From Flavobacteriia bacterium (GTDB lineage: Bacteria > Bacteroidota > Bacteroidia > Flavobacteriales_D > Crocinitomicaceae), in NCBI GenBank assembly GCA_947450325.1, contig CANFUT010000003.1, positions 62,001 to 126,000 of the forward strand: a DNA stretch of 64,000 nt. The letters run 5' to 3'. The notes beneath the pieces were generated by a model. It did not search any database. It saw only the letters and a program-made list of their open reading frames with translations, and was not told where the DNA came from. Shown here piece by piece: positions 1-64,000 of the stretch (position 1 is the first letter of the stretch; each line of letters begins with the position of its first letter). Position numbers and translations under genes: made by a program.

Positions 1-257
1 ATGAATTAGTTTTAGAAATTAAAACTATTCCAAATCCTGCAAACGATCAGGTGTACATTTCGTTCGGAAATCCAATAAATCAAGGACAAATTGTTTGGTT
101 CGATCAATCAGGAAAACAAGTGGGAATGCGACAAATCAATGAATTGACGAATAAAATAACGATTGCTACAAGTGATTTAGAGCAAGGAATTTATACTGTT
201 CGTTATATTGCCGAAGGAAAATATTCAAAAGCAACAAAAATGGTGATAATCCATTGA
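1..257 (+). CDS. C-terminal end of a T9SS type A secreted protein (partial)
   Basis: Only the last 85 residues are inside the window; the frame is open from base 3 with no start, so the gene begins upstream. The visible part is a type A sorting domain of the type IX secretion system: it opens with the IPNPANDQVYI-type motif, followed by beta-strand segments (IVWFDQSGKQV) and the usual ending LEQGIYTVRYI...KATKMVIIH. In this family the domain directs export across the outer membrane and is then cleaved off. The function of the mature protein cannot be judged. A rho-independent terminator follows 30 bases after the stop. Confidence 0.85.
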   Translation, partial: ELVLEIKTIPNPANDQVYISFGNPINQGQIVWFDQSGKQVGMRQINELTNKITIATSDLEQGIYTVRYIAEGKYSKATKMVIIH

Positions 258-287
258 TTTATAATTAAAATTTTAACAATTAAGAAT

Positions 288-317
288 AGTCCGGTATGAA
301 AGCATCGGACTTTTTTT
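288..317 (+). terminator. Rho-independent terminator after the T9SS gene
   Basis: AGTCCG at 288-293 pairs with CGGACT at 306-311 around a 12-base loop, followed by a run of T to 317. It ends the upstream secreted-protein gene. Confidence 0.8.
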
Positions 318-343
318 ATTGTGTTTTTTTATGTTTTACAGAG

Positions 344-374
344 TTGATAATGTTGGTTTTAATTGCTACATTTG
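344..374 (+). promoter_or_regulatory. Bacteroidota-type promoter of cbpA
   Basis: TTGA at 344-347, a 19-base spacer and TACATTTG at 367-374 fit the phylum consensus (TTTG, about 19 bases, TAnnTTTG). The cbpA start lies 38 bases further on. Confidence 0.65.
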
Positions 375-411
375 AGAATAGAGTAAAACATTAAATCTAA
401 AATAAAAACCA

Positions 412-1308
412 ATGGATTTTATTGATTATTACAAACTTTTAGAAATAGACAAAAATGCTTCTGAAGCTGATATTAAAAAGGCTTACAGGAAATTGGCTAG
501 AAAATATCATCCAGACTTAAATCCAAATAATGAGGATGCGAAGAAAAAATTTCAACAAATCAATGAAGCCAACGAGGTGCTTAGCAATGCAGAAAACCGC
601 AAGAAATATGATAAATATGGAAAAGATTGGCAACATGGTGAAGCTTACGAAAATGCAAGAAAATCGCAAGGAAATAATCAGAATTACTCCCATCAAGGTC
701 AAGGATACGATAATGGAGATTTTTCTGACTTTTTTGAATCTATGTTTGGTGGAAGTGCTAATCGCGGTGGCAGGCAATCTAAATTCAAAGGTCAGGATTT
801 GAATGCAACTTTAAACCTCGATTTGAAGGATGTTTTTGAAACACACAAAAGAACCATCACTTTAAATGGTAAAAGTATGAGATTAACGATTCCTGCGGGA
901 ATTGAAAATGGTCAGACAATTAAAATTACTGGTCATGGCGGGGCAGGAGTGAATGGCGGACCAAATGGAGATTTATTTATCACCTTTGAGTTGACTAATC
1001 ATTCCAATTTCAAACGCGATGGAAACAATTTACTTTTGACAATAGATTTGGATTTCTATTTGGCAATTTTAGGTGGAGAATTAATGATTGATACGTTTGA
1101 TGGGAAAAAAGTCAAATTGAAAATCAATGCTGAAACCCAGAATGGTTCCAAAGTGAAATTAAAAGGAAAGGGCTTCCCAATTTATAAACGAGAAAATGAA
1201 TTTGGGGATTTATTAGTAACTTTTAATATCAAAATCCCAACGAATTTAAGCATAGTGGAAAAAGAATTATTTACGAAATTATCAAAACTCAGAAATCATG
1301 GAAATTGA
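412..1308 (+). CDS. cbpA: DnaJ-family co-chaperone CbpA
   Basis: Class B J-domain protein of 298 residues that stimulates DnaK ATPase. Residues 1-70 form the J domain with the HPD motif at 33-35; a Gly/Asn/Gln-rich linker follows (about 75-125), then two DnaJ C-terminal substrate-binding domains (about 130-290). The cysteine zinc-finger module of true DnaJ is absent, which together with the downstream cbpM marks it as CbpA-like rather than DnaJ. The next gene overlaps its end by 11 bases, so the two are co-transcribed and probably translationally coupled. The start is the ATG beginning [10 protein letters not shown], the normal J-domain beginning. Confidence 0.93.
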
Positions 1309-1603
1309 AAAATACTTTTTGGTAAATCAATTTTGTGTTTCACATGAAGTTGAATATACTTTCATAGAATCTCTTGATCAAATCGGGTTTATCGAAATAC
1401 ATCAAATTGAAAATCAGGACTACATTCATTTAGAACGATTGCCAATTTTGGAAAAGGCAATTAGATTAACGCAAGATTTGAGCTTAGACATCAACGAATT
1501 GGAAATAATCCTAGATTTATTGGAAAAAATTGAAAACCTGCAAGAAGAAAATAAACTGCTTAAATCGAAAATAGAAATGTATCGAAATATTATTTCTGAT
1601 TAG
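1298..1603 (+). CDS. cbpM: Chaperone modulator CbpM
   Basis: Small protein of 101 residues, MerR-like helical family, known in E. coli to bind the CbpA J domain and restrain its action on DnaK. The call rests on size, on position overlapping the end of cbpA by 11 bases, and on the family layout: an N-terminal part with [13 protein letters not shown], then a C-terminal helix rich in Leu/Glu ([18 protein letters not shown]) that should form a coiled coil. It converges on the GNAT gene, with the two stops overlapping by four bases. Confidence 0.85.
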
Positions 1604-2115
1604 ATTTCCATTAGCATCCAGATTGGACAACTAAAATGTCCTGTATTTCCTAGAGGTGCATTCAAACTTTTGAAACCCATGTGCGTGTATATCGAAACTG
1701 CTTTATCGAGTTCAGGCATGGATTCGAGATATATTGCTGAATAATTCATCTTTTTAGCAAATTTGACAGCTTCAGTCAACAACAATTTTCCAATTCCAAA
1801 ACCTCTAAAATCTTTGTCGATATACATTTTGACTAGTTCGCAAACACCTGCGGGTAAACCATCTGTTGGGTAGATTCCAACACCACCAACAACTTCGTCG
1901 TTTACTGTTGCTACAAAATAACCGCAATTTGGTTTTTGAAAATGTTCAAAAAGATGGTCTGTACTTTCATCAAAATATGCCGTTCCTGGTTTTGCAGCGC
2001 CATGTTCTAATAAAGTTTCACGCAATATTTTAGCAATTCTTCCATTGTCTTGAAATTCAATTTCACGGATTTCAGCCGAAAATTCCTTCAGTTCAATTCT
2101 ATTTGTTGCTTTCAT
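1600..2115 (-). CDS. GNAT family N-acetyltransferase
   Basis: A 171-residue acetyl-CoA-dependent N-acetyltransferase; substrate unknown. The GNAT signature is present: VKMYIDKDFRGFGIGKLLL holds the acetyl-CoA pyrophosphate-binding R-G-x-G-I-G loop, followed by the helix and the YTHMGFK element near the C-terminus. I start at the ATG beginning MKATNRIELKEF (2115). A longer reading to 2148 is open but would overlap the redoxin-like gene by 50 bases instead of 17. It is the last gene of the minus-strand run DUF3822-rsmD-coaD-redoxin-GNAT. Confidence 0.85.
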   Translation of the reverse strand: MKATNRIELKEFSAEIREIEFQDNGRIAKILRETLLEHGAAKPGTAYFDESTDHLFEHFQKPNCGYFVATVNDEVVGGVGIYPTDGLPAGVCELVKMYIDKDFRGFGIGKLLLTEAVKFAKKMNYSAIYLESMPELDKAVSIYTHMGFKSLNAPLGNTGHFSCPIWMLMEI

Positions 2116-3568
2116 TGATTTTCTTGATGTCGAAAAATATCTTGTCAATCGTCAAGTATTGTCCATTCGGTTTTGGACCGAGCGCTGGAACATTTACTAT
2201 ATAACCATAAGCGTCAAGTAAAACATACAAGGGCAACGATTCAACGTGATATGCTTTGAAAATTGGGTCATCTGCTTCTAATTCAAATGTTTCCCAAGGC
2301 AAAGATTTGACAGTTTCCAATTGTTTTTTGGTCAATTTATCATTTTTTACAAAAACAGAAATGATGTTTACATCACCACTGTATTTAGCATAAATTGGAA
2401 GCAATAGCTCCAAGTCTTTCGCTGATTCTCTAGTAGAAGGATCGAAAAAATGGATATACAAATGTTTTTTGGAATAATTTCTCAAAGAAACGGATTCACC
2501 TAATTGATTTTTAATCACAAAATCAGGAGCTTTTGAGCCTGGAACCAATTCTGTTAATCTGTAAATCATATTTTTAGCAATAATTCCATTGCTTTTGAAA
2601 ATACTAAATTTGGCAACGCTATCAAGTACACTGATAATATTGGTTTGAGGAAATTCACCCGAATAAAATACATCACTCAGTCCTTTGATCATGATCAATT
2701 CTCGCAATTTTGTATTTCCAGGTTTCATTGCTGGAGTTGGATTTTTTACAACGGTCGGTCGCAAGGTATATTCATCTCCCAGCGCCCGCATGATGAGCGA
2801 AGGACTGTTTTTAAGAAGCCCTAAATACACGCGATTGTTGACTTCCATTTCCAATCGTGAAAAGATATTTTCATAAAACGAAGCAATATAGTCCATGTAA
2901 ATATCTGATTCATAAACTACAGGTGCGTTGTTTAGGAAGAAATCAAATTTTTCATATCTGTTTCTAGTACCTTTAAATTGAATGTCATCTAAGCTCGCTA
3001 TAGAGTATTTTACGTAGGTTTTGAAAAATAAACTTGTGTCTAATTTGTAAGCATTTTCTACATTCATTTTGAACGTATCTAATTTCATAACAAACTCTAA
3101 TCCATTGATTTGCTTTGTGTAAAAATACGTACCAAGAAAGTTATTTGTCCATTTGTCAAAACTCAGGATTTTGTAATTGATATCAGTTGAATCTAATTCT
3201 AAAAAACTGATTTCAACTGAATTTCCATCTGGTCGATAAGCGTCGTATTTATTTTTAGAAGGCATAAAAACTTCGTATTTTGCATTCGGTTGAATGTATA
3301 AAAAGCCTTTATTTTTATTTGATTTCAAGATTACTTTCTGCGTTTTTTCATTAAAAAAAGAGAATTTAAACGTGCTATCAGCTTCAACCATTGTTGTTGC
3401 AATCAAAGCTTCTCGCATAGAGAAATAATCTTCAATCTCGTACAATTCAATTTTTTGTCCAACGTATCCTGGTGCGTAACCTTTCACTTCAGTAGTTTTT
3501 TGACTGAATGCAGGTTGCGACATCGCCAACAAAGCGATTGAAATCAATATAAATTTTATTTTTTGCAT
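2099..3568 (-). CDS. Secreted protein with C-terminal thioredoxin-like domain lacking CXXC
   Basis: 489 residues. A signal peptide (MQKIKFILISIALLAMSQPAFSQ) predicts export to the periplasm. The central 300 residues have no family I recognise. From about residue 340 a TlpA/redoxin-type thioredoxin fold can be seen (PGSKAPDFVIKNQLGESVSL, then KKHLYIHFFDPSTRES, DVNIISVFVKND and ESLPLYVLLDAYG). At the active-site position FFDPSTRES replaces W-C-x-x-C, so it cannot act as a thiol-disulfide oxidoreductase in the usual way. The start at 3568 lies 2 bases after the coaD stop and gives a clean signal peptide; an 8-residue longer start at 3592 would overlap coaD. Confidence 0.8.
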   Translation of the reverse strand: MQKIKFILISIALLAMSQPAFSQKTTEVKGYAPGYVGQKIELYEIEDYFSMREALIATTMVEADSTFKFSFFNEKTQKVILKSNKNKGFLYIQPNAKYEVFMPSKNKYDAYRPDGNSVEISFLELDSTDINYKILSFDKWTNNFLGTYFYTKQINGLEFVMKLDTFKMNVENAYKLDTSLFFKTYVKYSIASLDDIQFKGTRNRYEKFDFFLNNAPVVYESDIYMDYIASFYENIFSRLEMEVNNRVYLGLLKNSPSLIMRALGDEYTLRPTVVKNPTPAMKPGNTKLRELIMIKGLSDVFYSGEFPQTNIISVLDSVAKFSIFKSNGIIAKNMIYRLTELVPGSKAPDFVIKNQLGESVSLRNYSKKHLYIHFFDPSTRESAKDLELLLPIYAKYSGDVNIISVFVKNDKLTKKQLETVKSLPWETFELEADDPIFKAYHVESLPLYVLLDAYGYIVNVPALGPKPNGQYLTIDKIFFDIKKINESNK

Positions 3569-3570
3569 AT

Positions 3571-4032
3571 TTAGGAAACGAGTAAATGACATTTTGTTAC
3601 AAACTGTTCAATAATCCCGCCATTTTTAGCGATTTCACGCACAATGGTTGCGCTAATCGCAGAAACGTTTGGATCAGTCATAAAAAAAACAGTTTCAATT
3701 CCCGCTAAATCGTTATTCATTTGCGCAATCGCTTTTTCATATTCAAAATCTTTCGTATCGCGTAAACCTCTTAAAATGAATGTTGCATCGATGTCTTTGC
3801 AAAAATCTACCGTAAGTTTCTGAAATGAGTTGACAACAATTTTGGGTTCATTTGCATAAATCGATTCAATTTGATTAATCCTTGAATCAAGGGAGAAATG
3901 CGGTGTTTTTGTTGTATTAAAACCAACCCCAATCACAATTTCATCAAAAAGTGGGAGTGCTTTGCTAATTACGCTTTCATGTCCTTTGGTGAAAGGATCA
4001 AATGAACCTGGAAAAAGTGCAATTTTTTTCAT
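3571..4032 (-). CDS. coaD: Phosphopantetheine adenylyltransferase
   Basis: Cytoplasmic enzyme of coenzyme A synthesis, converting 4'-phosphopantetheine plus ATP to dephospho-CoA. It has 153 residues, the normal length. The nucleotidyltransferase signature is complete: GSFDPFTKGH with TxGH at residues 15-18, ILRGLRD in the middle and the ISATIVRE nucleotide-binding motif. The chosen start (MKKIALFPGSFDP) is the universal beginning of the family; a 9-residue upstream extension was not used. It follows rsmD by 10 bases, the widespread rsmD-coaD pairing. Confidence 0.96.
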   Translation of the reverse strand: MKKIALFPGSFDPFTKGHESVISKALPLFDEIVIGVGFNTTKTPHFSLDSRINQIESIYANEPKIVVNSFQKLTVDFCKDIDATFILRGLRDTKDFEYEKAIAQMNNDLAGIETVFFMTDPNVSAISATIVREIAKNGGIIEQFVTKCHLLVS

Positions 4033-4042
4033 GATTGTCAAA

Positions 4043-4618
4043 TTAACTATTTGCTTCATTGGTGTTTAACTCAATTATTTTAGTATTGACTAAAAACGTA
4101 AAATATACATTTCCATATTGCTTGGTCAATTCAAACTGAGGGAAATGTTCCAATTTTGTGTGTCTTCCATGTTCAATAATCACTAATCCATTTTCATTCA
4201 AGAGATTTCGCTCAAAGATTGTTGTAACCAACGATTCATGAATTGGTGAATCATACGGAGGATCAGCGAAAATTAAATCGTAGGTTTTGCTCGTTTTTTT
4301 CAAAAAATCACGAACATCCGCCCTAAAAACTTCTATGTTTTCCTCCATTTTAACTTCTTGCACCAAGTTTTTAATGAATTTCACGCAATTGAAATTTTGG
4401 TCAACTGCAGTGATGTGTCCACTTTCTCGGGAAGCAAATTCCAAGGTGATATTCCCAGTTCCCGCACAAAGATCTAAAATAGCTAAATCAACTAAGGAAT
4501 ATTTGTTTTCCAATACATTGAAAAGTCCTTCTTTGGCATAATCAGTCGTTGGCCTTGAAGGAAAACCTTTAGGTGCTGAAAATCTTCTTGATTTTAATAT
4601 TCCTCTAATTATACGCAA
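4043..4618 (-). CDS. rsmD: 16S rRNA (guanine966-N2)-methyltransferase RsmD
   Basis: 191-residue SAM-dependent methyltransferase that modifies G966 of 16S rRNA during 30S assembly. It starts with the family sequence MRIIRGILKSRRF, has the R-P-T-T-D-x-A-K-E loop, motif I DLCAGTGNITLE and the catalytic FADPPYDSP motif of N-methyltransferases. Its start overlaps the DUF3822 stop by 10 bases and it precedes coaD, so it belongs to the same operon. Confidence 0.95.
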   Translation of the reverse strand: MRIIRGILKSRRFSAPKGFPSRPTTDYAKEGLFNVLENKYSLVDLAILDLCAGTGNITLEFASRESGHITAVDQNFNCVKFIKNLVQEVKMEENIEVFRADVRDFLKKTSKTYDLIFADPPYDSPIHESLVTTIFERNLLNENGLVIIEHGRHTKLEHFPQFELTKQYGNVYFTFLVNTKIIELNTNEANS

Positions 4619-5373
4619 GTTTGTTGGTATTTAAATGGTAAATTTTTTGTCTCAATGACTGAAACTTTTTGCAAATCTTTCAAATGCTTGATTTGATTCA
4701 AAATATTTTCTTTTCGATTTGAAGGCGTATCGACAGAATTATACATGTACAATTGTAAATCTTGTTTTAGTAGTTCTTGTTGTTGTAAACTGAATGAAAG
4801 GTAATACAAAACGTCTTCTTCGTGCAAAGATTCAAAAGTATTGTAAAAAAGCAAATTTCCTTGTTTGATCATCAATATCAAGCAATGTTGTTGATGTAAA
4901 ACGATGTGAACACTTGTTTTAAAAGTTGAATTTGAAAAAATCCCTCTCAAGAAAACAGATCCTTCATGTTGCATTACAATTCTGGGATAGCGAATCACAA
5001 AAAATGATTTCGCCCAAAGCGGAATTTCAAAAACATTTACCAAAGAAAGTTCAGCAATGCGATTGTAATCGACATCATTTGAAATCATTTCTTTGGTAAA
5101 ACACGCTTGGAAAATAGATTTTGCCGAACTTGAACCAAAAACATTCATAGGAACAAGTGTCGACAAAGGACTAAACCATGACAAGGAATAATCATCGTAT
5201 TCTTTGTTTACAAGTCCTTTTTCAGTTAAAAAAGCTTGAATTTGTTCTTTATATTGAAAATCTTTCTTTCCTTCAAATACGATTGCCCCAATTTCAATTA
5301 CTGATTGGTCAATCATTTCCACAACATTCAAAGAATGCTCAGAAAGTACAAAAACGAGGTGTGATTTCGCCAT
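4609..5373 (-). CDS. DUF3822 family protein
   Basis: 254-residue cytoplasmic protein with no signal peptide or membrane segment. Sequence style (LVFVLSEHSLNVVEMIDQ, HIVLHQQHCLILMIKQGNLLFYNTF, a C-terminal YYLSFSLQQQELL helix) and its place directly before rsmD match DUF3822, a Bacteroidota family that I recall as having an actin/HSP70-like ATPase fold without a known role. First gene of the five-gene minus-strand run that ends with the GNAT gene. The repeat-rich spacer upstream (5374-5595) is shared with the divergent helicase gene. Confidence 0.8.
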   Translation of the reverse strand: MAKSHLVFVLSEHSLNVVEMIDQSVIEIGAIVFEGKKDFQYKEQIQAFLTEKGLVNKEYDDYSLSWFSPLSTLVPMNVFGSSSAKSIFQACFTKEMISNDVDYNRIAELSLVNVFEIPLWAKSFFVIRYPRIVMQHEGSVFLRGIFSNSTFKTSVHIVLHQQHCLILMIKQGNLLFYNTFESLHEEDVLYYLSFSLQQQELLKQDLQLYMYNSVDTPSNRKENILNQIKHLKDLQKVSVIETKNLPFKYQQTCV

Positions 5374-5404
5374 AATACAAAGCTACACTTTTTTAGAGAC
5401 ATAA

Positions 5405-5569
5405 GATATTAGACAGTAGACATTAGACAAGTGATTTTCAAAATTAGAACTAGATTTCTTTTAAATTTCAGATAAACGGTGTTGAATTGATGACAATTTT
5501 GAATTCTTCAGTCTAAAGTCTTTAGTCTAATGTCTTTATTCTAAAGTCTAAAATCTTAAAGCGAAGCGG
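5405..5569. repeat. Heptad-like TTAGACT repeat in inverted arrangement
   Basis: The left arm at 5407-5429 repeats TTAGACA/TAGACAT units; the right arm at 5510-5562 repeats AGTCTAA/AGTCTTT units in the opposite orientation, about 80 bases away. It is followed by GCGAAGCGGGTC at 5560-5572. A related element lies at 41062-41230. It is non-coding and sits between divergent genes. Confidence 0.7.
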
Positions 5570-5583
5570 GTCTTTATTAATTC

Positions 5584-5591
5584 TATCTTTG
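5584..5591 (+). promoter_or_regulatory. -7 box of the helicase gene, 4 bases before its start codon
   Basis: TATCTTTG fits TAnnTTTG exactly. Only four bases separate it from the GTG start at 5596, so transcription should begin at or next to the start codon. No good -33 element is visible. Confidence 0.5.
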
Positions 5592-5595
5592 CAAT

Positions 5596-7038
5596 GTGAA
5601 TCCACTAGAAAACAACAAGCGTTCATTTTCTCAGGAAATTGAGCATCAATTTGGTTTTGAGCCGGTTGGTGATCAGGTTTCTGCGATTAAGAAAATGGTG
5701 GATTTTACTTTTGACCAGACAAAAAATGGTGTTTTCATTCTTTCAGGTTATGCCGGAACAGGTAAAACGACATTACTTGGCGCTTATGTAAAAGCACTGG
5801 GCAATTTCAAGAAGAAAACAATTTTGTTGGCACCAACTGGTCGAGCAGCCAAGGTTTTATCAAATCGTTCTAAAAAACAAGCGCTCACAATCCACAAAAG
5901 AATTTATAGAAAAGAAACTGTTGCTGGGGGAGGAGTTCAGTTGGTTTTGGCTCCGAATTTATCGAAAAACACCATTTTTATTGTTGATGAAGCGTCAATG
6001 ATTGGAGATTATAGCATGAATGACGATGGATCGATTTCTGGAAGAAATTTATTGCAAGATTTAGTCAATTATGTGTTTTTTGGTGATGGAAATCAATTGA
6101 TTTTTGTAGGTGATGAAGGACAGTTACCGCCCGTGGGAAGTGATTTTTCTCCTGCTCTGAATTTAGAGTATTTGAGGAATTATTATCCAGAATTGAATTT
6201 GACAGTTTCGAAATTAAAAAAGGTACTACGTCAAACCGAAGATTCTGATATTTTATTGAATGCAACAAGGTTAAGAAATGCACCTGAAGGTAGTTTTCCA
6301 TCGATAAAATTGACCCAAAAATTTGATTTAGTCAGCATTCATGGGGGTGATTTACAGGATGAATTGGAATCTTCTTATTCGAATTTTGGTTCGGATGAAA
6401 CGATTATCATTACACGTTCAAACAAAAAAGCAAATCAATATAATCAGCACATCAGGAATCGAATTTTGTGGTTTGAGGAAGATTTGTGCGGCGGCGATAT
6501 GTTGATGGTAGTGAAAAACAATTATTTCTGGCTGGAAGAGAAATCAGAAGCTGGATTTATCGCTAATGGTGAAATCATAAAAGTTTTGAGAATCACGAAG
6601 CGAGAGGAAATTTATGGTTTTCAATTTGCAAGAGCACGAGTTCAATTGGTTGATTATCCAGATATGGGAGATTTTGAAACCATGTTGTTGGTTGATACTT
6701 TAATGTCTGAAACGCCTTCGTTGCCTCGCGACCAAATGAAAGCTTTGTTTTTTGCTATTGAAGCAGAATATTCGCATGAAAAAAACAAAAAAGTGCGATA
6801 CGAAAAGATCATGAAAGATCCTTATTTCAATGCACTTCAAATAAAATTTGCCTATGCAATAACTTGCCACAAATCTCAAGGTGGACAATGGGCTTCCGTA
6901 TTTTTAGACCACGGATATTTGACTGAAGAATTACTTGATAAATCCTTTTTTCGATGGCTTTATACAGGTTTTACAAGGGCATCAGAACGACTTTGTCTGG
7001 TCAATTTTGATTCACATTTTTTTCAAAAAAACAAATAG
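5596..7038 (+). CDS. RecD-like / UvrD-C superfamily 1 DNA helicase
   Basis: 480-residue ATP-dependent helicase of superfamily 1, probably for DNA repair or recombination; the exact role of this stand-alone Bacteroidota family is not known to me. Motifs: Walker A GYAGTGKTT (about 51-59), Ia LLAPTGRAAKVL, Walker B IFIVDEASM, motif III FVGDEGQLPPVG, and a C-terminal UvrD_C_2 part with AITCHKSQGGQW and YTGFTRASERL. The start is a GTG: an in-frame stop lies at 5578-5580 and the next ATG (5695) would remove the conserved N-terminus. It ends 8 bases from the convergent secreted-protein gene. Confidence 0.88.
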   Translation: MNPLENNKRSFSQEIEHQFGFEPVGDQVSAIKKMVDFTFDQTKNGVFILSGYAGTGKTTLLGAYVKALGNFKKKTILLAPTGRAAKVLSNRSKKQALTIHKRIYRKETVAGGGVQLVLAPNLSKNTIFIVDEASMIGDYSMNDDGSISGRNLLQDLVNYVFFGDGNQLIFVGDEGQLPPVGSDFSPALNLEYLRNYYPELNLTVSKLKKVLRQTEDSDILLNATRLRNAPEGSFPSIKLTQKFDLVSIHGGDLQDELESSYSNFGSDETIIITRSNKKANQYNQHIRNRILWFEEDLCGGDMLMVVKNNYFWLEEKSEAGFIANGEIIKVLRITKREEIYGFQFARARVQLVDYPDMGDFETMLLVDTLMSETPSLPRDQMKALFFAIEAEYSHEKNKKVRYEKIMKDPYFNALQIKFAYAITCHKSQGGQWASVFLDHGYLTEELLDKSFFRWLYTGFTRASERLCLVNFDSHFFQKNK

Positions 7039-7046
7039 CAAATTCT

Positions 7047-9314
7047 TTAATCTTCGCTTTTTAGCTTCAATTGATTGATTTTAAATGAAGCTTTTCCAAC
7101 TGTGATTTTTGTTTTGGCGATTTCATTGTTTAATCGATCAATGACAATTTTTGCCGTTGGTCTATCTAAATAAGTCCCTGCTAAAACATTGAGTTCGTCT
7201 TTCAATTGCATTAATATCTCCACAGCTCTAAAAGCACTTAAAATTTGATTTTTAGACAAATTATATTTCTTCATCGCAGTCAAAATTTCCTCATTAGAAA
7301 TTTGAAGATTACTCGCAACTGGGTCGGTATAAGAATTTATTTCAAGTAAAGTTTTTCGATTCAAATTGATTATAACTTCAGATTTTCTCAAACGTTGGAA
7401 AGTGGTATCCATTCTTGCAGCCAATCTTTCCTCTTCGTTTTCACCTGGATAACTTGAAAGTTCAACAGCTTGCTTGTCTTTAATTGTTTTGACACCATTC
7501 CATTTTCCAATACCTTGACCACGTGAAATTATAGAAAAAGGAATTTTTTTGTCGGTCAAAGATTCAAAAAATTGACGAATGGCGACACTGTCTTTTGCTT
7601 CCAAAAGATTTCCATTCAAATCCCATTGGTCAGATGCGAAAACATCTTCTAAATTCAAATGAATTCGCGCGTCGTAATCTGGTTTCGCATCGCAAAGATT
7701 GATGTGTAGCATCACTTCATCTGCTTCGTCAGAAAGTGCGCTATACGGAATGGCAATTAATCTGACTTCAAATTCTTGGACAATGGTATCCGCTTTGAAT
7801 TGAAACTCTTGCGTATTAATGTCAAATGTCGTTGAATCGCTGAAAGTATATAATCCATCTTTTTCAGTAAAAGTAGCCCAATGTAAACCAATTGCTTGGT
7901 TGTAATCGTCTAATCTTCTTTGGTATTGTGCTTGTAAATCGATGGCATCAGCTTTGTCTTTTTTCAAGTCGACAATTTTCTTTTTGATTGCATCCAATTC
8001 ACCGTATTGCTGAACGAGCAGTTCTTGTTTCGCTTTTCGATCTTTTTTGCCAGAATTGGTTTTGTCTACCACATGATCTGAACCGATTTTTTTACTTTTT
8101 GAACTTGTCGAAATAGGGGAGTATCTTAAATCAGAAATTTCTTTTTCATTTTTTTGAATTTTCAAAATCAATTCATCTTTTTTCTTTTCGTAGTATTCAA
8201 TCCAATAGTCAAAACCACGTTTTCCCAAAATCATTTCATCTAATTTGGCAATTTTATCGTTTTTCAAATTATTGATGATGGATTGAAATGTTCCTCCTTT
8301 CACAAAGTTTGAATCTGGGGAAAGAAATCGCGTTTCTCCTGAACCAAAAAGGTGGTAAGAAATTCCGTTTTTTTCAATTACTACAGTTGTTTGCTTTTCA
8401 GCGTTATATCCCCAAACGTCTAAATGAATATTGGTTAATTTATTATTTCCGACTGATTTTAAAGAGGTTGATGTAAAACGTAAGGTTTCGATTCCTTCTT
8501 TTTTCTTTTTTTCTGCGGGTCGAATTTTCATTTGATAAGGAAAAAGTCCCACTGCTTTTGGAAGTCCTTTGTTCCATCTACCACGTTCATCTTTTTCTCT
8601 TTCTTCCAATAAACCTGATGTTGAACTTCCATCACCCGCGGCTACCAATATATTTGTGAAAACTTCTGCTTCACCACCAAGTGCTTGAAAAAAGTCTTTG
8701 GTTCTTATTGCAACATATCGATTTACCGCTTCATTTATTGCTTCTAAAGTGTTATATTGATCTTGAAGATCGAGAAAATGGAAAGTACCAACCATCGCTT
8801 TTTTGTCGTCGAAGCTCAAGCTTGGATTTAGTAGATTTTCTAATTTCGGATGAGGTACATTGGCGCCGTCATCATTTTTGAAAGCCTTAATTGGCAAAAG
8901 ACCAATTAAAATTTCTTCGAATTGCTTGTATTGCGATTGATAATTTGCCAATTCTTTTTCGCCCAATCGTTTAGCTAAAAGAACTTTATTTAATTCCCAC
9001 AAGGCCATTTTGTTGGCAGCTTCAGTTATCAGACCTTTGGGAGATTTGGCTATTTCAGAACTGCGTATGTAAAGCAATTCAGGATTATTCATGATAACGG
9101 TTTCTACCGAATCAAAATTAATTTCTTTGTTTGGAAAGCGAATATCGGGACCTTTGTATTCAAAATATCTACCAAAATTATTTTCTAAAATGGGGCTTTT
9201 TCTGACTACGTGAAATAAATATGCTTTTTCTTCAGCAGTTAAATCGGAATTTTCTTGAGCAAAAACACCCGTAAAAAATTGAAATAAAATGATTAGCGTA
9301 ATAAATATCTTCAT
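7047..9314 (-). CDS. Large secreted protein of unknown function with coiled coils
   Basis: 755 residues with a clear signal peptide (MKIFITLIILFQFFTGVFAQ). I do not recognise a family. The first 230 residues look helical; residues about 270-340 are strand-rich (RFTSTSLKSVGNNKLTNIHLDVWGY). Residues about 360-480 are Lys/Glu-rich and should form coiled coils (YYEKKKDELILKIQKNEKEIS, then a LDAIKKKIVDLKKDKADA region). A strand-rich part and a helical C-terminus (about 650-750) follow. No lipobox and no T9SS sorting domain, so a periplasmic or secreted soluble protein is likely. Convergent with the helicase gene. Confidence 0.75.
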   Translation of the reverse strand: MKIFITLIILFQFFTGVFAQENSDLTAEEKAYLFHVVRKSPILENNFGRYFEYKGPDIRFPNKEINFDSVETVIMNNPELLYIRSSEIAKSPKGLITEAANKMALWELNKVLLAKRLGEKELANYQSQYKQFEEILIGLLPIKAFKNDDGANVPHPKLENLLNPSLSFDDKKAMVGTFHFLDLQDQYNTLEAINEAVNRYVAIRTKDFFQALGGEAEVFTNILVAAGDGSSTSGLLEEREKDERGRWNKGLPKAVGLFPYQMKIRPAEKKKKEGIETLRFTSTSLKSVGNNKLTNIHLDVWGYNAEKQTTVVIEKNGISYHLFGSGETRFLSPDSNFVKGGTFQSIINNLKNDKIAKLDEMILGKRGFDYWIEYYEKKKDELILKIQKNEKEISDLRYSPISTSSKSKKIGSDHVVDKTNSGKKDRKAKQELLVQQYGELDAIKKKIVDLKKDKADAIDLQAQYQRRLDDYNQAIGLHWATFTEKDGLYTFSDSTTFDINTQEFQFKADTIVQEFEVRLIAIPYSALSDEADEVMLHINLCDAKPDYDARIHLNLEDVFASDQWDLNGNLLEAKDSVAIRQFFESLTDKKIPFSIISRGQGIGKWNGVKTIKDKQAVELSSYPGENEEERLAARMDTTFQRLRKSEVIINLNRKTLLEINSYTDPVASNLQISNEEILTAMKKYNLSKNQILSAFRAVEILMQLKDELNVLAGTYLDRPTAKIVIDRLNNEIAKTKITVGKASFKINQLKLKSED

Positions 9315-9431
9315 GCAGTAAATTTAATTTTTTCAAACGTGCGAACTATTGACTCTGATAAATCAATCTCAACAACGTGATGTTAACTAAATACAAACGG
9401 TATCAGATTACTTTGTTACAAAAGTTAAAGC

Positions 9432-9459
9432 AAAAAAAAACCGCTTCCTAAAAAGCGGT
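9432..9459 (-). terminator. Rho-independent terminator of the T9SS type A gene
   Basis: ACCGCTT (9440-9446) pairs with AAGCGGT (9453-9459); the A run 9432-9440 reads as a T tail on the minus strand. Confidence 0.85.
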
Positions 9460-9480
9460 CTTAAAATTTTATTGTGTGAA

Positions 9481-10515
9481 CTAGTTTTTAGAGAATTTCT
9501 CAACTTTAGAAACACCATTTACAGATAATTCAAGGAAATAAATACCTTTTTGAATATCATTCAATTGAACTGTCATTCCAGAAGTTACAGACTCAATCGT
9601 TTGAACAGTTTTTCCAGTTTGGTCAATAATTCTAGCCGTCGCACCGTTGAAATCACCTTTGATTGTCAAACTTTCTTTTGCTGGATTAGGATAAACACTG
9701 AAATTGATTTTTTCATTTTCGTTAACAGAAACAAAATTATCTGGTTGAACAGAACTTAACACAACAGTAAATTCAGTTAATGGATCAACTGAACCGGTAC
9801 CTACAATTTTAGCAGTAGTATGAGTGAAAACTGGCATATTACCTGCACTTAATTGATAATATTCATACTGAGCGCGAATCAATTGAATGTCACCAACAAT
9901 CGGAACATTTGAATTTAAAGTATCGATTGTAACACAACGAATAACACCTGTTAACGTTGTTGCTGCGTTCAATTTTAAAGTTCCTTCACCATCAATTTTT
10001 GAAAAAGAATTCCCTGTTGCGTCAGGATTTTGAGGTAATCCTGAAAAAGAGAAATAAAGACTTCCAGCAAAAACATCAGTCAATTCATTGTTGTATGCAA
10101 ATTCATAGTTAGCTAATTTTTGTGCATCTGTGTTGAAAATTGCTTTTACTTCACCAAAAGTCGGTTCATTGAAAACGAATCCAGGCGAATTTCTTTCTGT
10201 TGATGTTGATGACCAGTAAGTTGTAAGGAAATTTTCTACTACAATTGCTTTTGTCGCACTCGGGAAATCTGCGGCGTTGGTAGTTGTTGTAGGGTCAACA
10301 ACTGTTAAAGTTCTTAATTGACCTTGAAAACCAGCGATGTCTGAATAATCCCATGTCACACCTGAACCAGTAACATTTGCATAATTTGTAGCAAATGAAT
10401 CACATAAAAACAAATCAACCGTTGTTCCAATGATTGGTTCATTTGCTTCAGTCAATCCTTGACCAAACGATGTGCTTGCCATGATTAAAGAAGCGAAGAG
10501 TAATTTTTTTTTCAT
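9481..10515 (-). CDS. T9SS type A sorting domain-containing secreted protein
   Basis: 344 residues: signal peptide (MKKKLLFASLIMASTSFGQ), a beta-rich body of about 240 residues without a family I recognise, and a type A sorting domain from about residue 270 (INFSVYPNPAKESLTIKGD, then ARIIDQTGKTVQTI and LNDIQKGIYFLELSV). The domain marks it for export across the outer membrane by the type IX system, where it is normally cleaved and the protein released or anchored. Its own terminator follows, and a -7 box lies about 70 bases upstream, so it appears monocistronic. Confidence 0.88.
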   Translation of the reverse strand: MKKKLLFASLIMASTSFGQGLTEANEPIIGTTVDLFLCDSFATNYANVTGSGVTWDYSDIAGFQGQLRTLTVVDPTTTTNAADFPSATKAIVVENFLTTYWSSTSTERNSPGFVFNEPTFGEVKAIFNTDAQKLANYEFAYNNELTDVFAGSLYFSFSGLPQNPDATGNSFSKIDGEGTLKLNAATTLTGVIRCVTIDTLNSNVPIVGDIQLIRAQYEYYQLSAGNMPVFTHTTAKIVGTGSVDPLTEFTVVLSSVQPDNFVSVNENEKINFSVYPNPAKESLTIKGDFNGATARIIDQTGKTVQTIESVTSGMTVQLNDIQKGIYFLELSVNGVSKVEKFSKN

Positions 10516-10586
10516 AGTAATTTTTATTAAGTTGTTTACAATACTATTTTGATTTGGTATTGAGCAAATATTTTATTTAAGCGCTC

Positions 10587-10594
10587 CAAAAATA
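10587..10594 (-). promoter_or_regulatory. -7 box of the T9SS type A gene
   Basis: On the minus strand this reads TATTTTTG, an exact TAnnTTTG match, 71 bases before the start at 10515. No convincing -33 element. Confidence 0.4.
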
Positions 10595-10750
10595 CAAAAA
10601 ATCATTTAATAATTTCATTTTTAGGGATTCAAAAAACGCTTTTAACATTGATTTTTAAACTAATTAATTAAACAAACGCACTTGTTTGATTCAAGGTTGG
10701 ATTTACAAGTGATAAATTGTTTCATCGATACATTCATTTTTGTTAGAAAG

Positions 10751-10779
10751 TTTGAAGTTGCGTTATTTTTCTAATTTTG
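10751..10779 (+). promoter_or_regulatory. Promoter of the amino acid permease gene
   Basis: TTTG at 10751-10754, a 17-base spacer and TAATTTTG at 10772-10779; the start codon is 25 bases further on. Confidence 0.55.
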
Positions 10780-10804
10780 TTTCAAACTAATTAGAAAGCT
10801 AAAG

Positions 10805-12907
10805 ATGGGTTTTAACACTTTGTTTAGAAAAAAAACAGTCCAAGATATTTTACTTCAAGTAGAGAAAAATAATGCAGATGGGCATGGTTCACTAGGAAGG
10901 CATCTAGTTGTTAGAGATTTGGCAGCATTTGGAATTGCAGCAATCATTGGAGCTGGAATTTTTAGCACCATAGGAACGGCGTCACATGATGGAGGACCAG
11001 CTGTAATTTTCTTGTTTCTATTTACTGCTATTGCTTGTGGTTTTGCTGCTTTTGCTTATGCAGAATTTGCTTCAATGGTGCCAGTTTCGGGAAGTGCCTA
11101 TACATATTCGTATGTTGCATTTGGAGAAATTATCGCTTGGATTATTGGTTGGTCATTGATTATGGAATATGCCATTGGAAACATTACGGTTGCGATATCT
11201 TGGAGTGATTATTTTACTGGAATGTTAGACGGTGTCGGTTTACATTTGCCTCAATGGATTCAAACAGATTACCTTACAGCATCCAATGGATATGATCAAG
11301 CAATGGCTTTGATGCAAGGTGGAAAGCATTTTGAAAATCTTGATTTTAGCCTTCAGACAGCGCATCAAGCGTGGTTGTCTGCACCCAACATTTTTGGTTT
11401 TCATTTGATTTTTGATTTACCAGCATTGTTCATTATTGTACTGATAACTTGGTTGGTTTATCGAGGAATGAAAGAAAGTAGAAATGCAAGTAATGTGATG
11501 GTTATCATTAAATTGGCTATTATTCTTTTAGTAATTGCTGTAGGGATATTTTATGTCGACACTGAAAATTGGAGTCCATTTGCACCGAATGGCGTTTCTG
11601 GGATTTTGAAGGGAGTTTCCGCTGTATTTTTTGCATATATCGGATTTGATGCTATTTCTACAACTGCTGAAGAATGTAAAGATCCGCAAAGAGATTTGCC
11701 ACGTGGAATGATGTGGGCAATTATCATTTGTACTGTTTTATATATTGTCATATCATTGATTTTGACGGGTTTGGTTTCTTATAAATTACTGGCTGTAGGA
11801 GATCCATTGGCATTTGTTTTTCGCGAAATCGATTTGAAATGGATGTCAGGAATTATCGCAGTAAGTGCCGTTATTGCCATGGCTTCCGTTTTGTTGGTTT
11901 TTCAAATGGGACAACCAAGAATTTGGATGAGCATGAGTCGCGATGGTTTGTTACCAAAGAAATTTTCAAAAGTTCATCCGAAATATAAAACGCCGTCTTT
12001 TTCAACTATTGTTGTTGGATTTGTTGTTGCTGTTCCCGCGCTCTTCATGAATTTAACGATGGTTACAGAGTTGTGTAGCATTGGAACATTGTTCGCATTT
12101 GTTTTGGTTTGCGGTGGAGTTTTGGTATTGCAAAACAAAACAGATATTCCAAGAGGAAAATTTAAAACACCATATGTGAATGGAAAATTTGTGCTTCCTG
12201 TTTTGGTTGTTGGTACAATCATTTTGATGTTTGTTGAGTTCAAAAAAGAATCGACGAATTTTGTATTGAACAAACCAACATTAAAAGAAACAGAAGAAGT
12301 TATTTCAGATTTAACAAATTCGGAAGTTCAAAAATTAAATTTCGCCATTTTGAAAGTAGATAGTGTTGGATTGAACCGAGTAGGATCGGATTTGTCAGCG
12401 TATTTTGAGCAAGAATCGAAAATTGATTTTAAAACGGCTTTAGAAGCAGTCGAAATTAAAAACAGAAATTTGAAATTAACGAATCTTGATTCAACCTCGA
12501 ACTCTAAATTGTCTCACTTTTTAATTGGATTTGATGAAAAAGGATTCAAATTAATGGATCAAAATGTGAAGCTGTATTTTGAGCAAGGACCAAAAATTGC
12601 TTTTAAACAAGTGCAAGAAATTGTTAATCTTGACAATGCAAGATTATATAACGCTGGTTTTTCGCATTTTGCTCACAAAATTCCAACCTGGATTTTTATT
12701 GTTTTCACGTTGTTTATAACAGTGGTTACGATTCGAAAAAATTTGTCATTGATTCCATTGCTAGGATTGTTGTCTTGTTTATATATGATGAGTCAAATTC
12801 AATTGTCGAATTGGATTTATTTTACTGCTTGGTTATTAATCGGATTGTTGATTTATTTTGGATATAGCAAAAAGCATAGTAAATTAAATAAACTCGCTGA
12901 AAATTAA
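10805..12907 (+). CDS. APC-superfamily amino acid permease with an inserted soluble domain
   Basis: 700-residue inner-membrane transporter of the cationic amino acid (CAT-like) branch of the APC superfamily. The N-terminal half has the typical segment GIAAIIGAGIFSTIG with the substrate-backbone-binding glycine loop, many hydrophobic helices and the loop STTAEECKDPQRDLPRG characteristic of this branch. After the helix ending near residue 480 comes a charged, non-membrane stretch to about 626, followed by three more membrane helices. That stretch holds two similar halves, recognisable by AYFEQESKIDFKTALEAV and LYFEQGPKIAFKQVQEIV. Usual family members are 450-600 residues and I do not recall this insert. 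Substrate unknown. Confidence 0.88.
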   Translation: MGFNTLFRKKTVQDILLQVEKNNADGHGSLGRHLVVRDLAAFGIAAIIGAGIFSTIGTASHDGGPAVIFLFLFTAIACGFAAFAYAEFASMVPVSGSAYTYSYVAFGEIIAWIIGWSLIMEYAIGNITVAISWSDYFTGMLDGVGLHLPQWIQTDYLTASNGYDQAMALMQGGKHFENLDFSLQTAHQAWLSAPNIFGFHLIFDLPALFIIVLITWLVYRGMKESRNASNVMVIIKLAIILLVIAVGIFYVDTENWSPFAPNGVSGILKGVSAVFFAYIGFDAISTTAEECKDPQRDLPRGMMWAIIICTVLYIVISLILTGLVSYKLLAVGDPLAFVFREIDLKWMSGIIAVSAVIAMASVLLVFQMGQPRIWMSMSRDGLLPKKFSKVHPKYKTPSFSTIVVGFVVAVPALFMNLTMVTELCSIGTLFAFVLVCGGVLVLQNKTDIPRGKFKTPYVNGKFVLPVLVVGTIILMFVEFKKESTNFVLNKPTLKETEEVISDLTNSEVQKLNFAILKVDSVGLNRVGSDLSAYFEQESKIDFKTALEAVEIKNRNLKLTNLDSTSNSKLSHFLIGFDEKGFKLMDQNVKLYFEQGPKIAFKQVQEIVNLDNARLYNAGFSHFAHKIPTWIFIVFTLFITVVTIRKNLSLIPLLGLLSCLYMMSQIQLSNWIYFTAWLLIGLLIYFGYSKKHSKLNKLAEN

Positions 12908-12976
12908 TCATTTAAAATGATGATCGTGGTGCAAAAGAATTATTGAAAATCATTTTAAAAAGTGCTATTTTTTCTG

Positions 12977-12984
12977 TACTTTTG
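12977..12984 (+). promoter_or_regulatory. -7 box of ffh
   Basis: TACTTTTG, an exact TAnnTTTG match, 20 bases before the ffh ATG. Confidence 0.55.
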
Positions 12985-13004
12985 CACCTTAAATTTCCAA
13001 AAAT

Positions 13005-14354
13005 ATGTTTGAAAATCTTACCGATAAGTTTGAAAGAGCGTTTAAAGTTTTAAAAGGTCAAGGACAGATTACTGAAATCAATGTGGCAGAAACATTGAAG
13101 GAAGTAAGAAGGGCTTTATTAGATGCCGATGTCAATTTCAAAACAGCAAAAGATTTTACCGTTAGAGTAAAAGAAATTGCATTGGGAAGAAATGTATTGA
13201 CTGCTATTTCTCCAGGGCAATTGATGACAAAAATTTGTCATGAAGAGTTGGTGGAATTGATGGGAGGAAATGAAGAAGACATCAATTACCAGGGAAATCC
13301 AGGAATTATTTTGATGTCTGGACTTCAAGGTTCTGGTAAAACAACCTTTTCTGGTAAATTAGCGAATTATCTTAAAACCAAAAAAGGCAAGAAACCATTA
13401 TTGGTAGCTTGTGATGTATATCGTCCTGCAGCAATTGACCAATTGCATGTATTGGGTGATCAATTAGGGATTGAGGTTTACTCAAACAAAGAAGAAAAAA
13501 ATCCAGTTGAAATTGCGAAAGCGGCAGTTATTTATGCTAAAAGCAACGGTTTCAACGTAGTAATTGTCGATACAGCAGGTCGTTTAGCGATTGATGTTCA
13601 GATGATGAATGAAATCGAGCAGGTTAAAAATGCGATTAATCCAACGGAAACTCTTTTTGTAGTTGATTCCATGACTGGTCAAGATGCTGTGAACACAGCT
13701 AAAGCCTTCAATGAGAAAATCAATTTCGATGGAGTTGTTTTGACCAAATTAGATGGTGATACTAGAGGTGGAGCTGCGTTATCAATTAAAACTGTTGTTG
13801 ATAAACCGATTAAGTTTGCAGGTACAGGAGAGAAGATGGATGCGATTGATGTGTTCTATCCAAAAAGAATGGCAGACCGAATCCTAGGAATGGGTGATGT
13901 TGTTTCTTTGGTAGAAAGAGCGCAAGAGCAATTCAACGAGGAAGAAGCTAGAAAACTTCAGAAAAAAATCCAAAAAGACCAATTTGATTTCAATGATTTC
14001 TTAGGACAATTACACCAAATTAAAAAAATGGGTAACGTCAAAGATTTACTTGGAATGTTACCAGGAATGGGCAAAGCGTTGAAAGATGTTGATATTCAAG
14101 ATGACGCTTTCAAACACATAGAAGCAATTATTTATTCAATGACTCCAAAAGAAAGAGCAAATCCAACGTTGTTGAATGGTCAAAGAAAAAATAGAATTGC
14201 AAACGGTAGTGGAACTTCAGTACAAGAAGTAAACAAACTTTTAAAGCAATTTGAGGATACTCGCAAAATGATGAAAATGATGAGTAATCCTAAAAATATG
14301 ATGGGGATGATGAAGCAATTAAAAGGAATGAAAGGTGGAATGCCAGGAATGTAA
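13005..14354 (+). CDS. ffh: Signal recognition particle protein Ffh
   Basis: 449-residue GTPase that, with 4.5S RNA, binds signal sequences of nascent proteins and delivers them to FtsY. N domain 1-90; G domain with P-loop GLQGSGKTT (about 107-115), DTAGR and TKLDGD; C-terminal M domain from about 300 with the Met-rich end (KMMKMMSNPKNMMGMMKQL, GMKGGMPGM) that lines the signal-binding groove. Full length and ordinary. It stands alone between its own -7 box and a terminator. Confidence 0.98.
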   Translation: MFENLTDKFERAFKVLKGQGQITEINVAETLKEVRRALLDADVNFKTAKDFTVRVKEIALGRNVLTAISPGQLMTKICHEELVELMGGNEEDINYQGNPGIILMSGLQGSGKTTFSGKLANYLKTKKGKKPLLVACDVYRPAAIDQLHVLGDQLGIEVYSNKEEKNPVEIAKAAVIYAKSNGFNVVIVDTAGRLAIDVQMMNEIEQVKNAINPTETLFVVDSMTGQDAVNTAKAFNEKINFDGVVLTKLDGDTRGGAALSIKTVVDKPIKFAGTGEKMDAIDVFYPKRMADRILGMGDVVSLVERAQEQFNEEEARKLQKKIQKDQFDFNDFLGQLHQIKKMGNVKDLLGMLPGMGKALKDVDIQDDAFKHIEAIIYSMTPKERANPTLLNGQRKNRIANGSGTSVQEVNKLLKQFEDTRKMMKMMSNPKNMMGMMKQLKGMKGGMPGM

Positions 14355-14375
14355 TTTTAATCAATAATTATTTGA

Positions 14376-14408
14376 AAGTCTAGTTCTTTATGAATTAGAC
14401 TTTTTTTT
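14376..14408 (+). terminator. Rho-independent terminator of ffh
   Basis: AAGTCTA (14376-14382) pairs with TAGACTT (14396-14402), followed by T to 14408. Confidence 0.85.
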
Positions 14409-14414
14409 GTGTAT

Positions 14415-14443
14415 AAAAAAGTGGTAATATTTAGTTACCACTT
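14415..14443 (-). terminator. Terminator of the YdcF-like gene
   Basis: AAGTGGTAA (14419-14427) pairs with TTACCACTT (14435-14443); the A run 14415-14420 forms the T tail on the minus strand. It lies 18 bases past the gene's stop. Confidence 0.8.
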
Positions 14444-14461
14444 GATTCATTTTTTTTTGAA

Positions 14462-15229
14462 TTAAATATAGCCTACTAAATCATACGCAATATAACCAAC
14501 CCATTCTTTGATTAAGAAATTCCATTCGGTAAAAGTATCAACACTTGGAACAAGTAATTGATCCCAATAAAAAGATCTTTCTGGACCTGTATATAAATCT
14601 GTTGAATACGGAACAACATTTACATTTTCACGCTCAAAACAAGCCATTGCACGTCTCATGTGATTTCCAGAAGTGATCAACAAACAAGAATCTATTTTTG
14701 GAAATGAATCAAGCAATAAATTTCTTGTTTCCAATGCATTTTCATGTGTGTTTTTAGAAATTGATTCTACGATAATATCTTTTGCGGGAATTCCCCATTG
14801 AACCAACACTTCTTTGAATTGTTCAGATTCATGTAAACCTCTATCAGAAAGATAGCCATTGTCACCTGAAAGTAAAATCTTTTTTATTTTCCCTTTTTTA
14901 TATAAACTAATTGCTTGCCATATTCTATCACCACCTCTTCTTATACTCAAAACTCCAATATCGTTGTTAAATTCTGCCATTCCTCCTAAAACAATTCCTA
15001 CTTGATAGTTTCTTACTTCATCAATTGGAGTACCATGCACTTCCCATTGGCGACAAAATTCATTGAATATAAAACCATTGCTAAAGAAGAAGAAAATGAT
15101 AATTCCAGCCATTCTAGCCCTTCTTTTGTAAATTGAGTTTGGCCAATAAAAAAATATTCCAACACAAACAATAAACCATAGAAATGGGGAGAGGAACACC
15201 AGCAGTAATTTTGATAAGATGAAAAACAT
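14462..15229 (-). CDS. YdcF/ElyC-family membrane protein (DUF218)
   Basis: 255 residues. Two N-terminal membrane helices (about 4-28 and 38-58) are followed by a DUF218 domain: VGIVLGGMAEFN, a Rossmann-like IKKILLSGDNGYLSD segment, SKNTHENALETRN and LLITSGNHMRRAM. The family includes SanA and ElyC, which affect envelope integrity and peptidoglycan or lipid-carrier metabolism in E. coli; the reaction is not firmly known. It is downstream of rplS on the same strand but has an rplS terminator between, so it is probably separate. Confidence 0.85.
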   Translation of the reverse strand: MFFILSKLLLVFLSPFLWFIVCVGIFFYWPNSIYKRRARMAGIIIFFFFSNGFIFNEFCRQWEVHGTPIDEVRNYQVGIVLGGMAEFNNDIGVLSIRRGGDRIWQAISLYKKGKIKKILLSGDNGYLSDRGLHESEQFKEVLVQWGIPAKDIIVESISKNTHENALETRNLLLDSFPKIDSCLLITSGNHMRRAMACFERENVNVVPYSTDLYTGPERSFYWDQLLVPSVDTFTEWNFLIKEWVGYIAYDLVGYI

Positions 15230-15245
15230 TTTTAACTTTTAAGAT

Positions 15246-15276
15246 AAAAAAAAACCGCTCAGAATACTGAACGGTT
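15246..15276 (-). terminator. Terminator of rplS
   Basis: AACCG (15253-15257) pairs with CGGTT (15272-15276) with a further inner TCAG/CTGA stem; an A run at 15246-15254 gives the T tail on the minus strand. Confidence 0.8.
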
Positions 15277-15296
15277 TCAAATTTAGGTATTTAAAA

Positions 15297-15659
15297 TTAT
15301 TTTGCAACAGAAAAGCTTCTTTTTTCTTTGATACGAGCAGATTTCCCAGTTCTTTCACGGAAGTAGAAGATACGAGCACGACGAACAGCACCTTTTTTGT
15401 TAACTACAATTTGATCTACAAATGGAGACGAAATTGGGAAGATTCTTTCTACACCAATGTTACCTGACATTTTACGTACAGTAAAGGTTTCAGTAGCACC
15501 ATTTCCACGACGTTGCAATACAACACCTTGAAATTGCTGAATTCGCTCTTTCGCGCCTTCTTTAATTTTATATGAAACTGTAATAGTATCTCCACTTTTG
15601 AAGTTTGGGAAGTTTTTTACTTCTACTAGTTCGTTTTGAAGCTCTCTAATGATATCCAT
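15297..15659 (-). CDS. rplS: 50S ribosomal protein L19
   Basis: 120 residues, normal for L19, which sits at the 30S-50S interface. Family signature: [53 protein letters not shown] and the basic [11 protein letters not shown] end. A weak -7-like box (TAATATTG on the minus strand, 15699-15706) is 40 bases upstream. Here it is alone rather than in the rpsP-rimM-trmD-rplS operon of proteobacteria. Confidence 0.98.
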
Positions 15660-15891
15660 GACTCTTAATTTCTATTTATCTGACCGTAAATCGGGGTGCA
15701 ATATTACGAATTATTTCTTAAAAAAATAAATCCTTCTAAATCTTTTTAATAAAAAAACATATTTTATTTCCAAAAGTAGGGAATTAAAAGGTTTTTAGTT
15801 AAAAAAAATGTGATTAATTCTTTTTAAGGTTAAAATAGCAACCTAATTATAGATTTATTCGTCTTAAGTTCGTCAAAACATATTTAAAATT

Positions 15892-16314
15892 ATGAAGAGT
15901 ACTTTACTTTGTCTGTTTTTATTAGTCTCTGGCTTGTCATTTTCTCAAGATTTGCAGAAATATGACAGCAGATTAATGAAAAATCATGGAGATACAATTA
16001 TGACTATTTATTCCAAAAATCATAATTATTATAATTTTCTTTTATTCGAATTAGATTACGGATATGAAATAAAGCTTAAAGCTGATGTTAATGCATCAAG
16101 TTTTGCAAGTCTAAATAGTTTTAAAAATTCAAGTGGTATTTCTTTGAAAAAAAGTGATATAGTAAAAGGAACTTTTAATTTTAAAGAATGGGGAATTGTC
16201 CTTAAGCAAAATGAACCTACGGTGCTAGAATTAGATGAACTTCATGTTCTCTACTTTTTTGACAAAGTTTCCAATAACATACGATTCGGTAAAAGTCCAC
16301 TATACACAAAATAG
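15892..16314 (+). CDS. Small secreted protein of unknown function
   Basis: 140 residues with a signal peptide (MKSTLLCLFLLVSGLSFSQ). The rest is strand-rich (DTIMTIYSKNHNYYNFLLFELDYGY, then GIVLKQNEPTVLELDELHVLYFF). No cysteine in the mature part, no lipobox and no sorting domain. I do not recognise it. It ends 6 bases before the large type B protein, so the two are very probably co-transcribed and may act together at the surface or in the periplasm. Confidence 0.75.
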   Translation: MKSTLLCLFLLVSGLSFSQDLQKYDSRLMKNHGDTIMTIYSKNHNYYNFLLFELDYGYEIKLKADVNASSFASLNSFKNSSGISLKKSDIVKGTFNFKEWGIVLKQNEPTVLELDELHVLYFFDKVSNNIRFGKSPLYTK

Positions 16315-16320
16315 TCATTT

Positions 16321-19300
16321 ATGAAAAAGTTTATATTCTTATTATTTGCATTTGTTTCATTTCTTTCCTTAGGACAAACTCCTATAAATGTTACCTCAGC
16401 AATAAATAATACTTCTGTAAGTACTTGTAATGGATTTATTATCGATTCAGGCGGACAAGGGGGGGCAGGATATTCAAATGGAGAGAGTATTACTTTCACT
16501 ATTTGCCCAGATGTTCCAGGTGATTATATGACTGTAGTTTTTAATTTATTCAATTTGAATTTGCAAGATGATAATCCTGCACCGAATCAAACGAATGTCG
16601 ATTACATGTATGTATATGATGGAAATAGTACAGCTGGAAATTCGTTAGGTGTTTATCAAGGCACCGAGTTGCAGGGGGTTGTGATTCAAGCTTCTCCTCA
16701 AAATACAACAGGTTGTTTGACATTTACATTTGTTTCAAATTCAGTTGGTACTGGCTCTTTTACAGCATCAGCAATGTGTGAAACACCATGTAGTGATCCC
16801 GTTGCAGGAGGCGTGATTTTGAACGGAATTACTTCTGATAGTATTCATGTTTGTGTTGGTGAGACTGTAAATTTTCAAAATGCAGGTTCATTTGCTCAAC
16901 CAGGATTTTCAATTTCTGATTATTCTTGGGATTTTATGGATGGTACATCAGCAAATGGACAAAATGTTTCACATTCCTACAACATCCCAGGTCACTATCG
17001 TGTTCAGTTGTTTGTAACAGATAATAATGCAGATAATGTATGTGTCAATAATAACTTAATTGATTTACAAGTTCTCGTTGCCACCATTCCTAGTTTTATT
17101 GGATTTATGAGTGATACTACGATTTGTCTTGGTGAGTCTCTTGTTGCCAGTGCAACTCCAAATGATTATGAAGTTTTATGGAATGGCTTTTCTGGTTATG
17201 AAACAATAAATGATGGTTGTTTATTAGATACACAGTTAGGTGTTGCGCAAAATATTGATATTTTGCAAACGGGTTTTGCTGCCGGGACAACAATTACAAA
17301 TGCTTCTCAAGTTCAGTCTATTTGCTTAGAATTAGAGCACTCATTTATGGGAGATTTAGTAATTTATTTAAATTGCCCTAACGGTCAATCGATTATGCTT
17401 CACCAACAGGGTGGAGGCGGAACACAACTGGGAGTTCCAAATCAAGCGGATAATGTTGACTGTTCAGATCCTTCAACACAAGGTACACCTTATAATTACT
17501 GCTTTACTCCTTCAGCAACTCAAACATGGGTTGGCTGGGTTAATGCAAGTGGATTTGGAGGCACTTTGCCTGCAGGTAATTATCAACCAATTGGTTCCTT
17601 TTCTAGTTTAGTGGGGTGTCCTACAAATGGAGTATGGACTTTGACTGTAGTTGATAACTGGGCAGCTGATGATGGAGTTGTATTTAGCTTTGGGTTGACT
17701 TTAGATCCATCATTGTATCCGAATTTAGTTCAATTTACACCTCAAATTGGTTTAGGTGCCGATTCATCTTTTTGGAATATGCCTGCACCATTTGCATCGA
17801 ATGTTTCCGCCAATGGTGATGCAATGACTATTTCACCAACAGCGCCAGGTTCCTATACATACACTTATACAGTCGTAGACAATTTTGGTTGTACAAATGA
17901 TTCTTCATTTGTCTTAACAGTAAACGATAATCCTTTACCAAATGCTGGAAATGATATAATTGTTTGTGGTGGAACTCCTGAGCAATTAAATGGATCTATT
18001 TCTGGTGCAGGTGGCGGTTCACCTTGTCCTTATACTCTTGATTTAGTTGATTCATTTGGAGATGGATGGAATGGAAACAACTTACTTTTTACCGTAAATG
18101 GAACAACAACAAGTTACACTGTAAGCACCGGGGCAAATTCTGTATATACAGTAAATGTGCCACATGGAGCTTCAGTTACTGTTCAATTCCAAGCATCTGG
18201 AAGTTGGACAAGTGAATGTGAATATCAAATTATTGATCCCAACGGTACTGTTGTTGTTCAACAAGGACAAAATGGAACAACACCTCCCACGACAGTAGAT
18301 TCATTTACTGCAGATTGTTTTGGAGGGTTTGAATTTGTATGGAGTCCATCTGCGGACTTAAATAATCCCAATATTCCAAATCCGATTGGAACATTTTTAT
18401 CTCCACAAACATTGACTTTAACTGTTTATCCAACTGGACATCCACTTTGTGCAACTACTGATCAATTAAATGTAACTCTTTCAAATTCTGCTTATCCTGG
18501 TGCTGACTCTACTTTTACAATTTGTTCTGCGGGCACTGCGACTGATTTATTTCCAGTTCTTGGTCCCGGTGCAAGTCCAAATGGATATTGGGTTTATGGT
18601 GCAACAAATACACCAGTTACGATGCCTTATGATCCACTCACAATGAATCCTGGACAATATAAATATAGAGTTGATAGCGCGGGTTGTATTGCTCAAGCAA
18701 TAATTACTGTTGTTGAAGTTAGTACATCCATTACCACTGTTGTTCCAACAAATGTAAATTGTAACAGTGCGAGTAACGGAAGTATTGTAGTAACAGGATT
18801 AAATTTTACATCGTATTCTATTGATGGAGGTCCTCAGTTTGCTGCTACTTCGCCAGCTACTATTGCTGGTTTTGCTGCAGGAAGCTATACTTTGGAAGTT
18901 TTTGGCTCTGGTGGTTGTTCTGATACTGAACCATTCACTATTACAGAACCTGCACCTTTGCAATTGGATTTTTTTTCTCATGATACTTCAGTTTGTGTGG
19001 GAGCTTCGCTAAATATTAGTGCGTTAGGTTCAGGAGGAAGTACAGCGTATACTTATACATGGACACAAAATGGAAATTTATTGGGAATTGGGTCATCAAT
19101 AACGGTTACACCTCCGTTAACTAATAATTCGTATTGTGTTACTTTAACAGAGGCTTGTGGTTCGCCTGCTGTGGATACTTGTATGACAATTGTAAACCCT
19201 CTCGAAATATTCCCAGTTCTAGTTCCTGATACAACTCAAGGATGTTTTCCAGTTGCAATCAATTTTACCAATACAACAAATTCGGCGGAAATTGCAACAA

Positions 19301-20007
19301 CAATAGTAGATTTTGGAGATGGACAAATAATCAGTTTTCCAGGTACTTCATCGTTTAGTCACATTTACACACAACCTGGAGTTTACACAGTTCATGTTGA
19401 GGTGACATCTATTTTTGGATGTTTATATGATTCAACATTTACAAATATGATTGAAGCGTTTGATTATCCAGAAGCTAATTTTAATATTTTGCCAAATGAT
19501 GTTTCTTTCTTTGATCCAAACGTATTGCTTGAAAATGAAAGTTCATCGAATGTTGTTTCATATCAATGGACAATTTCTTCTGGAAATCCTTCTACTTCAG
19601 TTTCAGAAAATGTAAATGCGAGTTTTCCTAATGATGTTGAAGGTGCTTATCCAGTAACTTTGTTGGTAACAGATCAAAATAGTTGTCAGGATACAGTTAC
19701 AAAAATTGTAAATGTTATTAGTGAGGTAGTATTGTACGCGCCAAATTCATTTACACCAGATGGAGATGAGCACAATCAAACTTGGAAGATTGTTGTTGAT
19801 GGGATTGATTTATACAGTGCTGAGATATTAATCTACAACAGATGGGGTGAATTGATCTGGGAATGTCATGATGTAAGTGAAGGCTGGGACGGAACCTATG
19901 GAGGTAAAGTTGTTCAAAATGGAACTTATACTTGGACATTGAAATTTAAAGACATCCACTCAGATAAGAAATATGAGTTTAGCGGACATATTTTATTAAT
20001 TAGATAA
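16321..20007 (+). CDS. T9SS type B sorting domain protein with CUB, PKD and P-domain modules
   Basis: 1228 residues; a large surface or secreted, adhesin-like protein. Signal peptide 1-19. Modules, by approximate residue: CUB-like 24-150 (VDYMYVYDGNSTAGNSLGVY), PKD 170-250 (ISDYSWDFMDGTS), proprotein-convertase P-like domain 310-460 (CLELEHSFMGDLVIYLNCPNG, then WTLTVVDNWAADDG), SprB-like repeat 803-880 (NVNCNSASNGSIVV), PKD 964-1055, and the type B (gliding-motility-associated) C-terminal domain from 1135 (LYAPNSFTPDGDEHNQ, YNRWGELIWE, EGWDGTYGG, NGTYTWTL). Type B domains often attach cargo to the cell surface, as for SprB. A strong bidirectional hairpin ends the gene. Confidence 0.92.
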   Translation: MKKFIFLLFAFVSFLSLGQTPINVTSAINNTSVSTCNGFIIDSGGQGGAGYSNGESITFTICPDVPGDYMTVVFNLFNLNLQDDNPAPNQTNVDYMYVYDGNSTAGNSLGVYQGTELQGVVIQASPQNTTGCLTFTFVSNSVGTGSFTASAMCETPCSDPVAGGVILNGITSDSIHVCVGETVNFQNAGSFAQPGFSISDYSWDFMDGTSANGQNVSHSYNIPGHYRVQLFVTDNNADNVCVNNNLIDLQVLVATIPSFIGFMSDTTICLGESLVASATPNDYEVLWNGFSGYETINDGCLLDTQLGVAQNIDILQTGFAAGTTITNASQVQSICLELEHSFMGDLVIYLNCPNGQSIMLHQQGGGGTQLGVPNQADNVDCSDPSTQGTPYNYCFTPSATQTWVGWVNASGFGGTLPAGNYQPIGSFSSLVGCPTNGVWTLTVVDNWAADDGVVFSFGLTLDPSLYPNLVQFTPQIGLGADSSFWNMPAPFASNVSANGDAMTISPTAPGSYTYTYTVVDNFGCTNDSSFVLTVNDNPLPNAGNDIIVCGGTPEQLNGSISGAGGGSPCPYTLDLVDSFGDGWNGNNLLFTVNGTTTSYTVSTGANSVYTVNVPHGASVTVQFQASGSWTSECEYQIIDPNGTVVVQQGQNGTTPPTTVDSFTADCFGGFEFVWSPSADLNNPNIPNPIGTFLSPQTLTLTVYPTGHPLCATTDQLNVTLSNSAYPGADSTFTICSAGTATDLFPVLGPGASPNGYWVYGATNTPVTMPYDPLTMNPGQYKYRVDSAGCIAQAIITVVEVSTSITTVVPTNVNCNSASNGSIVVTGLNFTSYSIDGGPQFAATSPATIAGFAAGSYTLEVFGSGGCSDTEPFTITEPAPLQLDFFSHDTSVCVGASLNISALGSGGSTAYTYTWTQNGNLLGIGSSITVTPPLTNNSYCVTLTEACGSPAVDTCMTIVNPLEIFPVLVPDTTQGCFPVAINFTNTTNSAEIATTIVDFGDGQIISFPGTSSFSHIYTQPGVYTVHVEVTSIFGCLYDSTFTNMIEAFDYPEANFNILPNDVSFFDPNVLLENESSSNVVSYQWTISSGNPSTSVSENVNASFPNDVEGAYPVTLLVTDQNSCQDTVTKIVNVISEVVLYAPNSFTPDGDEHNQTWKIVVDGIDLYSAEILIYNRWGELIWECHDVSEGWDGTYGGKVVQNGTYTWTLKFKDIHSDKKYEFSGHILLIR

Positions 20008-20015
20008 GCTCAATA

Positions 20016-20067
20016 AATATTGCAAAAAAAAAGTGAAGTTGAAACTTCACTTTTTTTTTGCAATATT
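20016..20067. terminator. Bidirectional terminator: perfect 25-bp hairpin
   Basis: 20016-20040 and 20043-20067 are perfect reverse complements with a 2-base spacer (GA). The core is GTGAAGTT/AACTTCAC, flanked by nine A on the left and nine T on the right, so it works in both directions for the convergent type B and proline dehydrogenase genes. Confidence 0.9.
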
Positions 20068-20071
20068 GTTT

Positions 20072-21241
20072 TTATTTCAATTTTCTTCTTTTCATCTCTT
20101 TGGTAATCAAATTTAGCTCCCTGCTTGTTTGTCCAGCAACAGATGTATTTTCATCCGCTCTTCTTAAAAGATAAGGCATAACTTCTTTTATCGGTCCATA
20201 AGGCACATATTTAGCAACAAGAAAATGATTACTTGAAAGATTATAGGAGATATGATCGCTCATCCCTAAAAGTTGAGCAAAATATAATCTTTTATCATTT
20301 TTATCAAGTCCTTTTTCTGTGATCAGTTTTGCTAGAAAAGCAGAACTTTCTTCATTGTGTGTTCCTGCACACAAAGCTAGGACGTCAATATTTTCAATAA
20401 TAAAAGTCAATGCATCATCGTAGTCTTTATCGCACGATTTTTTGTCAGGTTGAATAGGAGAGGGATAACCTTTTAAAATAGCCCTTTCTCTTTCCTTTTC
20501 CATGTAAGCACCTCTAACTAACTTTATTCCGTAATGATAATTACCTAACCTAGCAGCATTTGTTGCTTCTTTGAGGAATTGAAGTCTATCATGTCGATAC
20601 ATTTGTAAAGTATTAAAAACTATTACTTCTTTTTGATTGTATTTTACCATCATTGAAACTGAAATACGATCAATAGTATCTTGAATCCAAGTTTCCTCTG
20701 CATCAATAAATACGGGAACATTTGATTCAAAACCTTTCTTACATATTCTATCAATTCTATTTATAACATCTTGAAATTCTTTTTTTTCTACCTCAGATAA
20801 TTCATTTTCGATATTATTTACCTTTTCAAGAATTCCAAATCGGGCGATACCAGTAACCTTAAATACAGCAAATGGAATTGCGGGATTATTTTTCCCTTTT
20901 TCAATTGTTGCGATAATTTCGTTGGTTGTTTTTTCGAAATCTTCAGCAGAAGTTTTACCTTCAACTGAGTAATCTAAAATGGTGCCGATGCCAAAATCAT
21001 TTAACTGCTTGATTGTGTTGGTACATTCGTTGATCGTTTCTCCACCACAAAATTGTTTAAAAATCGTTGCTTTTACCATACCATTTATAGGTAAATGAGC
21101 TTTGAAAGAGGCGTTTGTAGCCCATTTTCCAAATTTTACAACAGATGGATTACCCACCATTTTGAAGAGCCAATATGCTCTTTTTAAATCTTTATTAGAC
21201 TTGCTTTTAAAAGCAATTTCGGTATTTTCGAAAGAAATCAT
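20072..21241 (-). CDS. Proline dehydrogenase
   Basis: 389-residue FAD enzyme oxidising proline to pyrroline-5-carboxylate, passing electrons to the quinone pool. It is a stand-alone PRODH, as in Bacteroidota, not the PutA fusion. Motifs: N-terminal ENTEIAFKSKSNKDLKRAYWLF, YGIKLVRGAYMEKERERA (TIM-barrel active site) and the C-terminal RRADENTSVAGQTSREL with the substrate-binding RRxxEN. I start at ATG 21241 (MISFENTE). The reading to 21274 would contain the -7 box at 21246-21253, so it cannot be translated from that promoter. The P5C dehydrogenase is not in the window. Confidence 0.93.
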   Translation of the reverse strand: MISFENTEIAFKSKSNKDLKRAYWLFKMVGNPSVVKFGKWATNASFKAHLPINGMVKATIFKQFCGGETINECTNTIKQLNDFGIGTILDYSVEGKTSAEDFEKTTNEIIATIEKGKNNPAIPFAVFKVTGIARFGILEKVNNIENELSEVEKKEFQDVINRIDRICKKGFESNVPVFIDAEETWIQDTIDRISVSMMVKYNQKEVIVFNTLQMYRHDRLQFLKEATNAARLGNYHYGIKLVRGAYMEKERERAILKGYPSPIQPDKKSCDKDYDDALTFIIENIDVLALCAGTHNEESSAFLAKLITEKGLDKNDKRLYFAQLLGMSDHISYNLSSNHFLVAKYVPYGPIKEVMPYLLRRADENTSVAGQTSRELNLITKEMKRRKLK

Positions 21242-21245
21242 ATTA

Positions 21246-21253
21246 CAAAAATA
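21246..21253 (-). promoter_or_regulatory. -7 box of proline dehydrogenase, 4 bases before the ATG
   Basis: On the minus strand TATTTTTG, an exact TAnnTTTG match, ending four bases before ATG 21241. This implies a leaderless or nearly leaderless transcript. Confidence 0.5.
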
Positions 21254-21343
21254 AGTTATTTTGACATTTTTCATCTCTTGGATTAAAGAAACTTAAAAAA
21301 ATCATTTACTTTGACAACAAAATAAGATTAACACTTTTTAAAT

Positions 21344-22417
21344 ATGATTCAGAAAATAGAAGCAATAGGGTATGATATCGAAATTGGTTCATTGTTAAAT
21401 TCTTCATTTTCAAATGTATTAGAAAAATATTCGAATTCTAAAAAAATAATTTTAGTAGACGAAAATACACATGATCATTGTTTAGAATATTTGTTGACTG
21501 CTTTTTCAGGATTAGAAGATGCAGAAGTAATGATGTTGCCATGTGGCGAAGAAAACAAAGTGATGGAAGTTTGTTTTCAAGTTTGGGAAGCTTGGTCAGA
21601 ATATCAGATAGGCAGAAATGATTTAGTAATTAATTTAGGTGGTGGTGTTGTTACGGATATAGGAGGTTTTATGGCTTCTATTTTTAAACGCGGTCTTGAT
21701 TTTATTCAGATTCCAACTTCTTTATTAGCCATGGTTGATGCATCAGTTGGTGGTAAAACAGGGATCGATTTAGGAAGGTATAAAAATCAATTGGGTGTTT
21801 TTTCGAATCCAATAAATGTATTTGTAGACCCCGGATTTTTATCGACTTTACCATTTAATGAACTCAAGAATGGTTACGCTGAAATGTTAAAACATGCTCT
21901 GATTTCGGGTAAATTGCATTGGGAATCATTGAAAGATATTGATTTTTCGGATAGGGAAAAAATGCATGAACTAATTTGTCAATCTATTGAAATTAAAAAT
22001 CAAATTGTTAATTTGGATCCATTTGAAAAAAATGTGAGAAAAAAATTAAATTTTGGTCACACATTTGGCCATGCATTTGAAGGTTTTTTTATCGGTGAAG
22101 AAGAGTTTTTGTCCCATGGACATGCTGTTGCAATTGGGATTTTGGCAGAATCATTTATTTCTTGGAAGCGAAATATTTTAAGTGAATCTGATTTTATTGA
22201 GATTTCAGAAGTGATTTTGAAAAATTTTGAATTGCCAAATATTGAAAATTCGTGGATTGACCCCATTTTTCAACTAATGTTAAATGACAAGAAGAATTTT
22301 GAGCAACAAGTGAAATGCGTTTTGTTAAGTGATATTGGGGAAAGTGTAATAAATCAAACATTAGATTTAGATGATCTTAAACTTGTAGTAGAATTTTTCT
22401 CAACGCTGAAAGTTTAG
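21344..22417 (+). CDS. aroB: 3-dehydroquinate synthase
   Basis: 357 residues; second step of the shikimate pathway, DAHP to 3-dehydroquinate, NAD+ and divalent metal dependent, cytoplasmic. NAD-binding GGGVVTDIGGFMAS, the PTSLLAMVDASVGGKTGID core and the metal-binding NFGHTFGHAFE are all present, so it should be active. No other aro gene is nearby. The DUF2459 gene starts 3 bases after its stop and is probably co-transcribed. Confidence 0.96.
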   Translation: MIQKIEAIGYDIEIGSLLNSSFSNVLEKYSNSKKIILVDENTHDHCLEYLLTAFSGLEDAEVMMLPCGEENKVMEVCFQVWEAWSEYQIGRNDLVINLGGGVVTDIGGFMASIFKRGLDFIQIPTSLLAMVDASVGGKTGIDLGRYKNQLGVFSNPINVFVDPGFLSTLPFNELKNGYAEMLKHALISGKLHWESLKDIDFSDREKMHELICQSIEIKNQIVNLDPFEKNVRKKLNFGHTFGHAFEGFFIGEEEFLSHGHAVAIGILAESFISWKRNILSESDFIEISEVILKNFELPNIENSWIDPIFQLMLNDKKNFEQQVKCVLLSDIGESVINQTLDLDDLKLVVEFFSTLKV

Positions 22418-22420
22418 TTT

Positions 22421-23107
22421 ATGAAATTCAAATTAATTTGGTTAATCAGATTCCCTCTAATGTTTTTGGAGCTTTTTTGGAGTTTGTTAACACTTTATAT
22501 TTTTATCGCACTTTTTGGGATGGTTTTTCAAATTGGAGATGATTATGTTGCTAAGAAAAAAGGAAGAATTGTTTATATAAGAACAGACGGTATTCATACT
22601 GATTTTATTGTACCGGTTCATTCAGATATTCAAAACTGGAACGAAATTGTTCCCTGGAAAGATTTAAGAGGCACTGACTCTTCATTCAAATTTGTTGCAT
22701 TTGGATGGGGAGATCAAGGTTTTTTTCTCAATACTCCTGAATGGAGTGATTTAAAATTTTCAACAGCATTTGATGCACTTTTCTACCGTGGTAAAACAGC
22801 AATTCATGTGGTTTTTCAGTCGGAACCTACACCGGGGAAATTATGTAAAAGGCTAATTATTTCAGATAAACAATATATCAAATTGGTCAATTATATAGAA
22901 GATTCCTTTGATGTTGATGAAAGCGGTTCTACCATTTGTATCAAAGATCGTGGGTATTGGGATTACGATGCCTTTTATGAATCAAAAGGAAAATATAGTT
23001 TGTTTTTGACGTGTAACTCATGGATAAATGGAGGGTTGAAAAAATCAGATTTACCGGCGTGCTTGTGGACGCCTTTGAGTTATGCTATTTTTGATAAATA
23101 TGAGTGA
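22421..23107 (+). CDS. DUF2459 / TIGR02117 family protein
   Basis: 228 residues with one N-terminal membrane helix (about 8-38) and an extracytoplasmic domain. Family signature: IRTDGIHTDFIVPV, FKFVAFGWGDQGFFLNTPEWSD, AIHVVFQS and near the end FLTCNSWINGGLK. The family was first noted near urease genes in some bacteria, but no urease is here and its function is unknown. The conserved His and the single Cys in LTCNSW suggest a peptidase-like (papain/NlpC-like) site, which is my inference. Starts 3 bases after aroB. Confidence 0.8.
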   Translation: MKFKLIWLIRFPLMFLELFWSLLTLYIFIALFGMVFQIGDDYVAKKKGRIVYIRTDGIHTDFIVPVHSDIQNWNEIVPWKDLRGTDSSFKFVAFGWGDQGFFLNTPEWSDLKFSTAFDALFYRGKTAIHVVFQSEPTPGKLCKRLIISDKQYIKLVNYIEDSFDVDESGSTICIKDRGYWDYDAFYESKGKYSLFLTCNSWINGGLKKSDLPACLWTPLSYAIFDKYE

Positions 23108-23141
23108 ATTAATTCTTGAATCTCTCGTTTTTACTGGTGCT

Positions 23142-23165
23142 TAAATGATTCTAACGGATAAAAAC
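23142..23165 (+). repeat. 24-base dispersed repeat, copy 1
   Basis: Begins TAAATGATT, then C, TAAC, G, and ends GATAAAAAC. Lies between the convergent DUF2459 gene and the dnaX 3' end. Other copies are at 25540, 28666 and 28845. Confidence 0.75.
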
Positions 23166-23200
23166 AGCTAAGGGAATACCGTCAAAATTGCAACTATAAA

Positions 23201-24939
23201 TCAATATTCAATATCTAAATTGAACGTTTTTTGCAATGTTAATAGGTTTGTGTTTTTTCTAGCCAAAATTTCAAATTTATCTCTGCCTGTTAGGTGTTTG
23301 TTATTTTCTTCTTGATTTTCAATAATTGAAAAATCAATAGTGATGGACCAATTTTGCAATTTATTTCGAAGAAAATCTAGAAGTGAGGCATAAAAATGAT
23401 TTTTCATCATATCGATTTGAATTTGATTATCAAATTCTTGGTGAATATGATTTATGGCAGGTAATTTTGGATCTCGTTTGGTTAGCGCCAAATTCATTGA
23501 ATCTGCTCCCTCAATGCCATCTTGCTTAATTTTGTAAGCATATTGCCTCCAAACCATTTTGAGTTCATCTAAGGAAAATGGCTTTTGCGGTCTATTTGAA
23601 ATATCTTCCGAATTATTTAAGTCTTCGTCATTAGAATTGTCCTTTAAACTTTGTTTAATCGACAAATTATTGGTGTTAAGAACTCCTGTTGGAGTTGAAA
23701 AAGATTTGACTTCTTTTTTGAGAGAAATTGGTCGTTCCTGAGGTTCAGAAGGTTTGGTTTTACCAGGATTTACTGAAGGTCGCAGTGTTTGCCCCGAAAA
23801 TGGAATAATTTCTACTGGATCAGTTAATCTTTTTTTTTTTCAAGCTCATTCTTAATCGAACAAAGCTGCATCAATGCGAGTTCAACTAATAATCGTTGAT
23901 TTTTTGAAGCTTTATATTCGATATCTGTTTTACTTAAAATACCCAAGCATCTCAAAATATATGCAGATTCAAAAATTTTCGATTGTTCAATAAACCTATT
24001 TTCAACGCTTTCACCTACTTCTAACAATTTTGCGGTTCTAACATCTTTACAAACAAGTAAGTTTCTGTAATGATCAGCTAAACCTACAATAAAGTTGTGA
24101 CCATCAAAACCTTTTTCTTGTATATCATTAAAAAGAAGTAAACATCCAGGAATGTCCTCTTTCCAAGAGTTTTCTACAATTCTAAAGAAATAATCGTAGT
24201 CAAGAATGTTTAAATTCTCTAAAACAGCATTTAAGGATAATTTATTTCCTGCAAAACTTACAATTTGGTCGAAAATTGAAAGCGCATCTCTCAAAGCACC
24301 ATCAGCTTTTTGTCCTATCAAATGTAATGCTTCACTATCAGCATCAATGCCTTCTTTTTCGGCAATAGATGCTAAATGAATTGCTATATCTTTAACCTTT
24401 ATTCTATTGAAATCAAAAATTTGACATCTAGATAAAATAGTTGGAATGATTTTGTGTTTTTCAGTTGTTGCTAAAATGAAAATAGCATGAGCAGGTGGCT
24501 CCTCTAAAGTTTTCAAAAATGCATTGAAAGCAGCATTTGAAAGCATGTGTACCTCATCAATTATATAAACCTTATGGGTTCCAAGTTGGGGTGCAATTCT
24601 TACTTGATCAATTAAATTTCTTATATCTTCAACCGAGTTGTTTGAGGCTGCATCTAGTTCGTATACATTTAATGAAGCTCCTTCATTGAAAGATTTACAA
24701 GATTCACATTCATCACATGCTTCGATATTTTCTCTTGGATTAAAGCAATTAATTGTTTTTGCTAAAATACGAGCTGTAGTTGTCTTTCCTACACCTCTTG
24801 AACCACAAAACAGAAATGCTTGAGCAAGTTGATGACTTTTAATCGCGTTTTTTAAAGTTGAGGTAATAGATTTTTGCCCAACAACTGTATCAAAAGTTTG
24901 TGGTCTATATTTTCTTGCTGAAACTATGTAATCCTCCAT
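23201..24939 (-). CDS. dnaX: DNA polymerase III tau subunit (frameshifted product of dnaX)
   Basis: The full-length tau product needs a -1 shift (or one extra transcribed A) at the 11-A run 23830-23840. The -1 frame is then open without a stop from the run to 23201 and gives a protein of about 579 residues. The added part has a Pro/Lys-rich linker starting RLTDPVEIIPFSGQ and a C-terminal domain (PFSLDELKMVWRQYAYKIK, then FYASLLDFLRNKLQNWSI) of the kind found at the end of Bacteroidota DnaX. In E. coli the corresponding tau part binds the polymerase core and the replicative helicase. A separate start in this frame exists only as TTG 23665, inside the linker, so an independent gene is unlikely. 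Confidence 0.85.
23824..23840 (-). promoter_or_regulatory. Slippery A11 run and gamma stop codon in dnaX
   Basis: On the coding strand GAA is followed by nine more A, then GAT TAA; 11 consecutive A in all (23830-23840). Zero frame reads E-K-K-K-D-stop; the -1 frame reads K-K-K-R-L-T-D-P and stays open. Length and position fit transcriptional slippage (as known for Thermus dnaX) or ribosomal -1 slippage (as in E. coli dnaX). A homopolymer sequencing error is the main alternative. Confidence 0.8.
23824..24939 (-). CDS. dnaX: DNA polymerase III gamma subunit (zero-frame product of dnaX)
   Basis: 371 residues; clamp-loader ATPase. Walker A GSRGVGKTT, zinc module (C-x-N-P...CDECESC), Walker B VYIIDEVHML, the SRC sensor region (TILSRCQIF) and domain III to the end. 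The frame stops at TAA 23824-23826, three bases after the 11-A run, so this product ends right after domain III, the same architecture as E. coli gamma. Start: ATG 24939 (MEDYIVSARKYRPQTF). The reading from GTG 24948 is rejected because that codon starts in the last base of the -7 box. Confidence 0.93.
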   Translation of the reverse strand: MEDYIVSARKYRPQTFDTVVGQKSITSTLKNAIKSHQLAQAFLFCGSRGVGKTTTARILAKTINCFNPRENIEACDECESCKSFNEGASLNVYELDAASNNSVEDIRNLIDQVRIAPQLGTHKVYIIDEVHMLSNAAFNAFLKTLEEPPAHAIFILATTEKHKIIPTILSRCQIFDFNRIKVKDIAIHLASIAEKEGIDADSEALHLIGQKADGALRDALSIFDQIVSFAGNKLSLNAVLENLNILDYDYFFRIVENSWKEDIPGCLLLFNDIQEKGFDGHNFIVGLADHYRNLLVCKDVRTAKLLEVGESVENRFIEQSKIFESAYILRCLGILSKTDIEYKASKNQRLLVELALMQLCSIKNELEKKKD

Positions 24940-24947
24940 CTTAGACA

Positions 24948-24955
24948 CAAATTTA
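24948..24955 (-). promoter_or_regulatory. -7 box of dnaX
   Basis: Minus strand TAAATTTG, an exact TAnnTTTG match, ending 8 bases before ATG 24939; the mRNA leader would be only a few bases. Confidence 0.5.
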
Positions 24956-25013
24956 AGAAGACTTTTAATATAAAGTGAAATTGTTGATAAATCACTGCTT
25001 CAAAATTGAAACA

Positions 25014-25460
25014 TTAAATTTGAGATTCAAGTTTTTTATAATGATATTCCCATCTTTTGTAAACGTAAGGCGAAATTTTCGATTGTTCATTGTCTCTCAG
25101 AACTACAATATTATCTTCACTACTGTAGTACCATGAAAATTCATAAATTTTCATTTTTTGACCGTACGTCGTTTTTTCTAGACCAGAGATTGTTTGAAAG
25201 TTGAAACCCTTCGATTCAAGAAAAAGTTTTTTGACCTTATATTTTTTACAATTTTGACCAAGCAACACGCATAATATCGCATAGTTTTTGTTTAAAATTT
25301 TCGTTGTTGTAGCTGATGCTGTCTGACTATGTTTTCTTAATTCCGAATGGTATTTATTTTTGCAATGAATATCGCAAAAGACTTTATCTGATCGTCCAAA
25401 TAACTTTTTGTCACAAACGCAGCATTTTCTTTCATCTCTTTTAAAAAGAACATTTTCCAT
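25014..25460 (-). CDS. Small zinc-ribbon protein
   Basis: 148 residues, cytoplasmic. The N-terminal 35 residues hold a four-Cys zinc ribbon, CCVCDKKLFGRSDKVFCDIHCKNKYHSEL, with CxxC and CxxxC pairs, similar to short DUF2116-type ribbons seen in many Bacteroidota hypothetical proteins. The rest is basic and helical, with YGQKMKIYEFSWYYSSEDNIVVLRD near the end. A nucleic-acid-binding role is possible but unproven. It lies upstream of dnaX on the same strand, 74 bases away, and diverges from the Smr gene. Confidence 0.75.
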   Translation of the reverse strand: MENVLFKRDERKCCVCDKKLFGRSDKVFCDIHCKNKYHSELRKHSQTASATTTKILNKNYAILCVLLGQNCKKYKVKKLFLESKGFNFQTISGLEKTTYGQKMKIYEFSWYYSSEDNIVVLRDNEQSKISPYVYKRWEYHYKKLESQI

Positions 25461-25539
25461 CTTAGTTGTTTATTAAGGTTATTATCCTAATTTAGCGAAT
25501 AATATCTTTTGAATCCAAATTTTTTTGTTGCATTTAAGT

Positions 25540-25563
25540 GTTTTTATCCGTTAAAATCATTTA
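25540..25563 (-). repeat. 24-base dispersed repeat, copy 2
   Basis: On the minus strand begins TAAATGATT, then T, TAAC, G, and ends GATAAAAAC. This copy lies between divergent genes (zinc-ribbon and Smr). Confidence 0.75.
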
Positions 25564-25653
25564 CACCCCTATAAATATTGGAAAAAATAAATGTGTTTTT
25601 CGAAAACTTTAAACTAAACTTAATCGTAATTTTACAACATTAAAATTTCAAAA

Positions 25654-26211
25654 ATGAATTACGAGGTTGGTGAAAAAGTTGGATTTCTTTTTGAAAAAGG
25701 AGGTGGTACAATTCTCAAAATTAGTAGCGATAATAAAATCACAGTACTAGATGATTCGGGATTTGATAGAATAATGGAAATATCTGAAATCGTAAAAATA
25801 CATTCAAATGATTATCAGCTTGAAAGTTTTACCAATAACATCAATGACGATGAATCGCTCAGTACCGCGAATTATTTTGTTTCTAAAGAAAAGTTAGATG
25901 GTAGTAAAAGATCTTCAGATGTTTGGGAAATAGATTTACACATTGAAGAATTGTTGGATTCTCATATTGGTTTATCGAATACTGAAATTTTAATAAAGCA
26001 AATGACTGAATTTAGGTCGTTTGTAAAAAAGGCTCAAGAAAAAATGATTCCTAAATTAATTATAATCCATGGGGTTGGGGAAGGTGTTTTGAAAAATGAA
26101 ATTAGGACATTTTTAGCTAAGAAGGATAATGTTGAATTTTTCGATGCTTCCTATTTGGAATACGGAAAAGGTGCAACTGAAGTTAGATTATATCATTCCA
26201 ATAAAAATTGA
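25654..26211 (+). CDS. Short DUF2027-like / Smr domain protein
   Basis: 185 residues. Residues 1-50 are a small beta-barrel-like start (MNYEVGEKVGFLFEKGGGTI) as in DUF2027 proteins. Residues about 93-183 form an Smr domain (WEIDLHIEELLDSH, KLIIIHGVGEGVLKNEIRTFL), the MutS2-type endonuclease/RNA-binding fold with its GxGxG-type turn as HGVGEGVLK. As I recall, Bacteroidota relatives are usually over 300 residues with a middle beta domain, which is missing here. The exact role is unknown. yaaA follows after 3 bases, so they are co-transcribed. Confidence 0.8.
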   Translation: MNYEVGEKVGFLFEKGGGTILKISSDNKITVLDDSGFDRIMEISEIVKIHSNDYQLESFTNNINDDESLSTANYFVSKEKLDGSKRSSDVWEIDLHIEELLDSHIGLSNTEILIKQMTEFRSFVKKAQEKMIPKLIIIHGVGEGVLKNEIRTFLAKKDNVEFFDASYLEYGKGATEVRLYHSNKN

Positions 26212-26214
26212 TAA

Positions 26215-26979
26215 ATGAAAATATTATTATCTCCTGCCAAATCTCTTGATTTTAGCAAAAAAGCAGAGACTTTCGAATTCACTGTTCCTGTTTTTTTAAA
26301 GGAAGCAGAAGCTTTAGCGAAAAAAATGAAAAAAAACTCAGTTAAAAAACTTTCAAAAATGATGAGTTTATCGACTGAGTTGGCTGAGTTGAATCATTTA
26401 AGATATCAAAAATGGGAATCTCCAAACCAACCCCTAGATTCCAATAAGCCTTGTATTTATGCTTTTTCAGGAGAAGTATACAGAGGATTTGATGCAGAAT
26501 CGTTGAGTTTGGATCAAATTAAATTAGCACAAGAGAAAATTCGAATTTTATCAGGACTTTATGGAATACTAAAGCCATTAGATTTAATCTATCCATACAG
26601 GTTAGAAATGGGGACAAAATGGGAAATCACTCCAAAAATAAACAATTTATATTCTTTTTGGGGTTCAAAAATCATAGATAATTTGAATAGAGAAATTGAT
26701 GAAAGCAATGAAATTATCAATTTGGCGTCCCACGAATATTTTAAATCGATTGTAACGAAGAAAAGTAAATACAAGATTATTACACCAATATTTAAAGAGT
26801 TAAAAAATGGTGAATATAAAATTGTGATGATGTATGCTAAACATGCAAGAGGAGCAATGGCCAGGTACATCATCACTCAGGATATTAAAACTGCAGAAGA
26901 ATTAAAACTCTACACCATTGATGGTTATCAGTTTGATATCAATCAATCAACAGATACTGAATTTGTATTTACTCGGTAA
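26215..26979 (+). CDS. yaaA: Peroxide stress protein YaaA
   Basis: 254 residues, normal for the YaaA/DUF328 family. In E. coli it is induced by OxyR and limits intracellular free iron and Fenton damage; it has a DNA-binding fold. Signature: MKILLSPAKSLDFS at the start, YAFSGEVYRGFDAESL, RILSGLYGILKPLDLIYPYR and the KHARGAMARYII segment near the C-terminus. It is in one unit with the Smr gene and convergent with a lipoprotein gene 3 bases away. Confidence 0.93.
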   Translation: MKILLSPAKSLDFSKKAETFEFTVPVFLKEAEALAKKMKKNSVKKLSKMMSLSTELAELNHLRYQKWESPNQPLDSNKPCIYAFSGEVYRGFDAESLSLDQIKLAQEKIRILSGLYGILKPLDLIYPYRLEMGTKWEITPKINNLYSFWGSKIIDNLNREIDESNEIINLASHEYFKSIVTKKSKYKIITPIFKELKNGEYKIVMMYAKHARGAMARYIITQDIKTAEELKLYTIDGYQFDINQSTDTEFVFTR

Positions 26980-26982
26980 ATT

Positions 26983-27429
26983 TTAAAACAGTCTTTTGAC
27001 TTTCAGATAGATGTTTTTGTTTTTCCATACTTTGTATGGGACAAAATACCAATCCAGACCATTGTTTTCAGAAATAGCTACGTAAGGTTTCCTTTCGATA
27101 GTTTCATTAAAAAAGTCTTTTGATTCAGCCATAAAGGCTATTTGAATGCTGTAGTCTTTTTCCTTGATTTGACGAACTTCAATATTACTTACTCTCTCTT
27201 TTCGAATGTTTTTCTTAGAGAATGTTTTTTTGAAAATTTCATCACCTTTTAGCTTTATATGCTTTACATAGGAAGGATGAGTTTTCGAGATTACCTTGAG
27301 CATTAAACCTCCATTCACGGCTTTTAAATAATTAGCAGCTTGAGCATTAAAATTTGTTTCTTGAGTAGCAGTAAGTGAACAAGAAAAAAGAACAAGCACT
27401 AAAGAAAATGCAATTATCCATTTATTCAT
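26983..27429 (-). CDS. Small lipoprotein of unknown function
   Basis: 148 residues. Signal peptide with lipobox (LVLVLFSC, Cys17) predicts a lipid-anchored envelope protein. The mature part is a small alpha/beta domain: helix ANYLKAVNGGLMLKVISKTH, then strands with YSIQIAFMAES and KPYVAISENNGLDWYFVPY. The layout resembles NTF2-like or immunity-type small domains, but I cannot assign it. Convergent with yaaA; no partner on its own strand. Confidence 0.7.
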   Translation of the reverse strand: MNKWIIAFSLVLVLFSCSLTATQETNFNAQAANYLKAVNGGLMLKVISKTHPSYVKHIKLKGDEIFKKTFSKKNIRKERVSNIEVRQIKEKDYSIQIAFMAESKDFFNETIERKPYVAISENNGLDWYFVPYKVWKNKNIYLKVKRLF

Positions 27430-27573
27430 ACATCAGTTTTTTTTATTTCAAGATACTAAAATAGTATTAATATTTGAAAATGAAGTAAATATTGTATTTT
27501 TTTATTTTGGATATGAATTTTTTTGTCGACAAACCATTGAATTATATCGTTAAACGAAAAATTATTAGTGAAT

Positions 27574-27813
27574 TTAGTCTACATTTTTAAGCCATTCATC
27601 TTCACTTATTTTTACATAAAGTCCTTCAAATAATGATAACATATCTTGGATTTTTAAAATTTCCGGATATTGTTCAGCAAGGATTACATAATGTTTTTTT
27701 TTAGATCCAACGAATTGTATTTCTTCAAAATTTCTATCGTCAAGTATTTTGTATAAAGACTTTTTATTTGATAATATTCTGTATTGAGGAAACTGGATAA
27801 TATTTTCTTTCAT
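27574..27813 (-). CDS. Small hypothetical protein
   Basis: 79 residues, no signal or membrane segment. It begins MKENIIQFPQYRIL and ends with an acidic ISEDEWLKNVD. Composition looks coding (normal Lys/Glu/Leu use, ordinary third positions) and nothing else occupies this stretch. No family recognised. Isolated between a lipoprotein gene and nth. Confidence 0.55.
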   Translation of the reverse strand: MKENIIQFPQYRILSNKKSLYKILDDRNFEEIQFVGSKKKHYVILAEQYPEILKIQDMLSLFEGLYVKISEDEWLKNVD

Positions 27814-27981
27814 ACAGCGAAAATACTAAATGTCTTTTGAAAATATGTTGTTTTGGAATTTGAATGATTTACGTTTTCAAAGCTGAGTTCGGAGAAAAAT
27901 ATCAAGTTTTTGTCTTTAACTATTGTATTTTTACGAATTAAATTTTTTCTATTTCAACTTCAAATAATAATTGAAAATAAA

Positions 27982-28626
27982 ATGACAAAAAAAGAGAAAG
28001 CTAAATATATTATCGAGGAACTAGAAAAATTATATCCCGAGACACCTGTTCCATTAGATCATACTGATGCTTACACGCTGTTAATAGCAGTTTTACTCTC
28101 CGCGCAATGCACAGATGTTAGAGTTAATCAAATAACTCCAACTCTATTTAAGCGAGCAAATAATCCTTTTGATATGATAAAATTATCCGTCGAAGAAATT
28201 AAAGAAATAATTCGTCCCTGCGGTTTGTCACCGATGAAATCGAAAGGAATTTACGGATTATCTCATATTTTAATAGAAAAATATGGTGGAGAAGTACCTC
28301 AAAGCTTTGAAGCATTAGAAGAATTGCCTGCTGTAGGGCACAAGACAGCAAGTGTTGTGATGTCTCAAGCCTTTGGAGTCCCAGCGTTTCCAGTAGATAC
28401 CCATATTCACAGACTTTTAATTAGATGGGGGATTACAGGTGGTAAGAATGTTGTAGAAACAGAAAAAGACGCAAAAAGGTTATTTCCTCGAGAACTATGG
28501 AATAAGTTGCATCTGCAAATTATCTTTTACGGAAGAGAATATTCACCAGCAAGAAGTCCGAAATTTGATGTTGACTTTATAACGAGAACTATTGGCACTA
28601 AAAAGGCGATTTCTGAGTTGGTTTAA
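27982..28626 (+). CDS. nth: Endonuclease III-type DNA glycosylase lacking the Fe-S cluster
   Basis: 214 residues; bifunctional glycosylase/AP lyase of base excision repair for oxidised pyrimidines. Helix-hairpin-helix LPAVGHKTASVV contains the catalytic Lys, and FPVDTHIHRLL contains the catalytic Asp. The C-terminus reads FYGREYSPARSPKFDVDFI with no cysteine, so the four-Cys 4Fe-4S loop of E. coli Nth is lost. I chose ATG 27982 (MTKKEKAKYII), the family beginning; the longer reading from 27910 adds 24 hydrophobic residues that are upstream sequence. Confidence 0.93.
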   Translation: MTKKEKAKYIIEELEKLYPETPVPLDHTDAYTLLIAVLLSAQCTDVRVNQITPTLFKRANNPFDMIKLSVEEIKEIIRPCGLSPMKSKGIYGLSHILIEKYGGEVPQSFEALEELPAVGHKTASVVMSQAFGVPAFPVDTHIHRLLIRWGITGGKNVVETEKDAKRLFPRELWNKLHLQIIFYGREYSPARSPKFDVDFITRTIGTKKAISELV

Positions 28627-28665
28627 AAAGTGATTTTATTGAAAAAATCAATGAAATCAATTGGT

Positions 28666-28689
28666 TAAATGATTATAACCGATAAAAAC
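28666..28689 (+). repeat. 24-base dispersed repeat, copy 3
   Basis: Begins TAAATGATT, then A, TAAC, C, and ends GATAAAAAC. Lies 40 bases after the nth stop and is followed by a -7-like box at 28706. Confidence 0.75.
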
Positions 28690-28705
28690 GATTAACATCA
28701 TATTG

Positions 28706-28713
28706 TATTTTTG
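28706..28713 (+). promoter_or_regulatory. Orphan -7 box between nth and rluF
   Basis: TATTTTTG matches TAnnTTTG but points into a gene-free stretch (28627-28879) flanked by two copies of the 24-base repeat. No ORF longer than 13 codons follows, so it may be chance or the promoter of a small RNA. Confidence 0.25.
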
Positions 28714-28844
28714 ATGCCGAATTTACTACGAATTTTAAACAATGAAAATTAATGTTCTTAGCATCAATTTCCTCAATTATTAATAGCTAAATATTGACAA
28801 TAGATTTCTTTTTTGAAATCTAGAAATGAATGGTGCCGTGTATC

Positions 28845-28868
28845 TAAATGATTCTAACTGATAAAAAC
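28845..28868 (+). repeat. 24-base dispersed repeat, copy 4
   Basis: Begins TAAATGATT, then C, TAAC, T, and ends GATAAAAAC. It is 11 bases beyond the 3' end of rluF and in the same orientation as copy 3, which starts 179 bases before it. Confidence 0.75.
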
Positions 28869-28879
28869 CAATAACAATT

Positions 28880-29818
28880 TCAACGAACACTTCGACTTCT
28901 CCCAGCCCTTCCTCCAGAACTTTTCGCAGCACTTCCACTTTTAGTATTTCTCGCCCCACTTCCAGCTTTAGCCTTTCCTGCACCAGTCCGTTTATCTTTG
29001 CCAAAACTAGAAGACTTACTAAATTGTTTTCCAGACGGTTTCTTCGAAGTTGGTGTTTTACTACTTCCAACTACTGATTTTTTTGTTTCAGTTGTTTGCT
29101 TTGAATTTTTGAGTAAGTCATTCAAATTCTCTAATTCATGTTTTTTCATTTCGCGATACTCGCCCAAGGGAATTCCCTTTAAATTTAAATTCATGATGCG
29201 AACTCGCTCAAGCTTTAACACTTCATATTCAAAATGCTCACACATTCTTCGGATTTGTCGATTTAATCCTTGAATTAAAGTAATTCGAAAAACAAATTTT
29301 GATTCAATAGAGACCTTACATTTTTTTGTATGAACTCCTAAAATTGGAACACCTGAAGCCATTGCTTTCACAAATTGATCTGTAACAGGTTTATCAACTG
29401 TGACTAAATATTCCTTTTCGTGCTCATTTCCAGCCCGTAGAATTTTATTGACAATATCGCCATTACTTGTCAAAATAATCAATCCTTGAGAATCTTTATC
29501 CAATCTTCCGACTGGAAAAATTCGTTCGCCATAACTGATATAATTGATGATATTGTCTTTTGTGCCAGCTTCAGTAGTACAAGTAATTCCTGGTGGTTTG
29601 TTGAAAAGTATGTAAATAGCTTCCTCTGCTGGTTTGGGTTCAATCGCAATTCCGTTGACTTTCACCACATCTCCAGCTTTCACTTGATCGCCCATTTTGG
29701 CGCATTTACCATTGATAAAAACGACTTTTGATTCAATAAATTTATCGGCTTCTCGTCGCGAACAAATTCCGCTTTCGCTAATGTATTTATTTAATCGGGT
29801 GGATGTACTTTCAATCAT
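28880..29818 (-). CDS. rluF: RluF-type 23S rRNA pseudouridine synthase with a basic tail
   Basis: 312 residues. N-terminal S4 RNA-binding domain ([21 protein letters not shown]), then the RsuA/RluF catalytic domain with [15 protein letters not shown] (catalytic Asp) and [16 protein letters not shown]. It should form pseudouridine near position 2604 of 23S rRNA; assignment between RluF and RluB rests on overall resemblance. From about residue 240 a low-complexity tail rich in Lys, Ser, Gly, Thr and Arg follows (about 70 residues, ending [11 protein letters not shown]), probably a flexible RNA-binding extension. Convergent with nth. Confidence 0.9.
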
Positions 29819-29878
29819 TTCACAAAGGTACTTCTAATTGATTATTTTGTTCTTAATAAACACATCGAATGTTACGAT

Positions 29879-31750
29879 TTAATTATAAAATCGAACTTGT
29901 TTGATATACAACTGCCTTGTTTTTTCATCCAATTTAAATTCAATATCTAAACCAAATGATTCATAATTAGTAAGATGTGTTTTTGATTTCACATAGAAAA
30001 ACCGCTTAATGATATCCAATTGTTCTGCGAGATTTTCAATTTCTTTTTCAGTCATGACCAGCTTTTGATGATTCAAGCTTGAAAATGTAATCACTTCAAT
30101 CGTATTTTGAAAACTACTATTAATGTCTTTTGGTGAACAAATAAACTGATCACAAGTTATCCCTTTGGGTGGATCAACCACACTGATATCGCCAATTTGC
30201 GCATTAACAACAAAGCCAATATAATTATCTCGATAAAGATTTTTCGTGATTGCAACGCCATTGACAGCTTCGTTAGGAAATGAGCGATGAACCAAAATCC
30301 CCATTGAAACCGAATGTTGATTAATTCCAAAATAAGATCGTTCCAAGAATGCTTGATTTGACCATAAACTTGCCCAAACTTTTAAAATGCCTTTTTCAAT
30401 TGTTTTCGATGTGTCTGTTAAACTCACCGTTTTTGAATCGTATAATCCAGCGCCTGAAAATCCTTCCGCGTCTTCGGCGTTGGTGGATGACCTGAATCTA
30501 AAAGTTTTGAAGCCAGATTTGACTAGTTTTTGCCTTACTTCTGCAATCAATTTAGGATCCAATTTGGTCAACAAGATTTCTTCACGAATCATTCCTAAAT
30601 AGGCATTCAACTTTTCAGGTGTATTTTGATATTTTTCCGCAAGTTTGATTAATTCATCAACCTTCGTTGATTTCAAATGTTGTTCATAATAATAAAATGG
30701 AATCGCAAATCCTCCTTCAGGAACTTTAAATCCATGACTTTGACTCAATGAATTTAAAACTCCAAAATTGGCTGCTTTGTTTCCTGCAAAATTTGCAGAA
30801 CGGAAATTCAGATTTCTAACATCAACTAACGAATCAACTTTCAAGTTTTTGGTTAGTACGACTTCTTTTTGTTGTTTTGGATTGATGCTATGATTTTTTT
30901 GTACGATGTAAAATGTATCTTTCAAAACACGAAATTCTACCATTTTTAGATCATTTAATCTCATTTTTTCATCTGAAAATGCAGATTTGTATGCACAAAT
31001 GGGAATTTTTCTATTTTGTCCCAAAATCGATAAATGACTCAGCGGTGTTTGAAATTCAGTAACGATTATTCCGGAAACCAAAGGCAAATACATCGGCGTA
31101 TTTTTGATCACAATAATATCAGTTGGCAAAAGCGGACTTTCCAATGAATCTAGGTTTGAAATAAATCGCAATTTTCCATATGTTTTTCCTTGGCTTACTG
31201 ATTGAAAACTGATATTTTCATAAATTTCTTCAGGTAAAATAATTGGAAATTTAGTACTCAATTCCTCTTTCTTTTCTAGCAATCGAGCAGTGTTTAATAA
31301 AAATGATAATTTATTTTTTATGAATGTATTAGCTGCAATTTCATCATATAGTTTTTTCATATAACCCAAAGACATTTGGTCATATGGAGATAAATCAACG
31401 AAATAGCGATTCAACGTTTTACTGTAGTTCAAGTTCGCTAATAAGTATGCTCGATCTTCTGAAACATCATAATTTGCTCGATTAAATTCTCCTAAATCTG
31501 CTTTTTCATTTAAATTAAACTGACAAAATTCGAAGTGATATTTGTAAAAATTAGAATTGATGAAATATATTTTTTCAGTTTTGAGCTCATAAATCACTTT
31601 AATTGAAGCAATATTGCCGTACTTTGAAGACAACGGTGCGCCACTTAACATCGCAAAATCTTCTTTTGTATCAATTTTATTTAAATATTGTTGAGCTCCA
31701 GAAGAGCAAGAAGTGAAAAGAATAAGTACGAGTAAAAATCTAAAAATCAT
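29879..31750 (-). CDS. Exported lipoprotein with phosphohistidine and PEP-synthase-type ATP-binding domains
   Basis: 623 residues. Signal peptide with lipobox (LLVLILFTSC, Cys15). After about 180 residues of unknown type comes a swivelling PEP-utiliser (phosphohistidine) domain: SGIIVTEFQTPLSHLSILGQ with the catalytic SH at His239 and RKIPICAY after it. The C-terminal half is a PEP synthase/PPDK-type ATP-grasp domain: GGFAIPFYYYEQHL, FRFRSSTNAEDAEGFSGAG, SMGILVHRSFPNEAVNGVA and the end YIKQVRFYN. The order His domain then ATP domain, without a PEP-binding barrel, is that of glucan water dikinases. Start ATG 31750; an upstream 14-residue extension spoils the signal peptide. The substrate is unknown. 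Confidence 0.85.
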   Translation of the reverse strand: MIFRFLLVLILFTSCSSGAQQYLNKIDTKEDFAMLSGAPLSSKYGNIASIKVIYELKTEKIYFINSNFYKYHFEFCQFNLNEKADLGEFNRANYDVSEDRAYLLANLNYSKTLNRYFVDLSPYDQMSLGYMKKLYDEIAANTFIKNKLSFLLNTARLLEKKEELSTKFPIILPEEIYENISFQSVSQGKTYGKLRFISNLDSLESPLLPTDIIVIKNTPMYLPLVSGIIVTEFQTPLSHLSILGQNRKIPICAYKSAFSDEKMRLNDLKMVEFRVLKDTFYIVQKNHSINPKQQKEVVLTKNLKVDSLVDVRNLNFRSANFAGNKAANFGVLNSLSQSHGFKVPEGGFAIPFYYYEQHLKSTKVDELIKLAEKYQNTPEKLNAYLGMIREEILLTKLDPKLIAEVRQKLVKSGFKTFRFRSSTNAEDAEGFSGAGLYDSKTVSLTDTSKTIEKGILKVWASLWSNQAFLERSYFGINQHSVSMGILVHRSFPNEAVNGVAITKNLYRDNYIGFVVNAQIGDISVVDPPKGITCDQFICSPKDINSSFQNTIEVITFSSLNHQKLVMTEKEIENLAEQLDIIKRFFYVKSKTHLTNYESFGLDIEFKLDEKTRQLYIKQVRFYN

Positions 31751-31877
31751 TGTTGAACATTTGTTAATGAATACTTGAAACGCAATAGTCATACAAAAAT
31801 TATGATACCGTAAAAGTACGCTTCCAGGTACAATTTTGTCTTTAATTTGTTCAATTTAATTTTGACCTTAAATTTTC

Positions 31878-31908
31878 TTTGATATCGTTTTATTCTTAAC
31901 TAAATTTG
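31878..31908 (+). promoter_or_regulatory. Consensus promoter of the CotH-family gene
   Basis: TTTG at 31878-31881, exactly 19 bases, then TAAATTTG at 31901-31908; the best full match to the phylum promoter in this window. The start codon is 34 bases downstream. Confidence 0.75.
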
Positions 31909-31942
31909 AAGTTATTATAAATGTTTCATTTCAATTCATACC

Positions 31943-34900
31943 ATGAAAATATTTCTAACACTTTTCATTTTCTTACCCTTAAATTTATTTTCTCAAGTGT
32001 TTTTGAATGAGGCATCTAATGCAAATAACTCGACTTTTGTATTGCCAAATGGAACCAATCCAGATTGGATTGAATTGTATAATTCTTCCAATTCAAACAT
32101 TAATTTAGTTGGTTTCTTTTTATCTGATGATTCAACCAATTTGCAAAAATGGACTTTCCCAAATCTAAATTTACCGCCAAACGGATTCGTTACGATTGCT
32201 GCTACTAGTAACTTAAATCAATCATCAAACTATTTCTATGAGACTGCAGTTTTTGCAAATAGTACTTGGAAATATCTTATTCCAAATTCAAATTTAGTAC
32301 CAGATTGGAATAATCTTTCCTTTGATGCTTCCACGTGGAATTCGGGACAAATGAGTGTTGGTTATGGAGATGAAGACGATGTAACTGAGATTTCAAATCC
32401 TACAACGTCAGTTTATGGCCTGATAAATTTTTCTATTTCAGATACTTCAGTCATAAAGAAAGCCATTCTCGACATGGATTTTGACGATGGTTTTGTTGCG
32501 TACTTAAATGGAATTGAAATTGCCCGTTCGGGATTAACTGGAATTCCTCCAAGCTGGGATGAATTGGCAGTAGATCATGAAGCTAGTCTGATTCAAGGTG
32601 GAAATATTTCTTCATTTGAAATTGACCCATTGATTTTAAAATCAGCAATGAAAAATGGAACGAATGTTTTGGCAATTGAAGTTCACAACAGCTCAACCAG
32701 TTCTTCTGATTTGACAATGTTGCCATTTTTGAGTTTCGGTTACCAAACTCCAACGAGTTTATTTGGTGGAATTGTTCATCCGTATTTTAATACCGTATTT
32801 CCAAATTCGACATTGGAAACGAATTTCAGTATCAGCAACGACGGTGAAACAATTTATTTATCTAATCCCGATGGAATCATTGTAGACTCACTTATTGTTC
32901 CTGACTTAGAACCTGATATGTCTGTTGGGAAATTTTTAGACGGAGTTCAAAATAGCAAGCTTTTTACTTTTCCAACTCCTGGAGCAAGCAACAATCTATC
33001 AATCGCATACGAAGATTTTGAAAATACACCAATTATCAATGTTGATGGACAATTTTTTCAAGATTCGATAAAAGTAACGGTGACAAATACAAGTGTTTAT
33101 GGCGGGGAAGTTTACTATACTTTGAACGGTGAAACACCGACAATTAACTCAAATCTTTATTCAGATACAATTAAAATCACAGACAATGCGATTCTGAAAG
33201 TAAGATGTATTTCATCCACCGATTCAATTTTACCGAGCTTAATTGCAACGGAATCTTATTTGTTGTCAGCTGATTATGCACTTCCTGTGATTTCAATCAC
33301 AACTGATTCACTCAATTTATATGGTCCTGATGGAATTTTTGATAATTACAATACCGATTGGAAAAAGCCTTGTGTCATTGAGTATTTTGACATTGATGGA
33401 ATCAAACAATTTGAATCTCGTGCTTCGATAAAACCTGACGGTGGAGCAGGAGGAAGTCGATCAAATCCGCAACACAGTGTTACAATTGAACCATCGAACT
33501 TACTTTACGGGGAAGGAAAATCGATCAAATATCCTTTAATTCCTGAAAAAAGTTTTATCAAAGAATTTGATGCTTTTTACCTCCGAAATGGAAGTAACTA
33601 TTGGAATCAATATCCGCAAAAAGATGCAACTTTCATGCGTATCATGCGCGAAACATATGCAAATTCACAAGCATATTCTCCTGTTATTGCCTATGTAAAC
33701 GGTGAGTATTTTGGGGTTTATGAATTGCGTGAGAAAGCAAACGAAGGTTATTTTGCAACCAATTTCGGAAATGACAAAGACAGTTTAGACTTACTTTCTG
33801 TTTCATATTTCTATGGTGCGGGAATTTTGAGAACAGTGAAAGGTTCAGACTCTACCTTTTACACAATGAAAGATTTAATTACGACTTACGATCCAACTGC
33901 AAGCGATTATTTTTCAGTTTGTAACAAGCAGTTAGACTTATATAATTTCACAGATTATTTGGCAGGAGAAAATTGGTTTGCCAATTATGACTGGGTTTAC
34001 AACAACATGAAAATCGCTAGAACGCAATCTACTGACAACAAATGGAGATTTTTTCTTCAAGATATGGAACTTGGTTTAGGTGGTTGGAGTGATTTTAATT
34101 CCAATATTTTCGACTATTTTAGAAATAACAATCAACCAAATCCATATTGGGAAATTTTCAATGGGTTAAATCAAAATACAGAATTCAAAAATTATTTTGT
34201 CAATCGTTATGCTGACTTGATGAATACCACCTTTCAACCAGACTATTATTTGCCTATCGTCGAAAGTATGTATCAACAATTATTGCCTGATTTGCCGAAA
34301 CATTTTGAAAAATGGACGGGTGATCCAATTGGTGGAATGAATAATTATTTAAACATTAAAAACAATATTCTATACCAATTTGCAAATCGAAATCAAGCAG
34401 TTAGAAATCAAATCGTGAATGAATTTGCTTTGGTTAAACCAGTTACAGTTTACCTCAATGTTGAACCTGCAGAGGCGGGATATATCAAAATTTCAACCAT
34501 CGTTCCTAATCAACTTCCTTGGACTGGAGTTTATTTTGATGGCGTTCCGGTTGAAGTTACTGCCGTTGCAAATCCTGGTTTTACATTTAATCATTGGAAA
34601 GCGAATACAACGTTGGCTTCACAGCAATTGGACTCTGCTAACTTCAGAATCAATATCGGAAACGATGATTCTTATATCGCTGTTTTTAACGGCATTTCTG
34701 AACCACTTTCTTTGACCATTTCTGAAATCAATTACAATCCAGATCCTTCAGTTGATGGTGGAAATTGGATAGAATTACACAATTTTGGAACAACTCCATT
34801 GAATTTGACAAATTGGTCAATCAAATCGAAAAATTTCTGGGATAAATATGCTTTTGAAGATGGCGTTTCCATTCCATCAGACGGCTATTTGGTCATTTGT

Positions 34901-35938
34901 GAAGATACAAATTTGTTCAAAAATACGTATCCAAATGTGACGAATTTTGTGGGTGCAACTGGTTTTCCTTGGAGCAACAAATTTGATTCTATTCAAGTAT
35001 ATGATGCGCACAAAAGACTGGTTATCAACACAACTTATACCGATGAAAAACCATTTCCAATTTGCGCAGACGGATGGGGTAGAACATTGGAAAGTCAGTA
35101 CGTAAAATCAGTGAAAATAGATTCAAGTAATTGGTTTTGTGGATGTATTGGTGGTTCACCCGGAGCGAAATACACTCCTTGCAACGAACAACTTTTAATT
35201 TCGGAAATCAACTACAATAATATCAGTACAGTTTACAATGCTGGAGATTGGATTGAAATCAAAAACAATTCAAATCAAAGCCTAGATCTATTGAATTTTA
35301 CTTTCAAAGATTCTAAAAATAAACACATTTTTGATTTCCCTTCAATTGTATTGAAACCAAACGATTATTTGGTTTTGACTAATAGCAAAGAGTTATTTCA
35401 AAAGCGTCATCCTGAAGTTGAAAACGTGATCGGAAATTTTGATTTTGGTCTTTCTAATAAAGAAATTTTGAGATTATTTGATGCAAATGAAACCTTGATT
35501 TCAAGTGTAATTTATCGAAATGACGATAATTGGCCAGTGATTCCTTCCATAGAAGATTTCACTTTGGAATACAATTTTTCTGTTGGATTTATTGATCCAA
35601 ATAATCCATCGTCATGGTTTGCAGGTTGTGAAGGAGGTTCGCCGGGTCGCGCATTTGAAAATTGTCCTGTTTTGACTGATGGTGATTTTTGCAACATTTA
35701 TCCAAACCCAACGAATGGAAGTTTTACAGTCGCTTTTCAAAATGATAACAATTCAAGCAACAAAACAACTGTTCAAATCATCGACATGAATGGAAGATTG
35801 ATTTTTGAAGAAGAAATCTACGCCATTGAATCTATGGTTGGAAAAGAAATCAATCTAGATTTCGCAAGAGCCGGAATGTATTTTGTGAAAGTGATTCAAG
35901 AAAGTAAAACGCAGCAATTGCCTTTGGTGAAGATTTAA
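31943..35938 (+). CDS. CotH kinase-like, lamin-tail T9SS type A surface protein
   Basis: 1331 residues, exported. Signal peptide about 1-18; lamin tail domain 1 at about 20-95 (NPDWIELYNSSNSNINLVGFF); a P/jelly-roll-like stretch to about 260; a chitobiase/beta-hexosaminidase C-terminal-type module near 385-420 (GEVYYTLNGETPTINSNLYS); a CotH domain about 450-820 (FESRASIKPDGGAGGSRSNP, FYLRNGSNYWNQYPQKDATF, EYFGVYELREKANEGYF, WRFFLQDMELGLGG). Two more lamin tail domains lie near 926-1080 and 1085-1245, then a type A sorting domain from 1250 (CNIYPNPTNGSFTVAFQ). CotH proteins are atypical secreted protein kinases in spore formers; activity here is inference. Monocistronic with its own promoter. 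Confidence 0.9.
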   Translation: MKIFLTLFIFLPLNLFSQVFLNEASNANNSTFVLPNGTNPDWIELYNSSNSNINLVGFFLSDDSTNLQKWTFPNLNLPPNGFVTIAATSNLNQSSNYFYETAVFANSTWKYLIPNSNLVPDWNNLSFDASTWNSGQMSVGYGDEDDVTEISNPTTSVYGLINFSISDTSVIKKAILDMDFDDGFVAYLNGIEIARSGLTGIPPSWDELAVDHEASLIQGGNISSFEIDPLILKSAMKNGTNVLAIEVHNSSTSSSDLTMLPFLSFGYQTPTSLFGGIVHPYFNTVFPNSTLETNFSISNDGETIYLSNPDGIIVDSLIVPDLEPDMSVGKFLDGVQNSKLFTFPTPGASNNLSIAYEDFENTPIINVDGQFFQDSIKVTVTNTSVYGGEVYYTLNGETPTINSNLYSDTIKITDNAILKVRCISSTDSILPSLIATESYLLSADYALPVISITTDSLNLYGPDGIFDNYNTDWKKPCVIEYFDIDGIKQFESRASIKPDGGAGGSRSNPQHSVTIEPSNLLYGEGKSIKYPLIPEKSFIKEFDAFYLRNGSNYWNQYPQKDATFMRIMRETYANSQAYSPVIAYVNGEYFGVYELREKANEGYFATNFGNDKDSLDLLSVSYFYGAGILRTVKGSDSTFYTMKDLITTYDPTASDYFSVCNKQLDLYNFTDYLAGENWFANYDWVYNNMKIARTQSTDNKWRFFLQDMELGLGGWSDFNSNIFDYFRNNNQPNPYWEIFNGLNQNTEFKNYFVNRYADLMNTTFQPDYYLPIVESMYQQLLPDLPKHFEKWTGDPIGGMNNYLNIKNNILYQFANRNQAVRNQIVNEFALVKPVTVYLNVEPAEAGYIKISTIVPNQLPWTGVYFDGVPVEVTAVANPGFTFNHWKANTTLASQQLDSANFRINIGNDDSYIAVFNGISEPLSLTISEINYNPDPSVDGGNWIELHNFGTTPLNLTNWSIKSKNFWDKYAFEDGVSIPSDGYLVICEDTNLFKNTYPNVTNFVGATGFPWSNKFDSIQVYDAHKRLVINTTYTDEKPFPICADGWGRTLESQYVKSVKIDSSNWFCGCIGGSPGAKYTPCNEQLLISEINYNNISTVYNAGDWIEIKNNSNQSLDLLNFTFKDSKNKHIFDFPSIVLKPNDYLVLTNSKELFQKRHPEVENVIGNFDFGLSNKEILRLFDANETLISSVIYRNDDNWPVIPSIEDFTLEYNFSVGFIDPNNPSSWFAGCEGGSPGRAFENCPVLTDGDFCNIYPNPTNGSFTVAFQNDNNSSNKTTVQIIDMNGRLIFEEEIYAIESMVGKEINLDFARAGMYFVKVIQESKTQQLPLVKI

Positions 35939-35969
35939 GTTGTTTTAGAGAAATCATTTTAATTTGAAG

Positions 35970-36052
35970 TGCGCACGACTGGACTCGAACCAGCACACCA
36001 CTGAAGGCACCAGCCCCTCAAGCTGGCATGTCTACCATTTCACCACGTGCGC
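35970..36052 (-). tRNA. tRNA-Leu (anticodon GAG)
   Basis: 83-base class II tRNA on the minus strand. Acceptor GCGCACG/CGTGCGC with discriminator A at 35970, D arm TGGTGAAATGGTAGACA, anticodon stem CCAGC/GCTGG with loop TTGAGGG (anticodon GAG), long variable arm, and T arm CTGGTTCGAGTCCAG. CCA is not encoded. It stands alone after the CotH gene. Confidence 0.95.
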
Positions 36053-36072
36053 AAAATCCAAAATTGGATGCG

Positions 36073-36080
36073 CAAATATA
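36073..36080 (-). promoter_or_regulatory. -7 box of tRNA-Leu
   Basis: Minus strand TATATTTG, an exact TAnnTTTG match, ending 20 bases before the tRNA 5' end. Confidence 0.55.
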
Positions 36081-36122
36081 CGTATTTCAACGTGATTTTA
36101 TTGGAAAACCTGAAAATGATTC

Positions 36123-36156
36123 AAAAAAACACCCCGCTCAATCGATTGAACGGGGT
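36123..36156 (-). terminator. Terminator of the sigma factor operon
   Basis: ACCCCG (36131-36136) pairs with CGGGGT (36151-36156), with an inner TCAAT/ATTGA stem and a 2-base loop; the A run at 36123-36129 forms the T tail on the minus strand. Confidence 0.85.
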
Positions 36157-36207
36157 TCTCTAGAATGATAACTTTAAAAGTTAACGTGGAAAAAAATCAT
36201 CAATGAA

Positions 36208-36645
36208 TCAAAATGGAGGAGGGCTTTTTGGTTTTTCAGTTCTTAATTCAATTAAATATTTTTCTTTCTGTTTACTGTTTAATATTTTCAAAATTCTTTG
36301 GTGATGTTTGAAAAGTATCATTTCAAAACTAGGTTGCGTAATTGTCAACGAATCACAGTTTCCATTTTTGCTTGTTAAACAATCCATGTTCTGTTTGTGT
36401 AAATTTTGCGTAATTGATTTAATAGAGTCAATCTCTTTTTGATGTTGATTGAAAAGCAATTGTAGTTCTGTTTGTTGCTTGGAATCAAGTGCTAAGATAT
36501 CATTGAGTTTTTCAACTACATGTTTTAAATGCATTTTGTTATCTGGTCTACGTTTCGGAGCGAAAACAATTAGTCCTATCAAAATAAGGTTGAATATTCC
36601 AAAGATGAAAAATCCGCGCTTAAAAAATTTCGGGGTAAAATTCAT
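36208..36645 (-). CDS. Membrane-anchored Spy/CpxP-like periplasmic sensor-type protein
   Basis: 145 residues. One N-terminal membrane helix (about 11-29), then a periplasmic, mostly helical domain (HVVEKLNDILALDSKQQTELQLLF, then FKHHQRILKILNSKQKEKYL). The length, the helical pattern and the two LxxxQ(Q/K)-type helices resemble the Spy/CpxP/ZraP heavy-metal sensor family, although the exact LTxxQ motif is not present (LDSKQQ, LNSKQK). It overlaps the anti-sigma gene by 4 bases (ATGA) and is the third gene of a sigma/anti-sigma/sensor unit, which supports a role in sensing envelope stress or metals. Confidence 0.75.
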   Translation of the reverse strand: MNFTPKFFKRGFFIFGIFNLILIGLIVFAPKRRPDNKMHLKHVVEKLNDILALDSKQQTELQLLFNQHQKEIDSIKSITQNLHKQNMDCLTSKNGNCDSLTITQPSFEMILFKHHQRILKILNSKQKEKYLIELRTEKPKSPPPF

Positions 36646-36947
36646 AATTCTTGATTATAGTATTGATTGTAGTAATTTGTTGATTCTAAGTATTCAGAAT
36701 AGGCACTTTCTTTTAGTTCTTTCGAGGTTTTTACATTTGTACTCAATGCTTTGAAAGCTATAAATGTATTTAACACAACGATTGTTGTTAAAAATGCCCA
36801 ATTGAATTTAATTACTTTCGATGGTTTCAAATAAGGAATTTTACTCAAAACACGCGTTTCAAAAAAATCAGGAACTGTTCTTTGCTCCCAATTTTCAAGC
36901 ACATTGAAGAGATTTTCTTCATGATTATTTGAATTTTTTGTTTCCAT
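36642..36947 (-). CDS. Probable anti-sigma factor
   Basis: 101 residues. A short cytoplasmic N-terminus (NVLENWEQRTVPDFFETRVL) is followed by one membrane helix (about 48-68) and a short periplasmic tail rich in Glu, Ser and Tyr. Small size, one helix and position 8 bases after an ECF sigma gene identify it as its likely membrane anti-sigma factor; no zinc-binding HxxxCxxC motif is visible, so it is not of the ZAS type. It overlaps the Spy-like gene. Confidence 0.75.
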   Translation of the reverse strand: METKNSNNHEENLFNVLENWEQRTVPDFFETRVLSKIPYLKPSKVIKFNWAFLTTIVVLNTFIAFKALSTNVKTSKELKESAYSEYLESTNYYNQYYNQEL

Positions 36948-36955
36948 TTTGATTG

Positions 36956-37552
36956 TTAGATGTTTTTTTTATTGTTTTCCCTCATTTCTGGAAAGTATGC
37001 TATGAGCTTTTCTTTCAAAATTATTTTTGCTCTGGCTAAAATTCCTTCGACTGCTTTTTCACTGCATTCCATGATTTGCGCAATTTCTTTCTGACTCATT
37101 CCTTCCATGTATTTCAATACAAATGCAGTTTTGTATTTATCCTTCATTTCGTCCAAAGTGTCTGCAATTATTTTTGCATATTCTTTGTTTTCCAAATGCT
37201 CATAAGGTGTGAAATCATTGTTTGCAGGAATTTCTTGCGACAAACCGAACAACGACAAAAGTCCTGTGGATTTTCTTTTTTGCCTGTTTTGTGATCGCAA
37301 ATAATCCAAACATCGACTTACAGTAATTCTATAAATCCACGTTTTTAAACTACTTTTCTCTTCAAATTGCGCGATTGAATTGAAAATAAGAATAAAAACT
37401 TCTTGCGTTTGATCTTCTGCAATATCCGATTGTTTTAAAAAGGAATAACAGGTATTGTAAACCTTATTTTGATACAATTTCACCAACTTTTCGTAAGCTA
37501 ACGAATCACCTGATTTTAGTGATTGAATAAAAAGTTGTTCTTCCGTTAGCAT
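36956..37552 (-). CDS. ECF-type RNA polymerase sigma factor
   Basis: 198 residues. Region 2: FIQSLKSGDSLAYEKLVKLY and TWIYRITVSRCLDYLRSQNR, the core- and -10-binding segments. Region 4: FVLKYMEGMSQKEIAQIMEC, SEKAVEGILARAKIIL, a helix-turn-helix for the -35 element. First gene of a three-gene unit with an anti-sigma factor and a Spy/CpxP-like periplasmic protein, so it should be released by a signal in the envelope. I see no clear ECF-type autoregulatory promoter in the 120 bases upstream. Confidence 0.92.
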   Translation of the reverse strand: MLTEEQLFIQSLKSGDSLAYEKLVKLYQNKVYNTCYSFLKQSDIAEDQTQEVFILIFNSIAQFEEKSSLKTWIYRITVSRCLDYLRSQNRQKRKSTGLLSLFGLSQEIPANNDFTPYEHLENKEYAKIIADTLDEMKDKYKTAFVLKYMEGMSQKEIAQIMECSEKAVEGILARAKIILKEKLIAYFPEMRENNKKNI

Positions 37553-37618
37553 CGATTTTATAAAGAATTTACATTTGCTTTAACGCTTATAGTGCGAAAA
37601 AGGTGAGGGGAGAAGCAA

Positions 37619-37649
37619 TAAAAAAGGACAACTTTTTCAAATTGTCCTT
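37619..37649 (-). terminator. Terminator of the ornithine aminotransferase gene
   Basis: AAGGACAA (37624-37631) pairs with TTGTCCTT (37642-37649); the A run 37619-37625 forms the T tail on the minus strand. Confidence 0.85.
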
Positions 37650-37672
37650 GTAAACAACTTTATTTTTTGATT

Positions 37673-38947
37673 TTAGAATTCTAAAATAGTTTTTTCAATA
37701 ATCGCCACACATTCCATCAATTGTTCCTCAGTCATCACCAAAGGTGGAGCAAAGCGAATGATATTTCCGTGCGTTGGTTTGGCAAGTAAGCCATTGTCTC
37801 TTAGTTTCAAACATAAATTCCAAGCAGTTTCGCTGTCAGGAGAATCATTTACAATAATCGCATTCAACAATCCTTTTCCTCTCACTTTAACAACCAAATC
37901 TGATTTTTCGATGATTCTTTGCATTTCACTTCTGAAAATATTACCCAATCTTCGTGCATTTTGAATCAAATTTTCATTGTTGACAACATTCAACGCAGCA
38001 ACAGCAACCGCGCCAGCAATTGGATTTCCTCCGAAAGTTGAACCGTGTTGACCTGGTTTGATCACATTCATGATTTCATTGTTTGCCAAAACAGCAGAGA
38101 CAGGATAAACACCGCCAGACAATGCTTTTCCAAGAATCAAAATATCTGGTTGATTGTAAGTTGCTTGTTTCTCGCATTTGTTTTCACAAGTACAATTTCC
38201 GCAAACTGCCAATAAACTTCCTGTACGCGCAATTCCTGTTTGGACTTCGTCAGCGATAAAAAGTGCATTGTATTTCGAGCAAAGTGCCCGTGCATTTGTC
38301 AAGAAATCTTCATCAGGCGTGTAAACTCCAGCTTCACCTTGAATTGGTTCTACTAAGAATCCAGCAACATTTTCTTGTTTCAACGCTTCTTCTAGGGCTT
38401 TGACATCGTTGTATGGAATTTTGATAAATCCTGGAGTAAACGGTCCAAAATTATTTTTCGCATCATTGTCACTTGAAAAGGAAACGATCGTTGTCGTTCT
38501 TCCATGGAAATTGCCCTCGCAAACGATAATTTTAGCAGCGTTTTCAGCAATTCCACGTTTTTCGTAAGCCCATTTTCTACAAAGCTTGATAGCAGTTTCA
38601 ACCGCTTCAGCACCTGTATTCATCGGTAAAACTTTGTCAAAACCGAAATATTCAGTGATGTGTTTTTCATAAACTCCCAAAACATCATTGTAAAATGCGC
38701 GTGAAGTCAATGTCAACGTTTTTGCTTGATTAATCATTGCATCCACGATATCAGGATGACAATGTCCTTGATTTACTGCTGAATAGGCAGATAAAAAATC
38801 GTAGTATCTTTTTCCTTCAACATCCCAAACGTAAACGCCTTCACCTTTTGTTAAAACAACGGGTAATGGATGATAATTGTGTGCTCCGTGTTGGTCTTCC
38901 AACTGCATCAATTCTTCTGAAGTGTAATTTTCCATGGTAGAAATCAT
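37673..38947 (-). CDS. rocD: Ornithine--oxo-acid transaminase
   Basis: 424 residues; PLP enzyme moving the delta-amino group of ornithine to 2-oxoglutarate, giving glutamate semialdehyde. Family features: [57 protein letters not shown] and the PLP lysine in [16 protein letters not shown] short insertion after LLAV with four Cys ([10 protein letters not shown]) is unusual against E. coli-type relatives and could bind a metal. The start may be ATG 38947 (MISTMENY) or 38935 (MENYTSEE). Glutamate semialdehyde is also the product of proline breakdown (PRODH at 20 kb), linking the two genes metabolically. Confidence 0.93.
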
Positions 38948-39198
38948 CTGTAATTATTTTTGATTTAAGTTATTCATCGCGGAGAACAACAATCCTTTCC
39001 TCTATTATAATAGGAGAGAAATCATCCCAAAAGTGTGTCAAAGATAATTTTTAAAAGTTGTTTGACAAAATTGAAACACATAAATCTCTGCGTGAATTAT
39101 TCAAAAATGGGATTGAAAATGGTTGATTTTTATTGAAAATACCCCCGTTGTATTGTTTATATTTATAAATTAGCGCTTTAACCCCAAAATGAAATTTT

Positions 39199-39708
39199 AT
39201 GAGTGATTTTTTAGATTTAGAAGTAGTAGAAACGGAGAAAAAATTACCTCCTTTTTTAAAAGTGTTGTGCATTTTAACATTTGTAGGTGCAGGATTGGGT
39301 ATTTTAGGAGCAATCTACGCTATGTTTATGCAAGGATTTACTTTGAGAATGTTAGAAAATTCAAGTAATGCTTACCAAAGCAATCCCTTCTTTAAGGCTT
39401 TTGATAATAGTGCATACATTGCTGCATTAAAAAAATGGGGACAAATCAACAATTTATTGGCGCTTTTGGGGTCAGCTTTATGTTTATTCGGCGCTTTGAT
39501 GATGTGGAAATTAAAGAAAAGTGGTTTTTTCTTATATGTTGGAGGTCAAATTTTACCATTTATCGGAATGTATGGATTGATGGGAGGATTGATGCCAAAT
39601 AGTTCTGGACCACTTGCTGGATTTGCTGTCATTGGACAAGTAATTGCTATTATTTTTCCACTCGGGTTTATCATTATGTATGGTGTGAATTACAAACATT
39701 TGAAATAG
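39199..39708 (+). CDS. Small multi-pass membrane protein
   Basis: 169 residues with four predicted membrane helices (about 22-45, 87-108, 112-133, 137-160) and a short acidic cytoplasmic start (MSDFLDLEVVETEKKLPPFL). I do not recognise a named family; similar small four-helix proteins are common in Bacteroidota. It is the first of a group of small membrane proteins (39.2-41.1 kb). A -7 variant (TATATTTA) lies about 40 bases before the start. Confidence 0.75.
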   Translation: MSDFLDLEVVETEKKLPPFLKVLCILTFVGAGLGILGAIYAMFMQGFTLRMLENSSNAYQSNPFFKAFDNSAYIAALKKWGQINNLLALLGSALCLFGALMMWKLKKSGFFLYVGGQILPFIGMYGLMGGLMPNSSGPLAGFAVIGQVIAIIFPLGFIIMYGVNYKHLK

Positions 39709-39791
39709 AAATTGCTCGAAATTTTTTTGCATTATCAAAAAAAAATATTAACAATTTTTCACAAAGGTGTATTTCAATTAAAGTATTCTTC

Positions 39792-39799
39792 TATATTTG
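39792..39799 (+). promoter_or_regulatory. -7 box of the DUF4190-like gene
   Basis: TATATTTG, an exact TAnnTTTG match, 25 bases before ATG 39825. Confidence 0.5.
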
Positions 39800-39824
39800 C
39801 ACCGATAACTATAAATAAATCATT

Positions 39825-40193
39825 ATGTCAGAATTAAATGTATCTAACGCGCCTCAAGGAAAAGGAATGGCCGTTACAGGTTTTATCCTATCATTGGTAG
39901 GTATTCTTGTTCCTTTTAATGTAATAGCTGTACTTATGGGCTCAGCTGCTTTAGCTTATTTTGGGCTAATTTTGTGTATTCTTTCAGTAGCATTGTCTGC
40001 AATGGGTATGTCAAAACTTGGAAAAACAGGTGGAAAAAAAGGCTTAGGAATTGCAGGTCTTGTAATTGGTCTTGTTGCAACAGTTTGGACAGTATTGGGT
40101 GTAATGCAGATTGGTGAAGCAATTGATGCCCGTAATAAATTGGGTGGAGAATTTGAAAAAGGATTGATGGAAATGCAAAAAGACATGAACTAA
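39825..40193 (+). CDS. DUF4190-like small membrane protein
   Basis: 122 residues. Membrane helices at about 15-37, 43-62 and 73-95. The pattern GKGMAVTGFILSLVGIL, then GLILCILSVALSAMGMSK and GKKGLGIAGLVIGLVATVW, with the repeated G-x-x-I-x-x-L and short basic loops, is that of DUF4190-type proteins. The C-terminus is a cytoplasmic amphipathic helix (KGLMEMQKDMN). Function unknown. It has its own -7 box and terminator. Confidence 0.75.
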   Translation: MSELNVSNAPQGKGMAVTGFILSLVGILVPFNVIAVLMGSAALAYFGLILCILSVALSAMGMSKLGKTGGKKGLGIAGLVIGLVATVWTVLGVMQIGEAIDARNKLGGEFEKGLMEMQKDMN

Positions 40194-40210
40194 TCTTTTA
40201 ATTAATTTAG

Positions 40211-40237
40211 AGTCTGGTCAATTTGGCCAGACTTTTT
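40211..40237 (+). terminator. Terminator of the DUF4190-like gene
   Basis: AGTCTGG (40211-40217) pairs with CCAGACT (40227-40233), followed by five T. Confidence 0.85.
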
Positions 40238-40252
40238 AAATTGGTAATTGTT

Positions 40253-40369
40253 ATGCTCATACCTTTTTTTAACTTAATATATCCTAGCATCTTTGTGTTC
40301 GGATTAAGCATCTCTGCAAGTACTGCTGAAACAGGTTATGGTACTTTGCAAGATGCAATGAAAAATTGA
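40253..40369 (+). CDS. Possible 38-residue single-helix membrane peptide
   Basis: Short reading frame ATG to TGA in the 243-base gap between two membrane-protein genes. It encodes a hydrophobic segment (LIPFFNLIYPSIFVFGLSIS) then a soluble tail ETGYGTLQDAMKN. It lies behind a terminator and has no clear -7 box of its own. It could be a small membrane protein, a remnant of a longer gene, or chance. Confidence 0.3.
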   Translation: MLIPFFNLIYPSIFVFGLSISASTAETGYGTLQDAMKN

Positions 40370-40436
40370 GAATATTTATCAAATATTTTTAAATCTTCAG
40401 AAAATATCTGGGGATTTTTTATTTTAGTACAAAATC

Positions 40437-40781
40437 ATGGAAGAAATTTTAGACAACAAAGACACCAGATCAATGTTTAGTGGTGAAAAACCTTTACCCA
40501 ATTCAAATGCAATATTGGTTTTAGGGATAATTTCACTTGTTACGTGGTGCTTATATGCAATCCCTGGAATTGTTTGTGCGATTATCGCTTTGGTGTTGTT
40601 TGCAAAAAACAAAAAAATATATCAGGAGGACCCTATGAGTTACAATACATCATACAAAAATGCCAAAGCTGGACAAGTTTGTGCCATCATTGGCTTGTGT
40701 TTATCAGCTTTGTTCTTAATATACATTATTTTCTTAGTTGTTGCCCTTGGTTCAATTTTCTCATCGATGGGTCGCTTTTAA
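40437..40781 (+). CDS. CCC-motif (DUF4190-type) membrane protein
   Basis: 114 residues. Two membrane helices (about 27-55 and 80-107) separated by a cytoplasmic loop KNKKIYQEDPMSYNTS. The arrangement AILVLGIISLVTWCLYAIPG and GQVCAIIGLCLSAL fits the Bacteroidota CCC-motif membrane family, which usually precedes a DUF2752 gene, as it does here: the next gene's ATG follows the stop codon directly. Function unknown; a role together with the DUF2752 protein is inferred from the pairing. Confidence 0.8.
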   Translation: MEEILDNKDTRSMFSGEKPLPNSNAILVLGIISLVTWCLYAIPGIVCAIIALVLFAKNKKIYQEDPMSYNTSYKNAKAGQVCAIIGLCLSALFLIYIIFLVVALGSIFSSMGRF

Positions 40782-41057
40782 ATGCTCGATTGCTATTGGA
40801 AATATTATCTTGGTATTGAATGTCCAGGTTGTGGATTTCAACGTTCATTTTTGGCACTCTTCCAAGGTAATATTTACGAAAGCCTAAAACTTTTCCCTGC
40901 TACAATACCTTTAATACTAACCTTATTAATTGTTGCTTTCCACTTGAAATTCAAATTCAAAAACGGAGCAAAAACCATCACTATTCTTTTTGGTTCCTCT
41001 GCAATCATTATGGTTGTTGGTTTTGTTGTGAAGATTTCCACCCATGGAATACACTAA
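40782..41057 (+). CDS. DUF2752 family membrane protein
   Basis: 91 residues. The diagnostic motif IECPGCGFQRSFLALFQGN (CPxCGxxR...GN) lies at residues 12-30 and is followed by two membrane helices (about 37-54 and 65-84). DUF2752 proteins are small membrane proteins of unknown function; the two Cys of CPGCG could bind a metal or be redox active. It starts at the base after the stop of the CCC-motif gene. Confidence 0.88.
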   Translation: MLDCYWKYYLGIECPGCGFQRSFLALFQGNIYESLKLFPATIPLILTLLIVAFHLKFKFKNGAKTITILFGSSAIIMVVGFVVKISTHGIH

Positions 41058-41061
41058 AAAA

Positions 41062-41230
41062 GATCCGCTACGCTGTTAGATATTAGATTTTAGAACCGTT
41101 GCTGCGCAACTATTAGACTAGATTGTTTTTGTTGCTAGGCAACTTTAAGATTTTTGCTGTTTTTGCGAAAATTTTAAATTTCTTGAGTAAATCAAGTCTT
41201 TTGTCTGTGGTCCATTATCTAATGTCTAAT
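41062..41230. repeat. TTAGAT/TTAGACT-type intergenic repeat
   Basis: GTTAGATATTAGATTTTAGA at 41074-41093, ATTAGACTAGATT at 41112-41124 and, inverted, ATCTAATGTCTAAT at 41217-41230. GATCCGCTACGC at 41062-41073 mirrors GCGAAGCGGGTC at 5560-5571 of the related element. Two small palindromes (TTGCTGCGCAA, TTGCTAGGCAA) lie inside. Non-coding spacer of about 210 bases before ettA. Confidence 0.6.
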
Positions 41231-41240
41231 AAAAAAAAAC

Positions 41241-41248
41241 TATCTTTG
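41241..41248 (+). promoter_or_regulatory. -7 box of ettA
   Basis: TATCTTTG, an exact TAnnTTTG match, 19 bases before ATG 41268. No -33 element recognised. Confidence 0.5.
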
Positions 41249-41267
41249 AATTTCTCAAAAAAACAAC

Positions 41268-42953
41268 ATGGCAGACGATAAAAAAGTTATATTTTCCATG
41301 GTGAACGTTTCCAAAACGACACCTCAGGGAAAGCAAATTATTAAAAATATTTACCTCTCGTTTTTTTACGGGGCGAAGATTGGAATCATTGGTTTGAATG
41401 GTTCTGGTAAATCAACCGTGATGAAAATCATCGCTGGATTGGACAAATCATTTCAAGGTGATGTGGTTTTTTCTGATGGTTATTCTGTTGGATATTTGCC
41501 ACAAGAACCAGAATTGGATCCAACTAAAACAGTGAAAGAAATCGTGATGGAAGGCGCACAAGAAACGGTGGACGTTTTGCGTGAATACGAAGAAATCAAT
41601 GCTGCTTTCATGGACGAAGAGGTTTTGAATGATCCAGACAAAATGGACAAGTTAATCGCTCGTCAAGGTCAAGTTTCAGATCGAATCGATGCTTTGGACG
41701 CTTGGGAACTAGACACCAAATTGGAAAGAGCGATGGATGCATTGCGTTGTCCGCCGGATGATCAATTGATTGATTCTCTTTCTGGTGGAGAACGTCGTCG
41801 TGTGGCTTTGTGTCGTTTGTTGCTTCAAAATCCAGATGTATTATTACTGGATGAGCCAACAAACCACTTGGATGCTGAATCGATTGACTGGTTGGAACAA
41901 CATTTACAACAATACGCAGGAACTGTGATTGCAGTGACACACGATAGATATTTCTTAGACAATGTTGCGGGATGGATTTTAGAGTTAGACCGCGGTGAAG
42001 GAATTCCTTGGAAAGGAAATTATTCTTCTTGGTTGGAACAAAAAGGAAATCGTTTAAAACAAGAGGAAAAAACGGCTTCGAAACGTCAGAAAATGCTGGA
42101 ACGCGAGTTGGAGTGGGTGAGAATGAACCCGAAAGCACGACAAGCGAAAAGCAAGGCACGTTTGACGAATTACGATAAACTGCTTTCAGAAGACATGAAA
42201 GACAGAGAAGACGTATTGGAAATTCCAATTCCAAATGGACCTCGTTTGGGGAATAATGTGATTGATGCAGAACATGTTGCCAAATCTTTTGGAGATAAAT
42301 TATTGTATGACGATTTGAATTTCAAATTGCCACCAGCTGGAATTGTAGGTGTTATCGGACCGAATGGTGCTGGTAAGACCACTATTTTCAAAATGATTAT
42401 GAATGAGTTACAACCAGATTCTGGTGAATTCAAAGTCGGTGAAACAGCAAAAATTGGATATGTAGATCAATCTCACAAAGACATTCATCCTGATAAAACA
42501 GTTTTTGACGTGATTTCAGATGGAAATGAATACATTGAAATTGGAAATCAAAAAATCATTTCACGAGCCTATATTTCGAAATTTAATTTCGCAGGTTCAG
42601 ATCAAAATAAAAAAGTTGGTGTCCTTTCCGGAGGAGAAAGAAATCGTTTGCATTTGGCGATGACATTGAAAACGGAAGCAAATATTTTATTACTCGATGA
42701 GCCAACGAATGACATTGACGTCAATACTTTGCGCGCATTAGAGGAAGGAATTTTGAATTTTGCAGGTTGTGCAGTAGTGATTTCCCACGACAGATGGTTC
42801 TTAGATCGTATTTGCACACATATTTTAGCATTTGAAGGAGATTCGCAAGTACATTGGTTCGAAGGTTCTTATTCAGATTACGAAGAAAACCGGAAGAAAC
42901 GTTTGGGCGATTCGGCACCAAAAAGAATCAAGTATAGAAAATTGACGAAATAA
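41268..42953 (+). CDS. ettA: Energy-dependent translational throttle protein EttA (ABC-F)
   Basis: 561 residues; cytoplasmic ABC-F ATPase that binds the ribosomal E site and gates the first elongation steps according to ATP/ADP. Two ABC domains: Walker [10 protein letters not shown] and GPNGAGKTT, signatures [11 protein letters not shown] and [11 protein letters not shown], Walker [12 protein letters not shown] and [11 protein letters not shown]. EttA-specific traits: [20 protein letters not shown], the PtIM linker with [19 protein letters not shown], and the end [10 protein letters not shown]. Length is normal. Monocistronic with a terminator behind. Confidence 0.97.
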
Positions 42954-42965
42954 AATTTAGATTTG

Positions 42966-42996
42966 AGAGGTATGATGAAAATTGTACCTCTTTTTT
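42966..42996 (+). terminator. Terminator of ettA
   Basis: AGAGGTA (42966-42972) pairs with TACCTCT (42985-42991), followed by T to 42996. Confidence 0.8.
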
Positions 42997-43009
42997 AATA
43001 ATAGAACAC

Positions 43010-43225
43010 ATGTCACAACCCAATAATCCACTTCACGGAATCAAATTAGAAGAAATGATTGTCGCACTCGAAAAAGAAATCGGTTGGGATCACATGGGTT
43101 ATTTAGTTCCCATCAATTGCTTTTTGAAAGATCCAAGCGTGAAATCAAGTTTGACTTTCTTGAGAAAAACGCCTTGGGCAAGAAAAAAAGTGGAAGATTT
43201 GTATTTAGAGCGAATTGTTAGGTAA
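43010..43225 (+). CDS. VF530-family DNA-binding protein (DUF2132)
   Basis: 71 residues, cytoplasmic. The family sequence is easily recognised: [51 protein letters not shown]. Members are small helical proteins; the Vibrio VF530 structure suggested DNA binding, but the role is not established. It starts 14 bases past the ettA terminator. Confidence 0.93.
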
Positions 43226-43231
43226 TTAAGA

Positions 43232-43303
43232 AAGTAGAATTAAGAATGCAGAATTTGGCAATAATCCCATTTAATTCTTAATTCTGCATTCTACATTCTT
43301 AAT
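43232..43303. repeat. AATTAAGAATGCAGAATT inverted repeat at a convergent junction
   Basis: GAATTAAGAATGCAGAATT (43237-43255) faces AATTCTGCATTC (43280-43292), followed by the offset copy ATTCTTAATTC. It could act as a bidirectional terminator. The right arm runs into the stop codon of the convergent lipoprotein gene at 43299. Confidence 0.6.
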
Positions 43304-44162
43304 TCATTCTAAATCCAATCACATTCGGCAAAGCCCAAAAATGATCATTTAAATCGTTGGGATAAGTTTCTGAAACATAACTTCCAATTTTTTCAATTTT
43401 TCGATCTCCAAAATGAATATACAAACTCGTTTGAGGTCCGCCTTCCATGTAAATGGCATTGTTTAATTTAAATGGAAAACCTAGCATAAATTCAATCATT
43501 TCATTGTGCGTATAGGGCGAACGTGAAAAGATGAAATAGATATTTCCAAGTGCATCAACCGCGGTAACCAACATGCTGCAAGATTGATTTTTCTTGTTCC
43601 AACTCAAAGGTTGACTATTGCAATCAATCATTCTCAAACCTTGCGCATAACAATGGTAATCATCTTTGACATTTTCCCAATTTTCGCATTTTAAATCCAA
43701 AACAGTAAATTTCCATTTCAGACTGTCCTTCGGATTAAACGCAATCATCGCATTGTAATTCGGATACAAATTTGGATTATTGACATGTTCGCCCGCTTTG
43801 AGATATCCTTTGCTCAACATTTTTTTTGCCAAATCATACATTCCAGCATTGACCACCACATTCAAATTGTATTTTTCAGCCCATTCACTTGCAGATTTCG
43901 ATTTTTTATCTTCTTCGGCAGTTGCAGCGTGCATTTCCAATTCAAAATCTTTTGGATTGAGCTTTAAAATGCAAATGCGAGAATCGTTGATTGCAGATTT
44001 TTTCGGTGCTTCCATTTCCATGTATTCCGCTCCTTTGGCTAAATTTTGCCATTTTCCAAGAAGTGTGTCAGGTTCAATTTTTGCTGAATCTGCTGGTTGT
44101 GAACAAGCTGAAAGTGGCAATAAAATTGAAAGTATGAAAATGTATCGCAGTCTAAATTTCAT
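43299..44162 (-). CDS. Phosphodiester glycosidase (NAGPA-like) lipoprotein
   Basis: 287 residues. Signal peptide with lipobox (ILLPLSAC) anchors it in the envelope. The NAGPA/phosphodiester glycosidase domain is seen as LNVVVNAGMYD, a middle NYNAMIAFNPKDS, SCSMLVTAVDALGNIYFIFS and the C-terminal AIYMEGGPQTSLYI, the place of the family's D/E-G-G motif. Family members cut GlcNAc-1-phosphodiester bonds, in bacteria probably in wall polymers or exopolysaccharide. I chose ATG 44162 because it gives the lipobox; the reading to 44234 would add 24 residues inside the upstream gene. It overlaps that gene by 11 bases. Confidence 0.88.
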   Translation of the reverse strand: MKFRLRYIFILSILLPLSACSQPADSAKIEPDTLLGKWQNLAKGAEYMEMEAPKKSAINDSRICILKLNPKDFELEMHAATAEEDKKSKSASEWAEKYNLNVVVNAGMYDLAKKMLSKGYLKAGEHVNNPNLYPNYNAMIAFNPKDSLKWKFTVLDLKCENWENVKDDYHCYAQGLRMIDCNSQPLSWNKKNQSCSMLVTAVDALGNIYFIFSRSPYTHNEMIEFMLGFPFKLNNAIYMEGGPQTSLYIHFGDRKIEKIGSYVSETYPNDLNDHFWALPNVIGFRMN

Positions 44163-45270
44163 TCCAATCGAATTTTTTGGTGTGGATTGGAAACAAATCA
44201 CACAACTCTCCTGAATAGTAAAACTGATAGCCAATCATTCCAAATGAAATTGGTTTTTCCTTGATTTTAATCACAGATCCACCCACTTTTGGGTCTTTTT
44301 TTGGAACTGATTGTGGAAATCCAACATTGAAAAGCGTTGATAAAATTTCTGGACGATTGTCGATTGGAAATCCCCTGCGTTCCCATTGGTGTTTCACTTG
44401 TTTTAAGAAAACAGCGGCGTACATGTAAGAATAATAGTGATTTCGGAATGAAATCAAACGATCAATTCTCTCTTGTGCAGGATTGTCCGTTTTGAAATCC
44501 AACAGCTTTTCATATTTCTTACCTAAATAATAGGCGCTTGTTGAATCTTTTAAATGTTTTTCAATCGTTTGCGCTGTCAATTCTTTGATTCCAGTAACAC
44601 CCAAAGAAAATTTAGATTCAACAGACAATATTTTCAAAGGACCAATCCATTTTTTGTAAGCTTCACGATCCGAATTGAATAAGCGCATTTGTTCGCCAAT
44701 CAAACAGCAAACAATCAATCGAGATTCCACGCCAGACATTTTCGCAACAGAATCAATTACTTTTTTGTCTTTTTCAACCGCAATTTTGAAATCGTCCCAT
44801 TCTGAAGTATTCATCCAATGATAAATGCTTTTGCTCGTTTTTCCTTCAACAGGTTGGTATTTGTTTTCACGATATTTAATAACTTCCAAATAATAAGGCG
44901 AAGTTTTATCTGCCAACATATCCACAGATTCAACCATTCTCAGCGCTTCAGTATAATCGTGATTCGATTCTAAAGAAGCCAAAATGTGTTGCGCATTTTT
45001 TGGATAATACTTTTTCAAAATCAGAATTCGATTCAAAGCTTCGTATTTTTCAGCAACCACAGCCAAACTGTCTTTATCTGATTTTACTTGGTATTTGTCG
45101 CTCATCACTTGCAAAACACGGCTATTTCCGTCCACAGCGCCAGATTCATTGGTCCATTTGAAATAAATGGCGAAATAAGCAATCGTTAAAAACGCACCAA
45201 TGAGTGCAAAGCAAATTGTAAAAAAGTATAATGGAATCTTAATCCATTTACTGCGAAAAAAATTTTTCAA
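44152..45270 (-). CDS. Membrane-anchored protein with lysozyme/transglycosylase-like domain
   Basis: 372 residues with one N-terminal membrane helix (about 12-36) and a large helical periplasmic domain. Residues about 185-250 resemble an SLT/lysozyme-like core: VESRLIVCCLIGEQMRLF (a possible catalytic Glu in IGEQ), then KFSLGVTGIKELTAQTIEKHL, which matches the spacing of the transglycosylase motif S-x-G-x-x-x-I-x-x-x-T-A. It is translationally coupled to the phosphodiester glycosidase gene. Both could act on wall glycans, but no substrate can be read from the sequence. Confidence 0.65.
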   Translation of the reverse strand: MKNFFRSKWIKIPLYFFTICFALIGAFLTIAYFAIYFKWTNESGAVDGNSRVLQVMSDKYQVKSDKDSLAVVAEKYEALNRILILKKYYPKNAQHILASLESNHDYTEALRMVESVDMLADKTSPYYLEVIKYRENKYQPVEGKTSKSIYHWMNTSEWDDFKIAVEKDKKVIDSVAKMSGVESRLIVCCLIGEQMRLFNSDREAYKKWIGPLKILSVESKFSLGVTGIKELTAQTIEKHLKDSTSAYYLGKKYEKLLDFKTDNPAQERIDRLISFRNHYYSYMYAAVFLKQVKHQWERRGFPIDNRPEILSTLFNVGFPQSVPKKDPKVGGSVIKIKEKPISFGMIGYQFYYSGELCDLFPIHTKKFDWNEI

Positions 45271-45314
45271 AGGAATTTCATTTTGTTAACGGCGCAAAAT
45301 TAAGGTTTTCAATT

Positions 45315-46280
45315 CTATTTGCCAACATTCAACGCTTTTACGTCTCCTTCATGAGTTACGATGAAATATTCTTTCGTTGTTTTGGTTTCTACAATTGGAG
45401 CTGGTTTTGGCGTTTCGTCAGCATAAATGCGAAAAGTAATTTCATACATCACTTGAATCACAGGTTCCACAATTTCAGGATTGGTAACAAAATCAAATTC
45501 TTTGTCAAAAATTGGTTGATAAAATTGCGTTGTTGATTTTTCTGTTTGCGTTACAGCAGCTGATTTTTTCAAATTCAACGAAGAATTCGAGTAGGCTTGA
45601 TAAGATTTGTAGCTTTCGATCGGATAAGTAACTCGATAACCATCAGCCAATTGTTTTTTCATGGTAGTAAAATCCATTCCCAATAAATCTTGGCGCATTT
45701 TGATTTTTTCTTTTAAAATTAATTGGGCTTTGGTAGCCAAATCTTTGCGCACTTGTTCCATGTTACTTGCAAAATAATCTACGCGAATCAAATCATACAC
45801 TTCAGAACCTGAACAAGCTGCAACGATTTCTGTCAATGAATTTGGATTTTTATATTTTATGTGAACATTGATTTTCATTTCGAATCCTTTGGGAACTTCG
45901 TTGTACGTTTTCTTATTGAACGCTTTTTTGGTTTCCTCAAATTCGTAGCAAGGAACAAATGAAATCATATCGGTATAAAACTCAATTTCTTTCTTCAATT
46001 CAAACGGTTTTTTGATTTGATTGATTCTTTCATCCATTAAACGTTGAATTTCTTCTAAATTTTCACCTGTTTGCGTAACACTGAAAATGGCGACATAACT
46101 TTCTGCTTTCACATTGGTCAGTCCTTTGATATTGATAATTATATCGTTTGTGTTAATGCGCACATCGATGTTGCTTTCATTCAAATGGGTTTGTTGCAAG
46201 TAATTGATATTGCCAGAAACTTGTCCAAAAACTCCTAATGAAGATGCAATTAGACTTAATAATAAGATTGATTTTTTCAT
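45315..46280 (-). CDS. Secreted protein of unknown function
   Basis: 321 residues. Signal peptide MKKSILLLSLIASSLGVFGQ. The body has an SIMPL/DUF541-like look: ITVSV-type strands (NTNDIIINIKGLTNVKAESYVAIFSV), a long helix LEEIQRLMDERINQIKKPFEL and a second strand-helix unit with MEQVRKDLATKAQLILKEKIKM; two Cys may pair (FVPCYEF, VAACSGS). The C-terminus is Pro-rich then VIQVMYEITFRIYADE. I start at ATG 46280; the reading to 46379 adds 33 residues before the signal peptide. It is 44 bases upstream of the transglycosylase-like gene on the same strand and may be in its operon. Confidence 0.7.
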   Translation of the reverse strand: MKKSILLLSLIASSLGVFGQVSGNINYLQQTHLNESNIDVRINTNDIIINIKGLTNVKAESYVAIFSVTQTGENLEEIQRLMDERINQIKKPFELKKEIEFYTDMISFVPCYEFEETKKAFNKKTYNEVPKGFEMKINVHIKYKNPNSLTEIVAACSGSEVYDLIRVDYFASNMEQVRKDLATKAQLILKEKIKMRQDLLGMDFTTMKKQLADGYRVTYPIESYKSYQAYSNSSLNLKKSAAVTQTEKSTTQFYQPIFDKEFDFVTNPEIVEPVIQVMYEITFRIYADETPKPAPIVETKTTKEYFIVTHEGDVKALNVGK

Positions 46281-46390
46281 AAAATTTGTTGTTTGGTGGT
46301 TTAATACATTGGTGACAAAGAAAGGTTCATTCGCGATGTAAAATGGCAGATTAATTTCTGATTGAAAAGTCAAAATCAAAGTAGAATCAC

Positions 46391-46398
46391 TATTTTTG
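46391..46398 (+). promoter_or_regulatory. -7 box of pepD
   Basis: TATTTTTG, an exact TAnnTTTG match, about 60 bases before ATG 46458. Confidence 0.4.
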
Positions 46399-46457
46399 TT
46401 TCTAGTTAATTTGTATTCATTTCGACTCGATTTATTCGGGTTATAAAAAATAAGAAA

Positions 46458-47906
46458 ATGTCAATTAGAAACTTAGAGCCGAAAGCATTGTGGAATCATT
46501 TTGCAGATTTAAATGCAGTTCCTCGTCCATCTAAAAAAGAAGAGCGAGTGATTGAATTCATGGTAAATTTTGGTAAATCTTTAGGACTTGAGACCATTCA
46601 AGATGCCATCGGAAATGTAATTATCAAAAAACCAGCAACTGCAGGAATGGAAAATCGTCCAACAGTGGTTTTGCAGTCGCATTTAGACATGGTTCATCAA
46701 AAAAACAGCGATACAGTTTTTGATTTCGACACGCAAGGAATTGAAATGTTGGTTGATGGAGATTGGGTAAAAGCAAATGGAACCACTTTAGGCGCTGACA
46801 ATGGAATAGGTGTTGCTGCAATCATGGCAATTTTTGCTTCAACTGACATTGCTCATCCAGCTTTGGAAGCGATGTTTACAATTGATGAAGAAACAGGAAT
46901 GACTGGCGCAATTAAAATTGATCCAAGCAATTTCAAAGGAACCGTTTTATTGAATTTAGATACAGAAGATGACGATGAATTGTCTATCGGTTGTGCGGGA
47001 GGAATTGATACCAACACAACTTACTCTTACGAAGAAGAAAACACAGATGCAAATCACGTAGGCTACGAAATCAATATTCGTGGATTGTTAGGTGGACATT
47101 CAGGAATGGACATTCACCGCGGAAGAGGAAATGCAAATAAATTGATGAATCGTATTTTGTATCAAGGAGTTTCTTTGATGCATTTACAAGTAGCATCTAT
47201 TGACGGTGGAAGTTTGCGCAATGCGATTCCAAGAGAATCAACGGCAGTTGTGACCGTTTTAAAAGACAATGCCAAAGCTTTTGAAGCATTTTTAGCTTCA
47301 TTTTCAGAGGAATTGAAAGTTGAATTAAGCACGGTAGAAACTGCGTTGACGATTGAATGGAAATCAGTTACAACGCCAGCAAAAGTGATGAAACCTGAAG
47401 ACACAATTAAGGTGTTGAATACTATTTATGCAGTTCCAAACGGTGTTTTTAGAATGAGTCCAGACATGGAAGGATTGGTTGAAACTTCTTCAAGTTTGGC
47501 GCGAATCATTTTGAAAGAAGGAAAATTTATTACACAATCATTGCAACGTTCAAGTGTTGAAAGTACAAAATCAGATGTTGCCAACGCAGTGAGAGCAGCT
47601 TTTGAAAATATGGGTTGTGCTGTAGTGCAAAATGGAGATTATCCAGGATGGAAACCAAATCCAAACTCAGCAATTTTGAATTTAATGGCAGATTTATACC
47701 GCAAAAGATACAGTGAAGAACCACAAATCAAAGCTTGTCACGCAGGATTGGAATGTGGAATCTTAGGAAAGCATTTTCCAAATATGGACATGATTTCTTT
47801 TGGACCAAATATCCGTGCGGCGCATTCTCCGGATGAAAAAGTACAAATTTCTTCAGTGCAAAAATTCTGGGGTTATTTGTTAGAAGCTTTGGAATCAATT
47901 AAATAA
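46458..47906 (+). CDS. pepD: Aminoacyl-histidine dipeptidase (beta-Ala-His dipeptidase) PepD
   Basis: 482 residues; cytoplasmic M20-family zinc peptidase that splits dipeptides with unblocked N-terminus such as Xaa-His. Metal and catalytic motifs are complete: VVLQSHLDMVHQ, LGADNGIGVAAIMAIF, FTIDEETGMTGA, a lid domain with GLLGGHSGMDIHRGRGN, and the C-terminal ACHAGLECGILGKHFP and ISFGPNIRAAHSPDEKV. Length is normal. Its terminator lies just behind, before the DUF3820 gene. Confidence 0.95.
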   Translation: MSIRNLEPKALWNHFADLNAVPRPSKKEERVIEFMVNFGKSLGLETIQDAIGNVIIKKPATAGMENRPTVVLQSHLDMVHQKNSDTVFDFDTQGIEMLVDGDWVKANGTTLGADNGIGVAAIMAIFASTDIAHPALEAMFTIDEETGMTGAIKIDPSNFKGTVLLNLDTEDDDELSIGCAGGIDTNTTYSYEEENTDANHVGYEINIRGLLGGHSGMDIHRGRGNANKLMNRILYQGVSLMHLQVASIDGGSLRNAIPRESTAVVTVLKDNAKAFEAFLASFSEELKVELSTVETALTIEWKSVTTPAKVMKPEDTIKVLNTIYAVPNGVFRMSPDMEGLVETSSSLARIILKEGKFITQSLQRSSVESTKSDVANAVRAAFENMGCAVVQNGDYPGWKPNPNSAILNLMADLYRKRYSEEPQIKACHAGLECGILGKHFPNMDMISFGPNIRAAHSPDEKVQISSVQKFWGYLLEALESIK

Positions 47907-47922
47907 AAAATATTGAAAATTT

Positions 47923-47967
47923 GAATCGCGGGTTAGTTCTATTTACTAATTCGCGATTCTTTTTTTT
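47923..47967 (+). terminator. Terminator of pepD
   Basis: GAATCGCG (47923-47930) pairs with CGCGATTC (47952-47959), with an inner TTAGT/ACTAA stem, followed by eight T. Confidence 0.88.
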
Positions 47968-47990
47968 GAAAGAATCCTTAAATTGCAAAC

Positions 47991-48218
47991 ATGTTTAATC
48001 CAGAAGAAGCTCGAAAAGAATTGATCGAATTGGCTAATACTAAAATGTATTATGGCAAGTACAAAGGGAAATTGTTGATACAGATTCCTGAGGAATATTA
48101 TGTGTGGTACAAAGGCAAAGGATTTCCGGATGGTAAGTTGGGAAGGCAAATGGAACAGATGCTAGAAATTAAAATTAACGGATTAGAAAAGCTTATTTAC
48201 CCTTTGATCAATAAGTAG
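47991..48218 (+). CDS. DUF3820 family protein
   Basis: 75 residues, cytoplasmic. The family core MYYGKYKGKLLIQIPEEYYVWY, GKGFPDGKLGRQMEQMLEIKINGLE is clear. DUF3820 proteins are small and widespread; the Pseudomonas member was named a putative quorum-sensing-regulated virulence factor, but a general role is not known. It begins 24 bases after the pepD terminator and has no partner. Confidence 0.9.
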   Translation: MFNPEEARKELIELANTKMYYGKYKGKLLIQIPEEYYVWYKGKGFPDGKLGRQMEQMLEIKINGLEKLIYPLINK

Positions 48219-48299
48219 GCATTTTTTTGGAAAATAATTTTAAATTTTTTAAATTCAACCTTTAATTGATACCTAACGTTTTACAATAAAAATGAAAAT

Positions 48300-51200
48300 A
48301 TGAGACTACTAACTACTTTTATAATTTTCGGACTATTTTTTTTCGGAGCAAATGCTCAAAAATGGGGTGCAAATACCTTTAGTCAATTCACCAATGAAGC
48401 TTTAGATGTTGAAATTGACAATGCGGGAAATTCTTATATCACAGGTTATGTGACGGGTGAAACAGCTTTCAATACAAACAACGTAATTCAAAATGCTGCA
48501 GGAAATGGAGACATTTATGTAGCAAAATATGATCAAAGTGGAAATTTAGTTTGGTATAAAAAATTTGGAGGAAATTATTCTGATCGCGCGTATGATTTAG
48601 CGATTGGTCCAGACCAAAACATAGTTGTTACAGGTCAATTTTTTGGAAGTGTGACATTTGGTTCAACAACTTTACAATCAACTTTAAACTCAAAAGACAT
48701 TTTTCTCGTCAAATTAGACCCAAATGGAGATGTGATTTGGGCTTTGAAAGAGGGTGGAAGCATGGCAGAAAATGCTTATGGTGTAACAGTTGATCATCAA
48801 AATAATGTAATTTTGACAGGTCAGTTTCAAGGAAATGCAACCATTGCAGGTTCAAATTTCACGAGTATTATTGATCCAATAACCAATTTGCCTTCATTTG
48901 ATTTATTCATTTCGAAATATGATTCTTCAGGAAATCCACTTTGGGGTTTAAATGGAGCGGCTAAAAAGGAAGATCGTGGGTTGGCGGTTGCTGTTGATAG
49001 TCAAGACAATATTTTTGTGACCGGTCAATATTCTGACACCTTGCTTTTTGCAGGAAATTCATATAATAACAATGGTTATAATGTCGGATTTGTTACTAAA
49101 ATTTCTCCTATAGGTCAAGTTCAATTTTTCAATAATTTAAGAGCAGGATTTGTATTACCTTACGATTTAGAAGTCAATAATGCAGATAAAGTGGTTATTA
49201 CCGGTGATTTTTTAGGAAATATGAATTATTACCACAATAATCAAGCAAATTCAATACAAAACCAATACACTAAAAAGATTTTTATTTTGACAATTGAAAA
49301 TAGTGGTTCTTATGTTTGGAATTACACTTTAGGCTCAGAAAGTGATATTTCATCCACCTCAGTTTCAGTTGATCCTAATAATAATGTTTTTGTCACAGGA
49401 TTTTTTAGTTGTGCTTTAAATCAATTACATGATTCTGTTCCAGCTCTATGGAATTCTGTCGGGTTTAAAGATCCTTTTGTTTTGAAAGTCTCAGGGCAAG
49501 GGAATTTCATTTACGCCAAACAATTGGGAGGAAAAATGGATGATGTTGGTCATGGAATTGCAGTCAAGTCGGTTGATAAACCAATACTTTGTGGTGGATT
49601 TACTAAACCAATGAATATCGCTCCAACTTCAACTGCTTCGGTTGCAAGTGCAAATAATAATTATCAATTGAGAGCGCTATCCGCTGAAGTTGGACAATTT
49701 TATTTTACAGGAGATAGCACCAGAAATTCGTTTTTGTTAAAATATATTGACGTCAATTACGCAAGTTACAATTACTACAATATCCAAACATCAGATAGCT
49801 TGATCGGATTTATTAATAATGATATAGATACAATTCATTTCTGTAACATTACTAGTATTGGTTATAATCCTTTAACTTGGAATTTTTATGGACCTTCATA
49901 TTTTTATTCTTGGAATAACGGTATGAGTCATCAGTCAATAGATGTAACTACTACTGGTGATTTTTCTGTAACCGTTAATCGAAATGACGGCTGTGCGACG
50001 GATATTGATAGTATTTATATGATTGCTGATCCAATTCCAGTGTTGCCATTGTTATCAGATGATGTAGTTCAATATACCAATCAAATAGCCAATCCGCCGA
50101 CATATCATTATGGAAGTTATCATTTTTGTTATCCAAATCCGATTGTTGTAAATTATACAAACCTAGCACCAGGGACAACAATGACAACTTTGGAACCTGA
50201 TGATAATTTGATTCCGGGAATTGGTCCAAACACACATTCGCTATACGGAGCATATATAATCACTGTTGATAATGGAATGTGCCAAAAGTCAGGCGCTTTT
50301 GACATAGAATACGATTATTCTCCTCCACATGATACCATAGATCCTCAAATTTCTAGTACGAGTCCATTTGTAAATGATTCAATAACAATATGTAAAGGTC
50401 AATCAGTTAATTTTTTCGCTTACGACCTTATGACTAATCCTTTAGGGAATTATCAGCCATTTCAAGAACCAGTTGTTACAGCCTATTTTACGGTGAATGG
50501 AAATGTTTACATGGCAGGATATGATTTTAGTATAGGTTTTGATCCAATTGTTTCTGGAAACTATCTTGTAGAATTTGATATTATTTTAGGTTATAATAAT
50601 TTATGTGGTATTGATACTTCTCATTTTCATGCTCAAAGAACATACTATATTGAGGTTTTACCACTACCAAATTTCAATGCTACAATTATTGGGGACAATC
50701 TTCTCTGTGAAAATGGTTCTATTTTTCTAACTATTTCAAATACAAATTCCAATTTAAATTGGTCTGGTCCGGGGATTTCGTGGGAAAGTGTTTCGGGAGA
50801 TAGTATTGAAGTAAATCAGCCTGGAACTTATACATATTCAGGAATTTTGGTAGATCCAGTTACAGGTTGTCAGAAAGAAATAATAATTAACAAAACAATT
50901 ACATTGAAAGTTGCTCCAAATATTTTGTCAAATCCACTCGACGGAATAATTTGTCCCAATGATACTGCCTTTTTATCATTACCAAGTATTTATCAATCTT
51001 ATCAGTGGGTTGGTCCAGATGGTGATACAATTTCATATTTAAATACTTATGAAGGTATGAATCAAGGATTTTATTATTGTCATGTAGTGGACAATCAAGG
51101 ATGCAATCTAACAACACCACCGTTTGAATTAAAGGAGTTTACAACGCCGAGTGTTTCAATTTTTCCACAAAATTTTATTTGTGAAAATGAATCAGTAACC

Positions 51201-53642
51201 ATTTCTATAAACTATACTGGATCACCTAATTTTCAATGGTCACCAATCGCAAGTACAGCAGACGAATTAACCGTTAGTCAGCCTGGAACTTATAGTGTTA
51301 CCATACAACAATGCGGAATTACATTAACAGAAAGTATAACAATTGTAGACGCTTCTTTTAATCCGATAATTTCTGCAACGGATACACTTATTTGCTTTGG
51401 TGAAGAAATTGCAATTACAGGCAATATAAACAATGCTGCTTATCAATGGACTAATGGCGAATTTTCCTCAGGAGCTTTGACAGTCAATCAAGTCGGAAGT
51501 TATAGCGCAACTGTGACAAATGATTATGGCTGCGTTGAGCAATCCAATACGATTAATGTTTCCTCTGTTGCAGGTTCTTTTCCACCGCCAATGGATAGTT
51601 TAGTTGTTTGTGTTGGTTCAGATGTAAATTTGATTGATACGAGTAATTTTGATTTAAATTGGTATGATTTGGATACTAATTTCTTGCAAACTACCTCGTT
51701 GTTAACAATTCCAACAATTCTACATGATACAGCATTCTTAATTGCTTATTCAGTTGAATTTTGTCAACCAACTTACAAACACATTTTAGTTGATGTTGTT
51801 GATTCAATTTCAGCTTATTCTTTGTCTGCAGACACCATGATTTGCGTAGGTGAAAATATTTCTTTGTTTTTGGATCATGCGCCAACGGCTAATTTTGAAT
51901 GGTTTAATGGTAACTCGACTAGTGATGAGGTTGTTGTAAATCAACCAGGTTTTTATACCATTTCCATTCAAGAATGTGGTTTTGCAATCACTGATAGTAT
52001 AGAAATTCATGATGCGAGTTTTGACGCTTTATTGATTGCTTCAGATACATTGATTTGCAATGGAGAAACCATTTTTACATCAACAATTCCAACAGATCCA
52101 ACCAATGTAGTTTGGAATTCGACGACTCAAAATCCAATTGTTTTGGACGTTACGCAACCAGGAATTTATTATGCAACAGTTACCAATGCCTACGGATGTT
52201 CAGATCAGTCGGACACAATTACTATAACCTTGGATACACTTTCACTGATACCTTATGTTTTTGACGCAACAATTTGTGCAGGAACTGATATTGTTTTGCA
52301 AGATGCCTTATTAAATACGATTAATTGGTACTCGCAAGATACAGTGCTAATTTCAACTTCAAATCAATTTCAAATTTCGGGATTAATGAATGATACATCA
52401 TTTATATATTCGCAAGTATCAGAAGTTTGCATGTTGACCTATCAAACTGTGAATATTATTGTAGTTGATTCAATTGTTGATCTAGAAATTATTGGTGATT
52501 CCATTTTATGTCCAAACGAACAAACGTATTTCCATGTAAGTTCAAATGAAATTGTGACTTGGTCCATACCAACTCAAATTTTAGGAACAACTAATTATAT
52601 GTCTATTAATCAAAATGTATTGCAAAGTTCGCCTACAATCACAGTAAGTTTTTCAAATCAATGTTTTTCAGGCACTTTTACGGATTCAATATTTTATGTA
52701 CAACCCGATTCTATCAGTTTTGAAAATGATTCAATTTTGGTTTGTAAATATGATACGATTCCTTTATCTGTTGTTGAAGACGTTACGAATGTCACTTGGA
52801 TTGGGAATTTCGGTTCCACAGATGGATTGACTTTGCCACTTACTACCCAAATTGGCAGTGGAATGATTACCGCCATAGCCGTTGATTTGAATGGATGTAC
52901 AACAAATCCAATAACGATGATGTTGACGGTTTCTGCGTTAGATTTTACGATTACAACTAATTCGGGAAATTATTGTCTAGGAAACGAAGGTTTCATTCAA
53001 GTAGCTACCAACGCTGATAGTTTGATTTGGAATACGCCTAATGGAATTACCGATACAACTTATATTTCGTTTATTTCCAATCAAAACAGCAGTGGATTTT
53101 ACGAAATTTCTGTTTGGGATACACTTGGGTGTCAGCTTGATTCTAGCATTGGAATCGGTTATAATCCTGTGCCCGTTTTCAATTTAAATTCTGATACTTT
53201 GATTTGTATAAATGATATTTATACATACGTATTTCCTTCAGATACAATTGAGTATACTTGGTCGGTTTATGGGCAAACAACCAATATTCCAATTACTGGA
53301 AATCAAGAGCTAATTTTAACTGCAACTTCTTTAGCAGGTTGTGTTTTTTCTGATACTTTGTTTGTAATGACAGCCGATTGTGAAGATGCCTTGCCAAATT
53401 TTGTCACATCAAATGGAGATGGAGTGAATGATTATTTTTACATAGATGAAGCACTCATTTATCCAAAGAACCATTTATATCTATTCAATAGATGGGGTGA
53501 AAAAATATTTGAACAAGAAGGCTATCAAAACACTTTTGAAGGCTCACGATTCAGCGAAGGAGTTTATTGGTATGTTTTTTATCAAGATCCGATTAACAAT
53601 CCAAAAAAAGTGAAGCAAGGATTTTTGCATATTTATCATTAA
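48300..53642 (+). CDS. Very large T9SS type B protein with SBBP propeller and Ig-like repeats
   Basis: 1780 residues, the largest gene here. Signal peptide about 1-20 (ends FFFGANAQ). Residues 25-480 hold SBBP-type beta-propeller repeats (DVEIDNAGNSYITGYVTGET, LAIGPDQNIVVTGQFFGS, GVTVDHQNNVILTGQFQGN and others, spaced roughly 50-70). Then follow a dozen or so Ig/PKD-like domains with C-x-G/N-x-x-V starts (IICPNDTAFLSL, FICENESVTISI, MICVGENISLFL). Residues 951-1392 are a tandem duplication of about 220 residues each. The type B C-terminal domain starts near 1699 (NFVTSNGDGVNDYF, YLFNRWGEKIFE, GVYWYVFYQ). It is expected on the cell surface; a role in adhesion is inference. A second secreted-protein gene starts 13 bases after it. 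Confidence 0.9.
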   Translation: MRLLTTFIIFGLFFFGANAQKWGANTFSQFTNEALDVEIDNAGNSYITGYVTGETAFNTNNVIQNAAGNGDIYVAKYDQSGNLVWYKKFGGNYSDRAYDLAIGPDQNIVVTGQFFGSVTFGSTTLQSTLNSKDIFLVKLDPNGDVIWALKEGGSMAENAYGVTVDHQNNVILTGQFQGNATIAGSNFTSIIDPITNLPSFDLFISKYDSSGNPLWGLNGAAKKEDRGLAVAVDSQDNIFVTGQYSDTLLFAGNSYNNNGYNVGFVTKISPIGQVQFFNNLRAGFVLPYDLEVNNADKVVITGDFLGNMNYYHNNQANSIQNQYTKKIFILTIENSGSYVWNYTLGSESDISSTSVSVDPNNNVFVTGFFSCALNQLHDSVPALWNSVGFKDPFVLKVSGQGNFIYAKQLGGKMDDVGHGIAVKSVDKPILCGGFTKPMNIAPTSTASVASANNNYQLRALSAEVGQFYFTGDSTRNSFLLKYIDVNYASYNYYNIQTSDSLIGFINNDIDTIHFCNITSIGYNPLTWNFYGPSYFYSWNNGMSHQSIDVTTTGDFSVTVNRNDGCATDIDSIYMIADPIPVLPLLSDDVVQYTNQIANPPTYHYGSYHFCYPNPIVVNYTNLAPGTTMTTLEPDDNLIPGIGPNTHSLYGAYIITVDNGMCQKSGAFDIEYDYSPPHDTIDPQISSTSPFVNDSITICKGQSVNFFAYDLMTNPLGNYQPFQEPVVTAYFTVNGNVYMAGYDFSIGFDPIVSGNYLVEFDIILGYNNLCGIDTSHFHAQRTYYIEVLPLPNFNATIIGDNLLCENGSIFLTISNTNSNLNWSGPGISWESVSGDSIEVNQPGTYTYSGILVDPVTGCQKEIIINKTITLKVAPNILSNPLDGIICPNDTAFLSLPSIYQSYQWVGPDGDTISYLNTYEGMNQGFYYCHVVDNQGCNLTTPPFELKEFTTPSVSIFPQNFICENESVTISINYTGSPNFQWSPIASTADELTVSQPGTYSVTIQQCGITLTESITIVDASFNPIISATDTLICFGEEIAITGNINNAAYQWTNGEFSSGALTVNQVGSYSATVTNDYGCVEQSNTINVSSVAGSFPPPMDSLVVCVGSDVNLIDTSNFDLNWYDLDTNFLQTTSLLTIPTILHDTAFLIAYSVEFCQPTYKHILVDVVDSISAYSLSADTMICVGENISLFLDHAPTANFEWFNGNSTSDEVVVNQPGFYTISIQECGFAITDSIEIHDASFDALLIASDTLICNGETIFTSTIPTDPTNVVWNSTTQNPIVLDVTQPGIYYATVTNAYGCSDQSDTITITLDTLSLIPYVFDATICAGTDIVLQDALLNTINWYSQDTVLISTSNQFQISGLMNDTSFIYSQVSEVCMLTYQTVNIIVVDSIVDLEIIGDSILCPNEQTYFHVSSNEIVTWSIPTQILGTTNYMSINQNVLQSSPTITVSFSNQCFSGTFTDSIFYVQPDSISFENDSILVCKYDTIPLSVVEDVTNVTWIGNFGSTDGLTLPLTTQIGSGMITAIAVDLNGCTTNPITMMLTVSALDFTITTNSGNYCLGNEGFIQVATNADSLIWNTPNGITDTTYISFISNQNSSGFYEISVWDTLGCQLDSSIGIGYNPVPVFNLNSDTLICINDIYTYVFPSDTIEYTWSVYGQTTNIPITGNQELILTATSLAGCVFSDTLFVMTADCEDALPNFVTSNGDGVNDYFYIDEALIYPKNHLYLFNRWGEKIFEQEGYQNTFEGSRFSEGVYWYVFYQDPINNPKKVKQGFLHIYH

Positions 53643-53655
53643 CAATTAAAAACCA

Positions 53656-54825
53656 ATGAGAAAATTATTTGTTCAATTACTTTTCATTCTAATGACAATT
53701 AATTTTCATGCACAAAATGTAAGAGGTTTTTATGTGAATGGTTTTAATTCTATTTTGGGAAATCAATCAAGAGAAGATAGCTTGCTGCGATTTGCTGAAA
53801 ACAATGGGTTTAATTATTTGATTTTGTATGAAGTTCATTTGGTACACAATGCAAATCCATTGACAAATGTCAGTTCATCTCAAACTTTTGCCAATTTTAT
53901 CTCCAAGGCAAAAACGCAGTCTGGAATCAATCAAATCGGTGTCGCTGCTGAAAATTATTGGTTTTTTAGCAATGTGATTGCTGTTTATAATCAGCAGCAC
54001 ACAGCTTTAAACGAAAAAGTCGATGTTTATAATTTTGAATTTGAATTTTGGATTCCTACCTCTGTTGAATCTGCAGCTTATTATTGTACAACCTATCTGC
54101 AACCAAATGCTTTAACTTGCGACACTGCTGGCGCATTTCAATTTTATATAAAAAATTTACATCAAATCGATTCTCTCTCTAATGCAAATGGACAGCTTTC
54201 TGAAGCTTATTTTGGATTTTTTAACGCTGGTCAAGGGAATCAAATCGTGCAGACAGGAGTTGACAGAGTTTTGTTGAGTATTTATCTTCCAACTTCTAAT
54301 TATTCCGCAAGTTATCAATACAATTATGTGAAGCCCAGACTTCAAAACTTGGCAACTTCTCAAATTCCAATCAAAGTGCTACCGATTTATAGTGCTGAAC
54401 CCAATTTTATGAAATCATGGGTTGATACAAATCCATTTTTTGAGCCTTTTACGACAATTGAAAACAGTCTACAAACTGAAACAGCTTCGTGGAAAAATTA
54501 CATTAGTTTAGAAGGAATTCAATGGTTTGCTTACAGTTTTATGCCAATGAAAAATTTAGATCTATCAGTTGGTGAAAACCAAATTCAGAAAAAAATCAAT
54601 TGTAATATATTTCCAAATCCAAGCACGCACTTCCTTCAAATTAAACTAGAAGACACTCAAAATGAAGCGCAGTTTTGCTTGTATGATTTAAGTGGAAAAT
54701 TGATTGCTGAGCAGGATTTTAAACAAGAAATTACTGTTTCAACGAATGAATTTCCAATTGGGCTATACTTGTTAGAGGTAAAATTAAATGACTCAGAATC
54801 TAACTTCAAGTTGATTATAGAGTAG
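53656..54825 (+). CDS. T9SS type A protein with a possible barrel-type catalytic domain
   Basis: 389 residues. Signal peptide MRKLFVQLLFILMTINFHAQ. Residues about 22-300 alternate strands and helices like a TIM barrel (GFNYLILYEVHLVHN, IGVAAENYWFFSN, VDVYNFEFEFWIPTS, SEAYFGFFNAGQG, VDRVLLSIYLPTS, IKVLPIYSAEP, GIQWFAYSFMP); the acidic FEFEFW strand sits where glycoside hydrolases keep a catalytic acid. I do not recognise a named family. The type A sorting domain follows from about 312 (CNIFPNPSTHFLQIKLED, PIGLYLLEVKL). Thirteen bases separate it from the large type B gene, so they are probably co-expressed. Confidence 0.8.
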   Translation: MRKLFVQLLFILMTINFHAQNVRGFYVNGFNSILGNQSREDSLLRFAENNGFNYLILYEVHLVHNANPLTNVSSSQTFANFISKAKTQSGINQIGVAAENYWFFSNVIAVYNQQHTALNEKVDVYNFEFEFWIPTSVESAAYYCTTYLQPNALTCDTAGAFQFYIKNLHQIDSLSNANGQLSEAYFGFFNAGQGNQIVQTGVDRVLLSIYLPTSNYSASYQYNYVKPRLQNLATSQIPIKVLPIYSAEPNFMKSWVDTNPFFEPFTTIENSLQTETASWKNYISLEGIQWFAYSFMPMKNLDLSVGENQIQKKINCNIFPNPSTHFLQIKLEDTQNEAQFCLYDLSGKLIAEQDFKQEITVSTNEFPIGLYLLEVKLNDSESNFKLIIE

Positions 54826-54879
54826 CGCATTATCTTGTGATGTTTTGTTAATTCTAGCTTCTTGCAGACTTAATTCAGT

Positions 54880-54887
54880 ATTTTTGG
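54880..54887 (+). promoter_or_regulatory. -7 box of the thioesterase gene
   Basis: TATTTTTG, an exact TAnnTTTG match, 21 bases before ATG 54909. Confidence 0.5.
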
Positions 54888-54908
54888 ATTTTAATACATA
54901 CAATTACA

Positions 54909-55352
54909 ATGGATAATATTTTCAAAAGCAAAGTGATTTGGGCACAAATGGATGCCAACAGACATTTAAGACATTCTGCATATGCTGATTTAGCTGCACA
55001 AGCAAGAATAGAATTACTCGAAGCGATCAATCTAAGTATGGAAACTTTTGCTAAGCTAAAATTAGGTCCAATTTTGTTTAGAGAGGAATTAGTATACCTG
55101 CGAGAAATAACTGGTTCCCAAAATATCGAGATAAAAACAGTGATGACTAAAACAAGAACAGATGGTTCAAGATGGTCGATAAGACACGAAGTATTTAGAG
55201 AAGATGGAATTAAGTCAGCAATAATTAATGTTGATGGCGCTTGGCTCAATATGGTCGACAGAAAATTAACATCCCTTCCTGAAGAATATGCTGGACTTTT
55301 TCAGCAAGTACCAAAAAGTGAAGATTTTATTTTAGAAGAAATTTCTAAATAA
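54909..55352 (+). CDS. Acyl-CoA thioesterase-like hotdog protein
   Basis: 147 residues, cytoplasmic. Hotdog-fold 4HBT-type: VIWAQMDANRHLRHSAYADLAAQARIELL is the long central helix with the family's D-x-N-x-H-x-x-H/N-x-x-Y active-site stretch, followed by GPILFREELVYLREITGSQNIEIKTVMT and RWSIRHEVFREDG strands. It probably hydrolyses acyl-CoA thioesters; substrate unknown. Monocistronic, with a -7 box and a bidirectional terminator. Confidence 0.88.
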   Translation: MDNIFKSKVIWAQMDANRHLRHSAYADLAAQARIELLEAINLSMETFAKLKLGPILFREELVYLREITGSQNIEIKTVMTKTRTDGSRWSIRHEVFREDGIKSAIINVDGAWLNMVDRKLTSLPEEYAGLFQQVPKSEDFILEEISK

Positions 55353-55357
55353 ACATA

Positions 55358-55383
55358 AAAGGCTGTTCGATTGAACAGCCTTT
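55358..55383. terminator. Bidirectional terminator
   Basis: AAAGGCTGTTC (55358-55368) pairs perfectly with GAACAGCCTTT (55373-55383) around GATT; it serves the convergent thioesterase and type B genes. Confidence 0.85.
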
Positions 55384-55401
55384 ACTTTTGCAATAATTCG
55401 T

Positions 55402-57645
55402 TTATCTTAATAGATTCACACTTCCCATCAACAATTTTCTTTCGTCTGACGAGATCGTTTTAAATTCTATTTTCCAAGTGTAAGTATCGTCTTTTACAAT
55501 TCCTTGAGTTCCGTTATATGTCCCATCCCATCCGTAATTGACGTCATTTGATTCAAATACTATTTCTCCCCATCGGTCGTAAATTAGCATCTTATAATCA
55601 TTTGGATCAAATCCTGAAGTGAAAATTGGTTTAAAAACAGGATTGTGCTCATCTTGATCTGGCGTAAATGTGTTTGGAATGTAATAAATTAACTCATCTT
55701 GAACTTCGATATTCACTTTGGCAGTATCACTACAACCATCTGCTGAGTATGCGATTAATGTAATCTGATAACTAGCAGCAAATTCAGCAGGGAAGGTGTG
55801 TTCTGGATTTTCAAGAACTGAAGTTCCCGATGCATCCCCAAAATTCCATGAATAGGTGTTTGCACCCGTTGATGCATTTACCATATTTGTTGTAGTTGCT
55901 AAAATTGAAAGCACAGATGGATTAGCAGTAAAATCGGCAACTGGATTTGGGAAAGCACAAACCATTGCAGGATAAGTTGTTTGTCCAATACATCCATTTG
56001 GAGTTGTTGCTATTAATGTTACATCATAACATCCAGCAGCAGTGTATATAGCTGATGCTGAATTTGCATTAGTTGATGTGGTTCCGTTTCCAAGTACCCA
56101 TTGATATGTATTGTTTGTTGGGTTTGAGTTTGTGTAAGTAACAGTTAATGGAATACAACCACTAGTTATTGAAGGTGTAAAATCAACAATTGGAGTAGGA
56201 ACTACAGTTATTGTCATTTGATCTGTCCCTGTACAACCTCCTGCATCAGTTCCTACAACAGTGTATATCGTTGTTGTCGATGGAGCAAAAGCAACCCCAT
56301 TTGTTACACTGTTATCCCAAGCATAAGTTAAACCTCCAGTAGCGCTGCAAACTGCAGTTGCACCCGAACAAATAGTTAAATCTGCTCCAGCATTAATGCT
56401 GGCACCAGGGTTTACAGTAACTGTAATTTGATCAGTTGAAGTACAAGTTCCTGTTGTTCCAGTTACTGTATATGTTGTGGTAGCAGCTGGAGTAAAGGGA
56501 ACACCATTTGTAACAGCTGGATCACTCCATGTATAAGTTGCTGCATTCGTAGCATTGAATGTTACCGTTTGACCAACACATATTGTTTGATCTGGTCCTG
56601 CATTCACTGTTGCGGAATTAACTACAACAGTCGTGCTAGAAGTACACGTTACTCCATTTAAAGTGGTTGAAACTGTATAAACGTAACTACCAGGAGTGTT
56701 TACAATAAATCCAGTTGGATTTTGGAGATTTGACACAAAACCGTTTGGACCAGTCCATGAATAAGATGTAGCACCAGTAACAGCAGTTGCAGTAAGATTA
56801 ACGGTTCCCCCAACACAAATTGGTCCGTTGTTTCCAGCGGTAATTGAACATCCACATGAATTTACCGTGATTGTTGTATTTACAGTAGAAAGTGAACCAG
56901 GACAAAGTGAAGATGTTGAAGGTAATGTAGAAGTTGCAGAAAATGTATACGTTCCAGGAGAGGGAGGTGTCACAGTAACGTTCGCTCCAGAACCTGATAG
57001 ATATGGAGAGGAGCCCCAAGTATATGTACCATCTCCACCGGATGCGGTCAAATTAACACTTTCTCCAGGACAAATACTTGTAGTTGATGCTACTACAGAG
57101 AGAGGTGTGGATACCCCAGTATTTGCACCAATAATATAGTCACATACATCACCAGCGTTTCCGTCAATCATTATGTAATAAGTCTGACCAGGAGTTAAAC
57201 CCGTTGCTGAAATATTTGCAGGTCCTGCAGTAGCAGTTCCAGGATTCCAACAATTGTAGCTAGTTACTGCCCCTGCACAGGGTTGAGCAGACGAAAAAAT
57301 CATAATCTGAATTCCATATCCATCTTGTGAACTTGTTAACCAAACATCGAATGAAATGGAGCTTGAAGACGCTGTAAAAGATAGAAACGAATTATTTTCT
57401 ATAGAGCCACAAAAGTTATTATTTAAACTATTCCAATAATCTGCAGTATAACTAGACGAAGTAGTTCCACAATAGCCGTTTAAATCGCAAATTGGAGTTG
57501 CTTGATCACACGTGTTTCCTGGTGCTGTATTACCAACACAATTGGGTGCAGGGGAAGTTGGTGTCCCTACATCATAAGGTCCGGTACTTGCAAAGAGTGT
57601 AAGACTCGATGAAACAAAAACTAAAATTAGGAGCAAATTTTTCAT
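55402..57645 (-). CDS. T9SS type B protein with PKD/Ig-like repeats
   Basis: 747 residues. Signal peptide about 1-20 (LLLILVFVSSSLTLFAS). A Cys-rich N-terminal part (CVGNTAPGNTCDQATPICDLNGYCG) leads into a jelly-roll-like domain to about 180. Then come repeated Ig-like domains that begin with variants of T-I-C-x-G/V-x-x-V (SICPGESVNLTASGG, PICVGGTVNLTATAV, TICVGQTVTFNATNA, TICSGATAVCSATGG). Two PKD domains lie near 500-655 (YQWVLGNGTT, YSWNFGDASGTS), and the type B C-terminal domain starts near 663 (IYYIPNTFTPDQDEHN, IYDRWGEIVFES, YGWDGTYNG). Surface display by the type IX system is expected. The codon repeats make this gene's DNA internally similar. Confidence 0.9.
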   Translation of the reverse strand: MKNLLLILVFVSSSLTLFASTGPYDVGTPTSPAPNCVGNTAPGNTCDQATPICDLNGYCGTTSSSYTADYWNSLNNNFCGSIENNSFLSFTASSSSISFDVWLTSSQDGYGIQIMIFSSAQPCAGAVTSYNCWNPGTATAGPANISATGLTPGQTYYIMIDGNAGDVCDYIIGANTGVSTPLSVVASTTSICPGESVNLTASGGDGTYTWGSSPYLSGSGANVTVTPPSPGTYTFSATSTLPSTSSLCPGSLSTVNTTITVNSCGCSITAGNNGPICVGGTVNLTATAVTGATSYSWTGPNGFVSNLQNPTGFIVNTPGSYVYTVSTTLNGVTCTSSTTVVVNSATVNAGPDQTICVGQTVTFNATNAATYTWSDPAVTNGVPFTPAATTTYTVTGTTGTCTSTDQITVTVNPGASINAGADLTICSGATAVCSATGGLTYAWDNSVTNGVAFAPSTTTIYTVVGTDAGGCTGTDQMTITVVPTPIVDFTPSITSGCIPLTVTYTNSNPTNNTYQWVLGNGTTSTNANSASAIYTAAGCYDVTLIATTPNGCIGQTTYPAMVCAFPNPVADFTANPSVLSILATTTNMVNASTGANTYSWNFGDASGTSVLENPEHTFPAEFAASYQITLIAYSADGCSDTAKVNIEVQDELIYYIPNTFTPDQDEHNPVFKPIFTSGFDPNDYKMLIYDRWGEIVFESNDVNYGWDGTYNGTQGIVKDDTYTWKIEFKTISSDERKLLMGSVNLLR

Positions 57646-57676
57646 AAACTTGGATTTTAAGAACTTATGAAGTTAA

Positions 57677-58060
57677 TTAATTTTTAATTAAATGAACTTG
57701 TTCAGTTCTAAGGGGTTTTACAATCGTAATAAAACACTCATTTTCGGTATTCTCTAGTATTTGAACAGTAAATCTTTCACGATCTTTTTTAGGATCTTCA
57801 TTTCCAGGGAAATATTGTTCAACTTTATAACCGTCCGTAGTTGATTCAATGATTTTGAAGTATTTTAAAACTTGATTTTCTTTCAAAATTTGAAAGGTAT
57901 TTCCAACGATTACAACTTGATCGTAAACATTAATAGGTTGACCTTCTATCTGTTGGACATTATAAATCCCAGTTAAAGGAAACACAAAATTTGTTTGAGC
58001 TTTTATTGCAGACGAGCTTATTAATAATACAAGTAGCACTAGTAATTTTTTGATTCGCAT
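57677..58060 (-). CDS. Small secreted protein of unknown function
   Basis: 127 residues. Signal peptide (KLLVLLVLLISSSAIKAQ). The mature part is about 105 residues and strand-rich (LTGIYNVQQIEGQPINVYDQ, YFKIIESTTDGYKVEQYF, CFITIVKPLRTEQVHLI), like a small lipocalin-type or beta-sandwich domain; one Cys only. No family recognised. It is 31 bases upstream of the type B gene on the same strand, so they are likely one transcript, and the same order (small secreted protein, then large type B protein) is seen at 15892-20007. Confidence 0.75.
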   Translation of the reverse strand: MRIKKLLVLLVLLISSSAIKAQTNFVFPLTGIYNVQQIEGQPINVYDQVVIVGNTFQILKENQVLKYFKIIESTTDGYKVEQYFPGNEDPKKDRERFTVQILENTENECFITIVKPLRTEQVHLIKN

Positions 58061-58081
58061 AATTTATAATCTATTATTAAA

Positions 58082-58089
58082 CAAATGTA
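58082..58089 (-). promoter_or_regulatory. -7 box of the small secreted protein / type B unit
   Basis: Minus strand TACATTTG, an exact TAnnTTTG match, 21 bases before the start at 58060. Confidence 0.55.
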
Positions 58090-58283
58090 ATTATTGCTTT
58101 GACGTATAACTTTTCTTAAGGTTGTTATTTTTCATTAAAAAAATGATTAAAAATCTTTGTTTTTAATCATTTTATTAACTATATATTTAATTGTTAATTA
58201 TTTGACGAAATTTATAATTTTATTTCATTTCAGTTTTTAGATAAAATTAATTTATTAAACTATCTTCGTTTAAAATTAATTAT

Positions 58284-59138
58284 ATGACAATTTATCCTTT
58301 AAATACGGGGAATTTTAAATTAGATGGTGGCGCAATGTTTGGTGTTGTTCCGAAAACTTTGTGGTCTAAAACAAATCCAGCTGATGAAAACAACATGTGC
58401 AACTGGTCTATGAGAAGCATGTTAATTCAAGATGGAAATAAATTGATATTAATTGATGCGGGAATAGGTGACAAGCAATCTGAAAAATTCTTTAGTCATT
58501 ATTACATGAATGGCAACGATTCGCTTTCAGGAAATTTAGCGAAACTTGGATTTTCTAAAGATGATATTACAGATGTTTTCTTAACTCATTTACATTTTGA
58601 CCATTGCGGCGGAGCGATTCAGTGGAACAAAGATCACACTGCTTTTGAACCAGTTTTTAAAAATGCAACTTATTGGAGTACAGAAAATCACTGGAAATGG
58701 GCAACAGAGCCAAATCCCCGTGAAAAAGCCTCATTTCTTTCGGAAAATATTTTGCCAATCCAAGAAAGTGGACAATTGAAATTTGTTGACAGAACCGGCA
58801 ATTATACCCAAAATGTATTTTCCAATTTTGATGTGTTGTTTGTTGATGGTCATACAGAAAGCATGATGATCCCACACATTCAATACAAAGATAAAACCGT
58901 TGTTTTTATGGCTGATTTACTGCCAAGTACAGGACATGTTCCATTGCCTTATGTCATGGGTTATGATACACGCCCCTTGATTACAATGGCTGAAAAAGAG
59001 ATTTTTTTAAATGAAGCTGCAAACAAAGAATTCGTTTTATTCTTGGAACATGATAGTGTGAACGAATGCTGCACCTTACAGAATACCGAAAAAGGAGTTA
59101 GACTTAAAGATTCATTTGCTTTTTCAGAATTATTTTGA
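58284..59138 (+). CDS. MBL-fold metallo-hydrolase
   Basis: 284 residues, cytoplasmic. Metallo-beta-lactamase fold of the lactonase/hydrolase branch: LILIDAGIGDKQ, the metal motif THLHFDHCGG with H102, H104, D106 and H107, VLFVDGHTESMMIPHI, FMADLLPSTGHVPLP with the bridging Asp, and FLEHDSVNECC with the last His. Substrate unknown; lactones, esters or thioesters are possible. It is 23 bases upstream of alkB on the same strand and probably in one operon. A -7 variant (TATCTTCG, 58261-58268) lies 15 bases before the start. Confidence 0.88.
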   Translation: MTIYPLNTGNFKLDGGAMFGVVPKTLWSKTNPADENNMCNWSMRSMLIQDGNKLILIDAGIGDKQSEKFFSHYYMNGNDSLSGNLAKLGFSKDDITDVFLTHLHFDHCGGAIQWNKDHTAFEPVFKNATYWSTENHWKWATEPNPREKASFLSENILPIQESGQLKFVDRTGNYTQNVFSNFDVLFVDGHTESMMIPHIQYKDKTVVFMADLLPSTGHVPLPYVMGYDTRPLITMAEKEIFLNEAANKEFVLFLEHDSVNECCTLQNTEKGVRLKDSFAFSELF

Positions 59139-59161
59139 ATTTAACGATGTTTTAAAAAGCT

Positions 59162-60226
59162 ATGAATTTCAGAATATTAAAGTATTTATTGGTTTATCTT
59201 ACGCCGTTGGCTGTCCTCAGATCAATTTTGGCTGATGGTTGGTTTACTTATTATTCTGTAATTGTGATGTTTATTTTGATTCCTTTGCTCGAACTTTTTG
59301 CGAGAGGTTCTGAGAAGAATTTGTCGAAAGCGGAGGAGGAAATGGCTTTGAAAGACAAAATGTATGACTTTCTCCTTTACAGTTTGGTTCCAATTCAATA
59401 CGCAACTTTGGTGATATTTTTATTCAGGGTCTCTGAAGGAAATCTTTTATTTTACGAGAAATTTGGAATTGCCATTTCTTTCGGAATGTCTTGCGGGATT
59501 TTGGGAATCAATGCTGCGCACGAACTTGGACATCGCGTCACTTGGTATGAACAATTGATGAGCAAGATGCTCTTGTTGACAACCTTGTACATGCACTTTT
59601 TTATTGAGCACAATCGCGGACATCACAAAAATGTTTCCACTGACGAAGATCCAGCTTCAAGTCGCTTGGGAGAAATGGTTTACTTATTCTATTTCAGGTC
59701 GATATATGGTAGTTTTGTATCAGCATGGAAACTAGAGGCTGAACAATTGAAAAGATTGAAATTACCTTTTTGGAGTTTGAAAAATGAAATGATTGTTTAT
59801 CAATTATTGCAAGTTTCATTGATTTTGTTGATTTTCTATTTGTTTGGATTAGAAACCACTATATTTTTTCTGATTTCTGCAACCATTGGGATTTTGCTTT
59901 TGGAAACGGTTAATTACATTGAACATTATGGATTGAGAAGAAAAAAGAAAGAAAAAGGATATGAGAGAACACTTCCAATTCATTCTTGGAATTCAAATCA
60001 TCCTGTGGGACGCATGGTTTTATTAGAACTTTCGCGTCATTCTGATCATCATTTTATCGCAATTCGAAAATACCAAATCCTCAGACATTTTGATGAAAGT
60101 CCGCAGATGCCAACTGGTTATCCTGGAATGTTAGTATTGGCAATGGTTCCACCGCTTTGGTTTCGTGTGATGAATCCTAGAATTGAAAAATACAGAAATT
60201 CCATTGAAGGAAATTCATTGTCTTAA
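59162..60226 (+). CDS. alkB: AlkB-type alkane 1-monooxygenase
   Basis: 354 residues; integral-membrane di-iron hydroxylase that converts n-alkanes to 1-alkanols, using electrons from rubredoxin. Hydrophobic helices alternate with the eight-His set: HELGH (120-124), HNRGHH (150-155), a His at 255 in NYIEHYG and RHSDHH (292-297). These match the HE[L/M]xHK, EHxxGHH, NYxEHYGL and LQRHSDHHA motifs of AlkB. Length is a little under the 400 of Pseudomonas AlkB. No rubredoxin or rubredoxin reductase gene lies in the window. A GMC oxidoreductase gene follows 15 bases later. Confidence 0.9.
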   Translation: MNFRILKYLLVYLTPLAVLRSILADGWFTYYSVIVMFILIPLLELFARGSEKNLSKAEEEMALKDKMYDFLLYSLVPIQYATLVIFLFRVSEGNLLFYEKFGIAISFGMSCGILGINAAHELGHRVTWYEQLMSKMLLLTTLYMHFFIEHNRGHHKNVSTDEDPASSRLGEMVYLFYFRSIYGSFVSAWKLEAEQLKRLKLPFWSLKNEMIVYQLLQVSLILLIFYLFGLETTIFFLISATIGILLLETVNYIEHYGLRRKKKEKGYERTLPIHSWNSNHPVGRMVLLELSRHSDHHFIAIRKYQILRHFDESPQMPTGYPGMLVLAMVPPLWFRVMNPRIEKYRNSIEGNSLS

Positions 60227-60241
60227 ACTTAATTATTTGAA

Positions 60242-61816
60242 ATGATGAATAATCAATTTGATTATGATTACGTAATTATCGGAAGCGGTTTTGGAGGCTC
60301 TGTTTCTGCACTTCGACTTTCTGAAAAAGGCTATAAAGTATTGGTAGTAGAGCAGGGAAAATGGTTTAATCAGCCTGAAGATTTTCCTAAAACCAATTGG
60401 AATTTAAAGAAATGGATGTGGGCCCCGAAAATCGGTTTTCAAGGGATTTTTAATTTAACATTTTTTCGCCACGTTGCTGTGTTGAGCGGTACTGGAGTAG
60501 GTGGAGGTTCATTAGTTTACGCGAATACTTTGCCTATCCCAAAATCTGGTTTTTTTAATTCTGGTTCGTGGCAAGGTTTGGTAGATTGGGAAAAAGATTT
60601 ACAGCCATTTTATTTAATTTCAAAGAAAATGTTGGGCGCTGAAATGCATCCTTACATGAGTAAGAGTGACAAAGTGATGCAAACGCTGGCAGAAGAAATG
60701 GGCAACAAAGATGACTTTGAGAAAACAGAAGTTGCTGTTTATTTTGGCAAACCTGGAGAAACTGTTTCAGATCCCTATTTTGAGGGTAAAGGTCCTGATA
60801 GAACTGGATGTAATTTATGCGGCGGTTGCATGTTAGGTTGTCGTTTCAATGCCAAAAACACATTGGATAAAAACTATCTACATCTTGCACAACAATTAGG
60901 CTGTGAAATCAAAGCCGAAACCATTGTATATGATGTAATTCCGTTGGATCAAGATGGGAGCGAAGGCTATCAAATCAAATTCAAAGAATCACTCAAAAGT
61001 TTCCCGAAAAAAGGTTCAGTCACAACCAAAGGTGTCATTTTTGCTGGGGGCGTTTTAGGTACCATGGATTTACTGTTGAAATTGAAAGAAACTTCCTTGC
61101 CCAATCTTTCAGACACATTAGGAAAAGGAATCAGAACCAATTCTGAAAGTTTGATCGGCGTCACCACTTTTGACAAGAATACTTCGTTTTCGGAAGGAAT
61201 TGCCATTGGTTCGATTATAAATATTGATGAAAATCGACATGTTGAACCTGTGAAATACCCTGATGGCTCAGGATTTTGGCGTATTTTTATGGCGCCGATG
61301 GTACAAGGAAAATCTGTTGGAGTTCGCTTTTTTAGAATGATAAAAGATTTGATTTCACATCCTGTGGACAATTTTAAAGCATTTTTAGTGGATGATTGGA
61401 GCAAAAGAACTCACATTTTGCTTTACATGGAAAGCATAGATTCTACTTTGCAAATGAAACGAACAAAGTTAGGTTATAAGAAAACCAACATTGAAGCGGG
61501 AGCAGCACCAACAGCTTTCAATCCAATTGCCCAATCGATTGCTAAAAAAGTTGAAAAAATCATTGATGGAAAAGCAATGGTTATGAGCAGCGAAACGCTT
61601 TTTGGAATTCCCACAACAGCGCATATTTTAGGTGGTGCTTGCATGGGTAAAGATGAAAATGAAGGTGTGATTGATTCTAATAATCACGTTTTCAATTATC
61701 AAAATATGCTCGTGTGCGATGGCAGCATGATTTCAGCGAATATTGGTGTAAATCCAAGTTTGTCAATTACTGCAATTACTGAACGCGCCATGAGTTTAAT
61801 TCCTGACAAGAAATAA
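60242..61816 (+). CDS. GMC-type FAD oxidoreductase with a ferredoxin-like Cys motif
   Basis: 524 residues. N-terminal FAD-binding DYVIIGSGFGGSVSALRL (GxGxxG 14-19), LVVEQGKW, LSGTGVGGGSLVYAN, and the C-terminal GGACMGKDENEGVIDSNN, NMLVCDGSMISANIGVNPSL typical of the GMC/cholesterol-oxidase-like branch. At 190-200 the sequence GCNLCGGCMLGC has C-x2-C-x2-C-x3-C, as in [4Fe-4S] ferredoxins. I believe related proteins share it, but I cannot say whether it binds a cluster. It is next to alkB, so it could oxidise the alkanol to an aldehyde, which is inference. Start ATG 60242 or the adjacent ATG 60245. Confidence 0.88.
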   Translation: MMNNQFDYDYVIIGSGFGGSVSALRLSEKGYKVLVVEQGKWFNQPEDFPKTNWNLKKWMWAPKIGFQGIFNLTFFRHVAVLSGTGVGGGSLVYANTLPIPKSGFFNSGSWQGLVDWEKDLQPFYLISKKMLGAEMHPYMSKSDKVMQTLAEEMGNKDDFEKTEVAVYFGKPGETVSDPYFEGKGPDRTGCNLCGGCMLGCRFNAKNTLDKNYLHLAQQLGCEIKAETIVYDVIPLDQDGSEGYQIKFKESLKSFPKKGSVTTKGVIFAGGVLGTMDLLLKLKETSLPNLSDTLGKGIRTNSESLIGVTTFDKNTSFSEGIAIGSIINIDENRHVEPVKYPDGSGFWRIFMAPMVQGKSVGVRFFRMIKDLISHPVDNFKAFLVDDWSKRTHILLYMESIDSTLQMKRTKLGYKKTNIEAGAAPTAFNPIAQSIAKKVEKIIDGKAMVMSSETLFGIPTTAHILGGACMGKDENEGVIDSNNHVFNYQNMLVCDGSMISANIGVNPSLSITAITERAMSLIPDKK

Positions 61817-61822
61817 GTTAAT

Positions 61823-62851
61823 TTATTTGAAATTTTTCTTCGATGCTTGGACTTGAATGAATTCTATTTTACCATTTGGAATCGATGCGTAAATAATACC
61901 ATTCTTTTGGTGCATGGCAAAGTAATTTCCGTCTTGAAATTTTTCCCAAGTTTTCCCTTTGTCTTTCGAAATATCAATACCAGTTGTGCCGCAGGCATAC
62001 AAATTTCCTTCATAGAAAATCACGCAGGAACGATAGCCTAATGCTGGCTTCTCTGAACGCATCCAGCTCAAACCGCCATCGATGGTGAAAAAACTCGTGC
62101 TTTCAGAATTTTTAGGCTGTGTATAATCGCCGCCAACAATTACCATTTCATTTGGATTGATTGCACATAGTGAAAACGGACCGCTACCATTTGATTTCGG
62201 ATAATTTAACTCGGTAATTTGCCAAGTTTTTCCTGCGTTTGTTGATTTAAAAAATCTACTTGTCATTCCACCGCTCACAAAAACAAAAGTAGAATCGTTT
62301 AAGCAATGAACCGTCGATCCGCTTGCTGCAAATCCAGCTTCTCCTCTTTCTGCTTGCAATTTAGGCGAAATTTCCGTCCAATGCAAACCAAAATCAGCGG
62401 TTTTATAAAGCGTAAAAAATCCATCAACTGGATCTCCCATTAAAAATCCAACACCAGATGGTAGGATGTCCATTCCATCCAAAAATATTGCTTTATTTGA
62501 AATAGATTGTGTTTGTTCTTTTCGATTTTTTAAATTCAAAACGACACTAGAATCATTTGATTGCATGGCAACCAAGGTTTTCTTTCCCGTTAGGGCAATG
62601 TCTCTAATTTCAGCAATCGGTTTCTTCGAAATTTGTTTTGATTTGAAATTTTTAAGGTTCACTTTGTAAATGAAACCATCAGAATTTCCGACGTATAAGT
62701 TTTTTGAATCACTTGTAATTGCGCGTGAATAGGTTGAATCAGAAGCATATTTAAAGTTCGGATTTTCCCAATGAGTAGGTCTGTAACGACAACATGATTG
62801 AAGAATCAAGATTCCAAAACAAAAAGCGAAAAATGTAAAACTATTTTTCAT
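61823..62851 (-). CDS. Lipoprotein with Ycf48/BNR-type propeller
   Basis: 342 residues. Signal peptide with lipobox (CFGILILQSC). The rest is a beta-propeller of the photosystem II assembly factor/BNR type: blades with DxGxxW-like turns such as TADFGLHWTEIS, STNAGKTWQITEL, TIDGGLSWMRSEK and DKGKTWEKFQ. Such propellers are common in Bacteroidota lipoproteins; the partner is unknown. Start ATG 62851 (MKNSFTFFAF), 11 bases inside the end of the acyltransferase gene; the reading to 62878 would add 9 residues before the signal peptide. Convergent with the GMC gene. Confidence 0.85.
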   Translation of the reverse strand: MKNSFTFFAFCFGILILQSCCRYRPTHWENPNFKYASDSTYSRAITSDSKNLYVGNSDGFIYKVNLKNFKSKQISKKPIAEIRDIALTGKKTLVAMQSNDSSVVLNLKNRKEQTQSISNKAIFLDGMDILPSGVGFLMGDPVDGFFTLYKTADFGLHWTEISPKLQAERGEAGFAASGSTVHCLNDSTFVFVSGGMTSRFFKSTNAGKTWQITELNYPKSNGSGPFSLCAINPNEMVIVGGDYTQPKNSESTSFFTIDGGLSWMRSEKPALGYRSCVIFYEGNLYACGTTGIDISKDKGKTWEKFQDGNYFAMHQKNGIIYASIPNGKIEFIQVQASKKNFK

Positions 62852-63779
62852 GTTGTGACGGGATAAATTTTGCTTCAAATTTTGACTTTTGTTCCAATTT
62901 AAGACTTTCTAAATCAGCTGGTACATCGCGTTTCCATCTTTTGTGAGACCAAAGCCAAAATTGTGGATTTCGAATGATTTCTTTTTCCAATAATTTGGTG
63001 TGCATTTCAGTGATTTCTCCCCAACTTTTGGAGGATAAATTGTCTGTAATCAATTTTAATTCCATGGAATAATGTCCGCGTTTTACTTTGTGCAAAACGA
63101 AAAACACAACTGCTTGTTGGTATTGATGCGCCATTTGCTCACAACCAAACAAAACCGCCGTTGGTTGATTCAAAAACTCCATCCAATAAGCTTTTCGTGC
63201 GTCTCCAGGTGATTGATCTGATAAAATCAAAGTCGCAAAAACGTCATTTTTCATTTCCTCAAAAGCAGTTCGCACATTTTTTGAGTTTAAAATTTTCATT
63301 CCGAAGCGACTTCTTTGCTCGTTGATTTTTTTATCCCAAAAAGCGCTTGTCATCGGCATTCCTATTCCTACAGCTTGGTGTTTGAACAATAAATTTTGCC
63401 CCGTAATCAACCATTCCCAATTGTTGTAATGACCTGAAACGAGTAAAACACTTTGATTTTTCTCAAAAAGTTCGGTCATTAATTCAGGATTTTGAACAGT
63501 CAATCTTCTGCGCAATTCATTTTCTGAAATACTTAAATTTTTAACACCTTCAGCCAATAAATCAGTAAAATGTCTATAAAATTGATTTCGTATTTTCTTG
63601 ATTTCACGACTCGATTTTTCTGGAAAAGAACGTTTTAAATTTCCTTCAATGACCTTTTTTCTATACGGAACAATGGAAATGAGAAGTAAAAAGAAAAAAT
63701 CTGTGAATAAATAGATAATTCGCAGTGGAAGCAAAGAAATTGGATAAACTAAAATATAATATGCGATTTTGGCGAACAT
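62841..63779 (-). CDS. LpxL/HtrB-type lipid A acyltransferase family protein
   Basis: 312 residues; inner-membrane acyltransferase of the LpxL/LpxM family, adding secondary acyl chains to lipid A or a related lipid. One N-terminal hydrophobic helix (about 6-30), the catalytic H-x4-E motif in VSGHYNNWEWL, the middle SDQSPGDARKAYWMEFLNQPTA and the C-terminal NPQFWLWSHKRWKR (normally WxWxHKRW) are all present. It overlaps the rarA stop by one base (TAATG) and the propeller lipoprotein by 11 bases, so it is part of one minus-strand transcript. Confidence 0.92.
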   Translation of the reverse strand: MFAKIAYYILVYPISLLPLRIIYLFTDFFFLLLISIVPYRKKVIEGNLKRSFPEKSSREIKKIRNQFYRHFTDLLAEGVKNLSISENELRRRLTVQNPELMTELFEKNQSVLLVSGHYNNWEWLITGQNLLFKHQAVGIGMPMTSAFWDKKINEQRSRFGMKILNSKNVRTAFEEMKNDVFATLILSDQSPGDARKAYWMEFLNQPTAVLFGCEQMAHQYQQAVVFFVLHKVKRGHYSMELKLITDNLSSKSWGEITEMHTKLLEKEIIRNPQFWLWSHKRWKRDVPADLESLKLEQKSKFEAKFIPSQHEK

Positions 63780-64000
63780 TATTTATACTTATTGGTCCAT
63801 AGTTTTTGGATAATTTCTGCAATTTCTTGCTCTTTTTTGCTACTTCCTGCTTTGAAAAAATTAGTCGTTTTGATGGCTTCGGGAAGAAATTCTTGTTGAA
63901 CAAAATTTCCAGGAAAATCATGCGAATACAAATATCCATCTCCGTAACCCAATTCATTCATCAGTTTGGTTGGTGCATTACGAAGAGGCAATGGAACTGG
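63779..64000 (-). CDS. rarA: Replication-associated recombination protein RarA, C-terminal part (partial)
   Basis: The last 73 residues of a protein that begins beyond the window end. They read PVPLPLRNAPTKLMNELG, YLYSHDFPGNFVQQEFLPEA, the highly conserved end of RarA/MgsA (related to clamp-loader AAA+ ATPases and eukaryotic WRNIP1), which acts at stalled forks. The final stretch is a helical tail (KEQEIAEIIQKLWTNKYK). The stop TAA overlaps the acyltransferase start ATG by one base. Confidence 0.92.
   Translation of the reverse strand, partial: PVPLPLRNAPTKLMNELGYGDGYLYSHDFPGNFVQQEFLPEAIKTTNFFKAGSSKKEQEIAEIIQKLWTNKYK

Follow-up and report, generated by a model that had tools for sequence, protein, structure and literature searches.

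The window, by which we mean the whole stretch of 64,000 nucleotides that was analysed, carries on its minus strand a dnaX gene (24939-23201) whose zero frame closes shortly behind a long run of A's, while the coding capacity for a tau-type domain continues in another frame. The question that this locus raises is whether one gene thereby provides both gamma and tau and, if so, whether it is the ribosome or RNA polymerase that changes frame. The run, the frames, the stops and a hairpin upstream of the run, as well as the conservation of all of these, can be read directly from the DNA of the window and its relatives. We infer from them that slippage occurs, that it takes place during transcription and that the hairpin stimulates it; it is thus probable, in our estimation, that a single dnaX gene generates gamma and tau through hairpin-stimulated slippage of RNA polymerase at the A run.

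One gene in two reading frames

The zero-frame open reading frame (23824..24939, minus strand; ATG at 24939, TAA at 23826-23824) encodes a protein of 371 aa that spans the Pfam families DNA_pol3_delta2, DNAX_ATPase_lid and DNA_pol3_gamma3 (domain III, residues 235-362). Comprising the AAA+ domains and domain III, it matches gamma/tau chains of the PDB with a best E of 5.4e-66. An earlier note on this DNA had placed an A11 run at 23830-23840, with a zero-frame stop three bases further on and a product ending after domain III, and this description is accurate: the coding strand (minus) reads GAA AAA AAA AAA GAT TAA, with the heptamer A_AAA_AAA in phase within the A11 run (23830..23840). The TAA (23824..23826) is formed from the tau-frame Leu-Thr codons TTA ACT, and a TGA at 23820..23822 closes the third (+1) frame just past the run, leaving the tau frame as the only open one. 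Entered from the run, this -1 frame continues without interruption from A11 to a TGA at 23203-23201, and encodes the tau-specific tail (23201..23829), a linker followed by a folded C-terminal domain. The note had likewise described an open -1 frame that reaches 23201 and lacks a good start of its own, and this is confirmed as well: NCBIfam PRK14971, which represents full-length gamma/tau over 614 positions, matches the gamma part at profile positions 1-364 and, in a separate match, the tail at positions 435-613 (E 2.6e-20), both pieces being in order, and the first ATG/GTG/TTG of the tail lies about 55 codons past the run, the first ATG about 91 codons past it. The zero-frame product here is gamma, and tau is the product that requires a change of frame. 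A second dnaX was not found in the assembly, where the next matches have E values of 5.5e-10 or worse.

In a structural model of the tail, built from an alignment of 34 tails, residues 81-170 form a confidently predicted domain (block pLDDT 89-95); Foldseek returned no match for the tail at E 0.001 or better. The best match by VIA-align was 4tps_B, from a SirA complex with DnaA domain I (81 residues aligned at rmsd 2.3, Z 9.7); three chains reached Z 8 or more, and neither a solved tau tail nor E. coli tau domain V was among the matches listed, an absence that speaks against neither. DciA entries scored Z 7.1 and 7.6, a range that possibly means just a common arrangement. 4tps_B, DciA and E. 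coli tau domain V presumably share a KH-like fold.

In the window's family (GTDB code f1), 91 of the 193 loci found were fetched, namely the best 30 and 60 hand-picked among the matches listed, plus L174. The earlier note had proposed that close relatives be checked for the run and the frame break, and both recur: the tail lies in the -1 frame in 89 of the 91 loci, behind A10 in 75, A11 in 13 and A13 in one, while A10, A11 or A13 is present in all 91. Because the break is common to 89 of the 91 fetched loci, it can hardly be a sequencing error. The idea of an error in sequencing or assembly, or of a decayed gene that makes gamma only, draws on the proneness of homopolymers to error, on the two exceptions (L119 and L172, with A11 in a context that reads straight through, off by one A) and on the fact that several frame flips elsewhere are single tips of the tree, but it is extremely improbable, given not only the shared break but also the behaviour of the tail and of its first codons. 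Among twelve close pairs picked by hand, tail dN/dS lies between 0.01 and 0.11 in 11 (for the remaining pair it was not computable, and several dS values exceed 1), and judged by these values the tau tail is under purifying selection and evolves as a protein. Moreover, the tau-frame Leu-Thr pair makes the gamma stop. Leu occupies this place in 84 of the 89 loci, and every one of these encodes it by TTA, CTG or CTA; TTG, CTT and CTC together account for 48% of Leu codons in the gamma parts of the same loci. At this conserved Leu (23825-23827 in the window), TTG, though it would also give the gamma stop, is used in 0 of 84 loci, and is perhaps avoided there as a start codon.

Formally, the locus consists of two open reading frames, and a TTG start is present in the window, so that the tail could be imagined as a protein in its own right, arising from internal initiation or from re-initiation past the gamma stop. 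This is very improbable in view of the position of potential starts, since the first ATG/GTG/TTG of the family tails lies a median of 43 codons past the run, and within 10 codons in only 3 of 89, whereas the conserved tail residues LTD.V.IIPF begin at the run itself, ahead of the start codons (89 family loci). It also disagrees with the situation in other families, where the tail lies in frame with gamma: a tau-tail query (P0002, tblastn) matched 37 of the 97 loci tried whose zero frame encodes tau, 37/37 in frame 0 with gamma. 

Some single records deserve mention in their own right. The dnaX of L171 (G007) has an in-frame TAA at codon 260, either an error or real, with the run and the tail intact behind it, and the tau-frame tail of L030 (G164) stops early, 71 codons past the run, unlike the other aligned tails. 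MAG records titled Chryseobacterium gleum (L034) and Chitinophaga pinensis (L038) carry dnaX of the window's family, and these titles look wrong; the L034 gamma part is identical to that of L014.

The A run and the closed frames in Bacteroidota

The wider comparison covers 279 dnaX loci in all, a non-random sample weighted to close relatives, in which the phylum loci are 109 of 389 matches (29 + 80 hand-picked) and the GTDB loci are 80 kept of at least 594 stretches. The frame of the tail was taken as the longest open frame behind the run; L030, L067, L103 and L171 (tail below 300 nt or internal stop) were dropped from the frame counts, as were L079, L087, L095 and L098 among the run-less loci. 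Three pairs of loci with identical gamma parts (L014/L034, L015/L035 and L036/L119) were counted twice in run and frame counts, but not in the tree.

A run of A9-A13 lies behind domain III in 243 of the 279 loci, a run of A7-8 in four, and none in 32. A10 is its commonest length in all three codon phases (140/168, 32/41 and 17/30 loci). The run is kept even in Hymenobacter dnaX of 60-62% GC, in one of which AAA makes up 8% of 13 Lys codons. Run-less dnaX genes include those of Bacteroidaceae and 13 of the 15 sampled loci outside the class. No run of A7 or longer is present in L070, L080, L091, L101, L107, L177, L191, L198, L202 and L246 (Bacteroidaceae, f11 and other Bacteroidota), which may have lost gamma or may produce it in another way.

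The genomic frame, on the other hand, varies. In the family set of 95 loci, the zero-frame product is gamma in 92 and tau in three, two of which have the same sequence; the 144 other run loci comprise 97 with tau in the zero frame, 45 with gamma in the zero frame and the tail at -1, and two, L113 and L239, with gamma in the zero frame and the tail in the +1 frame, out of reach for a -1 ribosomal shift. A FastTree phylogeny of 263 gamma-part proteins requires no fewer than 18 changes of genomic frame; several of these changes are single tips, which may be errors. Groups of more than one member with gamma in the zero frame are the window's family, genus g30 of f6 (16/16 in its clade), and f5 and f8 (8 loci each). 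The recurrence of the run in other families with a changing genomic frame, like the upstream hairpin treated below, goes beyond what the earlier note had seen.

These counts bear on the main rival explanation, according to which tau is made by -1 ribosomal frameshifting on the A run, as in E. coli with the roles of the two products reversed. The in-phase A_AAA_AAA would suit such a shift, as would the location of the tail at -1 in 92/95 loci of the family set and in 45/47 other loci with gamma in the zero frame, -1 far outnumbering +1; furthermore, Atkins et al. 2016, in the portion of that text available, treat the reversed arrangement as ribosomal and name Chlorobium phaeobacteroides as a candidate whose stimulators resemble those of E. 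coli. We nevertheless hold ribosomal frameshifting to be unlikely. Besides the two +1 loci, the run is mostly A10 whatever its codon phase, and stops close the third frame as well: in 227 of 239 run loci, neither non-tau frame stays open for more than 30 nt, as compared to 1320 of 4081 control positions inside tails (32%) and 6 of 28 run-less loci. A polymerase that adds or drops variable numbers of A's needs both non-tau frames closed, whereas a ribosome that shifts by -1 needs one stop only.

An RNA stem-loop upstream of the run

Immediately upstream of the run, the RNA of the window can form a stem-loop (23843..23867, minus strand) with an MFE of -6.5 kcal/mol. By itself this hairpin is modest (z -1.4 against dinucleotide shuffles, 17 of 200 shuffles being as good), so that the case for it rests on comparison between loci. 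For this purpose, 89 family loci and 141 others, which differ from one another in the 36 nt preceding the run and have sufficient flank, were folded in 27-nt windows. In both sets, the 27 nt before the run have the strongest mean fold of 129 windows (family, -5.49 kcal/mol, z -5.0; others, -5.91 kcal/mol, z -9.7), and another, shallower dip occurs some 60 nt upstream of the run (-4.24 and -3.45, respectively). Taken one locus at a time, the signal is noisier, and these 27 nt hold the first rank in 16/89 and 31/141, with median ranks of 6 and 13 of 129. On the downstream side, no fold of comparable strength was detected in 27-nt windows up to 195 nt past the run in either set, and the 60 nt downstream of the run in the dnaX of our window have a z of -0.97, in keeping with the remark in the earlier note that no strong downstream hairpin was obvious. 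A downstream stimulator was accordingly discarded as a candidate, and the missing peak is a further point against ribosomal frameshifting.

One could argue that the length of the run alone drives transcription slippage, and that the stem-loop is a by-product of coding and codon bias with no role of its own. A9 alone slips in E. coli and Thermus dnaX, as far as the available portions of the sources go, and among 235 run loci, 32 lack a fold of -3 or lower, the other 203 having an MFE in that range. We consider this reading distinctly unlikely, because the fold is not reproduced by synonymous-codon shuffles (family, -5.59 observed as compared to -2.56; others, -6.08 as compared to -4.02), against which 30/89 family loci and 40/141 others reach p 0.05 singly. 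Control windows 60-120 nt upstream had little effect (z -0.17 to 0.06), the control at 30 nt upstream not being fully null (z -0.43 and -0.20). Nor is the fold found before other A5-A8 runs of the same loci, where its mean is -1.70 and -1.95. The stem also recurs in several families, formed by unrelated sequences, for instance in Rufibacter (L047) and Marinifilum (L050), at short spacing: in 169 of the 203 folding loci, 0-3 nt separate its 3' end from the run. A mean fold excess at the run was absent in Saprospiraceae (2 loci), f7 (3 loci) and unnamed Bacteroidales (7 loci), and in single loci of Prolixibacteraceae, Odoribacteraceae and f20.

Covariation provides additional, if uneven, indications. 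Unaided, RNAalifold found in 88 family loci a 5-bp stem with an 8-nt loop that ends three bases before the run (in the window, 23861-23857 paired with 23848-23844, minus strand). In this consensus stem 94.2% of cells pair, as compared to 48% or less in slid controls, and cells changed on both sides number 37 against 16.0 in shuffles, none of 500 shuffles being as high. Two other measures do not rise above shuffles, namely both-side-changed pairs (1 against 1.0) and pair types (8 against 7.6; 281 of 500 shuffles), for which reason the covariation rests on one pair. The two partners are the third positions of a Ser codon and of the codon preceding Glu, both of them mostly synonymous, and the pair is formed in 69 of 88 loci where 36.4 would be expected, a result that the notion of a roleless by-product does not account for. 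The outer pair (-20,-5) shows no excess (86/88 paired, 86.2 in shuffles). After correction for the tree the direction is the same, but no median p reaches 0.05: among starred pairs, C/G follows this direction in 5.5 of 7 (the opposite one in 0.1), T/A in 4.1 of 9 (0.2), A/T in 2.8 of 9 (1.0) and G/T in 2.7 of 8 (0.8). It is some of these measures, those not above shuffles, that speak for run length alone. In loci of the Sphingobacteriaceae type (f3, 17 loci), three of four pairs covary (12, 13 and 16 of 17 paired, with 8.4, 5.9 and 7.5 expected), the fourth being below its shuffles (9 against 10.4); in Flavobacteriaceae (f6, 42 loci), paired cells number 261 of 336, as compared to 94/294 to 161/336 in slid versions, but to 142/210 at +3.

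A GAG upstream of the run is present in 81 of 88 family loci, and of the seven with GAA, five have U and two have C at the opposite position. As a candidate Shine-Dalgarno-like stimulator this GAG is ambiguous, since pairing within the stem, whose 3' arm it would form, accounts for it too.

Within the 3.44-Mb assembly, 39 runs of A/T10 or longer are present, few of them in sense inside open reading frames, and the dnaX run is first of the 39 for the strength of the preceding fold. The possibility of a chance A run was rejected, since apart from dnaX only the runs of L285 and L310 lie well inside a sense open reading frame of at least 80 aa, and since the break is conserved in the family. The run of L304 lies 23 nt into its open reading frame, and those of L288, L290 and L297 lie at the very start of theirs. 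The two sense A10 runs are found at about 1470 in L285, in a gene that is presumably queA (named from its translation), and at about 1456 in L310, in an open reading frame of 282 aa; the fold before the former is weak (-1.7), and the latter is not among the ten strongest listed.

Proposed mechanism and comparison with known systems

The earlier note had read this locus as making gamma and tau by slippage, more likely transcriptional, and this is still the reading best supported by the comparisons described above. RNA polymerase would slip on the A11 run. Gamma would come from transcripts that keep 11 A's or carry some other number leaving the tau frame unrestored, on which translation would stop within a few codons, while transcripts with a net gain of one A (or loss of two) would continue through the -1 frame and yield tau. 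The stem-loop would form in the nascent RNA a few bases behind the run, at about the position that a terminator hairpin occupies relative to its U tract, and would probably loosen the RNA-DNA hybrid and thereby increase slippage. Hairpin, a run of about A10 and stops that close both non-tau frames recur in many Bacteroidota, and the unslipped product, be it gamma or tau, is easily swapped by single-A insertions or deletions. On balance, we are somewhat inclined to believe that a large part of the Bacteroidota makes gamma and tau through a dedicated transcription-slippage element of this kind, composed of hairpin and A10 with both other frames closed.

Several observations from the literature favour transcription, each as far as the available part of its source goes. 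The RNA-DNA hybrid within the polymerase measures 9-10 bp (PMC5009743), a length that A10 approximates. Bacteroidia ribosomes do not recognise Shine-Dalgarno sequences (PMC9976891), so that an upstream stimulator of the E. coli type would be unavailable, and a hairpin located upstream attenuates -1 ribosomal frameshifting, also in a 70S system (PMC6321510). The hybrid-length run, a stem layout like that of insertion sequences (see below), the lack of Shine-Dalgarno recognition and the attenuating effect of upstream hairpins thus together favour slippage of the polymerase over a shift of the ribosome.

The apparent frameshift error in this dnaX is more likely a conserved expression or control element of the replication machine, and gene callers that follow one frame record only gamma for such genes, omitting tau. 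If the proposal is true, this would be the first widespread example of a stem-loop that drives the polymerase to slip in a cellular gene for replication; the element would replace the E. coli ribosomal signal in organisms whose ribosomes make no use of Shine-Dalgarno sequences, and the genomic frame could move between gamma and tau almost without constraint. In the literature searched, as far as its texts were available, polymerase slippage with a nascent hairpin is otherwise described for IS elements only. A text search, for which subscription full texts were mostly beyond reach, found no description of an upstream stem-loop at dnaX, and neither its recurrence across families, nor the closure of both frames as a rule, nor the repeated frame changes on the tree were found in the literature searched.

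A two-ORF dnaX that depends on recoding for tau is already published. Antonov et al. 2013 (PMC3711429, available text) described this type in 17 genes from 12 genera, 12 of the 17 having poly-A at the -1 frame change, nine with 10 A's, and proposed a transcriptional mechanism for the 10-A genes. The window's dnaX, with a frame-0 gamma stop just past poly-A and its tail at -1, belongs to this type; relative to that set, with which ours may share species, the present analysis covers the family and further groups, and adds the upstream stem-loop, the closure of the third frame and frame changes counted on a tree. The reversal of gamma and tau, which a single nucleotide can cause, was noted by Atkins et al. 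2016 (available text).

Among individually known systems, Thermus and E. coli provide the two dnaX precedents. Slippage in Thermus dnaX was reportedly first described by Larsen in 2000. In Thermus thermophilus, one gene gives both gamma and tau through transcriptional slippage on A9, with stops in both non-tau frames (PMC1088944 and PMC5009743, available text), and the window resembles this gene in having a poly-A run of at least nine (here A11) with stops close behind in both non-tau frames, but differs from it in its genomic frame, which is that of tau in Thermus and that of gamma here. E. coli dnaX relies on a -1 ribosomal frameshift at A_AAA_AAG, with an upstream Shine-Dalgarno-like element and a downstream hairpin (PMC5009743 and PMC3711429, available text); the gene, its two products, an A-rich slip site and a heptamer in phase are common to both, whereas the loci studied here have no downstream peak, a stem-loop on the upstream side and a longer run. 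A similar layout is described for insertion sequences: in Roseiflexus IS630, a stem-loop lies 5' of the slippage motif T5C5 (Penno 2015, via the available text of PMC5009743), and in IS1447, where A9 comes after a predicted stem-loop, slippage amounts to about 16% in either direction, a role for the stem having been proposed (PMC6211511, available text). As in these two elements, an RNA stem-loop, known here from sequence comparison, is 5'-adjacent to the slippage run; unlike their transposase genes, dnaX is a cellular replication gene, with runs of A10-A11 and a distribution over many families.
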